A stretch of 39,866 nucleotides of DNA from positions 1-39,866 of the forward strand of contig JACPIJ010000046.1 in NCBI GenBank assembly GCA_016188145.1, in the 5' to 3' direction. Origin of the DNA: Candidatus Woesearchaeota archaeon. Lineage in GTDB: Archaea > Nanobdellota > Nanobdellia > Woesearchaeales > UBA10216. Position numbers and translations under genes: made by a program. The notes under the pieces are model-generated. The model saw only the letters and a list, made by a program, of their open reading frames with translations. It had not been told where the DNA came from and ran no database searches. Positions 1 through 39,866 of this stretch are shown piece after piece (the stretch's first letter is position 1; every line of letters begins with the position of its first letter).

Positions 1-33
1 ACTTCCGACAACAAGGAAATCGTATTTTGCCAT
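1..33 (-). CDS. N-terminus of a nucleotide-binding (FAD/NAD-type) protein, partial
   Basis: Only the first 11 codons lie in the window, reading MAKYDFLVVGS from an ATG at 33-31; the rest is past the left edge. A short charged start, a hydrophobic beta strand (YDFLVVG) and then small residues is how Rossmann-type FAD or NAD proteins begin, for example UDP-galactopyranose mutases and GMC or geranylgeranyl reductases. A box A lies upstream at 64-73. The identity is a guess from 11 residues, but the frame, start and promoter support a real gene. Confidence 0.5.
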   Translation of the reverse strand, partial: MAKYDFLVVGS

Positions 34-63
34 GACAGACCAGAATCAGAACTGGCTTGGCGA

Positions 64-73
64 ATTTATAAAT
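64..73 (-). promoter_or_regulatory. box A for the left-edge gene
   Basis: ATTTATAAAT lies about 30-40 bases before the ATG at 33 on the minus strand. It falls between structured element copy 1 and the gene, so that element is probably not in this gene's leader. Confidence 0.45.
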
Positions 74-82
74 CTTTGCGCA

Positions 83-153
83 AAACCTTTTTGGAACCCA
101 AATCGCTGCTGCGATTGGGCCCAGTCGACCGCTGTCGACTTGGGAAAAGGTTT
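83..153. repeat. structured intergenic element, copy 1
   Basis: An outer stem pairs 83-91 with 145-153 (AAACCTTTT/AAAAGGTTT). Inside it CCCAA at 97-101 can pair with TTGGG at 140-144. Two tetraloop hairpins follow: 102-106 with 111-115, and 124-129 with 134-139. A second copy lies at 30344-30414 in the same orientation. The copies differ at four stem pairs, and all four differences are compensatory (two in the outer stem, one in each hairpin). This copy begins 15 bases after the VIT1 stop on the minus strand. Its function is unknown; it could be a structured 3' region, a small RNA or a palindromic mobile repeat. Confidence 0.75.
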
Positions 154-168
154 ATCAAAAAAAACAGC

Positions 169-894
169 TTAGAACACCAAGCCGCCTGTAAGTAGCTTGC
201 CGATAGCGTAGGTGGCTGCTGCCGCGATTGCGCCGATGACTGCCATCTCCAAGCCGCTCACGAGCCAGTTCTTTTTTGTCACGTAAGTCCTTGCAGCTCC
301 TGCAGCAAACAGAGACACCAGAGTAATTACCACTGCCGCAACAACGCCGCTTTGAGCTGTAACAAACGGGAACAGAAATGGAATTATGGGCAGGACACCA
401 CCGGCTACGGAGGCAAGCCCTATGACAGTTCCAACAACAACCGGCTTGTCAGGCTCTTTCGGGAAGCCGAATTCTTCTGCCCTCATAATGTCAAGCCAGC
501 GCTCCTTTGAGGAAGTTATTATTTTCACAATGTTGTCAAGCTCCCTGCCCTTAAAGCCCTTGGCAGCGTAAAATTCCCTGACCTCCTGCCGCTCCCATTC
601 GGGGAATTTCTCGAGGTGCTCGCGTTCCTTGCGAAGCTCCTGCTCGTAAAACTCGTTCTGGCTCTTGGTTGAAAGGTAGCCGCCAAGCGACATTGAAATG
701 GTCTCGCCAAGGAGGGCAGCTGCTGCGGAAAGCAAGATGACGCCTTTGTTGCCCAAAACGCTGACGCCGGCAACAACCCCAATAACAGTAACTATGCCAT
801 CCTGAATGCCGAAAACAACCTCCCTGATGAGCTTGCCTTCCTTGGAGTGCTCCTCCTGCGCCTCAGGCCTTGGAACCTTCTTCTGAATCTTCAT
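169..894 (-). CDS. VIT1/CCC1-family iron/manganese transporter
   Basis: A 241-residue membrane protein that probably moves Fe2+ or Mn2+ across the cell membrane. The VIT1/CCC1 layout is visible: helix 1 at about 28-48 containing FGIQDGIVT, helix 2 at about 52-75 with the GETISMSLGGYLS signature, a charged cytosolic loop at 80-150 rich in Glu, which in this family binds metal, and three more helices at about 151-175, 184-205 and 214-235. Length is normal for the family. It lies 39 bases downstream of lgt on the same strand and probably shares its transcript. Metal specificity cannot be read from the sequence. Confidence 0.88.
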   Translation of the reverse strand: MKIQKKVPRPEAQEEHSKEGKLIREVVFGIQDGIVTVIGVVAGVSVLGNKGVILLSAAAALLGETISMSLGGYLSTKSQNEFYEQELRKEREHLEKFPEWERQEVREFYAAKGFKGRELDNIVKIITSSKERWLDIMRAEEFGFPKEPDKPVVVGTVIGLASVAGGVLPIIPFLFPFVTAQSGVVAAVVITLVSLFAAGAARTYVTKKNWLVSGLEMAVIGAIAAAATYAIGKLLTGGLVF

Positions 895-933
895 TTTCGT
901 TGATACCCCACTGCTTACGGTGAATGGGTAAGT

Positions 934-1746
934 TTACTTCGACATTCCAGCTTTCGCCAATGACGCTTTTAAACCTTCGCCTTTAGAAAAAGATTTCAAA
1001 AGCTTCCAAAGCATATAACCCCCAACAATGAGCATCGGAATGCTCCAGAACTGGCCCCACGTCAGGCCAAAGGCATAATCAGGAACTGCAACTTCATCCT
1101 TTAAAAACTCAAGCACAAAACGGATGCTGCCGTAGAGGAAAACGAATGTCCAGAATACTGTGCCTTTTGGCAATTTTTTCTTTTGTAGCTGCCACAAAAC
1201 TACGAAAATAAAAAAAGTCTTTATTGCCTCGTAAATCTGGACAGGATGCCTGAAGCCCTCAACGCCCTGGAACTTCACTCCCCATGGCAAGCCGGTTGGG
1301 GTGCCATAAAACTCGCCGTTGATGAAATTGGCAATCCTGCCAAATGCAAGTGCCAAAGCGACAGGAATAACAGCTATGTCTGCAATGTCGTAAAAGGCAA
1401 GTCTTTTCCTTTTTGCAAAAAGATATCCCGCTATCACTAGCCCTATAAAGCCGCCGTGGAACGCCATTCCGCCATTCCATACGGCAATAATCTGGGCGGG
1501 GTTGTCAGAGTAATAGCCCCATGATGAAATGATGTGACCAAGCCTTGCACCAACAACAACAGCAACGGTCCCCAGGATTAAGAGTTCGTCAAAATCCCTG
1601 CTGCTGAGGGGAAGCTGCCGCTTTTTGGCAAGATGCCTGATTATTAAGAAAGAAACAAGCAGCCCAAGCGCAAATATCAGGCCGTAATACCTTATGGAGA
1701 AAGGACCTATCTCGGCAAGAACCGGGCTGATGTTGTGGTAAAACAT
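934..1746 (-). CDS. lgt: prolipoprotein diacylglyceryl transferase
   Basis: This membrane enzyme transfers a lipid group to the lipobox cysteine of exported lipoproteins. It is 270 residues from the ATG at 1746 (a TTG two codons earlier is possible), with about seven hydrophobic segments. Family hallmarks are all present: GGMAFHGGFIG near 93-103, GRIANFINGEFYG near 136-148, HPVQIYE near 167-173 and YGSIRFVLEF near 205-214. These cover the His and Arg positions known to matter in bacterial Lgt. Archaea often lack a close bacterial-type Lgt, so a full-length copy is notable. A likely substrate is encoded at 17712, a thioredoxin-fold lipoprotein with a lipobox. The MCGSCGC micro-ORF ends 30 bases upstream. 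Confidence 0.93.
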   Translation of the reverse strand: MFYHNISPVLAEIGPFSIRYYGLIFALGLLVSFLIIRHLAKKRQLPLSSRDFDELLILGTVAVVVGARLGHIISSWGYYSDNPAQIIAVWNGGMAFHGGFIGLVIAGYLFAKRKRLAFYDIADIAVIPVALALAFGRIANFINGEFYGTPTGLPWGVKFQGVEGFRHPVQIYEAIKTFFIFVVLWQLQKKKLPKGTVFWTFVFLYGSIRFVLEFLKDEVAVPDYAFGLTWGQFWSIPMLIVGGYMLWKLLKSFSKGEGLKASLAKAGMSK

Positions 1747-1776
1747 TTTCAAAAATAAAAGAATAGCCTCTTTTTA

Positions 1777-1818
1777 TTACTTTCCCTCATCGTCACTGCA
1801 TCCGCAACTGCCGCACAT
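1777..1818 (-). CDS. 13-residue cysteine micropeptide (MCGSCGC type)
   Basis: The ORF reads MCGSCGCSDDEGK and stops with TAA. A near-perfect Shine-Dalgarno (GGAGGTGA, 1832-1825) sits six bases before the ATG, as good as any in this operon. An in-frame ATG at 1824 touches the Shine-Dalgarno and is unlikely to be used. Three cysteines in the first seven residues suggest metal or thiol chemistry. A second peptide starting MCGTC, also with a Shine-Dalgarno, is at 17578-17616. It lies between a 55-residue membrane protein and lgt. Function unknown. Confidence 0.6.
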   Translation of the reverse strand: MCGSCGCSDDEGK

Positions 1819-1837
1819 ATACATTCACCTCCGCGCC

Positions 1838-2005
1838 TTATTTTCCGCCTGATTGTATCATGTCCAGGATTTCCTTGCCAACGAAGAAAAGCCCCACCAA
1901 TGCAGTTGCCACCGCACCCAAGCCGTGGCCGCCAAAGCCCCTGTACGCCAAAAACGCGCCAAGCAGCACGCCAAAAACGCTCAGCAGCATATAAATTCCA
2001 GCCAT
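1838..2005 (-). CDS. 55-residue small membrane protein
   Basis: Starts MAGIYMLLSVFGVLLGAF and ends MIQSGGK. Two hydrophobic stretches (about 2-20 and 30-43) are separated by a Gly-rich turn (YRGFGGHGLG), giving a small helical-hairpin membrane protein. The Shine-Dalgarno GGAGGCGGTGA is just upstream, and the ATG overlaps the stop of a preceding tiny ORF (TAATG), which suggests translational coupling. It is followed by the MCGSCGC peptide and lgt on the same strand. I do not recognise the family. Confidence 0.65.
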   Translation of the reverse strand: MAGIYMLLSVFGVLLGAFLAYRGFGGHGLGAVATALVGLFFVGKEILDMIQSGGK

Positions 2006-2079
2006 TATTCACCGCCTCCAACGATTGTTTTCACTTTTATATCAGCCCTTACAACTATCATTACAGCCATTACGTTCAC
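2005..2079 (-). CDS. possible 24-residue hydrophobic leader peptide
   Basis: A GTG-started ORF reads VNVMAVMIVVRADIK and continues to a GGGE end. Its TAA overlaps the ATG of the 55-residue membrane ORF as TAATG. The GTG lies about 35 bases after the box A at 2107-2116, compatible with a leaderless start. The coupling and promoter spacing argue for translation; the tiny size and lack of a known family argue for caution. Confidence 0.3.
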   Translation of the reverse strand: MNVMAVMIVVRADIKVKTIVGGGE

Positions 2080-2106
2080 TATGGTGAAGACTGCCGCCGC
2101 ATCTAC

Positions 2107-2116
2107 TATTTAAATT
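2107..2116 (-). promoter_or_regulatory. box A of the small-membrane-ORF/lgt/VIT1 unit
   Basis: AAATTTAAATA on the minus strand is the only strong TATA-like site upstream of the 2079-to-169 run of minus-strand genes. It lies just beyond the dapF stop codon. Confidence 0.6.
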
Positions 2117-2139
2117 TTGTTGTAGCCTAAAATCCAGAT

Positions 2140-3021
2140 TTAAGCCCTGATTGCGCCAGAAAAAACGTAAGCTGCAGGCCCTGTCATGTAGACGTGGTTG
2201 TCCTTTGCCCACTCAACTATGAGGTCTCCGCCAGTAAGGTGCACATTGACTTTTCTGCCGGTCTTCTGGTTAAGGGCACAGGCAACAACTGCAGCGCATG
2301 AGCCGGTGCCGCAGGCCAAAGTTTCACCCACTCCGCGTTCCCAGACGCGAAGCTCAATCTCGCCCTTGTTTAAGACACGCACAAACTCAACATTGGTCCT
2401 CCTTGGGAAAACGCGGTGGTTCTCTATCTCCTTCCCCATCTCCTCAATGTCAAAAGCATCAATGTCAATATTGGCATCGTCGGCAAACACTACAGCATGC
2501 GGATTGCCCATTGACACAGCAGTGATTTTGGTTTGCTTGTATTTAAGCTGCAATGGCTCATTAACTGCAATAGCCGTTGCTTTGCCGTTCATCGGGATTT
2601 CCTTCCTGAGAAGCCGCGGAGAACCCATGTCAACACGAAACATCCCGTCTGTTGCTGCAATTTTTTTGATTCCTGACAAAGTGTCTATTTTCAGCTCCCT
2701 ACGCCTGTTTTTGCAGTAGCCTTTGTCAATCAGCAGCTTTGCAATGCACCTTATGCCGTTGCCGCACATCTCAGCTTCAGAGCCGTCAGCGTTTACAATG
2801 CGCATTACGCCATCGTAACCCTTTCTTTTAGAGGGCAGGGCAAGGAGAATGCCGTCTGCGCCGATGCCGAAATGCCTGTCACAAATCCTTTTGGCAAATG
2901 ATTTCAATTCTGACTCTGACAGCTTGTCAAACGCTTTCCTGCTATCGCCACCAAACAGGTCAAAAACTACATAATCATTCCCCAAACCGTGCATTTTCAC
3001 AAACTTCAATGCCGTTGCCAT
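2140..3021 (-). CDS. dapF: diaminopimelate epimerase
   Basis: Converts LL- to meso-diaminopimelate, the substrate of LysA, in the cytoplasm. The 293-residue product has two catalytic-cysteine motifs: MCGNGIRC (Cys86) and ACGTGSCAA (Cys237). The GLGNDYVV N-terminal signature and GNPHAVVF are also present. The start chosen is the ATG at 3021, eight bases after the lysA stop and directly before MATALKFVKMHG. It is the last gene of the asd-orphan-dapL-lysA-dapF run. Length and motifs are normal for the family. Confidence 0.95.
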   Translation of the reverse strand: MATALKFVKMHGLGNDYVVFDLFGGDSRKAFDKLSESELKSFAKRICDRHFGIGADGILLALPSKRKGYDGVMRIVNADGSEAEMCGNGIRCIAKLLIDKGYCKNRRRELKIDTLSGIKKIAATDGMFRVDMGSPRLLRKEIPMNGKATAIAVNEPLQLKYKQTKITAVSMGNPHAVVFADDANIDIDAFDIEEMGKEIENHRVFPRRTNVEFVRVLNKGEIELRVWERGVGETLACGTGSCAAVVACALNQKTGRKVNVHLTGGDLIVEWAKDNHVYMTGPAAYVFSGAIRA

Positions 3022-3028
3022 TTTCACG

Positions 3029-4312
3029 CTACATCCCATAAACAACGTGGGAAATGTCCTCTTGCTTCCTTATGACCTTGGCCTCTTTGCCGTTGACAAG
3101 CACTTCGGCGGGTCTTGGCCTTGTGTTATAGTTTGACGCCATGGAGAAGCCGTAAGCGCCAGCCACGAGAATAGCAAGCACATCACCTTCGTTTACGGAT
3201 GGAAGCTCCCTGTCAACAATGCCATGCTCATCCCTTGTGAACACGTCGCCTGACTCGCACACATTGCCGCACACGGCCACTTTCTCTGTTTTTTCGCTGG
3301 TGCAGCAGTCAACAACTACGATTGGATGGTAAGAGCCGTAAGCCATGGGCCTTATCAGGTGGTGAAAGCCAGTGTCAACGCCAACAAACCTGTGCTTCGG
3401 CGTTTGCTTTATCGTGTTGACAGTGCACAACAACACTCCTGATTCTGCAACGATGAACCTGCCCGGCTCTAACGCCATTGTGAGCTGCCTGCCAAAGCCG
3501 CTGCAGAAATCCGAAAAGAGCTTGCTGACAGCAGAGCCAAAGGCCTTCACGTCAATCTGCGCCTGGTCAGGCCCGTAAGGCACGCCAATTCCACCGCCAA
3601 AATCCACAAATTCAATGTCCTTTAGCTCACCCTTGTGCTTACTGATTACAGAAAGCAGCACTTTCATCGCTGCCAAGAACTTACCAGTCTCAAGAATGCC
3701 CGAGCCAATGTGCTGGTGCATGCCGATAATTTTGAGCCCGTATTTTGCGGCAATGGCAAACGCCTTTGGCACGTCATCGGCCCAGACGCCGAACTTGCTT
3801 TCAGGGCCGCCTGTAATGACATGGCTGTGATGCCCAGCACCAACGTCAGGATTTATCCTGAAGCACACACTCGAGTTTGGATTCAGCCTGCCGTAACGCT
3901 CAAGCTGCGACAGCGAGTCGCAGTTCACAAGGACCTTTTTGCCTATGGCAAATTTCATCTCTTCATCGGTCACGGATGTTGAGGTGAACATTATCTGCCC
4001 CGGCCTGAAGCCGGCTTTCAGGGCAAGCTCAATCTCGCCCGGGGAGACAGCATCAATCCCTACAGCTTCCTTTCCCTCATCCCTTATTAGCCTAAGGATG
4101 GAAAGGTTGGTGTTTGCCTTTGCGGCATAATAAACCTTCAGCGGGCGATAAGCCACGTGCTGCACAAGCGCCCTGACTTTCGAGCGTATAGTTTCTTCAT
4201 CGTAAACGTAAATGGGCGTTCCGAACTTCCCTGCCAAATCAGAAGCTGCAACATCCCCAATGAACAGCCTGCTGCCCTTTACCGAAATCATTTTTGCACC
4301 AATTTCCGGCAT
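3029..4312 (-). CDS. lysA: diaminopimelate decarboxylase
   Basis: PLP enzyme that decarboxylates meso-diaminopimelate to L-lysine, the final step. The 427-residue alanine-racemase-fold protein shows the PLP lysine in YYAAKANTN (Lys65), the HQHIGSG motif near 199-205, the phosphate-binding GGGIG near 239-243, EPGR near 282-285 and the catalytic-cysteine motif CESGD near 352-356. The ATG at 4312 immediately follows the dapL stop. The ATG at 4291 has a better-placed GGTG and is an alternative start that would shorten the protein by seven residues. With dapF after it and dapL before it, the order follows the end of the pathway. Confidence 0.95.
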   Translation of the reverse strand: MPEIGAKMISVKGSRLFIGDVAASDLAGKFGTPIYVYDEETIRSKVRALVQHVAYRPLKVYYAAKANTNLSILRLIRDEGKEAVGIDAVSPGEIELALKAGFRPGQIMFTSTSVTDEEMKFAIGKKVLVNCDSLSQLERYGRLNPNSSVCFRINPDVGAGHHSHVITGGPESKFGVWADDVPKAFAIAAKYGLKIIGMHQHIGSGILETGKFLAAMKVLLSVISKHKGELKDIEFVDFGGGIGVPYGPDQAQIDVKAFGSAVSKLFSDFCSGFGRQLTMALEPGRFIVAESGVLLCTVNTIKQTPKHRFVGVDTGFHHLIRPMAYGSYHPIVVVDCCTSEKTEKVAVCGNVCESGDVFTRDEHGIVDRELPSVNEGDVLAILVAGAYGFSMASNYNTRPRPAEVLVNGKEAKVIRKQEDISHVVYGM

Positions 4313-5491
4313 TTATTTCAATGCCTTCTTTATGCGCTCCATAGCCTCAGCCAGTCTTGCATCCGGAACAGTCAGAGAGATTCTGAAATAGCCCTCGCCG
4401 TAGCTGCCGTAAGCTGCTCCGGGAGTTACAACTACGCCTGCCTTTTCCAGCAAGTGAGTTGCAAAGCCCTCGCAGGTGTAGCTGCTTGGAGTCTTGCACC
4501 ACATGTAGAACGTTGCTTTAGGCTTATTTACCTTTATGCCAACACTCGTGAGCGCATCATAAGCAAGGTCCCTTCGCTTCTGGTAAACACAGTTAAGGGC
4601 ATCAATGCGGGAATCCGGAGTTTTAAGCAGCGCGGTTATCGCGGCATGCTGCACAGCGTTGAACACCCCTGAGTCAACGTTGTTCTTCACAGTAGCCATT
4701 GCAGATATGAGCTCCTCGTTGCCAACGGCCATGCCAATCCTCCATCCGGTCATGTTGTAGGGCTTGGACAGGGAGTTGAACTCCACGCCAATGTCCTTGG
4801 CGCCGGGAACTTCAAGGAAGCTCAATGGCTTGTAGCCGTCAAAGGCGATCTCGCTATAAGGATTGTCTGAGCAAACAATGATGCTGTTATCCTTTGCAAA
4901 ATCAACAACCCCCTTGTAAAAGTCTTTTTCGGCAACAGCTGTTGTTGGATTGTTAGGATAGCTGAGGTAAAGTATTCTCGCCTTTTTCACAACATCCTTC
5001 GGAATCTTGTCAAGCTGCGGCAAAAAGCCGTTCACCTCAAGAAGCGGGAGGTCGTAAACAATGCCGTTGGCAAGTATCGTGCTTGTCCTGTAAGGCGTAT
5101 AGCACGGGTTGGGAACAAGCGCGTAATCTCCGGGGTTCACGAACGCAAGCGACAAGTGCAGGCTGCCTTCTTTTGAGCCAATCAGGGCAAGGACTTCGCT
5201 AACAGGGTCAAGGGCAACGTTGTGCCTTTTCTTGTACCATGATGCGACAGCCTCCCTGAACGAAAGCATGCCCTCGTAGTCGGGATACTGGTGGTTTTTC
5301 GGGTCGTTTGCTGCCTTTTCAAGCTCGGCAATGATGTGCTTCGGCGTGGGCATGTCAGGGTCTCCAATGCCCAGGCTTATGACATCAACACCTTTCTTCC
5401 TGGCCTGCTCAATCTTCTTGCTGATTTCAGCAAAAAGGTAAGGCGGAATCTGCTGAAGGCGGCCTGAACGGGTGTACTTTGGGCTTGACAT
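4313..5491 (-). CDS. dapL: LL-diaminopimelate aminotransferase (class I/II aminotransferase)
   Basis: Converts tetrahydrodipicolinate to LL-diaminopimelate in one step with glutamate, bypassing the succinylase or acetylase branches. The 392-residue fold-type I PLP enzyme shows SLGIGDPDMPTP near 39-51, YPNNPT near 178-183 and the PLP lysine in NSLSKPYNMTGWR (Lys243). The start is the ATG at 5491; the GTG at 5503 belongs to the Shine-Dalgarno AAAGGTGA. The assignment to DapL rather than another aspartate-family aminotransferase rests on these motifs plus the operon: no dapC, dapD or dapE is in the window, and this is the only enzyme that completes the route between dapB and dapF. Confidence 0.88.
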   Translation of the reverse strand: MSSPKYTRSGRLQQIPPYLFAEISKKIEQARKKGVDVISLGIGDPDMPTPKHIIAELEKAANDPKNHQYPDYEGMLSFREAVASWYKKRHNVALDPVSEVLALIGSKEGSLHLSLAFVNPGDYALVPNPCYTPYRTSTILANGIVYDLPLLEVNGFLPQLDKIPKDVVKKARILYLSYPNNPTTAVAEKDFYKGVVDFAKDNSIIVCSDNPYSEIAFDGYKPLSFLEVPGAKDIGVEFNSLSKPYNMTGWRIGMAVGNEELISAMATVKNNVDSGVFNAVQHAAITALLKTPDSRIDALNCVYQKRRDLAYDALTSVGIKVNKPKATFYMWCKTPSSYTCEGFATHLLEKAGVVVTPGAAYGSYGEGYFRISLTVPDARLAEAMERIKKALK

Positions 5492-5499
5492 ATTAACAT

Positions 5500-6063
5500 T
5501 CACCTTTGACCAGCAGGGCTAACATAAAGTGGTACTGACCCGCTCATTAGGGCCACTAACTCGGCTTCCCCAACAAGCCCTTCTAAGTGCGTTGATTTCT
5601 CAACCAGCATGCTCACAATAGCTTCCGAGCTTCTAAGCGATAAATCATTTGAAAATGCCGGCTTGACCAGATAAGCACCAAAGCTTGCATAATGCGCCCA
5701 AGACTCCAATGCGCGCCCGATTCTGATAAATTCATTTCCAGCCCCAGCAAGCTGCTCTGATGTAAGATATGCTAATCTGGCGCCTTCTGGGTTAAGCCTC
5801 AATTGGTTCCCAATCTTAATTAACGATCGCGAAAAATCTATCATTGACTTATTGGGCGAATTAGTAGGGCAGTAGCAAGGGCGGGAAATAGTGGCATTAT
5901 GGAAATCCCGTAAATGGAAAAGCGCCTCACTAACTAGCGGCAGATAATCCCTTATGCGGCTGATGCCATCCTTGGCTGCGGCATCCTCCAAAAACTGCGA
6001 AGCCCTAAGCATGATGCCATAACAGGACGCAACAGTAGTTTCTAATGTCGGAGTTCCTTTCAT
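5500..6063 (-). CDS. unrecognised protein inside the lysine operon
   Basis: A 187-residue protein of predicted helical character with no motif I recognise. It has an isolated CYC near the middle and no signal peptide. The ATG at 6063 follows the asd stop after one base, and its TGA overlaps the dapL Shine-Dalgarno, so it is co-transcribed and probably coupled. Its base usage looks less GC-biased at third positions than the flanking enzymes, suggesting a later insertion. It may be an accessory or regulatory factor or an unrelated passenger. Confidence 0.7.
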   Translation of the reverse strand: MKGTPTLETTVASCYGIMLRASQFLEDAAAKDGISRIRDYLPLVSEALFHLRDFHNATISRPCYCPTNSPNKSMIDFSRSLIKIGNQLRLNPEGARLAYLTSEQLAGAGNEFIRIGRALESWAHYASFGAYLVKPAFSNDLSLRSSEAIVSMLVEKSTHLEGLVGEAELVALMSGSVPLYVSPAGQR

Positions 6064-6064
6064 C

Positions 6065-7123
6065 CTAACCAATCAGCCCCTTTGCCTTCATGAGCTCGGC
6101 GTTTAAAATGGCTGCGCCTGCAGCTCCCCTTATGGTGTTGTGGCCAAGCACAACGAACTTGTAATCAAGCACAGGGCATTTCCTTATCCTGCCGATTATG
6201 GACGCCATTCCTTTCTCTTCTATCCTGTCCAGCTTTGGTTGCGGCCTGTCCGGTTCGGTTCTCACAACTATCGGATGCTCTGGCGAGGAAGGCAGCTTCA
6301 GCGACTTCAAAGGGTTGAAGCTTTCAAAAGCGTGGATAATGTCCCTTTCTGTTGCCGGTTTTGATAATTTGACAGAAACGCACTCCGTATGCCCATCGGA
6401 GACATTAACGCGGTTGCATTGGGCGCTTACAATTGCTTTTGCAAAGTCAACTCCGGTGCTGTTGCTGTTAAGCCTGCCAAGCAGCTTAAGAGTTTCTGTC
6501 TGCATCTTCTCCTCTTCCATCCCGATGTAAGGGTAAACGTTGTCAATGATATCCATAGAGGCAACTCCGGGATAACCTGCACCGCTCAATGCCTGCATCG
6601 TGGTTACCATCACCTTATCCAGGCCGAACCAGTCCATAAGCGGCTTTAACGCCATGACCATGTGGATGGTGCTGCAGTTCGGATTGGTAACTATGAACCC
6701 CTTCCACCCCCTCTGTTTTTGCTGGACTTTGACCAAACCAAGGTGGTCAGCGTTAACCTCTGGAATCAGCAAAGGGACATCGGCATCCATCCTGTGATTG
6801 CGAGAGTTGCTGCTCACGGCATAGCCTGCTTTCGCGAATTCCTCCTCAATCGGGCCAGCCACTGCAGCGTCAAGCGCTGAGAAAACCAGTTTGCAGTCGA
6901 GGTTGGGCCTGCACTCCTTCACTTTCAATTTTCTGGCGTATTCCGGGATGTCTGCGGAGATTTTCCATCTGCCGGCTACAGCTTCCTCATATGTCTTGCC
7001 TGCAGACTGCTCAGAGGCTGCAAGCTCAGTAACCTCAAACCAGGGATGCCCGTCAAGCAGCTGCACGAAGCGCTGCCCAACCATCCCTGTTGCCCCCAAA
7101 ATCCCGACTTTGATTTTTTTCAT
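6065..7123 (-). CDS. asd: aspartate-semialdehyde dehydrogenase
   Basis: Reduces aspartyl phosphate to aspartate semialdehyde with NADPH, step two of the lysine/threonine/methionine trunk. The 352-residue protein has the N-terminal nucleotide-binding GILGATGMVGQRF (8-20), the active-site cysteine in NPNCSTI (Cys150), QALSGAGYPG (178-186) and the substrate-binding SDGHTECVSV (His245). These match the archaeal/fungal-type Asd. It opens the second lysine transcription unit, with its own box A and a tandem repeat at 7180-7208. The GGAG upstream of the ATG is a plausible ribosome site. Confidence 0.96.
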   Translation of the reverse strand: MKKIKVGILGATGMVGQRFVQLLDGHPWFEVTELAASEQSAGKTYEEAVAGRWKISADIPEYARKLKVKECRPNLDCKLVFSALDAAVAGPIEEEFAKAGYAVSSNSRNHRMDADVPLLIPEVNADHLGLVKVQQKQRGWKGFIVTNPNCSTIHMVMALKPLMDWFGLDKVMVTTMQALSGAGYPGVASMDIIDNVYPYIGMEEEKMQTETLKLLGRLNSNSTGVDFAKAIVSAQCNRVNVSDGHTECVSVKLSKPATERDIIHAFESFNPLKSLKLPSSPEHPIVVRTEPDRPQPKLDRIEEKGMASIIGRIRKCPVLDYKFVVLGHNTIRGAAGAAILNAELMKAKGLIG

Positions 7124-7179
7124 TGCTGCACTCCATCCCCATTTAGCTCATTGCTTGTGCTGCCTGCGACTGCGGTCAG

Positions 7180-7208
7180 TATTAAAACTTATTGCAAACT
7201 TATTGCAA
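7180..7208 (-). promoter_or_regulatory. asd promoter with tandem 11-bp repeat
   Basis: On the minus strand GTTTTAATA (7188-7180) is a box A for asd. Directly upstream and overlapping it are two perfect head-to-tail copies of an 11-bp unit, ACTTATTGCAA as read on the plus strand (7187-7197 and 7198-7208). They occupy the BRE and upstream position, where an archaeal repressor or activator would bind. Confidence 0.55.
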
Positions 7209-7218
7209 GAGCGAGACG

Positions 7219-7971
7219 TCACCTGAAAAAGTCACTGATGAAATCATTCATGGTGAAAAAGCCCTTTTTGCCCCTGAGCCACTCGGCAGCCATTACAGCG
7301 CCAAGGGCAAAGCCAGCCCTGCTCCTTGCTGTGTGCTTAAGCTCAATCGTGTCTGCTTCGCTGTCAAAGCCAACAATATGGGTTCCGGGAATCCAGCCAG
7401 CCCTGACGCTGGCAAAGTGAAGCTCCTCAGGATTTATCTTCCTGTCCAGCTTGTCGTACTGCACCTGCTTCTTCCTGCTGATGTTTTTGACAAGTATTTC
7501 AGCAATGCTCTTTGCAGTCCCTGAAGGGCTGTCAAGCTTCTGGTTGTGGTGAAGCTCATAGCCAAACACGTCATAGTCCGGAACTTTATTCATCAGCTTG
7601 GCAGCTGCCTCAACAACCCTGTAAAAAACATTAACGCCAACTGAAAAATTGGAGCTGTAAATAAAGCCAGTTCCTGCAGCCCCAACAAGCTGCTTTGCCT
7701 CAGTCATGCCATCATACCACCCAGTAGTTCCGACAACCATGTTTTTCCTGGCAGCCGCAACCCTGCGTATGTTGTCAACGACAGCAGAAGGGACTGTAAA
7801 GTCAATCACGACATCAGCATCCTTAAATCAGCTGCCTGAGCCGTCAATCTCCCTGTGAGTTGCTGCAGGCTCAGACCGGTCAATAATCGCGCAAACAGTG
7901 TGGCCTCTGAGCTTTGCAACCCGCTCCACTTCCCTGCCCATCTTTCCGTAGCCAATCAGGGCAATTTTCAT
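7219..7971 (-). pseudogene. dapB: 4-hydroxy-tetrahydrodipicolinate reductase, interrupted by in-frame TGA
   Basis: The reading frame from the ATG at 7971 begins MKIALIGYGKMGREVERVA, a proper NAD(P)-binding start, and runs 47 codons to a TGA at 7830-7828. The same frame continues as FKDADVVIDFTVPSAV and on to the normal end. The downstream part carries GTTGW (codons 81-85) and the catalytic ELHHNQKLDSPSGTA (His141/142, Lys145), so nothing but codon 48 looks wrong. The length of 250 sense positions is normal. The ATG overlaps the dapA stop as ATGA. The gene may be a recent nonsense mutant, a sequencing or assembly error, or read through. The 3' fragment alone (from the GTG at 7809) lacks the nucleotide-binding half. 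Confidence 0.88.
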
Positions 7972-8870
7972 TTTGCCAACCCCAGCTTCTGAACAGCTGC
8001 CCTCAGCTTATCCAGGTTTGCAGGCTGCATCTCGCACAAAGGCATCCTCACAGGGCCTGCAGCCAGGCCTGCCATGCCCATAGCCGCCTTTATCGGAATT
8101 GGGTTTGTTTCTATGAAAGCTGTCTTGAAAATAGGCATCAGCTCAAAGTGCAGCTCCCGCGCTGCAGCAAAATCGCCTTTCATCGCTGCCGCGCACATGT
8201 CGCTTACCTTCTTTGGAAGAAGATTGCTGACTACAGAGATAACGCCCCTGCCGCCAAGCGCCATCAATGAAAGTGTGAGGTTGTCATCTCCTGACACAAC
8301 GCTGAAAGCCTTGGGAAGCTGGTCAAGCACGTCCATCATCTGGGCAAGGTTGCCGGATGCCTCCTTAACAGCAATTATGTTGCTGCAGGACTGCGCCATC
8401 CTAGCAAGGGTGGCTGTCTCAATGTTGACAGCAGTGCGGCCCTGAATGTTGTAGACAACAAGCGGGATTTTTATTGATTCTGCTATCGCCTTGAAGTGCC
8501 TGTAAAGGCCTTCCTGGGTTGGCTTGTTGTAATAAGGCGAAACCACAAGCACGGCATCCGCTCCCAGCTCCTCAGCCTGCCTTGACAGCTCAATTGAGTG
8601 CTCAGTTGAATTTGTGCCAGTTCCGACAATCACAGGAACTTTGCCGGCAGCGGCTGCCACGACAGTTTTTATGATTGTCTCCCTTTCCTCCTCGCTGACT
8701 GTGGGGCTCTCGCCAGTAGTGCCAAGAGGGACAAGGCCTGAAATCCCCTGCTGTATCTGGAATTCAACGTTCTTCTCCAATCCTGCGATGTCCAAGCTGC
8801 CGTCCTGCTTGAACGGCGTCACCATGGCTGTTATCGCGCCCTCAATCCTGACATTTGCTTTTGAACCCAT
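7968..8870 (-). CDS. dapA: 4-hydroxy-tetrahydrodipicolinate synthase
   Basis: Condenses pyruvate with aspartate semialdehyde, the committed lysine step. The TIM-barrel protein shows PLGTTGESPT near 48-57, the tyrosine motif SPYYNKPTQEG near 111-121, the YNIQGRT segment near 140-146 and the Schiff-base lysine in IIAVKEASG (about Lys169). Start choice is between adjacent ATGs at 8873 and 8870; the second has better spacing to GAGGTG. It lies 33 bases after lysC and overlaps dapB by four bases. Confidence 0.95.
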   Translation of the reverse strand: MGSKANVRIEGAITAMVTPFKQDGSLDIAGLEKNVEFQIQQGISGLVPLGTTGESPTVSEEERETIIKTVVAAAAGKVPVIVGTGTNSTEHSIELSRQAEELGADAVLVVSPYYNKPTQEGLYRHFKAIAESIKIPLVVYNIQGRTAVNIETATLARMAQSCSNIIAVKEASGNLAQMMDVLDQLPKAFSVVSGDDNLTLSLMALGGRGVISVVSNLLPKKVSDMCAAAMKGDFAAARELHFELMPIFKTAFIETNPIPIKAAMGMAGLAAGPVRMPLCEMQPANLDKLRAAVQKLGLAK

Positions 8871-8903
8871 CATTCCCACCTCATCCGCTTCATCAAATTT
8901 GTT

Positions 8904-10334
8904 CTAAACTTTTAATTTGCCGGATTTAACTTTAACGGCGGCGACTATTGGCACAACAGTTGCGGCAGTTGCTGCAACAGCTGCAGCAGCCGTGGCAGAC
9001 GCGCTGAAAAATTCGTCGTGCAGCGCACGGACAGCCTCGTCAAGGCGCTCCTCCCTGATGACAATGCTCTCGTTCACGTCGGCATAGCTCTGTGACGTCA
9101 TTTCAACGTTAATCCCCATCTTCCCAAGTGCGGAGAATATCCTGCCGCCAATGCCGGGCGTTGACCTTATTCCGTTGCCAACTATGCTAATCGATGCCCT
9201 GTCCGACAAAACAGCAACATCCGCAAATTCCTTAAGCCGCTCTACGAGCTCTGAAATGCCAAACTTCCTCTCAACCGTAACCGAAACATTTACTTCGGAT
9301 GTCGCTATTAGATCCACGGGCACCCTGAACTCGTCGAAAAGCTTGAACACGTGATGAAGGAAGCCAAACGCCAGAAGCATCCTCGCAGAGTTTATGTTTA
9401 TTACGTATATGTCCTTCTTGCAGGTTATCGCAGTCACATCGCTCCTTTCGATTTTGCCGACAGTCTTTAAAATAAGCGTGCCTTTGCCTGAAGGGTTGAA
9501 CGTGTTAAGCACCCTCACGGGTATTTCCCTGTTCATTGCAGGCACTATGGTCTTCGGATGGAGTACCTTTGCCCCGAAATAGGCAAGCTCGCTAGCTTCC
9601 TCGAAGGAAACAACATCAACTGTCCTGGCATCAGGGATGATTTTCGGGTCTGCCGTCATAACCCCGTCAACGTCGGTCCAAATCTGAATCTCCTCGGAAT
9701 TCAGGGCAGCGCCGTAGATTGCTGCGGTGTAATCGCTACCGCCCCTGCCAAGGGTTGTTACCTCGCCTTCTGATGTCTTGCCAATAAAGCCAGTCACTAT
9801 CGGAATTACTCCTGCCGGGATGCCTTTCACGGCAGCTGCAATCGCCCCGTAAGTGGTCTGCAGGATTTCAGCGTTGCCAAAATTATTATCAGTAACCATG
9901 CCAAGGTCATAAGCATTGAAAGCCCGGGCATTAATGCCTGATTTTCTAGCGTAAGCAGCAACTATCTTTGAGGACATCATTTCCCCAAAAGAGACAACAG
10001 AGTCAGTTGTGCGGGCAGTCAGCTCCCTGATTAATGATATTCCAAAAAGGACGTGCTCAAGCTCAGCCAACTCTTCAGAAACCATGCCAGCATCCAGGCC
10101 CAATTCTTCAATAATCGGCATGTGCTTCTCCTCAACTTCCTTAACAATAGCACGCACAAAGGATTTTCTGTCCAAAGCCCTTTGCGCTGCAGCAAGAAGC
10201 ACATCAGTAACCCCAGAAACAGCCGAAACAACGACAAGAGGATTCCTGCCCAGGCTAGCCTTGACTATCCCAATCACGTTCCTGATGCTCCCGGCACTAC
10301 CTACAGACGTGCCCCCGAACTTCATCACAATCAT
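8904..10334 (-). CDS. lysC: aspartokinase with ACT domains
   Basis: Phosphorylates aspartate, the first step of the pathway. The kinase domain (about 1-290) has KFGGTSVGSA near 5-14, FGEMMSSK near 116-123 and LGRGGSDYTA near 195-204. Two ACT domains (about 305-440) probably bind the end product and give feedback inhibition. The last 30 or so residues are an Ala/Val-rich tail absent from most aspartokinases, possibly low-complexity drift. It opens the lysC-dapA-dapB unit and is divergent from an ACT-domain protein at 10535. Confidence 0.94.
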   Translation of the reverse strand: MIVMKFGGTSVGSAGSIRNVIGIVKASLGRNPLVVVSAVSGVTDVLLAAAQRALDRKSFVRAIVKEVEEKHMPIIEELGLDAGMVSEELAELEHVLFGISLIRELTARTTDSVVSFGEMMSSKIVAAYARKSGINARAFNAYDLGMVTDNNFGNAEILQTTYGAIAAAVKGIPAGVIPIVTGFIGKTSEGEVTTLGRGGSDYTAAIYGAALNSEEIQIWTDVDGVMTADPKIIPDARTVDVVSFEEASELAYFGAKVLHPKTIVPAMNREIPVRVLNTFNPSGKGTLILKTVGKIERSDVTAITCKKDIYVININSARMLLAFGFLHHVFKLFDEFRVPVDLIATSEVNVSVTVERKFGISELVERLKEFADVAVLSDRASISIVGNGIRSTPGIGGRIFSALGKMGINVEMTSQSYADVNESIVIREERLDEAVRALHDEFFSASATAAAAVAATAATVVPIVAAVKVKSGKLKV

Positions 10335-10379
10335 GTCTTATTCGTCCCCCAAAACCTTTCAAAAGCGTAGCTTTACGCC

Positions 10380-10390
10380 TATTTAAATCT
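10380..10390 (-). promoter_or_regulatory. lysC promoter (box A)
   Basis: GATTTAAATAGG on the minus strand, about 50 bases before the lysC ATG. A short leader containing GGGGGA follows, so this transcript probably has a small 5' UTR. Confidence 0.6.
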
Positions 10391-10483
10391 ATCCTGGTTC
10401 ACCGACTACAGCATTATAGCCTTTTGATAACCTGTTAAGGTGTAAAACAGCCACTATTAAAACTTAATGTTATAATAATAACA

Positions 10484-10497
10484 AAATTTAAATATGG
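10484..10497 (+). promoter_or_regulatory. promoter of the ACT-domain gene
   Basis: AAATTTAAATATGG, about 40 bases upstream of the ATG at 10535. Together with the lysC promoter it forms a 200-bp divergent control region. Confidence 0.55.
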
Positions 10498-10534
10498 CAG
10501 TTATTTCCTCTGAGGCATATACTGGTGCTGTGAC

Positions 10535-11215
10535 ATGGTAACCGTAAGCGCAATCGTTAAAAAAATCGTGAATGAGAAACCCCTTTTGCAGGAAGGGCTC
10601 CATCAGGGCATTATCAGCTTTGCAGCACTTACTGAGAAAATAAAGCCGGAGGTGGAGCAGCAGTTGGGAAAAAACGTGAACGATGCTGCTGTTGTGATGG
10701 CGCTGCGAAGGCACAGCGAGGACATGCAAAAAAGTGATGACAGGAGGATAAGGTTTGAGCTTCATACTCAGCTAATACTTAAAACAAACCTTGCCTATTT
10801 TTCAGTAAAGAGGTCTCTGGAGCTTTTCAGGAAGCTGGAAGCCGTGTACAAGTCCTTTGATTACGATGCCGAGGACACTTTCAACTTAATCCACGGCAAC
10901 CAGGAGGTTTCAATAATAACGAACGACAAGTATGAGAAGAGGGTTATGGCAGCTATAGGGGCAGAGCAGGTAACGACGAAAGAAAGGAGCCTCGTCTCAA
11001 TATCTCTGAGCCCTGAAAAGAACTTTCGCTACACGCCGGGATATATCTTTGCAATAGCGCGAAAGCTCTACTGGGACAACATCAATATATTCGAGCTGGT
11101 CACGACGGCTTCTGAGCTGACTTTCATCTTCCAGAAGAAAGACGCAATGAGGGCTTACGCATCGATACAGGAGCTCATAGACGAAATGAGCCAGAGGAGT
11201 CATTCAGAATCGTAG
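10535..11215 (+). CDS. ACT-domain protein, probable regulator of amino-acid metabolism
   Basis: A 226-residue cytosolic protein. The N-terminal half (1-110) is helical and basic, starting SAIVKKIVNEKPLLQEGL, and could bind nucleic acid. The C-terminal half resembles a pair of ACT-like folds: EVSIITN near 124-130, SLVSISLSPEKNF near 152-164 and NINIFELVTTASELTFIF near 182-199, close to aspartokinase ACT patterns. Archaea carry a family described as predicted regulators of amino-acid metabolism with an ACT domain (COG2150-like), and this fits it in size and layout. Its position divergent from lysC suggests it senses lysine or an aspartate-family product. The 3' end overlaps apt by 16 bases, tail to tail. 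Confidence 0.7.
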   Translation: MVTVSAIVKKIVNEKPLLQEGLHQGIISFAALTEKIKPEVEQQLGKNVNDAAVVMALRRHSEDMQKSDDRRIRFELHTQLILKTNLAYFSVKRSLELFRKLEAVYKSFDYDAEDTFNLIHGNQEVSIITNDKYEKRVMAAIGAEQVTTKERSLVSISLSPEKNFRYTPGYIFAIARKLYWDNINIFELVTTASELTFIFQKKDAMRAYASIQELIDEMSQRSHSES

Positions 11216-11721
11216 TTAACTAGGCTGAAAACCTCGTAGCCTTCCAGTTTCTTCCTGCCGTTAAGGAAAGAAAGCTCGATAACAAAGGCGAAGCCCGCAA
11301 CCCTGCCGCCGAGCTTTTCAATGAGGCCGGCTGCCGCCTTTGCCGTTCCCGCGGTCGCAATCAGGTCGTCTACAATCAGGACCCTGTCGTTTTTCTTAAT
11401 CGCATCCTCGTGAATCTCAAAAGCGTCGGTGCTGTACTCGGTCTGGAACTCCTGCCTTATCTTCCGATAAGGGAGCTTGCCCGGCTTCCTCAGCGGCACA
11501 AATGGAACGCCAAGCTCGTAGGCCAGCACAGAGCCGAAAATGAAGCCGCGGCTTTCTGCAGATGCAACGACAGTCACTCCTTTGTTCCTGAAGCGGTTAA
11601 GAAACTGCCGGATAACGTGCCTGAACGCTTCAGCATCGGAAAGGAGCGGGGTAATGTCCTTAAACATTATACCCTTCTTCGGAAAGTCCGGGATTGTGCG
11701 GATGATTGACTTGAGGTCCAT
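11200..11721 (-). CDS. apt: adenine phosphoribosyltransferase
   Basis: Salvages adenine to AMP using PRPP. The 173-residue product is normal for Apt: it starts LKSIIRTIPDFPKKGIMFKD, has the ASAESRGFIFG base/ribose loop near 53-63 and the PRPP-binding RVLIVDDLIATAGT near 113-126. It lies 18 bases behind mtnP, and the two make sense together: MtnP releases adenine from methylthioadenosine and Apt recovers it. Confidence 0.94.
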   Translation of the reverse strand: MDLKSIIRTIPDFPKKGIMFKDITPLLSDAEAFRHVIRQFLNRFRNKGVTVVASAESRGFIFGSVLAYELGVPFVPLRKPGKLPYRKIRQEFQTEYSTDAFEIHEDAIKKNDRVLIVDDLIATAGTAKAAAGLIEKLGGRVAGFAFVIELSFLNGRKKLEGYEVFSLVNYDSE

Positions 11722-11739
11722 GTTGCATCACGTTTCGCA

Positions 11740-12522
11740 TCACAGCAACGCGTTCTTCAAAGCGGTATGACAACTGCACGCTGCTTTTTCCTGTATTTTC
11801 GGGATCACATCAAGCAAAAGCCTTTTTGTTTTTTCAACATTACTTTTCAGTGTCGCAATGACGATCTCGGCTGTAACGGCCTCGCCTTTCCAGCAGTCGT
11901 AATCGGTAACCTGGGCAACTGCAGCATAACACATCTCCGCTTCCCTGGCAAGAGCGCACTCCGGCACCATCGTCATGTTGATGGTATCGCAGTTCCAGCT
12001 CCTGAAAAGGTTTGACTCAGCAAGCGTGGAGAAGCGTGGCCCCTCGATAACAACGTTAGTGCCTCCCTTATGATGAGGCAGACCAAGCTTTTCTGCAGAA
12101 TTGTGAAGCAGCTTCCTCAGCTCAGGGCAGAACGGCTCTGCCATCGAGATGTGGCACACCTTGTCCTTGTCGTAAAAGGTTGAAGCCCTTTTTGTTGTGC
12201 GGTCGATGAACTGGTCTGTAAAAACAATGTCACCGGGCTTGAATTCATCCTTCAGCGAGCCGACAGCGCAGGGCGCGATTACCCTTGCAACGCCAAGCTG
12301 CTTCATCGCCCAGATATTGGCGCGGTAATTGACATTGGTTGGGTTTAAAACGTGGCCCTTTCCGTGCCTTGGTATCACAACAACCTCCACGTTGCCTATT
12401 TTTCCAGCAGTCACAGGCTGCGATGGCTTTCCGTAAGGCGTCTCAACAGATATTTCCTTCGGCTCGGAAAGGAAATCAGCATCATACATGCCCGTTCCCC
12501 CGATAATCCCGACTTTGACCAT
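11740..12522 (-). CDS. mtnP: S-methyl-5'-thioadenosine phosphorylase (PNP/MTAP family)
   Basis: Phosphorolyses methylthioadenosine to adenine and methylthioribose-1-phosphate. The 260-residue product shows GIIGGTGMYD (5-14), PRHGKGH (51-57), EGPRFST near 160-166, NMTMVPE near 182-188 and TDYDCW (206-211). In this family the last motif with its two Asp favours adenine-type substrates over guanosine or inosine. A methylthioinosine or general purine phosphorylase is the main alternative. It follows zpr1 by 15 bases and precedes apt. Confidence 0.9.
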   Translation of the reverse strand: MVKVGIIGGTGMYDADFLSEPKEISVETPYGKPSQPVTAGKIGNVEVVVIPRHGKGHVLNPTNVNYRANIWAMKQLGVARVIAPCAVGSLKDEFKPGDIVFTDQFIDRTTKRASTFYDKDKVCHISMAEPFCPELRKLLHNSAEKLGLPHHKGGTNVVIEGPRFSTLAESNLFRSWNCDTINMTMVPECALAREAEMCYAAVAQVTDYDCWKGEAVTAEIVIATLKSNVEKTKRLLLDVIPKIQEKAACSCHTALKNALL

Positions 12523-12537
12523 TTTAGAAACAAGTTT

Positions 12538-13134
12538 TTATTCTTCAGCTGCCGCACTTGCTTTTCCAGCCAGCTTCTGCACAGCAGCCTTGTCGCTTAT
12601 GATTGCGCTGTTGCCGCTGGGGTCCTCAATTATTATCTTCAGCTTCTCCTCGCCCCACACGCACCTGTTGATTTTCTTAATGAGGCTTTTCGCCTTCTGG
12701 ACGGCGTCCTGGTCCTCCTCAGTGTCCCTGATAACTTCAATCTGCTTCTTTATCCTCTGAAGAAGCCCCTCAACGTTGGTAACGTAGCCGTTTGATGCCT
12801 CGCCAGGCTCAATGTTGGCAACGTAGGGAACCTTGACAGTTGCCTGGCCTGACTTCACAATCCTTATGCCCATGTCATCGGAGCCCGAAACCTCAACAGA
12901 ATACCTCACGGACTCTCTTGTTTCCGCGCATTCAACGTCTGCCTTGTGGAATTTGCAGCCGTTGCACGTCATTGAAAAAAGGAAAACCTTGCCGAAGTAA
13001 GGAATCTCCTGCTCGCGTTCAGTCAGGGCGAGGGATTTCTGGCTGCAGACAGGGCAAATTTCGCCGGTAACAACATCAAGTTTTGATTTGCTTTCAGTTG
13101 AAACTGTTTCGGTTTCCTTAGCCGCCTTTGCCAT
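12538..13134 (-). CDS. ZPR1-type zinc-finger protein
   Basis: A 198-residue protein with one ZPR1 zinc finger: CPVC at 27-30 and CNGC at 57-60, followed by the family's beta-rich domain (the SGSDDMGIRIVKSGQATVKVP stretch and GYVTNVEGLL). Eukaryotic ZPR1 is a chaperone for translation factor eEF1A; the archaeal role is less certain. The ATG at 13134 is about 29 bases after the box A, so it is probably leaderless. It begins the zpr1-mtnP-apt run. The C-terminus is Ala/Glu rich. Confidence 0.88.
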   Translation of the reverse strand: MAKAAKETETVSTESKSKLDVVTGEICPVCSQKSLALTEREQEIPYFGKVFLFSMTCNGCKFHKADVECAETRESVRYSVEVSGSDDMGIRIVKSGQATVKVPYVANIEPGEASNGYVTNVEGLLQRIKKQIEVIRDTEEDQDAVQKAKSLIKKINRCVWGEEKLKIIIEDPSGNSAIISDKAAVQKLAGKASAAAEE

Positions 13135-13156
13135 GAACGAAAATCTCTGCAACACA

Positions 13157-13175
13157 ATTTAAATAGTTTTTGGTG
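13157..13175 (-). promoter_or_regulatory. zpr1 promoter with A-rich BRE
   Basis: CACCAAAAACTATTTAAA on the minus strand. The same 18 bases occur at 35997-35980 before the H1-like zinc protein, and a similar GGGAAAAACTTTAAATAA precedes the gene at 17233. This appears to be a preferred BRE plus box A of this organism. Confidence 0.7.
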
Positions 13176-13207
13176 ACAAAAAACATTAACATAAAAAATT
13201 GTTAGTC

Positions 13208-13846
13208 CTAAGTCTGCAGTTTTTCAAGAAATTTCGCTACTATAAAAGCTCCATGCTTTCCTAAAGAATGTTGTTGCGGATTATATTGGCGCGTAAAAAT
13301 TCTAAGGTCGTTGCTGAATGGAGCGTATTGAGGCGAGGCGCTCGTGTACCCACACCTCTCAAATGGAACTACGGCGCCAGCGTGGACAGACGCTGAATGC
13401 TTTAAGCCAGCAGCATGCGCTGAGTATGCGAAAGATTCAAAGATTTGTTGTAGAGAGGCTATGACTTGTGTGCCAATGCCTTGGCGCTGTTTTGTCGGTT
13501 CTACCATTATGAACCCAGAGTCACGTATTGTTAATACGTAATTGGACCTCATTGAAAATGGGGGCAGCTCATAAAATGCAACTACACTTCCATTAATAAT
13601 TGCAGCAACAACTACCTTTTGTTTGGCTACAGAATACAATATCTTTAAGTTATTTCTTACGGCCTCCGCAGGGCGTTGTTCTGGAGGTACCGTTTTAAAC
13701 TCTTCTCCAGCCCTGACCACGGCAGCCGCATGTTTTTGTTCACTGCTCAATTCCTGAAAAAGTATAAGCTCAAGCATAAAGGTTGGTAATTGCTTTTTGC
13801 TTAAAAATGTTCTCAGCCGACAAAGCGCAGCAATCTGCGTCTTCAC
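13208..13846 (-). CDS. GNAT-family N-acetyltransferase
   Basis: Probably transfers an acetyl group from acetyl-CoA to an unknown amine. In the 212-residue form, the acetyl-CoA loop QRQGIGT is at 120-126, preceded by the strand GFIMVEP (111-117), with FERCGY near 162-167 as the late GNAT motif. The GTG start overlaps the metG stop (GTGA), implying coupling, but the first 23 residues match no GNAT core; the ATG at 13777 is an alternative start. Base composition is more AT-rich than metG and it has no clear substrate link. Confidence 0.75.
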   Translation of the reverse strand: MKTQIAALCRLRTFLSKKQLPTFMLELILFQELSSEQKHAAAVVRAGEEFKTVPPEQRPAEAVRNNLKILYSVAKQKVVVAAIINGSVVAFYELPPFSMRSNYVLTIRDSGFIMVEPTKQRQGIGTQVIASLQQIFESFAYSAHAAGLKHSASVHAGAVVPFERCGYTSASPQYAPFSNDLRIFTRQYNPQQHSLGKHGAFIVAKFLEKLQT

Positions 13847-16026
13847 CTCACAACCGCATCATCAGCCGCGTCAACAGGGATGATTTCCGTGCTGGTTTTC
13901 AGCGGCTTGGCACCGTACATAACCTTCTCGTCCCTGACCCTGAGGTTAAGCCTGTAGAACTCGTCAATGGCAAGCTGCTTCCTGTTTCCGGCTATCTTTT
14001 CGGGATCAGAGCCTTCCGGGAAAACCAAGTCTCCAGGAGCAGAATCCTGCGGCGAAACCACTGTAACCCTTTTCCCGTCATCGGCAGCTAGAAGCATTCC
14101 CTGGCTTTCAAATCCCCGAAGCTTTGCATGCTTGAGGTTTGAGGCAACAATTATTTTTTTGCCCAGAAGCTCGTCCTTTTTGTAGTAGGGGCGCAGGCCT
14201 GCAACGAGCTGGATAACTTTTGGCTTGCCCGTGCCAATGTCAACCTTCAGGACATAAAGCTTGTCAGCATCGGGGTGCTCGGTTATTTCATCTATTATGC
14301 CAACCCTGAGCACGGCAGGGAAAACCTTGGCAAGCGAGATGGTTTCCTCAATTGGGGCAAAAACTATCCCGGACCGGCCAATTTTGCTGCCCGCAAGCCG
14401 CCTGCCCAGGCTGTCAAAGCTGAGCTTTTCGATGTCATCAGTCCCAAGCAGCCGCAAAACCTTCTCCGAATACTTCGGCAAAACAGGAAGGGACAAAAGT
14501 GCTAAGTCTTTAACTATATTCGCAGCTGCCGTGACTACTCTGTGGCATTTCTTTTTGTCTGTTTTGACAAGCTGCCAAGGCTGGTTATCCTGGAAATAGC
14601 GGTTGCCAATGCTACTTATCTCCAGCAGGCCCCTGACAGCCTCCTTGAAATTGTATTCGGAATAGTGCTCTATTACGGCCTTGTACTTCGGCTGCAGCTG
14701 CTGCAGGAAGAACTTTTCATCATCACCAAGGTCGCCAAGCCTTGAATCGAAGTTGTTGTTTATGAAGACAAGAGTCCTATGGACGAAGTTGGCAATATTG
14801 CTGACAAGGTCGCTGTTTATGATAGTCTTAAAGTCCTCAAAGTCAAGGTTTATGTCGCTTATTGCCTTTACAAGGTGAGAGGCGTAATAGAACCTTAAGA
14901 ACTCAGGCCGATGGTCAGCCACAGCAAGATAATCCTTTGCCGTCAGGAAGTTGCCACGGGACTTTGACATCTTCTCGCCATTTATCGTCAGGTGGCCGTG
15001 CACAGCCAAGTCCGCCGGGAGGTTAAGGCCAACGCCCATAAGCATTGCAGGCCAGAACAGGAAGTGGAAATAGATTATGTCCTTGCCAATGAAATGAATT
15101 ATTTTGGCGTTTTCGCTGTGCCAATATGCTGCTGTTGCCGTCTGGTTCAGATTTTCCTTGGAATATTTTTCCGTTGCCGCTATGTAGCCAATGGGCGCAT
15201 CAAGCCAGACATAATAGTATTTGTTAAGCTCGCCCGGAATCCTGAAGCCAAAGTAAGGACCATCCCGCGAGATGTCCCAATCCTGCAAGCCGTTTTTTAT
15301 CCATTCGGCAACGAAGTTTTTAACGTCTTGCTGCACGCTGCTGTTGCTTTCCAGCCACTGCTGCAGCTGCTGCGAGAAGCTGCCAAGCCTGAAGAAGTAG
15401 TGGAGCGACTGCTTCCTTACAGGCGCAGCACCACAGATTGAGCAATGAGGCTCAACGAGGTCAACTGGCTGATAGGTTGCGTTACATTTCTCGCACTGGT
15501 CGCCGTATTGGTCCTCAGCATTGCACTTTGGGCATTTCCCCTTAACATAACGGTCAGGCAGATACCTTTTGCAGCTTTCGCAGTAAGTAAGCTCAACCAG
15601 GCGCTGGTAAATGAGCTTTTTCTCGGTCAACTTTTCGAAAAAGAAGTCACTGTAGAACTTATTCTCTGGGCTGTTGGTTGAGTGGTAAACATCAAAGTCA
15701 ATAAAAAACGAGGCAAAATCCTCCTTGTGGTCATCATAATATTTTGCAATAAGCTGCTCCGGAGGAATTTTTTCCTTTGCAGCTGCTATCTCTACAGGCG
15801 TGCCGTGGGTATCATCAGCGCAGACAAACACGACGTCCTTGCCGGAAAGCTTCAGAAACCTCACGAACATGTCTGCCTGGACGTACTCGACCAGATGGCC
15901 AAGGTGAATGGGACCGTTAGCGTAAGGCAGGGCTGCTGTTACGAGGATTTTCTCCTTCTGCTGCACGTTTTTTGATGAACCTTTTTCGCTAAAAAGGTTC
16001 TGCTGCTGTTTAGATTCCTTTGCCAT
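13843..16026 (-). CDS. metG: methionyl-tRNA synthetase with C-terminal tRNA-binding domain
   Basis: Charges tRNA-Met. The 727-residue protein has a class I HIGH box (HLGH, 41-44), KMSKS at 352-356 and a zinc domain with CESC (149-152), CPKC (165-168), CEKC (178-181) and CSIC (195-198). The anticodon-binding helical domain follows (about 380-560). Near 598-690 is an OB-fold tRNA-binding module of the Trbp111/EMAP type (EHPDADKLYVLKVDIG, HAKLRGFESQGMLL). The N-terminal 25 residues are a Gln/Ser/Lys-rich extension. The box A at 16049-16058 lies about 30 bases upstream, so the mRNA is probably leaderless. Confidence 0.97.
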   Translation of the reverse strand: MAKESKQQQNLFSEKGSSKNVQQKEKILVTAALPYANGPIHLGHLVEYVQADMFVRFLKLSGKDVVFVCADDTHGTPVEIAAAKEKIPPEQLIAKYYDDHKEDFASFFIDFDVYHSTNSPENKFYSDFFFEKLTEKKLIYQRLVELTYCESCKRYLPDRYVKGKCPKCNAEDQYGDQCEKCNATYQPVDLVEPHCSICGAAPVRKQSLHYFFRLGSFSQQLQQWLESNSSVQQDVKNFVAEWIKNGLQDWDISRDGPYFGFRIPGELNKYYYVWLDAPIGYIAATEKYSKENLNQTATAAYWHSENAKIIHFIGKDIIYFHFLFWPAMLMGVGLNLPADLAVHGHLTINGEKMSKSRGNFLTAKDYLAVADHRPEFLRFYYASHLVKAISDINLDFEDFKTIINSDLVSNIANFVHRTLVFINNNFDSRLGDLGDDEKFFLQQLQPKYKAVIEHYSEYNFKEAVRGLLEISSIGNRYFQDNQPWQLVKTDKKKCHRVVTAAANIVKDLALLSLPVLPKYSEKVLRLLGTDDIEKLSFDSLGRRLAGSKIGRSGIVFAPIEETISLAKVFPAVLRVGIIDEITEHPDADKLYVLKVDIGTGKPKVIQLVAGLRPYYKKDELLGKKIIVASNLKHAKLRGFESQGMLLAADDGKRVTVVSPQDSAPGDLVFPEGSDPEKIAGNRKQLAIDEFYRLNLRVRDEKVMYGAKPLKTSTEIIPVDAADDAVVR

Positions 16027-16048
16027 AAGAAAAAGAAGCTGAGAGTGT

Positions 16049-16058
16049 TATTTAAATT
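16049..16058 (-). promoter_or_regulatory. metG box A
   Basis: AATTTAAATA on the minus strand, roughly 30 bases before the metG ATG, which fits a leaderless transcript. Confidence 0.65.
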
Positions 16059-16086
16059 GTTTGCTGAATAGCAGAGGGCCAAGAAG

Positions 16087-16752
16087 TTACTCAGCCGGAA
16101 GCTTTCTTGCAAGGTTGTTAAGATGAGCGGTCATGAAGCGATGCAATCCGTCAGCTATTTGCAAAGCGCCAGGGGGTAACGCGTGAACACGAGGCTCATA
16201 AGTTCTTTCCATGGTGTGCATATTAAACGGCAAGCCTGGAGAGGCATGAACCGAAGAATACCCTAACGCCAGCCAAGTACCAAGCGCTGTGTGGGCAACG
16301 GCATCACGGTGAATTATGGGCAGCCCTGCCAGGGAAGCCAGATGCTCAACAATTTCTCCGAAGCCTCCAAAAAAGGCTTGTGCTGTCTCAAGACGGCCAT
16401 CCAGAGTATCGAAAAACCCTATGCTGCCGTCATAAGTGACGCCGCCAAACGGGGAACTGGACACGGAGCGCGCCATGCCTAACGCTATTGCGTTCCTTTC
16501 ACGCTCAAAAGAAAAAGGAATCTCATATACTGCCAAGATATCCAAACCCCCCTTACCTATGACCACAGGCTTTATTTTTAGGTCCCTAACCAAGTCAGGA
16601 AAAACAAGACTCAAATAATCGGCTTGGCTAATTTCGTGATAATTTGAATGGGCTTTCATAACTACCCTTGCGGCTTCATCAACTTCAAAAGCATCGGAAT
16701 GGTTAAGCCTATCAATCACCATACTCCAACTGCCAGCCAGGGCATTAATCAT
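16087..16752 (-). CDS. unrecognised 221-residue protein
   Basis: No family recognised. It starts MINALAGSWSMVIDRLNHS; a central Gly-rich segment (GGVTYDGSIGFFDTLDG) and a His-containing stretch (IHRDAVAHTALGTW) look like parts of an alpha/beta enzyme. There is no signal peptide or membrane helix. The ATG at 16752 is about 30 bases after a TTTATTTA box (about 16770-16786), consistent with leaderless expression; an upstream TTG is less likely. It lies between metG and a zinc-ribbon gene, and base usage differs from the flanking conserved genes. Confidence 0.6.
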   Translation of the reverse strand: MINALAGSWSMVIDRLNHSDAFEVDEAARVVMKAHSNYHEISQADYLSLVFPDLVRDLKIKPVVIGKGGLDILAVYEIPFSFERERNAIALGMARSVSSSPFGGVTYDGSIGFFDTLDGRLETAQAFFGGFGEIVEHLASLAGLPIIHRDAVAHTALGTWLALGYSSVHASPGLPFNMHTMERTYEPRVHALPPGALQIADGLHRFMTAHLNNLARKLPAE

Positions 16753-16801
16753 ATGCAATGGAGAAAACAAGGCCTAAATAAAAAGCTTTTGCACCAAAAA
16801 A

Positions 16802-17233
16802 CTAGTCGCCATCATCATCAAAATCACCGCCCTTCCCCTTCCTTTCCTTCATCTTCTTGGTAACGTCGATGTTGGCATGGCACTTTGAGCACTGAAAACG
16901 CAGCGTGGGAATGCCATCGATGTTTTTCCTTTTATAAGGAATCTGGGCTTCTCCTGCGCTGCCGCAACCGGGACATTTATATTCTGCATTGGCAGTTAAG
17001 GACTCCTCGTAGGCTTTTTTCTCAACGCTGTGGCCGCAGCTTGGGCAAACGTACTCATTAGCCCTGGTCTTGACCTTGCCCTTGCTGTCCCTTGGCTTGC
17101 CCATAATGGCTTTCTTGCACTTGGGACAGGTCTGCCTGAAAACCCACACCTTAACAGAGCCTTTGCCACTGTCGAGAGAGCGCTGCGTGAAGTAAACGCA
17201 CTCGTCCATTGATTCAGGCTGCTTCAGTGGCAT
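16802..17233 (-). CDS. zinc-ribbon protein with four CxxC knuckles
   Basis: A 143-residue cytosolic protein with CPKC (36-39), CPSC (63-66), CPGC (87-90) and CSKC (115-118), making two zinc-ribbon modules separated by basic linkers. The C-terminus is an Asp-rich tail after a Lys/Gly stretch. The layout suggests nucleic-acid or translation-factor binding, but I cannot name the family. The ATG at 17233 is about 30 bases after its box A, so it is probably leaderless. Confidence 0.75.
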   Translation of the reverse strand: MPLKQPESMDECVYFTQRSLDSGKGSVKVWVFRQTCPKCKKAIMGKPRDSKGKVKTRANEYVCPSCGHSVEKKAYEESLTANAEYKCPGCGSAGEAQIPYKRKNIDGIPTLRFQCSKCHANIDVTKKMKERKGKGGDFDDDGD

Positions 17234-17257
17234 GACGAAAGAAACCCGTTGCAAGGG

Positions 17258-17267
17258 TTATTTAAAG
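17258..17267 (-). promoter_or_regulatory. box A of the zinc-ribbon gene
   Basis: GGGAAAAACTTTAAATAA on the minus strand, with the same A-rich upstream element as the zpr1 promoter. Confidence 0.65.
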
Positions 17268-17429
17268 TTTTTCCCAGACTTCGTCTTCTTTATTATCCCA
17301 CAATTCCTTCATTTTTTGTCGCTGGATTTCAGGCAAAAACTTATCTGGCATTCGCACTCACAAATAACCGCTAAAATAGGCTTGAATATAAACATTTCCA
17401 CACAGAGCAATGTTACGGTTTCTGAACCC

Positions 17430-17513
17430 GCTTTGCACATTAATTAGGACTTATTGTGCAAGCGTTTGACTTTTTGTGCAAGTGGCAGTTTTTGGAGACT
17501 TTTAGTGCAAAGC
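17430..17513 (+). promoter_or_regulatory. GTGCAA repeat array (probable operator)
   Basis: Three direct copies of GACTTWTWGTGCAA lie at 17448, 17468 and 17497. The inverted half GCTTTGCAC (17430-17438) is exactly complementary to GTGCAAAGC (17505-17513). The block fills the AT-rich gap between divergent genes and ends about 20 bases before the box A of the MCGTC micropeptide. It looks like a regulator-binding array; a hairpin between the outer boxes is the alternative. Confidence 0.5.
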
Positions 17514-17530
17514 TTTCTGAACCAAAAACA

Positions 17531-17539
17531 ATTTAAACG
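17531..17539 (+). promoter_or_regulatory. box A of the MCGTC micropeptide
   Basis: ATTTAAACG, about 45 bases before the ATG at 17578. This allows a short leader holding the Shine-Dalgarno AGAGGTGAT (17564-17572). Confidence 0.5.
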
Positions 17540-17577
17540 CCGGGATCATCAATAGCTCTCAGCAGAGGTGATAACCA

Positions 17578-17616
17578 ATGTGCGGAACATGCGCAAAGCA
17601 CAAGAAACCAAAGTAA
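17578..17616 (+). CDS. 12-residue cysteine micropeptide (MCGTC type)
   Basis: Reads MCGTCAKHKKPK and stops with TAA. The Shine-Dalgarno AGAGGTGAT ends five bases before the ATG, and a box A with an operator-like repeat array lies upstream. The MCGxC start matches the 13-residue peptide at 1777-1818, although the tails differ (basic here, acidic there). It sits about 95 bases before the thioredoxin-lipoprotein gene. A Cys-Gly-x-Cys pair could bind a metal or act as a thiol pair. Function unknown. Confidence 0.6.
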   Translation: MCGTCAKHKKPK

Positions 17617-17680
17617 ATCACGTTTGGTTGTCTTGGTTGTAAATCACAGTTAAAACCTTGTTTCTTACTAAAAGGGATAA

Positions 17681-17690
17681 TTATAAATAT
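17681..17690 (+). promoter_or_regulatory. box A of the thioredoxin-lipoprotein/ccdA unit
   Basis: TTATAAATAT, about 31 bases before the ATG at 17712. It supports that start over the longer upstream frame. Confidence 0.65.
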
Positions 17691-17711
17691 GGTGCTGCGA
17701 GGGGAGTTGGC

Positions 17712-18236
17712 ATGAAAGCAGGGTTAATTGCTGCATTGGCTGCGGCATTAGCTGCAATTATGGTTGTTGCCACAGGGTGCGCATCACCGCAATCGCAGGA
17801 AAAACCAGCAGCATACGCTCCTGCCTCTGATGGCCTTGCTGATGAGCCAGCAGCCAATCCAAAACAGCTTGCCAAAAACTTCTACGAGTTCGACAAGGCA
17901 GCTTACGATGGTGCGCTGGAAGAAGGAAAGTTTGTATTCCTTGACTTTTACGCCAACTGGTGCCCTATTTGCAAGGCGGAGGAGCCGGCGATAAAGGCGG
18001 CGTTCAATGAGTTGGACGCTGCAGATGCTGAGAAAGTCGTTGGATTCAGGGTCAACTACAACGACGACCAGACCGATGCAGACGAGAAGGCACTGGCAAA
18101 GAAGTTCGGCATAGCATACCAGCACACAAAGATTGTCACAACGCCTGATGAGAAGGTGCTGTCAAGAACACTGAGGCAGCAAAGCAAACAGGAAGTGCTG
18201 GACCAGATAAGGGAATCCATCACAGCAGCAGGATAA
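17712..18236 (+). CDS. thioredoxin-fold lipoprotein (TlpA/DsbD-C-like)
   Basis: Exported thiol-disulfide protein of 174 residues. An Ala-rich signal peptide (1-22) ends in a lipobox, VVATGC, placing the lipid-bearing cysteine at 23. A disordered linker follows, then a thioredoxin domain with the active site YANWCPICK (Cys84 and Cys87). The WCPIC centre is usual for reducing periplasmic thioredoxins. ccdA begins 24 bases after the stop; in known systems CcdA passes electrons from cytosolic thioredoxin to such a partner. Lgt elsewhere in the window could lipidate it. The start at 17712 is supported by the box A and by the signal peptide beginning there. Confidence 0.88.
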   Translation: MKAGLIAALAAALAAIMVVATGCASPQSQEKPAAYAPASDGLADEPAANPKQLAKNFYEFDKAAYDGALEEGKFVFLDFYANWCPICKAEEPAIKAAFNELDAADAEKVVGFRVNYNDDQTDADEKALAKKFGIAYQHTKIVTTPDEKVLSRTLRQQSKQEVLDQIRESITAAG

Positions 18237-18259
18237 GCACATGAAGGTGATAAAGGGAA

Positions 18260-18976
18260 ATGGTTGAACTCACATTGTTTGGCGCGTTTGCGGCAGGGCT
18301 TGCATCCTTTCTTTCGCCGTGCGTGCTGCCTCTGGTGCCGGCATTTGTAGCTTACCTGTCGGGAACATCAGCGGCAGAAGTAAAGCAGGACAGGGCAAGG
18401 GCCAAGGCAGCGATTTTCATAAACACTGTCCTCTTTGTAGCTGGTTTTACTCTGATATTCGCTCTTCTTGGAGCGCTGATTAACAGCGTGCTCATAAACG
18501 TATCCTACACGGTAAAAGACGTCCTTGCAAAGGCAGGAGGCATTGTAATAATACTGCTTGGCCTGGTGCTTCTTGGCGTAATAAAGCCGGCATTCCTGCA
18601 GCAGGAGCACAAGCTCAGGCTCAAAGGGATAAAGCCGAGCTACATGACATCCTTCCTGTTTGGATCCGCATTCGCCGTAGGGTGGACGCCATGTGTGGGC
18701 GCAATACTGGGAGCAATACTCACACTTGCGCTAACCAGGCCATCCATTGCTTTCGGATTGCTGTTCGCATACGGCCTCGGCCTGGGGCTGCCTTTCATAG
18801 CAGTAGGGCTGTTCACTTCAAGAGCAACAGAACTCATTAATAAGTATCAGAATGTAATGAAATACGTCAGCATAGCGGCAGGAATAATACTGATAATACT
18901 GGGGATTCTTGTTTTCACGAACAACCTTGCAAAAGTGGCGAATTTGACGTTTGCAGGCCAATTCCTTGTGCCATAG
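18260..18976 (+). CDS. ccdA: CcdA/DsbD-type transmembrane thiol-electron transporter
   Basis: A 238-residue protein with six hydrophobic segments that carries reducing equivalents across the membrane. Two conserved cysteines sit in Pro-flanked motifs, FLSPCVLPLVPAF (Cys21) and VGWTPCVGAILG (Cys145), the hallmark pair of this family. A GGTGAT site precedes the ATG. It forms a two-gene unit with the thioredoxin lipoprotein, which is its probable acceptor. Cytochrome c maturation is not implied, since no cytochrome genes are nearby; supplying electrons to envelope thiol proteins is more likely. Confidence 0.93.
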   Translation: MVELTLFGAFAAGLASFLSPCVLPLVPAFVAYLSGTSAAEVKQDRARAKAAIFINTVLFVAGFTLIFALLGALINSVLINVSYTVKDVLAKAGGIVIILLGLVLLGVIKPAFLQQEHKLRLKGIKPSYMTSFLFGSAFAVGWTPCVGAILGAILTLALTRPSIAFGLLFAYGLGLGLPFIAVGLFTSRATELINKYQNVMKYVSIAAGIILIILGILVFTNNLAKVANLTFAGQFLVP

Positions 18977-18984
18977 CCAAAAAT

Positions 18985-18996
18985 AATATAAATAAG
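18985..18996 (+). promoter_or_regulatory. box A of the small basic protein gene
   Basis: AATATAAATAAG, about 29 bases before the ATG at 19016, giving a leaderless arrangement. Confidence 0.6.
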
Positions 18997-19015
18997 TGAG
19001 CTAAAGCTTGTTTTT

Positions 19016-19240
19016 ATGGGCAAAAGAAAGAAGGAAAAGAAAATAAGCGCAAAGGCGCTCCGCTATGCCAAGTTCCAGAAGGACAAGCCGGCAGTGGTTG
19101 ACATCACCATGCCCGAACTGACTGAGGAAGCCAACAAGCAAAAGCAGCTTGACCAGGACAGAATCGACCGATTCCTAAGAAACAACAGGAACCCGCCAAC
19201 AAAAGAGATTTCTGAAAGAAGAATGAGAAGCAAACGGTAG
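19016..19240 (+). CDS. 74-residue basic protein, unrecognised
   Basis: Starts MGKRKKEKKISAKALRYAKF and ends ERRMRSKR. Basic at both ends with an acidic/Gln middle, no cysteines and no membrane segment; probably helical and able to bind nucleic acid or ribosomes. It has its own leaderless promoter. No known family could be assigned. Confidence 0.65.
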   Translation: MGKRKKEKKISAKALRYAKFQKDKPAVVDITMPELTEEANKQKQLDQDRIDRFLRNNRNPPTKEISERRMRSKR

Positions 19241-19275
19241 GAGAAACAGTTTCTAAGGCTATTTCGTCATTGAAT

Positions 19276-19282
19276 AAAAAAA
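19276..19282 (-). terminator. T-run terminator of tRNA-Gln
   Basis: Seven T residues on the minus strand directly follow the discriminator base, typical of archaeal tRNA ends. Confidence 0.7.
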
Positions 19283-19375
19283 TAGCCCTGCCCGGATTCG
19301 AACCGAGGTTACCGGAGCCAGAGTCCGATGTGCCTAGTCGCTGGTCATCAGCTTTGACCGCTGCACTACAGGGCT
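19283..19375 (-). tRNA. tRNA-Gln (anticodon CTG), intron in the D arm, CCA not encoded
   Basis: A perfect acceptor stem (AGCCCTG/CAGGGCT) with discriminator A, an anticodon stem TCGGA/TCCGG around the loop CTCTGGC (anticodon CTG), a 4-base variable loop and T arm CTCGG-TTCGAAT-CCGGG. The D stem GTGC/GCAC encloses 29 bases instead of about 9. Removing 20 bases (19353-19334) leaves a normal 73-base tRNA including the discriminator, with D loop AGCGGTCAA. A box A at 19399-19408 lies about 26 bases upstream. Confidence 0.93.
19334..19353 (-). other. 20-base tRNA intron with bulge-helix-bulge motif
   Basis: Around the predicted splice sites the precursor forms a central 4-bp helix, GGTC with GACT (one G-T pair). 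It is flanked by a 3-base bulge cut as AA|A and a second site cut as AG|G, each cut two bases in, as the archaeal splicing endonuclease requires. The intron itself closes as the hairpin GCTG-ATGAC-CAGC. The exonic side is an AGC/AG internal loop rather than a pure bulge, so this is a relaxed motif. The splice position is between tRNA positions 21 and 22, not the usual 37/38. Confidence 0.8.
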
Positions 19376-19398
19376 GTGAACAGAACAGAAAAAGCGGG

Positions 19399-19408
19399 TG
19401 TTTAAAAA
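19399..19408 (-). promoter_or_regulatory. tRNA-Gln box A
   Basis: TTTTTTAAAC on the minus strand, about 26 bases before the first tRNA base. Confidence 0.6.
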
Positions 19409-19426
19409 AATTTGGGTTATTCAGGG

Positions 19427-20602
19427 CTATTTTCTGCCAAACCACAATGAGAACACGCTAACGCACGTGTGACCCTTGGCTTTTTTGAGGAACCCGCACC
19501 TCAGCTTTTGGCAGCTATTAGTCTCAAAGTTTATGGATTCGTCGTCATTGCAGGTAATGTCTTTGCATATTTGGTTAACAGCAACCTGCCCTTTTTGGCA
19601 GTTAAGCTTGCTGCAAGTGTGGTTGAAAAGATATTCGTCTTCTGCGCACTCGAGCTGCTCGCAGCCGTGGCCAGCAACGTATTCGTCAAACTCGCAACTT
19701 AGCGGCTGGCATTTGCTGCTGCTGCAAACAAAGCCTGAGTCGCAATCCAAATCGGTACAGCAATCATAATCAATGCACGTGTGGTTGGATTGGTACTGGC
19801 AGGCAGCGCAGCTTACGGGAATGCAGAAACCGCCATCGCAGCGCTCGCTTTGGAGGCATTGGCCGTCACTGCTGCAGGAGGGCCTGTCCGTGCACTCAAA
19901 CGAATCATAAAACTTGTACTTTGCCGTTTCGCAATCGTCATACCTTATCTTGAACCTTGAAATGTCAAAGGGAGTCTGCCACTTCAGCGTGTAGGTGTTT
20001 GAGCCAACGCGCTTAATCCTTGTTATGTTTATTGTTTCAAAATCGGGGCTTTTAATGTTTGAGGAGTGCGTTAGCTCCTTTTTCTTGCCATCAACAAGAG
20101 CTATTGCGTCATATCTCAGCATAAACGGCTTCTCAAAACGAAATTCGTTTTTCTTATCGTAGCGGTAGCTGTAAGCAGTGTACTTTCCAAAGAACGTGCT
20201 GTTGCGCCTGTAGCAGCTGTTGACCGTGATATTGATGAGCTTGCAGCTGAACTCAAAAGGCGGGCATGTTACCCCGTAACCCTTCTTATCAACAGTAATG
20301 GTGTAGTAACCGCCCTTGACGTCAACAACAGCCATATCATCGGAAGTGAACTTATACAGGCCGCTAGCCATCTCACGCCAGGAGCCTGATGCTTGCAAGG
20401 AAGACCCGCCGCTTTTCTTTATAGAAACTGACATGCCCCTTTTGTCAAGGTTGGAAATGCTGAACGCGCCATTCTCGTGGCATAGAGTCTCTGGAGAAGG
20501 CTTTACCAGCTGCGCCTGAGTTGACATGGCAACTAGGGTAACTATAAGAATAGATAACAAAAAGAAAAACACGGAAAGCGTTGCTGCTGCCCCTTTTTTC
20601 AT
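19427..20602 (-). CDS. secreted or anchored cysteine-rich protein
   Basis: A 391-residue protein. A basic start and hydrophobic segment (about 5-27, LSVFFFLLSILIVTLVAM) form a signal peptide or anchor. Residues about 30-230 look beta-rich with few cysteines. The last 160 residues hold more than 25 cysteines, including about four to five units of about 22 residues with the spacing C-x10/11-C-x4-C (for example CEFDEYVAGHGCEQLEC). This resembles disulfide-knotted extracellular repeats. No family could be named. It is divergent from another Cys-repeat secreted protein and close to the thioredoxin-lipoprotein/CcdA pair. The ATG at 20602 is about 30 bases after its box A. Confidence 0.75.
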   Translation of the reverse strand: MKKGAAATLSVFFFLLSILIVTLVAMSTQAQLVKPSPETLCHENGAFSISNLDKRGMSVSIKKSGGSSLQASGSWREMASGLYKFTSDDMAVVDVKGGYYTITVDKKGYGVTCPPFEFSCKLINITVNSCYRRNSTFFGKYTAYSYRYDKKNEFRFEKPFMLRYDAIALVDGKKKELTHSSNIKSPDFETINITRIKRVGSNTYTLKWQTPFDISRFKIRYDDCETAKYKFYDSFECTDRPSCSSDGQCLQSERCDGGFCIPVSCAACQYQSNHTCIDYDCCTDLDCDSGFVCSSSKCQPLSCEFDEYVAGHGCEQLECAEDEYLFNHTCSKLNCQKGQVAVNQICKDITCNDDESINFETNSCQKLRCGFLKKAKGHTCVSVFSLWFGRK

Positions 20603-20624
20603 AAACAGCAAAACCGCTGTCAGG

Positions 20625-20634
20625 ATTTAAAAAC
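20625..20634 (-). promoter_or_regulatory. box A of the cysteine-rich protein gene
   Basis: GTTTTTAAAT on the minus strand, at leaderless distance from the ATG at 20602. Confidence 0.6.
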
Positions 20635-20687
20635 TTTTAGACTGCTGCCGCTATTGTTGGCAAAGAAAATAAAACCTCACAGAAAGG

Positions 20688-20696
20688 TTTAAATAG
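20688..20696 (+). promoter_or_regulatory. box A of the PEC-repeat protein gene
   Basis: GGTTTAAATAG, about 32 bases before the ATG at 20720. With the box A at 20625-20634 it forms a short divergent promoter region. Confidence 0.6.
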
Positions 20697-20719
20697 TATA
20701 CGTTTTAAGATACCAGTAT

Positions 20720-23449
20720 ATGAGAAAAGAGGTAACCATTTCTTACTCAGCAATGGCTTTAGTAAGTTTAGCAGTAATTGTCCTGTCTTTCAGCCTGTTA
20801 ATGGCTGCTGTGCTTGCCCAGGAAGAAGAGGGCTTAGAAGAGGAAGTGCTTGTTGAGGAGGAGATTGTCCCTGAGGAAAGCGCAGGGGTTACACCTGACA
20901 GCCCTCTCTACGTCTTTGACAAGATTGTTGACAATGTGCAGCTGGCACTGGCCAAGGGGGACGACAAGACAAAGAAAGCCCTTGAGATAAAAGAGGAAAG
21001 AATAGCCGAAGCTGCTGTGATGGTTGAAAAAAAGAAGCCAGACGCGGCAGTGAGCGCGCTTGAGCTTGCAAAGAAAGCAACAGAGCAGGCGCAGAAGGAC
21101 CTCTCGCCTGACCTTGAAAAAGAAACCAACGAAAATGTGAGAAGGGCTGCAAGGCTCCTGAGCGGCTTGGAAGAAAAGCTGTCTGACAAGGAATGGGAAA
21201 AAGCCAAGAAAGCGTTTGACGAGCAGCTCAGCGAGGAGGAAAAGGTCAGGGTAGCGCTGCTTGTCTCAAAAAGCAGGCTTGCCTACTGCGATTCCATCGC
21301 AAAGGAAGACTATGACTTAATGAAGGGCGATGAGCTGTGCCAGATAGAAAAGGCTCCGGAATGGCTTAGGGGCAAGGTTGAAGGGGAGTTCATGGCAAGG
21401 GAAGAAAACGCCAGGAAGCAGATCCTGGACTCTGTGAGCACGTGCATAGTTGACCCGAAAAAGTGCGACTGCAGCCGGATCCCGGTTGCAAAGCACAGCC
21501 AGGACTGCGAGGTCAAAAAGGCGCTGGCAATAAGGTGCGAGTATGAAAACGATAACGGAGCTTGCGCAGAGCTAAGCAAAGAAACACCGGACGAGTTTCT
21601 GCCGGAATTTCTCGGGGAAGAAGGCAAAGGAACAATACTGGAGCTGTTGAGGAAGAAGGAGCAGCAGATGTTTGATAGGTTCAAGCCGCCTGAATGCGAA
21701 GCAGCTGCAACATTCGAGGACTGCTTCAAGATAATGAAAGACCTGTATGGCGAGCCCCCGGAATGCGAGGGCCTGAGTGATGACGAATGCGCGGAGCTGA
21801 TGAAGAGCAGGCCGCCGCCAAGTGAAGAAGAGCTCATGAATCAATTTCCGCCCGAGTGCAGGGAAGCTGGCGTGAAAACGCCAATTGAATGCGCAGAGCT
21901 AATGTTCAGCAAATACGGAAAGCCGCCCCAATGCGAAGGGCTTGACACAAGGGAATGCATGAAGCTGATGAGGCATGAAAGACCTGACGCGATGCAAAAT
22001 GCAATGCCTCCGGAATGCCAGGAAGCAGGCGCAACGCAGCCAAGGCAGTGCTTTGACATTATGACTGCCAAATACGGCTTCCCGCCGGAATGCGAAGGGC
22101 TAAGCACTGATGATTGCTTTAAGGAGATGATGAAACGGGGCCCAGGACAAGGACCTCAGACTGGCATTGAAGGGCAGGAGCCGCCGGAATGCACGGAAAA
22201 AGGAGCTAGAGGAAAGGACTGCTTCCTGCTAATGATGGAACTTCACGGAACACCTCAGGAGTGTGAAGGATTAAGCACTGACGAATGCTTCCAAAATATG
22301 GTAAAAGAGGGCCCGAAAGGAGGAGGCGGGCACTGCATAGGGCTAAGCCCGGAAGAATGCAGGTCAAAGCTGCAGGAGTTCAATGAGCTACCGCCTGAAT
22401 GCGCGCAGAATCCTGACCAGTGCCAGAGAGCGTTTGAAGGCCGGGGAGTGCCTGGAGGGATACCTGCGGAATGCGCAGGCCTGAAGCCGGAGCAGTGCAA
22501 TCTTGTAATGATGCAAAAGTTTGGGCCGCCAGAGTGCAAAGATGTAAGCACAAAGGATGAGTGCGAGGCAATAATGAAGGAGAAGTATGGCACAGAAGGC
22601 GGCGGGTTTGGAGGAGGCCCTGGTCCCGGCGGAGTTCCAGGCCCAGGCGGACAAGGTGGTTTCAGGAATGAGTGCGAGGGCCTGGCAAGAGAGGAATGCG
22701 ATAAGAAAATGTTCGAAAAGTTTGCCCCGCCGGAATGCAGCGGCCTTACAAGGGAAGAATGCGGAAGGACAATGAGGGACAGGTTTGAGCAGCAGGGGCA
22801 GCAGGGAGGAGGGTTTGGAGGAGGGCCAGGGCCAGGCGGTGAAGGAACAGGCGTACCCCCAGAATGTCAAGGCCTGAGTGAAGAGGACTGCAGGCAAAGA
22901 TTCTTTGAAGGCAAAGGACAAGGAGAAATAAGAGGAGAAGGTGAACACCGCGAAATTCCACCAGGGTTTGACAGAAGAGAGGGACCAGGACCAAGGCAAA
23001 CACTGAGAGAGCCACTGGGAGAGCCAGTAAGAGGGCAGCCTTCGGAATGCCAGGGACTTTCTGCTTCAGAATGCAGCAGCGTAATGGAAGAAAAATTCAG
23101 GGCACAATATCCGCAACAGCCATCCCAGCAGCCTATGCAGCAACAACAGCAGATGCCGCAGGCAGGGCAAGCAGGGCAGATAGAGCAAATACGGCAGGGC
23201 TTTCCGCAAGAGCAGTACCCAACAAGCCAGTACCCAAGGGAGCAGCAGCCAAGCAGCAGCGGAAGTTATCCCAGTGACAGCGGTAGTGGCGGATCTTACC
23301 CCAGCCCTAGCTCTGGCAGCGAAGGCAGCGGGAGTGAGAGCGGAGGCGATTCAGGCAGCAGTGCGCCTGCGCCAAGCGGCGAGCAAAGCACCGCAGCAGC
23401 AATAACAGGACAAATAATAAGAATCGTTAAGTGGGTAGGCGGGAGATAG
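20720..23449 (+). CDS. large secreted protein: DUF5667-like domain plus 16 PEC-cysteine repeats
   Basis: A 909-residue exported protein. A signal peptide (about 1-34) ends after LMAAVLAQ, followed by an acidic stretch. Residues about 55-165 resemble DUF5667 (GVTPDSPLYVFDKI, then long charged helices). From about 320 to 785 there are 16 units starting P-x-E-C, each with a second cysteine 7-10 residues on and then a short helix ending in M/F. The first eight units alternate short (C-x7-C) and long (C-x8/10-C) forms, indicating duplication of a two-unit block. Gly/Pro linkers increase later. The tail is Gln/Ser/Gly-rich and ends in a conserved-looking hydrophobic ITGQIIRIVKW. Probably a disulfide-stabilised cell-surface protein. 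Confidence 0.8.
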   Translation: MRKEVTISYSAMALVSLAVIVLSFSLLMAAVLAQEEEGLEEEVLVEEEIVPEESAGVTPDSPLYVFDKIVDNVQLALAKGDDKTKKALEIKEERIAEAAVMVEKKKPDAAVSALELAKKATEQAQKDLSPDLEKETNENVRRAARLLSGLEEKLSDKEWEKAKKAFDEQLSEEEKVRVALLVSKSRLAYCDSIAKEDYDLMKGDELCQIEKAPEWLRGKVEGEFMAREENARKQILDSVSTCIVDPKKCDCSRIPVAKHSQDCEVKKALAIRCEYENDNGACAELSKETPDEFLPEFLGEEGKGTILELLRKKEQQMFDRFKPPECEAAATFEDCFKIMKDLYGEPPECEGLSDDECAELMKSRPPPSEEELMNQFPPECREAGVKTPIECAELMFSKYGKPPQCEGLDTRECMKLMRHERPDAMQNAMPPECQEAGATQPRQCFDIMTAKYGFPPECEGLSTDDCFKEMMKRGPGQGPQTGIEGQEPPECTEKGARGKDCFLLMMELHGTPQECEGLSTDECFQNMVKEGPKGGGGHCIGLSPEECRSKLQEFNELPPECAQNPDQCQRAFEGRGVPGGIPAECAGLKPEQCNLVMMQKFGPPECKDVSTKDECEAIMKEKYGTEGGGFGGGPGPGGVPGPGGQGGFRNECEGLAREECDKKMFEKFAPPECSGLTREECGRTMRDRFEQQGQQGGGFGGGPGPGGEGTGVPPECQGLSEEDCRQRFFEGKGQGEIRGEGEHREIPPGFDRREGPGPRQTLREPLGEPVRGQPSECQGLSASECSSVMEEKFRAQYPQQPSQQPMQQQQQMPQAGQAGQIEQIRQGFPQEQYPTSQYPREQQPSSSGSYPSDSGSGGSYPSPSSGSEGSGSESGGDSGSSAPAPSGEQSTAAAITGQIIRIVKWVGGR
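21685..23080 (+). repeat. tandem PEC-cysteine coding repeats
   Basis: Sixteen degenerate units encode PPEC or a close variant followed by a second Cys, separated by helical or Gly-rich linkers of varying length. The best-conserved unit encodes CEGLSTDEC. Confidence 0.8.
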
Positions 23450-23485
23450 AAACTAATTAAAACCAGCAGCTAATTCTTTCATGTG

Positions 23486-24112
23486 ATGAGAAAGCTGTCA
23501 ATAGGCGCAGAGGCTGTGGTTTACGCAGACGACAGCAGAAAGACTGTAGAAAAACAGCGGCTGCCGAAAAACTACCGCATAAAGGAGCTTGACGACAGGC
23601 TGCGGCTTCACAGGATGCGAAGGGAGGCAAAGGTAATTGAATCGCTGCAGAAGCTCGGAATACCTGTGCCTAAGCTGATTAGCTCTGATGAGAAGACAGC
23701 AACGATAACGATGCAGCTTATTGAAGGGAAGAAAATAAGGGACGTCCTCGACTGCAGTAACTACAAGGGCATTTGCGGCGAAATAGGGAAATGTGTCGGG
23801 ATTATGCACAGGAACAACATCATACACGGTGATCTGACTACCTCAAACATAATTCACAGCAGCCACGACGGAAAAATATTCTTTGTAGACTTTGGATTAA
23901 GCCTTTTTTCAAACAAAGAAGAAGACAAAGCAGTTGACCTGCACCTTTTCAGACAGGCATTGAACAGCTCGCACAACAGGGTAGCGAATGAATGTTTCGC
24001 TGCTGCAATAGCCGCATACAAAGAAGCCAACAGTAGCGGCTGGAAAAATGTGCTTAACAGGCTTGGGAAGGTTGAGGGAAGGGGAAGGAACAAAGGGAAA
24101 GGAAAAGACTGA
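23486..24112 (+). CDS. bud32: Bud32/PRPK kinase of the KEOPS complex
   Basis: Small atypical Ser/Thr kinase/ATPase that supports Kae1 in making the t6A modification of tRNA. The 208-residue product starts RKLSIGAEAVVY (Gly-containing ATP loop), has the conserved basic stretch RLPKNYR near 25-31, the catalytic HGDLTTSN (114-121) and metal-binding DFG (135-137). All are typical of Bud32, which lacks the larger kinase C-lobe insertions. The ATG at 23486 is preferred over an adjacent GTG. The C-terminus has a Gly/Lys-rich extension. Kae1 is not in the window, so the gene is standalone rather than fused. Confidence 0.93.
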   Translation: MRKLSIGAEAVVYADDSRKTVEKQRLPKNYRIKELDDRLRLHRMRREAKVIESLQKLGIPVPKLISSDEKTATITMQLIEGKKIRDVLDCSNYKGICGEIGKCVGIMHRNNIIHGDLTTSNIIHSSHDGKIFFVDFGLSLFSNKEEDKAVDLHLFRQALNSSHNRVANECFAAAIAAYKEANSSGWKNVLNRLGKVEGRGRNKGKGKD

Positions 24113-24145
24113 CCAAGCGAGAATAAGTAAATGCCCGAGGTCAAT

Positions 24146-25357
24146 CTATTCGAGAAGCCATTTCCATACGGGCTTAACTATTATTCCTTTGCCCTCAATC
24201 GTGAATTCGTCATCTTGATTATAAGTTAAAATAAGCCCGTCCTTTAGGCCAAACAACTTCAGGGCAGTAAGCAAGCCGTTTATTTCCCTGTCCTTATTTT
24301 CTTCATTAAAATCAGAGCAGACTTGAATTGCAGCTGTTATCCTGCCTTTTTCCTTAAGCACAAAATCGCATTCATTCTTTTCCCTGAAATAAAAAATGTC
24401 CCTGAATTTCCTTCTCAAACCCAAAAAAACAGTGTTTTCAAGCATTTTCCCCGTATCTTTAGAGAAAGAAGCTGAATTATTGCAGGAAAGCCCGTTGTCT
24501 ATGGAATAAGCCTTTTTGGGATTTACCTGCTGTTTCTTGTATGAATAGCTAAAACGGGGCACGGTAAAGAGCAGATAAGCGTTTTCGAAGTAAGAGACAT
24601 AATCAATAACACTCTGGACGGACTTGATTTCAAACATTTTCTTAATCGAATTGTATGAGAATTCCTTTCCAACATTGCTAATCAAAAAAATGGCAATTTT
24701 AGTCAGGATATTCGTGTTTTTAATGCCAAACCTTATTGCGATATCCTTCATAACAATATCCGAAAGCAATTCATGAAGAATCGAAGGATTTGCCTTTTTA
24801 AGATACTCTGGAAACCCTCCCCCATAAAGGTATCCCTCAAAGGACTCAATTGATGGCTTTTCTTTATTCATGTTGAGAAATTCCCTGAACGAAAAGGGAA
24901 ACAGCTCCATCTGGAGATGCCGCCCAGTCAGCTTTGTGCCAAGCTCCCCGCTTAAAAGCGATGCGTTAGAGCCGGTTATGACAATCCTCTCTTTTTTGTC
25001 AATCATATACCTAATGAATTTTTCCCACTTGCCTATGTTTTGTATCTCATCAAAAAAATATGTGCCGCCCTCCCCAAAAAGCTCCTTCATTATTGCTTCG
25101 GCCTTATTAAAGTCAGAAAGCTCAAACCCGTCTAAACGCGGGTCTTCCAAGTTCAGGTAGTGCCCGTTTTTCTGTTTTCTTAATATCTGGTTGAGGAACG
25201 TGCTTTTCCCGCACCTCCTTACCCCCGTGATTATAAGGGCGAAAGAGTCTTCTATCTTTAGCTCCCCTTCTTTTTCCCTCGGATTTCCCAAGTCCAGCTT
25301 ACTTAAGGACTCCTTTTGAGAAACTATAACCTCCCTCAATGTTTCTCTGGTTATCAT
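24146..25357 (-). CDS. AAA-type ATPase with C-terminal DUF4143/nuclease-like domain
   Basis: A member of the archaeal and bacterial AAA_14/DUF4143 group, whose role is poorly known and which is often found in accessory regions. In the 403-residue form, the P-loop is ITGVRRCGKST near 44-54, Walker B is TYFFDEIQNI near 97-106 and the sensor region is VITGSNASLLSGELGTKLTG. The C-terminal domain has spaced acidic residues (ENTVFLGLRR, NECDFVLK, AIQVCSDF) resembling a PD-(D/E)XK fold. The ATG at 25357 is at leaderless distance from the box A; an ATG at 25369 is closer than usual. Two palindromic operator-like sites lie directly upstream, so it may repress itself. Confidence 0.85.
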   Translation of the reverse strand: MITRETLREVIVSQKESLSKLDLGNPREKEGELKIEDSFALIITGVRRCGKSTFLNQILRKQKNGHYLNLEDPRLDGFELSDFNKAEAIMKELFGEGGTYFFDEIQNIGKWEKFIRYMIDKKERIVITGSNASLLSGELGTKLTGRHLQMELFPFSFREFLNMNKEKPSIESFEGYLYGGGFPEYLKKANPSILHELLSDIVMKDIAIRFGIKNTNILTKIAIFLISNVGKEFSYNSIKKMFEIKSVQSVIDYVSYFENAYLLFTVPRFSYSYKKQQVNPKKAYSIDNGLSCNNSASFSKDTGKMLENTVFLGLRRKFRDIFYFREKNECDFVLKEKGRITAAIQVCSDFNEENKDREINGLLTALKLFGLKDGLILTYNQDDEFTIEGKGIIVKPVWKWLLE

Positions 25358-25380
25358 AATGCAGGCCATAAATTCAACGC

Positions 25381-25390
25381 TATTTAAATG
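25381..25390 (-). promoter_or_regulatory. box A of the DUF4143 ATPase gene
   Basis: CATTTAAATA on the minus strand, abutting the palindromic operator pair; TTTAAA is symmetrical and could also serve the plus strand. Confidence 0.6.
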
Positions 25391-25432
25391 TTTCTATTGA
25401 CAATAGACAATAGTTTCTATTGACAATAGAAA
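25391..25432. promoter_or_regulatory. tandem palindromic operator
   Basis: A perfect 19-bp palindrome, TTTCTATTGACAATAGAAA (25414-25432), and a near-identical 17-bp copy, TTTCTATTGACAATAGA (25391-25407), are joined by a further CAATAG half-site. The pair touches the box A of the ATPase gene on its upstream side. This is the layout of a dimeric regulator site in an archaeal promoter. Confidence 0.65.
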
Positions 25433-25493
25433 GAAACCTGAACAGCGGCAGAACCACCCAACGGCAGATAATGAAATAGCAATGCCGAACACG

Positions 25494-25621
25494 CCGGAAA
25501 AGGTTGAGGGCTGAGAGTAAAGCTTTCGAGTTGTGAGCAGCAGCGAAGAATTTTACCTAAGCCCTGTTATGCTTTCCGCCGGTTACGAAGTCCCGACGGA
25601 TTTCGATCGAAAAGTTTTTTT
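25494..25621 (+). ncRNA. possible structured RNA in a 338-bp gap
   Basis: No gene lies between 25358 and 25695. Nested pairing can be drawn: CGGAAAAG (25495-25502) with CTTTCCG (25572-25578), AGGGCT (25507-25512) with AGCCCT (25560-25565), GTAAA (25517-25521) with TTTAC (25552-25556), and CTTTCG with CGAAG around a 15-base loop. A second hairpin region contains TTTCGATCGAAA, and seven T (25615-25621) follow. The strand is uncertain; the T-run favours plus. I see no match to RNase P, SRP or known riboswitch motifs. Confidence 0.35.
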
Positions 25622-25695
25622 GGGCAAAATTATATCAAGAACGAAGTTCAATAAAGAAAAAAGAATCAAGGGCAAGAAGAAATTAGTATAATCTA

Positions 25696-25971
25696 TTATG
25701 AATATTTAAAACGAAGATCGTTGCATGCATCTGTTTGAGATCCTTGCCATCTGGTAACTTCCCATCCAGCACGCTGATAGTCTTCAATTACTCTTTCAAT
25801 AACTTCTATTGGTTCCTCCATATGTAGTTTGTATTGAACAGTCTCTCCCGGTTTTGGAGTTTTTTGTCGTAACATCATATCTATTGCATTTTCTAAGGAG
25901 ATTACCCTATTCCGAACTTGTAATTCTCTTTGTGCAACTGTTTGTCGTAAATCTTTTGGTGATATTGGCAT
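25696..25971 (-). CDS. 91-residue protein, unrecognised
   Basis: Starts MPISPKDLRQTVAQREL, with a helical middle and an end containing VIERVIEDYQRAGWEVTRW, a short alpha/beta arrangement. It has one cysteine and no membrane segment. The AT-rich coding sequence differs from neighbouring conserved genes. A box A, GATTTATATA (26016-26007), lies about 40 bases upstream. Small phage-derived or accessory proteins often look like this, but no family could be assigned. Confidence 0.55.
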   Translation of the reverse strand: MPISPKDLRQTVAQRELQVRNRVISLENAIDMMLRQKTPKPGETVQYKLHMEEPIEVIERVIEDYQRAGWEVTRWQGSQTDACNDLRFKYS

Positions 25972-26006
25972 TTTCAAAACCTTACGGATATGGTAAATTG
26001 CTGAAG

Positions 26007-26016
26007 TATATAAATC
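26007..26016 (-). promoter_or_regulatory. box A of the 91-residue gene
   Basis: GATTTATATA on the minus strand. The following 150 bases up to rpoK hold no gene I can support. Confidence 0.5.
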
Positions 26017-26171
26017 TTTGGTTTTATAGGCACTTTATAGTAGTGAATTTATTATTGCCCCTTCCACTATTTTGCCCCAAAAAATTGAGCATAACCGTTT
26101 ATATGCGCAAATCCGGCTTTTTTATGGTTTGGGAGGCTGGAACTGCTAATTTGAAAACATTAAAGTTTTCT

Positions 26172-26432
26172 TTACTCTTTCGAAGCCGAAGAAGTTAAAG
26201 GCCTTTTGACCGTAATGGGAAGAACGCCCTTCTCGAACTCAAGCTTTGCAATCTCTATCGGGTTGTACTTCAGCTTCTTAAGGCCTTCCTCGTCCAGCTT
26301 AATAAGAAAGGGAGCTCCCATCGAAATCTGGAGAGCCCTGGCTCCAACCATTCTGGCCCTCTCGTACTTCGTATACTTCTGCACAGCTTCGCCTGATTCG
26401 GCACCTGATTCCTTTGCAGTTTTATCAGCCAT
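26172..26432 (-). CDS. rpoK: DNA-directed RNA polymerase subunit K (Rpb6/omega homologue)
   Basis: An 86-residue RNA polymerase subunit that helps assemble the core enzyme. The Rpb6 core is clear: [25 protein letters not shown], then a conserved helix with [17 protein letters not shown]. The N-terminal 20 residues are an acidic/Thr extension. A GGAG site precedes the ATG. In many archaea rpoK sits in a ribosomal-protein operon; here it is alone, immediately downstream of the exosome cluster on the same strand. Confidence 0.93.
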
Positions 26433-26487
26433 AAAAATCTCCTTTTAATCTCTTTTATCTCCTTTCACGGTTGGCAGCAGCCACCAT

Positions 26488-26497
26488 TATTTAAGCA
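26488..26497 (-). promoter_or_regulatory. box A of rpoK
   Basis: GCTTAAATAA on the minus strand, about 55 bases before the ATG, leaving room for a leader with a Shine-Dalgarno. Confidence 0.5.
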
Positions 26498-26533
26498 TTA
26501 CTGAGCATGCCCCTTGAAAGATTAACTACAGCT

Positions 26534-27304
26534 TTACAGCTTCTTTGACAGCTCGCCTGCCTTCGCCGCGGCAAGCTCAATCATCCTGTCGATATCGTCC
26601 ACTGTAATGGGAGCATTGCCGCCTTTCTGCATGGCGCATATCTTGCCGCTTTCGGTTATTGCAACCGTAAGCCTGGCATCAATGACATTCTCTTCCTCAA
26701 CTGTCGGGTCAACAAAAATGTGGTCTCCGAGCTTTATTACAGTGACCGAAACAGGCAGCCTCACAATCGGAAGCTTGTTGTCAGTGATTTTTTTGTAATC
26801 AACAGTCTTGCCATTGTAGCTTGGGAACCTGGCGTTGCGCAGTGCAGCTGATGTAGCCAGGGCGGCAGCGTCAAGCAGGTTTCCGGCCGAGTTAATCGTG
26901 CAGATGTCAACAATGACAGCCCACGCCTTTTCGCCTTCATCTATGCAAAGCTTCTTCGTATCTATGGCCTTGGCCTCCCTTATGCCCCTGTCAACAACCC
27001 TGGCAATCTCAATCGATTCCTCGTTTGGAGGACCAGCCTCAAAATCAGGGCTTGAAAGCGGCAGAAGCTCTGCTCCAACCATAAGCGTGCCTTCTTTCGG
27101 CGTGTCAGGGTAAGGCTTCTCAACAGCGAGTTTGACGCCGGCTATAACCTCGGTGTCTCCAATCTTGACCCTGGCAGAGCCTTCGGCATTCTTTGTAACA
27201 CCGTACTCCACAGACACCAGCCTGAACTCGTCCAGCTTTCTGCCGTCATAGCGCTTGCCCTTCTCAAACCACTTGAGAATGTGCGCCCTCAAGAGCTCAT
27301 TCAT
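26534..27304 (-). CDS. rrp42: exosome complex protein Rrp42
   Basis: Non-catalytic RNase PH-fold partner of Rrp41 in the exosome ring, which degrades or tails RNA from the 3' end. The 256-residue protein starts MNELLRAHILKWFEKGKRYDGRKLDEFR, has SARVKIGDTEVIAGVK and a central acidic GPPNEESIEIARVVDRGIRE. Length is usual. The ATG at 27304 overlaps the end of rrp41 by eight bases, showing tight coupling. It ends the psmA-SBDS-rrp4-rrp41-rrp42 operon. Confidence 0.95.
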   Translation of the reverse strand: MNELLRAHILKWFEKGKRYDGRKLDEFRLVSVEYGVTKNAEGSARVKIGDTEVIAGVKLAVEKPYPDTPKEGTLMVGAELLPLSSPDFEAGPPNEESIEIARVVDRGIREAKAIDTKKLCIDEGEKAWAVIVDICTINSAGNLLDAAALATSAALRNARFPSYNGKTVDYKKITDNKLPIVRLPVSVTVIKLGDHIFVDPTVEEENVIDARLTVAITESGKICAMQKGGNAPITVDDIDRMIELAAAKAGELSKKL

Positions 27305-28052
27305 TTTTATCGCCACTCCCGTCACTGTTGCCGTTGCCGTTTACTGCGGCCGCTGAAGCGAACCTGTCCTTAAGTGCCTTCTTCTGAATCCCGTAAATCT
27401 GCAGGCACGCCTTCCTGCCCATTTCCAACGCTTTCTTAAGGCTGTCCCTGTCAATCAGGCCATCCATCTGGAGAAGAGTGATCTGCCCTGTCCTTGGAAT
27501 AAAGGCGAGTGGAATGTCAGCAACGTCAACGCCCTCATACGACTCCTCAGCGTAGTCAAGGTCTATAGCTATCATGTCACCCACCTTGCCAACAGAAACT
27601 GACGAGACAAGGTCCTTCATTGACAAGCCAGCATCTGCCAGGGCTATTGCTGCAGCACAAATGCCCGCACAGCGAGTGCCAGCATCGGTCTGAGGAAGCT
27701 CAATAAAAACATCAACAACCGCATTAGGGAAATCCTCAAGGTTAAGCACAGGCAGTAGCGCTTTCTCTGTGACCATGGAAATCTCCTTGCTTCTTCTGGA
27801 GCCGCCGGGCTTAACCCTGTCGCCAGCCCCTGAGAAAGGCATCATGTTGTACCTGCAGCGCAGGGTGCCGCGCTGGGGATCCTGAAGGAACCTTGGGAAC
27901 AAGTCCCTAGGCCCATAAACCGCAGCGTAAGCAACAGTATTCCCAATTTTGAACATTGCAGAGCCATCGGCCCTTTTAATCACGCCGGCCTTTGCAACAA
28001 TAGGCCTAAGCTCGTCAGGCCTCCTTCCGTCAATGCGCTTGTCATAACCCAT
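27297..28052 (-). CDS. rrp41: exosome complex exonuclease Rrp41
   Basis: Catalytic RNase PH-type subunit: phosphorolytic 3'-5' RNA decay and tailing. The 251-residue protein shows RIDGRRPDELRPI, GSAMFKIGNTVAYAAVYGPRD, the RNA/phosphate-binding GGSRRSKEIS and the metal/active-site strand IAIDLDYAEES. The ATG at 28052 has an AGGTGA site just upstream. It lies between rrp4 and rrp42 as in most archaea. The C-terminal residues are low-complexity Asn/Gly/Ser/Asp. Confidence 0.96.
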   Translation of the reverse strand: MGYDKRIDGRRPDELRPIVAKAGVIKRADGSAMFKIGNTVAYAAVYGPRDLFPRFLQDPQRGTLRCRYNMMPFSGAGDRVKPGGSRRSKEISMVTEKALLPVLNLEDFPNAVVDVFIELPQTDAGTRCAGICAAAIALADAGLSMKDLVSSVSVGKVGDMIAIDLDYAEESYEGVDVADIPLAFIPRTGQITLLQMDGLIDRDSLKKALEMGRKACLQIYGIQKKALKDRFASAAAVNGNGNSDGSGDKNE

Positions 28053-28083
28053 GAAAATCACCTTCTCAGATTCACTTTCCAGT

Positions 28084-28788
28084 TCACTTTCCCGCCTGCA
28101 GCTTTTTCATTTCTTCGTCCAGGAACGCCTTAATCCTGTCCGTAAGGCCCGATATGTGGCTCTCGCTCTCAATCTTCCTCAGCGTGGTAACGGCAAGAAG
28201 TTCCTGCTCGGGCTCGCCCTGCAGCCACACAACCCCATTCTGGCCAACGATAATCTTGCAGCCGGTGGCATCCTTAATCATGCTGACCATGCTGCCCTGC
28301 TTGCCAATAATCCTGGGAACCTTATTCGGGGCAACAGTGACTATCATGCCCTCGGAAAGCTTCCTAAGGCCTGGCCCTTTCATCGTGATGTCAACAAGGT
28401 TCTGGGACGTAACGTTGACAATCTTTGTAACAATGTAATCGCCAAATGTAAAATACCTTGTAAGGTCAGCGCCTCTGGCTATGAATTCCGCGGTTGCCTC
28501 CTTCATGGACAGCATGGCAGTGTAAGCTGAATTGATATCTATCCTCCATCCTGAGATTGCAACGTCAATGACCTTACCAACGATGACATCCCCGCGCTTG
28601 GGAAGGTATTTGCCAGAAAGCGGGATTAGCTTTACCAGCCTGCCGTCAACAACAAGCAAGCCAAGCCTGGAAGCCACAAGCTTCTCGCCATCGCGGTATA
28701 TGCCTTCAGTAGGAAGGAAATCCATGCCGGCAGCGACTTCCTCGCCTGGCACTACAATGCTCTTATCCGGAACCAACAATTCAGCCAT
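28084..28788 (-). CDS. rrp4: exosome RNA-binding cap protein Rrp4
   Basis: Caps the exosome ring and feeds RNA into it. The 234-residue protein has the N-terminal domain (VPGEEVAAGMDFLPTEG), an S1 domain around 60-140 (LPKRGDVIVGKVIDVAISGWRID) and a KH domain with PNKVPRIIGKQGSM near 160-175. GGTGAT precedes the ATG. Its position directly before rrp41 is standard. Confidence 0.95.
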   Translation of the reverse strand: MAELLVPDKSIVVPGEEVAAGMDFLPTEGIYRDGEKLVASRLGLLVVDGRLVKLIPLSGKYLPKRGDVIVGKVIDVAISGWRIDINSAYTAMLSMKEATAEFIARGADLTRYFTFGDYIVTKIVNVTSQNLVDITMKGPGLRKLSEGMIVTVAPNKVPRIIGKQGSMVSMIKDATGCKIIVGQNGVVWLQGEPEQELLAVTTLRKIESESHISGLTDRIKAFLDEEMKKLQAGK

Positions 28789-28810
28789 AACCTATCACCA
28801 TGCTGCAATA

Positions 28811-29539
28811 TCACCGTGCTCCAACAACCTTGCTCTCAACAGAGCCATGCGTAAGCCTGTTCAGCTCTGAAAAAAGGTCCTGCTGCAGGCCTGCAGGAAC
28901 TTCGACAACAGCCAGAAGGCTGCCATCATTCTGCCATGAATCCTTCTGCAAAGAGCCGAAGCCCTTAAGGATGGCATATGACTTGGCTGCGTACTGCGCA
29001 GGTATGCGAAATTCTATCTTTCTCACCTCAAACTTTATCGGAAGTATTGGCATCAGCTGCTTGACTATGTCCTGGACCTGGTCCTCTGCCTTTTTGTGCT
29101 CGTCAATCCTGACCTTTGCCTCTTCAAGAGCAGCCTCAATCCTGTTGGGAGGATGAGGGAAGCCGGTCTTCGGGTCAACTGCCGTGCGGTGGATAATGTC
29201 AATGACCGCCTTTCTTTTCTCTGCACGGAGGCCGTCCCTGTATTCAGCCGTAAGCTGAATCTCGCCTCTCTGGATGATTTGCCTGGCAACCTCCAGGGCA
29301 TCAGTGGTTTTGAACATGTTTTTCATGATGTGCTCTGAAGCGGCAAGGCCTTTCTTGGCATCGGCAAAAATCCTGTCATAAACCAGGACGTCCTTAATGT
29401 CACCCTGCCCTTGCCCTTGCTTGAAAGCAATGGCCTGCTCAGGATGAATGACAACCTCAAAATTCTCCCCGCCCGCCTTCATCCTTGCAAGGTTGAAATG
29501 AGGCTTCTCCTTTCCAAAATGCTCAGTAGTCCATGCCAT
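28811..29539 (-). CDS. ribosome maturation protein SDO1/SBDS homologue
   Basis: Helps mature the 60S-type subunit; in eukaryotes SBDS with EFL1 releases eIF6. The 242-residue protein has the N-terminal FYSH domain (FEVVIHPEQAIAFKQG, IKDVLVYDRIFADAKKGLAAS), a helical middle domain (TAEYRDGLRAEKRKAVIDIIHR, FPHPPNRIEAALEEAKV) and a ferredoxin-like C-terminal domain (LPIKFEVRKIEFRIP). It is embedded between psmA and rrp4, the classic archaeal arrangement. The Shine-Dalgarno is weak, so coupling to psmA translation is likely. Confidence 0.95.
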   Translation of the reverse strand: MAWTTEHFGKEKPHFNLARMKAGGENFEVVIHPEQAIAFKQGQGQGDIKDVLVYDRIFADAKKGLAASEHIMKNMFKTTDALEVARQIIQRGEIQLTAEYRDGLRAEKRKAVIDIIHRTAVDPKTGFPHPPNRIEAALEEAKVRIDEHKKAEDQVQDIVKQLMPILPIKFEVRKIEFRIPAQYAAKSYAILKGFGSLQKDSWQNDGSLLAVVEVPAGLQQDLFSELNRLTHGSVESKVVGAR

Positions 29540-29560
29540 GCCTAAACTATTTTCAAGCGG

Positions 29561-30325
29561 TTACTTTTCCTCCTTCTTTCTTGCGGCCGCTGCAGACTTC
29601 CTGACATCTTCCATGTGCTTCTCAATCTCAGCCCTTTTCAGCTTCGTAAACCTCTTGTCAGCAAGGGTTATGTACGCGCCAGCTATCCTGTCATAATTAA
29701 AGTCCTTCTCAATGACCTTGTAAAGCGCCCTGAGGCCAAGCTTAATCGCCTCATCAAGGCTGAGGTCTTCCCTGTACTCCTTCTTCAGGAACTCCTCAAT
29801 CTCAGGCTCCCCCTCGCCAATCACAGTCGCCTTGTACTGGAAATAGATGCCCGTTGGGTCGGTCTCAAATAGCTTTGCACCGGTGTCATCAACGCCTGCA
29901 ATTAAGAGAGAAACCCCAAATGGCCTAAGGCCGCCGGACTGGGTGCAGAACTGCTTAAGATTGGAGATGTCCTTGACAACGGTTAACGTGTCAATGGCAG
30001 AATCGTAAGTCACCCTGTGCTGCTGTGCCCTCAGCTGAGCCCTTTCAACCAGAACCCTTGCATCAGACAATATCCCGGAAGCGGTCGCTGCCATGTGGTC
30101 ATCAATCTGCCAAATCTTTTCAACAGCCTCAGCAACAACCAGGCTGTCAACGATGCGCTTGTCAGTAATAAGCACAATCCCGTCCTTGCAAACCATCCCG
30201 ATGGCTGTGCTGCCCTGCCTGACCGTCTTCTTGGCATACTCGACCTGTAACAGCCTTCCGTCAGGGCTGAACATGGTAATGGCTCTGTCGTAACCCATAA
30301 TCTGATGAGGCATAGGCTGCTGCAT
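29561..30325 (-). CDS. psmA: proteasome alpha subunit
   Basis: Forms the outer rings of the 20S proteasome and gates substrate entry. The 254-residue protein starts MQQPMPHQIMGYDRAITMFSP, with the conserved gate YDRAITMFSPDGRLLQVEYA and the KTVRQGSTAIG stretch, then AVEKIWQIDDH and GGLRPFGVSLLIAG. The ATG at 30325 is seven bases after AGGTGA (30338-30333); a longer upstream frame runs into the repeated structured element and is not coding. It is the first gene of the proteasome-exosome operon. The beta subunit is not in the window. Confidence 0.96.
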   Translation of the reverse strand: MQQPMPHQIMGYDRAITMFSPDGRLLQVEYAKKTVRQGSTAIGMVCKDGIVLITDKRIVDSLVVAEAVEKIWQIDDHMAATASGILSDARVLVERAQLRAQQHRVTYDSAIDTLTVVKDISNLKQFCTQSGGLRPFGVSLLIAGVDDTGAKLFETDPTGIYFQYKATVIGEGEPEIEEFLKKEYREDLSLDEAIKLGLRALYKVIEKDFNYDRIAGAYITLADKRFTKLKRAEIEKHMEDVRKSAAAARKKEEK

Positions 30326-30343
30326 CTTCAAATCACCTCTCCA

Positions 30344-30414
30344 TGACCTTTTTGGAACCCAAGTCGCTGTTGCGACTGGGCCCAGTCGGCGCAAGCCGAC
30401 TTGGGAAAAGGTCA
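30344..30414. repeat. structured intergenic element, copy 2
   Basis: The second copy of the element at 83-153, in the same orientation. The outer stem is 30344-30352 with 30406-30414 (TGACCTTTT/AAAAGGTCA), and CCCAA and TTGGG are again present. Hairpin 1 is GTCGC-tgtt-GCGAC and hairpin 2 is GTCGGC-GCAA-GCCGAC with a GNRA loop. It ends four bases from the psmA Shine-Dalgarno region, so it lies in the psmA leader if transcription begins at the box A near 30608-30618. Confidence 0.75.
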
Positions 30415-30607
30415 ATCAAAAACTTATCGCAAGCTGCTATGGCTGCTGCTATGATGCTGCTATTGTTGCTGCTTATTCTCATCGTGCTAATCATTTTTTC
30501 CGCTGGCGTAGTTTTTGGTCGAGCTTTTTCGCCAAAAAGATCGTGCCAGTAAACGAAGAATCTAGCTCAGGTTCTTCTACACTCACAAACAAGAGAATGA
30601 AACGGCA

Positions 30608-30618
30608 CTATTTAAAGG
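30608..30618 (-). promoter_or_regulatory. candidate promoter of the proteasome-exosome operon
   Basis: CCTTTAAATAG on the minus strand is the nearest good box A to psmA. Using it would give a leader of about 260 bases containing the structured element and an A/T hairpin near 30524-30545. Confidence 0.45.
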
Positions 30619-30659
30619 TTTCGAAACGTGGGTTTGGGTTGTGGATTTGTCTGTTAAAA

Positions 30660-30671
30660 ACATTTAAATAG
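30660..30671 (+). promoter_or_regulatory. box A of the gene at 30702
   Basis: ACATTTAAATAG. An ATG at 30678 would lie upstream of the expected start of transcription, so the ATG at 30702 is preferred. Confidence 0.55.
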
Positions 30672-30701
30672 TAAATAATGATTCCATGTTCTGAAATTAA
30701 C

Positions 30702-31220
30702 ATGAGATTAACCTACGATCCGCCAACTAAAAATGAAAAGGGACTTTACGTTTTTTCCAAACAGCATACACGGATGACGAATAATGTCCAAGTTTCTTCT
30801 GTTGAAGATTACTTAACTAGACAAGGAAAAATTTTAGAGGTTACGAAAAGCATTGCTGATGTTATAACCAACCACGAAGTGGGAACTGGGGTGGAAGGCG
30901 ACGCGGAAATTAGATTTAAAGTCTATGAAGCAAATATGCGTATTTTGGGAATGTTTGTCGCGGATGGCTTAAATGTGATTGGCGAAATGGGATTTCCTGA
31001 ATTTCGGATTAATACTAATTACGGCAACGTCAGCATTAGTTTATCGCCTTCCATGGGACCAACTCATATTAAGGCAAGTAAACCTTATGAAGTAAGGTCA
31101 AGTGGACTGAGTGACCGCTATGGCGGATTAGCTACGCAAATAAGGGCAGAGTTAACGGACGCATTTAGACCATTAATTCAAGCCAGATCTGGTTTACGAA
31201 CTTCTTTCGGAACAAAGTAG
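30702..31220 (+). CDS. unrecognised 172-residue protein
   Basis: Starts MRLTYDPPTKNEKGLYVF. It has no cysteines, signal peptide or membrane helix, and looks like a mixed alpha/beta protein with a beta stretch around FRINTNYGNVSISLSPSM. AT-rich third positions set it apart from psmA and the exosome genes. It stands alone with its own promoter. Possibly a recently acquired accessory gene; no function is assigned. Confidence 0.6.
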   Translation: MRLTYDPPTKNEKGLYVFSKQHTRMTNNVQVSSVEDYLTRQGKILEVTKSIADVITNHEVGTGVEGDAEIRFKVYEANMRILGMFVADGLNVIGEMGFPEFRINTNYGNVSISLSPSMGPTHIKASKPYEVRSSGLSDRYGGLATQIRAELTDAFRPLIQARSGLRTSFGTK

Positions 31221-31347
31221 ACAAACATTTTGCACTCTAATCTCCTTTCTCCTCTGTGTTTATAGCCAGTAAATAACCAAATCCCGGAACGAAATAAAAA
31301 AGTCATCGCGAAGGCGTGGTGGCAGGGATACGAAAATACACAACAAA

Positions 31348-31357
31348 CTTTAAAAAT
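31348..31357 (+). promoter_or_regulatory. box A of the zinc-ribbon gene at 31380
   Basis: CTTTAAAAAT, about 30 bases before the ATG. The 125 bases upstream hold nothing I can support. Confidence 0.5.
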
Positions 31358-31379
31358 ACAAAGCAGCAGGAAGGAAGGC

Positions 31380-31841
31380 ATGCCCCTAAGCGGAATGCTT
31401 ACATGCGGAAGCTGCGGAGCGAGAACGCAGATGAACACCATGAGGTATAACCTCAGCGGAAGCAAGCTTATCTGCCAGGGCTGCGTGGAAAAAGAGCGAA
31501 GCTCAATAAAGCCAGGAACAACGCACGCAACCTCAATCAGGCTCCAGCGGGAGCAGATGCAGCAGAAGATGCGCGTTACAGGCAGGGCGGATAACGCTCC
31601 GGAAACTGCAGGGCTGCAGCAAGCCAGAGCAGCAGGCGCGGCAGCTGCAGGCGAAGGCGGCGAAGGCATGGTGAGCTACTACTGCAGGATGTGCCACTTC
31701 AAGTTCTCGCGAAAGAAAGACGCAGAGGTTAATGCGTGCCCCTACTGCGGAAGGGAATCTGTAAGCCAGGCGTACGAAGGCAAGGCACAGGACCTCATTG
31801 AGGAAGCCAGCGGAGAAGAGGGCGAACTCTTTTCCAGATAA
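31380..31841 (+). CDS. double zinc-ribbon protein
   Basis: A 153-residue cytosolic protein with an N-terminal zinc module (CGSC at 9-12 and CQGC at 34-37) and a C-terminal one (CRMC and CPYCGR in the last third). They are joined by a basic, then Ala/Gly-rich linker (about 40-95). Such paired ribbons are common in archaeal nucleic-acid and translation-linked proteins. The HTH-CBS regulator follows on the same strand after its own promoter. No specific family could be named. Confidence 0.7.
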   Translation: MPLSGMLTCGSCGARTQMNTMRYNLSGSKLICQGCVEKERSSIKPGTTHATSIRLQREQMQQKMRVTGRADNAPETAGLQQARAAGAAAAGEGGEGMVSYYCRMCHFKFSRKKDAEVNACPYCGRESVSQAYEGKAQDLIEEASGEEGELFSR

Positions 31842-31893
31842 CGAGTATTATTTTAGGAATATCTTTCTGAATTTTTATTCCACAACCGCAACA

Positions 31894-31903
31894 AATTTAA
31901 ACC
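31894..31903 (+). promoter_or_regulatory. box A of the HTH-CBS regulator
   Basis: AATTTAAACC, about 30 bases before the GTG at 31924, supporting a leaderless GTG start. Confidence 0.6.
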
Positions 31904-31923
31904 ACAACCTCCAGCTTAAAGAC

Positions 31924-32490
31924 GTGAAACATAAAACAGACCTTAATCCCGAACTGCAGGAGATAAGGCAACTTAGGAAGAAGCACAACCTCACGCAGAC
32001 CCAGCTGGCAAAGCTGGCAGGCGTAAGCCAGAGCCTCATTGCGAAGATAGAATCTGGGAGGATTGACCCGACTTTCAGCCACGTAAGGAGAATCCTCGAA
32101 GTCCTGCACGGCATGGAAAGGGAGAAGGAGCCGAAGGCGGAGCAGCTGATAACGCACAAGATAATTGTTGTCGGGAAAAACGAGCCCCTTTCAAAAGCAA
32201 TAAAGGAAATGAAGAGCTACGGGATATCGCAACTGCCCGTGACAGAAGCTGGCATGGTGATCGGGCTTGTATCCGAAACAGCAATCATAGAAAAGATTGC
32301 CGAAGGAAAAAACCCAACCTCTCGTCAGGTAAAGGATGTCATGGAGGAAGCCCCGCCCGTGGTGGCCAAGACAACGCCATTGCCTGCTGTTACAGAGCTG
32401 CTCAGGCACGCTCCCTTGGTCATAGTTGCCGAGAACGGGAAGCCGAAAGGAGTGATAACGAAGGCAGACGTGCTCAAAAGAATAGGATAA
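31924..32490 (+). CDS. HTH (XRE-type) transcriptional regulator with CBS pair
   Basis: A 188-residue archaeal regulator. Residues about 11-65 form an XRE-type helix-turn-helix (IRQLRKKHNLTQTQLAKLAG, VSQSLIAKIESGRIDP). Two CBS domains follow (about 77-128 and 135-188), with the strands GISQLPVTEAGMVIGLVSE and GKPKGVITKADVLKRIG. CBS pairs usually bind adenine nucleotides, so DNA binding may respond to energy charge. The GTG start is inferred from the box A; a longer frame overlapping the previous gene crosses this promoter and is unlikely. The target is unknown. Confidence 0.88.
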   Translation: MKHKTDLNPELQEIRQLRKKHNLTQTQLAKLAGVSQSLIAKIESGRIDPTFSHVRRILEVLHGMEREKEPKAEQLITHKIIVVGKNEPLSKAIKEMKSYGISQLPVTEAGMVIGLVSETAIIEKIAEGKNPTSRQVKDVMEEAPPVVAKTTPLPAVTELLRHAPLVIVAENGKPKGVITKADVLKRIG

Positions 32491-32532
32491 ACAAGCTCTG
32501 TTAAAAGTCTTTGGCGACTGCAAGTTGCGCAG

Positions 32533-33504
32533 TTAGCCCCGCTGCGACGAATATCTGTCAAGAATGTCCTGCCTGCCAGTCCACTTGGCAACTGAAAGCA
32601 TAAAATTAAGTATCTTAGGGGGCATTTCTTCAGGCAGGGCTTTGAATTGGCGGTTAAGTTCAACGCCTGCCCCTTTCGCAATGTCATAAACCGAAGCTGC
32701 AGCTGCGTAGGACTGCAAAGCCTTTTCGCAAGTGGCAAAGTATTTATTTATAGTTCTTTTTCCTACGGCTCTGGTAAGGTATTTCCCCATCTGTCTGTCG
32801 CTGGCCTCAAGCACTTCGGAACCAAACTTTACGAGTTGAAGTTCCTCTAATCTTTCAAAATTCCCTTGAACCTTCGCCATCTCGGACGGGATATTGTAGT
32901 GATAGAGGTGTGCCACAGTCAGACAGGCGTGTGCCCACATATAAAAAAACATGTACTTTCCCTCATGTTTTTCGCGGTTTACAACACCCGGCAGTTTTGC
33001 TAACAGCGTTTCTAAACTATCAGTTCGCTCTAAAAACATTCTCCCAAGAATCGCAGCAGTTTGTTCTAAGCGATTAACCACACTTCGCCATTCCATTATA
33101 ATTGGCGGCTCAAAGAGCTGCGATTTGGGATCCAGAAGACCATAAGAACGAAGCCCATTCAGAATTCCCAAAGCTTCAGAATATCTTGCTAACAGCGTTT
33201 CTGAACTATCAGTCTGCTCTAAAAGGCTCTCAAGATTCATAGCAGCTTGTTCAGCAGCTTGTTTTAAGCGCCAAACCACGCGTTTCCATTCCGTTATAAT
33301 TGGCGGCTCAAAGAGCTGCGATTTGGGATCCAGAAGACCATAAGAACGAAGCCCATTCAGAATTCCCAAAGCTTCAGAATATTTTTTGACTACACTCTTT
33401 AAATTGGATTTAGCCAGCGCTTCTTCCAGAAAGGAAACTGCAGCTCCTTGGCCAACTGGCAACAATCCTTCAAGCCGCTGCTCTTTTGGCAAGTTATCAT
33501 CCAT
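32533..33504 (-). CDS. unrecognised helical protein with a recent internal duplication
   Basis: A 323-residue protein of predicted helical character. Residues 42-107 and 108-170 are tandem repeats; 29 residues (YSEALGILNGLRSYGLLDPK and onward) are identical in both and the rest has diverged. The C-terminal half holds a possible amphipathic bundle (FYMWAHACLTVAHLYHYN, KRTINKYFATCEKALQSY). No signal peptide. The ATG at 33504 is about 30 bases after TTAATATATTAAGG (33524-33535), so it is probably leaderless. It converges with the HTH-CBS gene. No known family could be assigned. Confidence 0.65.
   Translation of the reverse strand: MDDNLPKEQRLEGLLPVGQGAAVSFLEEALAKSNLKSVVKKYSEALGILNGLRSYGLLDPKSQLFEPPIITEWKRVVWRLKQAAEQAAMNLESLLEQTDSSETLLARYSEALGILNGLRSYGLLDPKSQLFEPPIIMEWRSVVNRLEQTAAILGRMFLERTDSLETLLAKLPGVVNREKHEGKYMFFYMWAHACLTVAHLYHYNIPSEMAKVQGNFERLEELQLVKFGSEVLEASDRQMGKYLTRAVGKRTINKYFATCEKALQSYAAAASVYDIAKGAGVELNRQFKALPEEMPPKILNFMLSVAKWTGRQDILDRYSSQRG
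33096..33382. repeat. 198-bp tandem duplication (89-bp identical core)
   Basis: The block 33096-33184 recurs without a change at 33294-33382, offset 198 bp, which keeps the reading frame (66 codons). Flanking parts of the unit are diverged. The core either duplicated recently or is kept the same by gene conversion. Confidence 0.9.
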
Positions 33505-33523
33505 TTGAGCAAGTGGTTTGAAA

Positions 33524-33535
33524 TTAATATATTAA
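33524..33535 (-). promoter_or_regulatory. box A of the duplicated-repeat gene
   Basis: CTTAATATATTAA on the minus strand, at leaderless distance from the ATG at 33504. Confidence 0.5.
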
Positions 33536-33541
33536 GGTTAT

Positions 33542-33620
33542 GGTTGGAGGGCAAGAAAGTCACGCTAGCGTGAGTAAGCTCTAACTAACCCGGGTTGTTG
33601 CTTTTGCTGACGCTCCAACT
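33542..33620. other. inverted-repeat cluster in a 318-bp gap
   Basis: The gap 33505-33822 has no supported gene. It holds a closing stem, GTTGGAG (33543-33549) with CTCCAAC (33613-33619), enclosing a 14-base palindrome TCACGCTAGCGTGA (33560-33573) and AACCCGGGTT. Further right AAAGATTTT and AAAATCTTT form a 9-bp inverted repeat near 33671-33709. These could be a small RNA or terminators. Confidence 0.35.
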
Positions 33621-33822
33621 GACTTAATTGAGGTCTTTTAGTGTCTGGCACAAAATTTTCCATCTGAGTGAAAGATTTTTACAAAAACGGCAAAATCCCG
33701 AAAATCTTTTAGAAAATCCGGACAAAGGTTTAGATATAAGTTCAATGTAATATGTTGCTAGGCTGCGAAGTTAACTTTCGGGTTCGTTTACCATTCCGGA
33801 GCCCGATTTCTTTTTATTTTTC

Positions 33823-34650
33823 TTATATCTTCTCTCCAACAACAGCGATTTTGCTTATTGACGACCGGCCAATGCCTGCCTTGTCGCACGCTTCAAGGTA
33901 TTTCTGCTTTGTGATTCTCTTGTTCAGCCCTTTTCCTAACGCTGCTGCCGCAACGGCATCGGCAGCAACCGCATCTGCAGACGCAACGCAAAAATTAGTT
34001 TCAAGGCCTTTTTTATTGACTACAGACTCGAACCCGTCAACAACAGCCAATGATGGCTTCGCAACCTTCAGAAGCTCTGCCAATGCCGCATCATATTGTT
34101 TGCTGGACAGGAGCTTTTCCTTGTCATTTTTTGAAAGGGACCTGCCGGTGCTTGCCGCGCTTCCTATCGCCATGTTTGCAGACGCAGCCGAGAAGCGACT
34201 GCCCGAGAGTTTGGGGACAGCAGCTGAAATCCTGAAGTCGGAATTGAGAATGGTCTTTGCAACACGGACAGGAAGCTTATTGCTCAGTGAAATTGTGACA
34301 AACTCGTCCCTGTTTAGGTCAACGTACTTCAGGCCATAATCATCATGCAGCTCGTGCAAATCCGCTTTGTGGAATACCGGCTGAACCTCACTGCCGTCAT
34401 AAAGCCCTTCCGCTATCGTTATTTTCTTGTTGGTGAACTCCAGAATAAAGTCCAAAACTGCCCTCACGGCATCAGCTGAAGTGTGCATGCCCTGTCTTGT
34501 GAAGAGGAAGTCTGGCTTGATTACAATGCGCATGCTGCTGGCAATCCTGTCACTGACTGAATCTTGAACCAGCTCCAATGCCTTGATCACGGCATCGTAC
34601 CTGACAGGTGCTGCTGCAAGGCCAACAGTTGACTTATGCTTTGGCGGCAT
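33823..34650 (-). CDS. DUF362-family protein
   Basis: A 275-residue cytosolic protein. DUF362 features include IVIKPDFLF near 43-51, a Thr/Ser-Ala segment (HTSADAVRAVLDFILEF) and ITIAEGLYDGSE, followed by the late strand SLAVVDGFESV. Many DUF362 proteins carry a ferredoxin domain; this one has only one cysteine, so an iron-sulfur role is unlikely. It includes an Ala-rich stretch near 228-245. A single gene with an upstream TTATAA-like site. Function unknown. Confidence 0.8.
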   Translation of the reverse strand: MPPKHKSTVGLAAAPVRYDAVIKALELVQDSVSDRIASSMRIVIKPDFLFTRQGMHTSADAVRAVLDFILEFTNKKITIAEGLYDGSEVQPVFHKADLHELHDDYGLKYVDLNRDEFVTISLSNKLPVRVAKTILNSDFRISAAVPKLSGSRFSAASANMAIGSAASTGRSLSKNDKEKLLSSKQYDAALAELLKVAKPSLAVVDGFESVVNKKGLETNFCVASADAVAADAVAAAALGKGLNKRITKQKYLEACDKAGIGRSSISKIAVVGEKI

Positions 34651-34708
34651 ATGGCAAATTCCGCTTTTTAAGTTATAAAAACTTTGCTAAATTTTATTTA
34701 ATGCCTTT

Positions 34709-35524
34709 TTAAGCAATATCCCTCACCTTCCCAAAATGGTAAGTCTCATCACCAGCCACGAAAATGTCAAAGCTTCCAAGATTCTGCTGCATGAACGGGC
34801 TGATGAACCTTTCCTTGAGAATGTCAGTGCCTATGGTTACCTGGTTGAAGGATGGCATTACAATCATTTTCTTTTCTTTCCCGCTGCCTTTCCACCTGCC
34901 AAGGACAAAGCACTTGTAAAGCTCTGTTCTGGCGCCATCTCGAAGCGAGACTGCAGGGTGCTCATTCCCTACAATGATGATTTTTGATTTTTTGAACTCG
35001 CTGCCAGTAGGAACAACATGGCCGTGGCAGATGAACTTGTCATTGATAGCTATGTTCTCGACAACGACGATGTTTCTCTTCCGGGCTATCGGGGAAAGCT
35101 TGACATCGTGGTTGCCCTTCACAAGTATGACCTGCCCGGAATGCTGAAGCAGGAAATCCAGCAGCTTCAAAATGTCGCGCCACTCCTGGTCTGAAATGGA
35201 AGCGAAATCGTGCTTAAGGTCGCCGTTTACGACGATTGCCTCAAATTTTGTTTCTTTGCCGCCACTGCCGCTTTTTCGTTGTTGCAAATCGGCAGCTGCC
35301 GATTGCACGTTCTGCATGGCAGAATTGTGCTGCAGCAAAGAAAAAATCCTCGCAATGCGCTCAATGGTGTCCTTAAACTGAAACCTGGGTATGAAAACGC
35401 CATGCTTAGCCATTGCCTCCTCGTAGCCGAGGTGCACGTCGCCAATTATGAGGATGTTTTCCTTTTTGAGGTAGAGCGCCAAGTCAGCTATTGCGATGCC
35501 AGGCAAAACGTCAACTAAGCCCAT
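34709..35524 (-). CDS. metallophosphoesterase (COG1407-like)
   Basis: Calcineurin-type phosphoesterase, 271 residues, probably acting on a nucleic acid or nucleotide. The dimetal motifs are in order: IIGDVHLG (Asp29, His31), VVNGDLKH (Gly101, Asp102), GNHD (137-140), ICHGH (165-169) and GNEHP (186-190). These match the archaeal ICC-like phosphoesterase group, often found beside Lhr helicase genes. An Lhr gene is indeed about 3.4 kb away in this window on the same strand, separated by the AT-rich island. A low-complexity Gln/Ser/Gly/Lys insertion lies near 70-93. Confidence 0.85.
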   Translation of the reverse strand: MGLVDVLPGIAIADLALYLKKENILIIGDVHLGYEEAMAKHGVFIPRFQFKDTIERIARIFSLLQHNSAMQNVQSAAADLQQRKSGSGGKETKFEAIVVNGDLKHDFASISDQEWRDILKLLDFLLQHSGQVILVKGNHDVKLSPIARKRNIVVVENIAINDKFICHGHVVPTGSEFKKSKIIIVGNEHPAVSLRDGARTELYKCFVLGRWKGSGKEKKMIVMPSFNQVTIGTDILKERFISPFMQQNLGSFDIFVAGDETYHFGKVRDIA

Positions 35525-35572
35525 GGCTGCTGCGGAAGAGAGAAGGGTATAAATTGGTTGCTGAGAAAACGC

Positions 35573-35947
35573 CTAACCAAAGCTCTCGGGCATCTCCATC
35601 TCGCCGAGGGAGCAGCGCTGGCAGATTGTGCCTTCAAGGCTAAGCCCCTTGAGCTTGAACAGCTTGAACGGCCTGCCGCAATTGGCACAGGTAATCGTCA
35701 CCTGCTCAAGAGTGGGAACCTCGTCAGCTGCCTTTTTGACTGGCACGGCAGCTGCTGTTTTCGGCTGCCTCGGCTGCCGCTGTTGCTTCTTTGCACGCCT
35801 CTTCGCATGCTTTTTTGCGTGCCTTGCCCCATGCCTCTTTGAAACTCGAGAAACAGAAGCCTTTCGCCTGGCAGCCCTGGCAGCCTTATGCGGCCTCCTG
35901 CCAGAACGCCCTTTCTTAGCCTTACCAGCCTTGCTGCGTTTCTTCAT
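35573..35947 (-). CDS. H1-like basic protein with zinc ribbon
   Basis: A 124-residue protein. Residues 1-60 are extremely rich in Lys, Arg, Ala and His (GKAKKGRSGRRPHKAARAA, KRHGARHAKKHAKRRAKK), like histone H1 or bacterial H1-like tails. The C-terminal 45 residues form a zinc ribbon with CANC and CQRC. Probably a DNA- or RNA-binding protein, possibly chromatin-associated. The ATG at 35947 is preferred over an upstream TTG close to the box A. Its promoter has the same 18 bases as the zpr1 promoter. Confidence 0.7.
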   Translation of the reverse strand: MKKRSKAGKAKKGRSGRRPHKAARAARRKASVSRVSKRHGARHAKKHAKRRAKKQQRQPRQPKTAAAVPVKKAADEVPTLEQVTITCANCGRPFKLFKLKGLSLEGTICQRCSLGEMEMPESFG

Positions 35948-35979
35948 AGCCAAAACCCATTTTTTACTCGGCTGCAACG

Positions 35980-35997
35980 TTTAAATAGTTTTTGGTG
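35980..35997. promoter_or_regulatory. possible bidirectional promoter
   Basis: On the minus strand CACCAAAAACTATTTAAA drives the H1-like gene and is identical to the zpr1 promoter core. The symmetrical TTTAAA also lies about 23-28 bases before the 5' stem of the RNA candidate at 36003 on the plus strand. Confidence 0.5.
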
Positions 35998-36002
35998 AAA
36001 TT

Positions 36003-36148
36003 AGGGTTGTTGCGAAAATCGTCTGCCACGCCAGCTGTGGTTCGCTTAAACGCGAACTTACTTTTTCTCCTCTCCACGGCAACCGTTGGGGAGAGAAAAG
36101 AACCTTCGCAACTCAAAGGCACAGCTGGCTGAATTATGCGACAACCTT
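36003..36148 (+). ncRNA. candidate structured RNA with multibranched fold
   Basis: Closing stem P1 pairs 36003-36014 with 36137-36148 (12 bp including G-T pairs). P2 pairs GCCAGCTGTG (36030-36039) with CACAGCTGGC (36120-36129), 10 perfect pairs. Within P2, hairpin P3 is GTTCGC-ttaaac-GCGAAC (36040-36057). P4 (36061-36100) is a long CT/AG-rich stem with two small bulges ending in ACGG-caa-CCGT. No coding frame fits. A box A lies about 25 bases before the 5' end. It does not show the conserved motifs of RNase P RNA, SRP RNA, 5S rRNA or known riboswitches. Confidence 0.6.
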
Positions 36149-36155
36149 GGTAAAG

Positions 36156-36165
36156 CATTTAAAGG
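36156..36165 (+). promoter_or_regulatory. box A of the gene at 36187
   Basis: CATTTAAAGG, about 30 bases before the ATG, a leaderless layout. It begins right after the RNA candidate ends. Confidence 0.6.
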
Positions 36166-36186
36166 AAAGCCCAAACAAAAAGAAAT

Positions 36187-36399
36187 ATGAAAAGGCTCAA
36201 AATTGAGAAAGCGATAGAAGCGTACAGGGAAGGAAAAAGGACCATAAGGGAATGCGCAGAGCTTTGCAGGGTGGATTACAGGGGTTTTCTTAACGAGCTG
36301 GCCAAAAGGAACCTTATTGGGGGAAACGCAAGGCTTCAGCAGATAATGCTCAAAGACACAAGCGAGCAATTAGGCGCTTTTTCAGGTCAGCGGCATTAA
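36187..36399 (+). CDS. 70-residue UPF0175-like/HTH small protein
   Basis: Starts MKRLKIEKAIEAYREGKRTI; the pattern KAIEAYREGKRTIRECAELCRVDYRGFLNEL resembles the UPF0175 family, where a helix-turn-helix-like segment is preceded by an (A)xxLYREGKxS motif. UPF0175 proteins have been proposed as antitoxins or small regulators; no toxin partner is obvious, although the AT-rich orphan converges on it from the right. Leaderless promoter. Moderate confidence in the family. Confidence 0.6.
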   Translation: MKRLKIEKAIEAYREGKRTIRECAELCRVDYRGFLNELAKRNLIGGNARLQQIMLKDTSEQLGAFSGQRH

Positions 36400-36449
36400 G
36401 GACAATTATCAAGGGGCACACTCAATTAAGGTTATAAAGAATCGTGGCA

Positions 36450-38741
36450 TTAAAAGTAGGATTGCTCAGATTTTGATTGATAAATCAGGAATACTCTAAT
36501 TATTTCTTTATCAATTTCATTTCTAAATTTATTTAAAATTGAGCTATCGATCTTTTCAATTTTCATATCTTCTTTAAGGTGTTTTTCTATAATTTTAAAA
36601 TAATAACTGGATTTATCAATTTCTGGAACTGCATTGCCGCACATATAGAATCTTTGCCAATTTTGATTCTTTATTTGTTTTAAAATTTGATATTTTATAA
36701 GCTTTTTCTGCAAAGGAGTTGCATTTTCTAGTTTTATTTTTGCTTCTCTACGGATTCGTGGACGTGTATCAAAAGTTATTAACAGATCATTTTTCTTCTT
36801 AACAGCCTCTTTTTGGAGTTTTTCTTCTTCTATTATGGGTACTTCTAAAGAATATACCCCCTCTTTATCCAAGGGGATATCTGCATCTAGGTCTATTAAG
36901 TCTATCTGTTGTTTCAAAAGAGCAGTTCTTTCAATGAAAGTATATAATTTTTTGAATGTTGAATCGCCAGAAATCTTTTTTACGATTCCTCTTCTTCTGG
37001 AATCTTTCGGGTTCATGGCATAAAAATTAGATTTATCTAAATCGTCTGCTAAGGTTTTCTCATTTATTTCTGTTTGTTGTTTATCTTTGTTTTCTTGTTC
37101 TTGTTTTTTTAGAATTGCTTTGATTTTCTTATTTTTTTTAGAAAGAATCTTGTTTTCTTCTTTCATCAACTCTAATGAATTAAAGTTTGGATTATTCTTT
37201 CTTAATTCTTCAGTAAGATTAGCTAATTCTGGATCAAGAAGTTTGTAGATTTTTATGGCATAATAGTAATTATGGATATTCTCAAATAACTCAGCAAACT
37301 TTTCAATTTCATTCTTTGAAAATTTATTCTTTTTGTTCTCTATCAGTTTAAATATATAATAATTTCTACTTAAATTGGTTTTATCTTTTATTACACTTTC
37401 AATAGTTTTTATAATGAAAGTTTTATCAAATAAATCATAGCATTTAGAAAAGAATTCAGAAATGAATTCTTCAGTCAGGAAAGGTTTGCTAATTAATACT
37501 TGGTTAAGGATGTCAACATAGAATTTATCATTATCAATTCTTTCAATATCTTTTATTATATCTCCCGGCATATGATACATTGTTGGGAATTCTCCAGTAT
37601 TCTCTAAGACCGTTAAAGCCAATCTTAATTTGTTTTCTATAATTTTATTGATAAATGAAATCTCTTTTTTGTTTCCCTCTACTAAGTTTTGTGCTGATTC
37701 AAGCAATTTAAATGCGAGCAGATATAGGTTTTCTTCTGAAAACAAGTCTGCTTCTTTTATAGCATTTTGAAGTGTTTTTTCTAACTTTTGTTGGGAGAAC
37801 GATTCAGCAGCTTTCCGATCAATTGCGAATAATTCTAATCTTTTTTTCATCTTTTTGTTATTAGAAGCATTAAAACATTCTATGGCTTTCCAAGGACTGA
37901 TATCAAGGTTATTAGAGATGAAAATATGCCCAATTTTATCAACAGTTGTTTTGGAATATTTAAAGTATTTTAGGTAAGGTTCAATAATATTCCCTAATGT
38001 GTAAGAATAACCTACAGAATCTTTTTTTCCTTTAATCAGATCTGGGTAAAAAGTAATTATTGAATTAAGCCAATTATCAACTTTTTTGTTTAAACCATCA
38101 ATGGTTCTCTTTTTGAATGAATCAACAGATTTATTGAATTTTCCAAACAATTTCTTCAAATCTCCGAGATAAAAAGAATTAACTTTAGGAGCTAAAGAAA
38201 TTATTTTTTTCGGTATCGGAAGCTCCAAAAGCATTGGAAAATAACTTGAAAATTGATTTAAGTCTTTTCTTTCTATTGCTGCTTCACACATTCCCACATA
38301 TAAATTAAGATAAACATTCAAAGAGTCTTCTTTATCTTCAAATAAATCTAATACGCCTGCCAACTCTTTAAACTCAAATTGCTGTAATTTAAATAGATTT
38401 AACGCTTCGGATTTAGAAATTTTGATATTATGTTCATTAAGATCATCAATTAAATCTTCTTTTGTGAGATATTTTTTCTCATTGGCATATTTTCCATTCT
38501 TAACAATATAATTCCTGGCATCTTTAAGTTCAGATACTGTAATTTGTTTTCCAAGAAGTTTAGAGGCGATAAAAGCTTTTTTAACATTACAACTTCTTAA
38601 TGCCCAAGTAATATAATGACTGACGAGTTTTTCTTTTAGTTCTTTTGGAACATTAGCTAAGTAAGTTGGAAAAATCAAATCATCTTTCCACTCTCTTACA
38701 ATCCACTTTGCAGTACTCTCAATTAAGGTATTGCCAACCAT
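36450..38741 (-). CDS. 763-residue AT-rich orphan, helical with coiled coil
   Basis: No known family recognised. The sequence is strikingly AT-rich and Lys/Asn/Ile/Phe-rich compared with every large neighbour, a sign of horizontal transfer. It appears helical throughout, perhaps a helical-repeat scaffold, with a charged coiled-coil stretch about three quarters along (ENKILSKKNKKIKAILKKQE) and a basic C-terminal third (PRIRREAKIKLENATPLQKK). No signal peptide, membrane helix or catalytic motif is evident. The ATG at 38741 lies about 32 bases after a box A; a TTG at 38765 is too close to it. Intact over its whole length, so probably expressed and under selection. Confidence 0.8.
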   Translation of the reverse strand: MVGNTLIESTAKWIVREWKDDLIFPTYLANVPKELKEKLVSHYITWALRSCNVKKAFIASKLLGKQITVSELKDARNYIVKNGKYANEKKYLTKEDLIDDLNEHNIKISKSEALNLFKLQQFEFKELAGVLDLFEDKEDSLNVYLNLYVGMCEAAIERKDLNQFSSYFPMLLELPIPKKIISLAPKVNSFYLGDLKKLFGKFNKSVDSFKKRTIDGLNKKVDNWLNSIITFYPDLIKGKKDSVGYSYTLGNIIEPYLKYFKYSKTTVDKIGHIFISNNLDISPWKAIECFNASNNKKMKKRLELFAIDRKAAESFSQQKLEKTLQNAIKEADLFSEENLYLLAFKLLESAQNLVEGNKKEISFINKIIENKLRLALTVLENTGEFPTMYHMPGDIIKDIERIDNDKFYVDILNQVLISKPFLTEEFISEFFSKCYDLFDKTFIIKTIESVIKDKTNLSRNYYIFKLIENKKNKFSKNEIEKFAELFENIHNYYYAIKIYKLLDPELANLTEELRKNNPNFNSLELMKEENKILSKKNKKIKAILKKQEQENKDKQQTEINEKTLADDLDKSNFYAMNPKDSRRRGIVKKISGDSTFKKLYTFIERTALLKQQIDLIDLDADIPLDKEGVYSLEVPIIEEEKLQKEAVKKKNDLLITFDTRPRIRREAKIKLENATPLQKKLIKYQILKQIKNQNWQRFYMCGNAVPEIDKSSYYFKIIEKHLKEDMKIEKIDSSILNKFRNEIDKEIIRVFLIYQSKSEQSYF

Positions 38742-38765
38742 TTGTGGATTTAGTATGTTAGGCAA

Positions 38766-38776
38766 CCTTAAATAAG
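38766..38776 (-). promoter_or_regulatory. box A of the AT-rich orphan
   Basis: CTTATTTAAGG on the minus strand, at leaderless distance from the ATG at 38741. Confidence 0.55.
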
Positions 38777-38893
38777 TTATGTTATTTTTAAAGTAGTTTT
38801 AATATTGCCCCGATTCCATTTAATAAATCGTCAAGGGCGTAGCCAAATCGCGAGTGTGCCACCGAGTAATATTGCACATAACCACTATTTCTT

Positions 38894-39866
38894 CTAATTA
38901 GCAGCTTCCTTATTTTTCTCCCCAATCTTTTCCAGCACCTTCTGGTGCATCCTTTTCAGGAACTCCATCTTGTCCTCAATGCGCATGACATCGGTATGGG
39001 CTTCAAGCACGATGTTGAAGGCAAATGGGGAGGGCATCGTGGTGTTAAGCTGCTTTACCTTTATTTTGCCGTCTTCTATGAGCTTCAGGACTGCTGCCGT
39101 GCTGGGAAGGTCCATGAGGTCTTCAAGCACCTCCCTTCTGGCTTCCTTGAGGATGCAGAAATCGGGGCTGATGCGCCTCACGGCGTTAATCAGTATCTGG
39201 CTTGAGACCTGCTGCCTGCCAACCCTTTTCCTGTGGCCCATGTACTCGCGCAGTATCATCAAAGCCCTTGCCGCACAGTGCCTGAACCTCCTCTTCAGGA
39301 TTTCCGTCTGCTCAATCGCGGCTGCGAGGACCTGGGAAATCTTCTCCGACTTGAGCAGCTTAAGGGCAGCTGCCGCATTGAACGGCTTCCCTGAAGCAAC
39401 GTAAAAGCCGTTGTCGGTGATGCCAACCTCAACATCGCGGTGCTGGGTCCTTGAGATGGCAAATGCCACAGCCCTTGAAAGGCAGTCGTTCACCCTCCTG
39501 CCGAAAAGGGCATGGAAAACAGTGTAATGGCGCCTGTTGTCAACATACTGCTCAACCAGGATTTTCTTATCATGGGGCAGTTCCGCAAAGAGAAACTGCT
39601 CGTGGAAATAATTGTAAACAGAGTCTGCAGCGTTCTTGTCAACATACAGGTAGCTGTTGATGAACTCAAGAATTTCCTTCCTGCTGCGGTTGTGGTTGAA
39701 CTTTTCCTCAACCAGTCTTCTGAACTTGCCAATGCTCATCGCAAGGTCAAAGCTCAAGGGAAGCATCTCGGAAAACCACGATGGGATGGTTGGGGGCCTG
39801 TCAACAGAGGCGTTAACGTAGGCAACCATGCCCTTGGCATGGCCGAACTGGTACTTGTCGCCGCCA
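38894..39866 (-). CDS. Lhr-type DEAD/DEAH helicase, C-terminal part (5' end outside window)
   Basis: The frame is open to the right edge, and the visible part is the C-terminal roughly 324 residues. It begins GGDKYQFGHAKGM and contains RPPTIPSWFSEMLPLSFDLA, VEQYVDNRRHYTVFHALFGRRVND, and RRFRHCAARALMILREYMGHRKRVGRQQ, all characteristic of the archaeal Lhr core after the helicase motor. Lhr is an ATP-dependent DNA/RNA translocase linked to repair. The C-terminus ends in a Lys/Glu-rich helix. The P-loop and DEAD box would lie beyond the window. Confidence 0.92.
   Translation of the reverse strand, partial: GGDKYQFGHAKGMVAYVNASVDRPPTIPSWFSEMLPLSFDLAMSIGKFRRLVEEKFNHNRSRKEILEFINSYLYVDKNAADSVYNYFHEQFLFAELPHDKKILVEQYVDNRRHYTVFHALFGRRVNDCLSRAVAFAISRTQHRDVEVGITDNGFYVASGKPFNAAAALKLLKSEKISQVLAAAIEQTEILKRRFRHCAARALMILREYMGHRKRVGRQQVSSQILINAVRRISPDFCILKEARREVLEDLMDLPSTAAVLKLIEDGKIKVKQLNTTMPSPFAFNIVLEAHTDVMRIEDKMEFLKRMHQKVLEKIGEKNKEAAN

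Follow-up and report, generated by a model that had tools for sequence, protein, structure and literature searches.

Dispersed palindromic repeats that lie in frame in unrelated essential genes, as well as between genes, are known from the small genomes of Rickettsia and Wolbachia, where they are called palindromic elements (PMC10969869, PMC3767692). In mitochondria, the double-hairpin elements of Allomyces and others (repetitive hairpin-forming elements) are present in one and absent from another of closely related species and are not removed from transcripts, and a flanking duplication is not reported for those of Allomyces (PMC2800124). Archaea are known to carry miniature inverted-repeat transposable elements (MITEs), namely in Sulfolobus, haloarchaea and others (PMC10969869). 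REPs are described as extragenic sequences of 20-40 bp tagged with GTAG or CGTC (PMC3733652).

Here we analyze a hairpin repeat in a Woesearchaeota genome. The window, that is the whole stretch of 39,866 nucleotides under analysis, is contig C68 of a draft genome of 1.18 Mb in 81 contigs, and the closest named relatives of one of its proteins come from groundwater metagenome-assembled genomes of Candidatus Woesearchaeota. It is very probable that the repeat is a small mobile DNA element of Woesearchaeota, non-autonomous and with the form of a double hairpin. The element is dispersed, has inserted at new sites and keeps its fold by compensatory changes, and it is tolerated between genes, within other hairpin repeats, in introns of tRNAs and, in frame, within genes. 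The repeat is no conventional non-coding RNA, and its coding capacity is a by-product. In the open-licence papers searched we found no description of such an archaeal element.

A double hairpin nested in another hairpin

The initial annotation described two copies of a structured element with a three-stem layout, at 83-153 and 30344-30414, and both the coordinates and the fold are correct (z-scores -4.3 and -7.0 on the plus strand). The minus strand folds about equally well, because the core of the element is dyad-symmetric. Checked base by base, the four compensatory differences between the copies all hold: A83-T153 becomes T30344-A30414, and A84-T152, A102-T115 and A128-T135 each become G-C; the similar plus-strand peptide, FLEPKSLLRLGPV, is likewise there. 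The fold is therefore real, but it is not a single unit. The pairs 83-84/152-153, which account for two of the four changes, belong to an outer hairpin that is found elsewhere without the core, so that the unit consists of two nested elements, a core at 97-144 and a separate hairpin repeat around it.

Core copy 1 (97-144, CCCAAATCG..CGATTGGG / CCCAGTCG..CGACTTGGG) is of the type called A below, scores 63.7 bits with covariance model R1 and shares the covariation of the family. Its outer hairpin spans 83-165 with approximate ends (ACCTTTTT..AAAAGGTTTATCAAAAA), and both lie in the 3' flank of a minus-strand gene at 169-894 whose orthologues in the genus have no element behind them. Core copy 2, also of type A (30358-30405, R1 64.7 bits), lies in the loop of an outer hairpin at 30343-30422, again with approximate ends (TGACCTTTTT..AAAAGGTCAATCAAAAA), just upstream of the start of psmA, the proteasome alpha subunit gene (29561-30325, minus strand, Pfam PF00227 and PF10584). 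A GCTGCTATG-like triplet run adjoins this copy at 30430-30490. The outer hairpin repeat, TTTTTGATTGACCTTTT..AAAAGGTCAT, is a mobile repeat of its own that often holds a core in its loop (L207, L012, L013 and L068, besides the two window sites).

Both copies are real and lie outside genes, yet they are not the only ones in the window. A third copy of a diverged subtype, type B, lies at 35283-35329 (model R2, 41.2 bits, E 1.8e-9), with CA..CA ends and a TG middle on the coding strand. It interrupts in frame a calcineurin-like phosphoesterase gene (34709-35524, minus strand, Pfam PF00149), homologues of which have no insert, and it is an insertion relative to L125, L170 and L172.

The core is a unit of about 48 nt (45-54 nt among Woesearchaeota copies) made of two adjacent hairpins, NNCA-A-stem-TG followed by CA-stem-T-TGNN, and since the first has a bulged A and the second a bulged T, both strands look alike. 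Two copies being too few for a covariation test, we used 78 distinct copies (alignment A2), from which the chance matches with 7-8 errors that the regular-expression survey includes were excluded. In these copies 98.0% of 1324 pair cells hold standard pairs, with both-sided changes at 12 of the 17 pairs. The covariation score reaches 0.261 and that of shuffles 0.078 (0 of 500 as high), and the pairing falls to 38-51% when partners are slid by one base. Covariation is seen in both helices, and also in a broader set with both strands. Double-sided covariation in the core is thus strong, although the compensatory changes could partly come from conversion between the arms rather than from selection. 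A scanner that knows only the plan, with CAA/TG/CA/TTG fixed and both stems required to pair, detects 11 sites in the 1.02 Mb of the relative G006, against zero in five order-1 Markov randomisations.

The covariance models of Rfam release 15 give nothing at gathering score in the window except a tRNA, and no match up to E = 5 for window 60-180. A conserved fold of no known family, RNA or DNA cruciform, as first proposed, is thus borne out by this lack of a match and by overwhelming covariation. The alternative then posed between a fold and a coding origin is settled as well: the fold is the conserved feature, although numerous copies elsewhere are in frame within real genes.

Copy number, distribution and two subtypes

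What had been taken for a two-copy element of one genome is instead a mobile repeat scattered through each genome in tens of copies, whose neighbourhoods are not conserved. BLAST finds 14 copies in the own genome, and others in six of the seven further genomes of the genus and in one genome of another genus. With covariance model R1, all 8 genomes of the genus have matches; counted on both strands, these number 96 for the own genome and reach 123 in G007, the former corresponding to about 48 loci if each is matched on both strands. Across the order, 12 of 353 genomes have matches, 4 of these outside the genus, and among 371 genomes sampled across the phylum relatives occur in another order as well. 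Such relatives in other families and orders are rare and fully diverged: those of G462, G072 and G106 have different stems and keep the plan NNCA-A-stem-TG / CA-stem-T-TGNN with small departures. Certainty is lower for the weaker matches in G390 and G398, and L204, a weak model match, was not convincing and was rejected as a copy. The exact type A pattern has no match in viral contigs, and carriage by viruses was rejected.

Two subtypes can be told apart by ends and middle. Type A (77 sites) has the form CC..GGCC..GG or variants of it, in which each end pairs with the half of the middle that belongs to it. In type B (21 sites) the middle has two nucleotides, and most sites have the reverse complement of these at both ends (CA-TG-CA, CG-CG-CG, TG-CA-TG). 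Six type B copies lie within the stems of other copies. In all six, the host fold is more stable after removal of the element with one dinucleotide than with both, a comparison slightly biased towards the former by the two extra bases that it leaves. Moreover, several relatives have a single copy of the target CA at L054. Taken together, these folds and this site indicate that type B duplicates 2 bp at its target, and the duplication matches the dinucleotide with which the middle of the element pairs.

Insertion into genes, tRNA introns and other repeats

Presence and absence of the element were compared among draft metagenome-assembled genomes, and from these sequences we infer that the element moves. 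Three states are seen upstream of psmA: an outer hairpin whose loop holds the core in the own genome, an outer hairpin without a core at the corresponding position in G007 (L207), and neither of the two in G001, G003 and G006. Together they indicate that window copy 2 arose by insertion of a core into an earlier inserted hairpin. Copy 1 and its outer hairpin are missing as a whole from the orthologous site of G001, G005 and G006, and a different nested set is found there in G007. Another double-hairpin repeat, GCATCGGCAGCAGCCGATGC-GTATCGACCCGAGGTCGATA, is nested within element copies in G007 (L198 1501-1593, and L214).

Within genes, the cleanest case is aspS, where G007 has 48 extra bases between two codons that are absent in G005, with flanks 90% identical, and in five other genomes. 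This type A insertion has no target duplication at all and lies in frame; the residues predicted from it in aspartyl-tRNA synthetase include GLIPKSAATDWAQSQQRLGND. An AlphaFold model of the interrupted synthetase was discarded (mean pLDDT 40.8). Other clean empty sites are in the genes of the CCA-adding enzyme, a PAP2-domain protein, a D-aminoacyl-tRNA deacylase, a DHH phosphoesterase and a glycosyltransferase, and aspS, the CCA-adding enzyme gene and others are interrupted by exactly 16-17 in-frame codons. The frame is kept in 10 of 10 insertions for which an element-free relative has both flanks in one frame at most 40 nt apart, a test that does not presuppose the frame. It is not kept at three further sites, where the flanks are 49-88 bases apart in the subject and which we take for intergenic sites or repeats. 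The 10/10 test replaces an earlier statistic (12/12 vs 39/65, p = 0.004), which involved some circularity, since the coding set had itself been chosen by in-frame homology. At L071 (G004:C29), an ORF of 644 aa looks, on inspection by eye, like an intein-bearing ATPase of the secretion type, and a core copy lies in frame in its intein-like part.

Copies are also found in tRNA introns. The tRNA-Gly(GCC) gene of the own genome (L012 2096-2380, G000:C4) has introns of 107 and 104 nt in the anticodon loop and the T loop, with one core copy in each; after removal of both introns, whose ends are inferred with one base ambiguous, a tRNA of 71 nt is left that ARAGORN reads as tRNA-Gly(gcc). The tRNA-Gly intron of G004 has a copy too, its T loop being uninterrupted, and further copies lie within predicted intron-bearing tRNAs of G004 and G005. 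Because their introns carry copies, such tRNA genes are missed by standard searches. At L013 2157-2560 (G000:C77), tRNA-Asp and tRNA-Lys genes adjoin a core copy, and their apparent T-loop introns are rich in CCTTTTT..AAAAAGG hairpins. For annotation there is thus a double hazard, with 16-17 extra residues in the products of aspS, the CCA-adding enzyme gene and other genes on the one side and overlooked tRNA genes on the other.

Mechanism, rival explanations and known systems

For a non-autonomous mobile double hairpin, the mechanism might be that an enzyme acting in trans recognises the folded element, as a single strand or a cruciform, and then transfers or copies it; the fold would thereby be kept by selection for mobility. 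Lacking stops and usually 48 or 51 nt long, copies in genes may then survive as harmless insertions of 16-17 residues. The difference between types A and B in target duplication counts against this explanation, for a single mechanism has to explain both. As a hypothesis only, a closed circle of 48 nt would have two complementary junctions, GGCC facing GGCC for type A and NN facing its complement for type B, and this would explain why ends and middle match. The bolder proposal, which we put forward as doubtful, is an archaeal mobile element of a new class, whose moving form is a folded molecule of about 48 nt, possibly a closed dumbbell with pairing junctions, type B entering targets that have the dinucleotide closing the dumbbell; if true, the middle of a type B element would predict its target.

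Other explanations have to be weighed against the mobile double hairpin. The strong RNA-like fold with its covariation, and the proximity of several copies to the ends of genes, with one immediately upstream of psmA, would suit a structured non-coding or cis-regulatory RNA that by chance occurs in several copies; however, the dyad symmetry leaves no preferred strand (covariance model scores are equal on both), no neighbourhood is shared, copies lie in coding frames, tRNA introns and other copies, and an Rfam match is absent, which makes such an RNA very improbable. Introns are known to transpose between tRNAs in archaea from work on Thermoproteales, and the copies in introns of tRNA-Gly and in predicted intron-bearing tRNAs of G004 and G005 could accordingly point to a bulge-helix-bulge intron, spliced by the archaeal tRNA endonuclease and spread from tRNAs to mRNAs. 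Yet the copies form only the inner part of tRNA introns of about 100 nt, so the element is not itself the spliced unit, and in-gene copies keep the frame (10/10) and are without stops, neither of which splicing requires; this origin is hardly credible.

Two readings that share mobility differ in the mover. A classical MITE would derive by deletion from a DDE transposon, carry terminal inverted repeats and be moved by the transposase of that transposon, and both the CCCAA..TTGGG ends and the 2-bp duplication of type B agree with that. We consider it unlikely all the same, as type A has no duplication, the end bases are not fixed and vary jointly with the middle of the element, and a longer element with these ends was not seen among the loci read, a non-exhaustive set. 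Bulged hairpins and insertion without duplication resemble the ends of IS200/IS605, as would befit a REP-like element whose mover is a single-strand transposase of the Y1 (HUH) family, of IS200/IS605 or RAYT type. Against it, the Y1 family is not matched in G001, G004, G005 and G007, which have the highest copy numbers after the own genome (drafts 82-92% complete), and the own genome has one weak match; Y1 transposases do not track copy number, and we judge this reading improbable.

The mobile double hairpin can be compared with the systems described above. With archaeal MITEs it has in common that they are short non-autonomous repeats with inverted ends, whereas it conserves a fold rather than a terminal sequence, and no parent transposon was seen for it among the loci read. 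With REP elements and their RAYT transposases it shares bulged hairpins and a high copy number, but this number does not follow Y1 transposases. The plan of two adjacent hairpins as a dispersed repeat unit is that of the mitochondrial double-hairpin elements, which are organellar, while the present one is archaeal and keeps the frame in protein genes; as to target duplication, which is not reported for Allomyces, type A lacks it and type B has one of 2 bp. In-frame insertion into unrelated protein genes, found here at 10 of 10 clean in-gene sites, is common to it and the Rickettsia palindromic elements. The latter are bacterial (Rickettsiales) and 100-150 bp long, whereas the Woesearchaeota element has about 48 nt, is obligately a double hairpin with conserved bulges, and nests also in itself and in tRNA introns.

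Hence it works like the Rickettsia and the mitochondrial elements and is, by length and host, a member of neither. Its divergence across orders with the fold preserved suggests that structure rather than sequence may be what moves, and such a reading would make the spread of hairpin repeats testable by comparison. What emerges is an archaeal counterpart, in a reduced lineage, of the in-frame palindromic selfish DNA of Rickettsia and Wolbachia, with a smaller and better defined unit.
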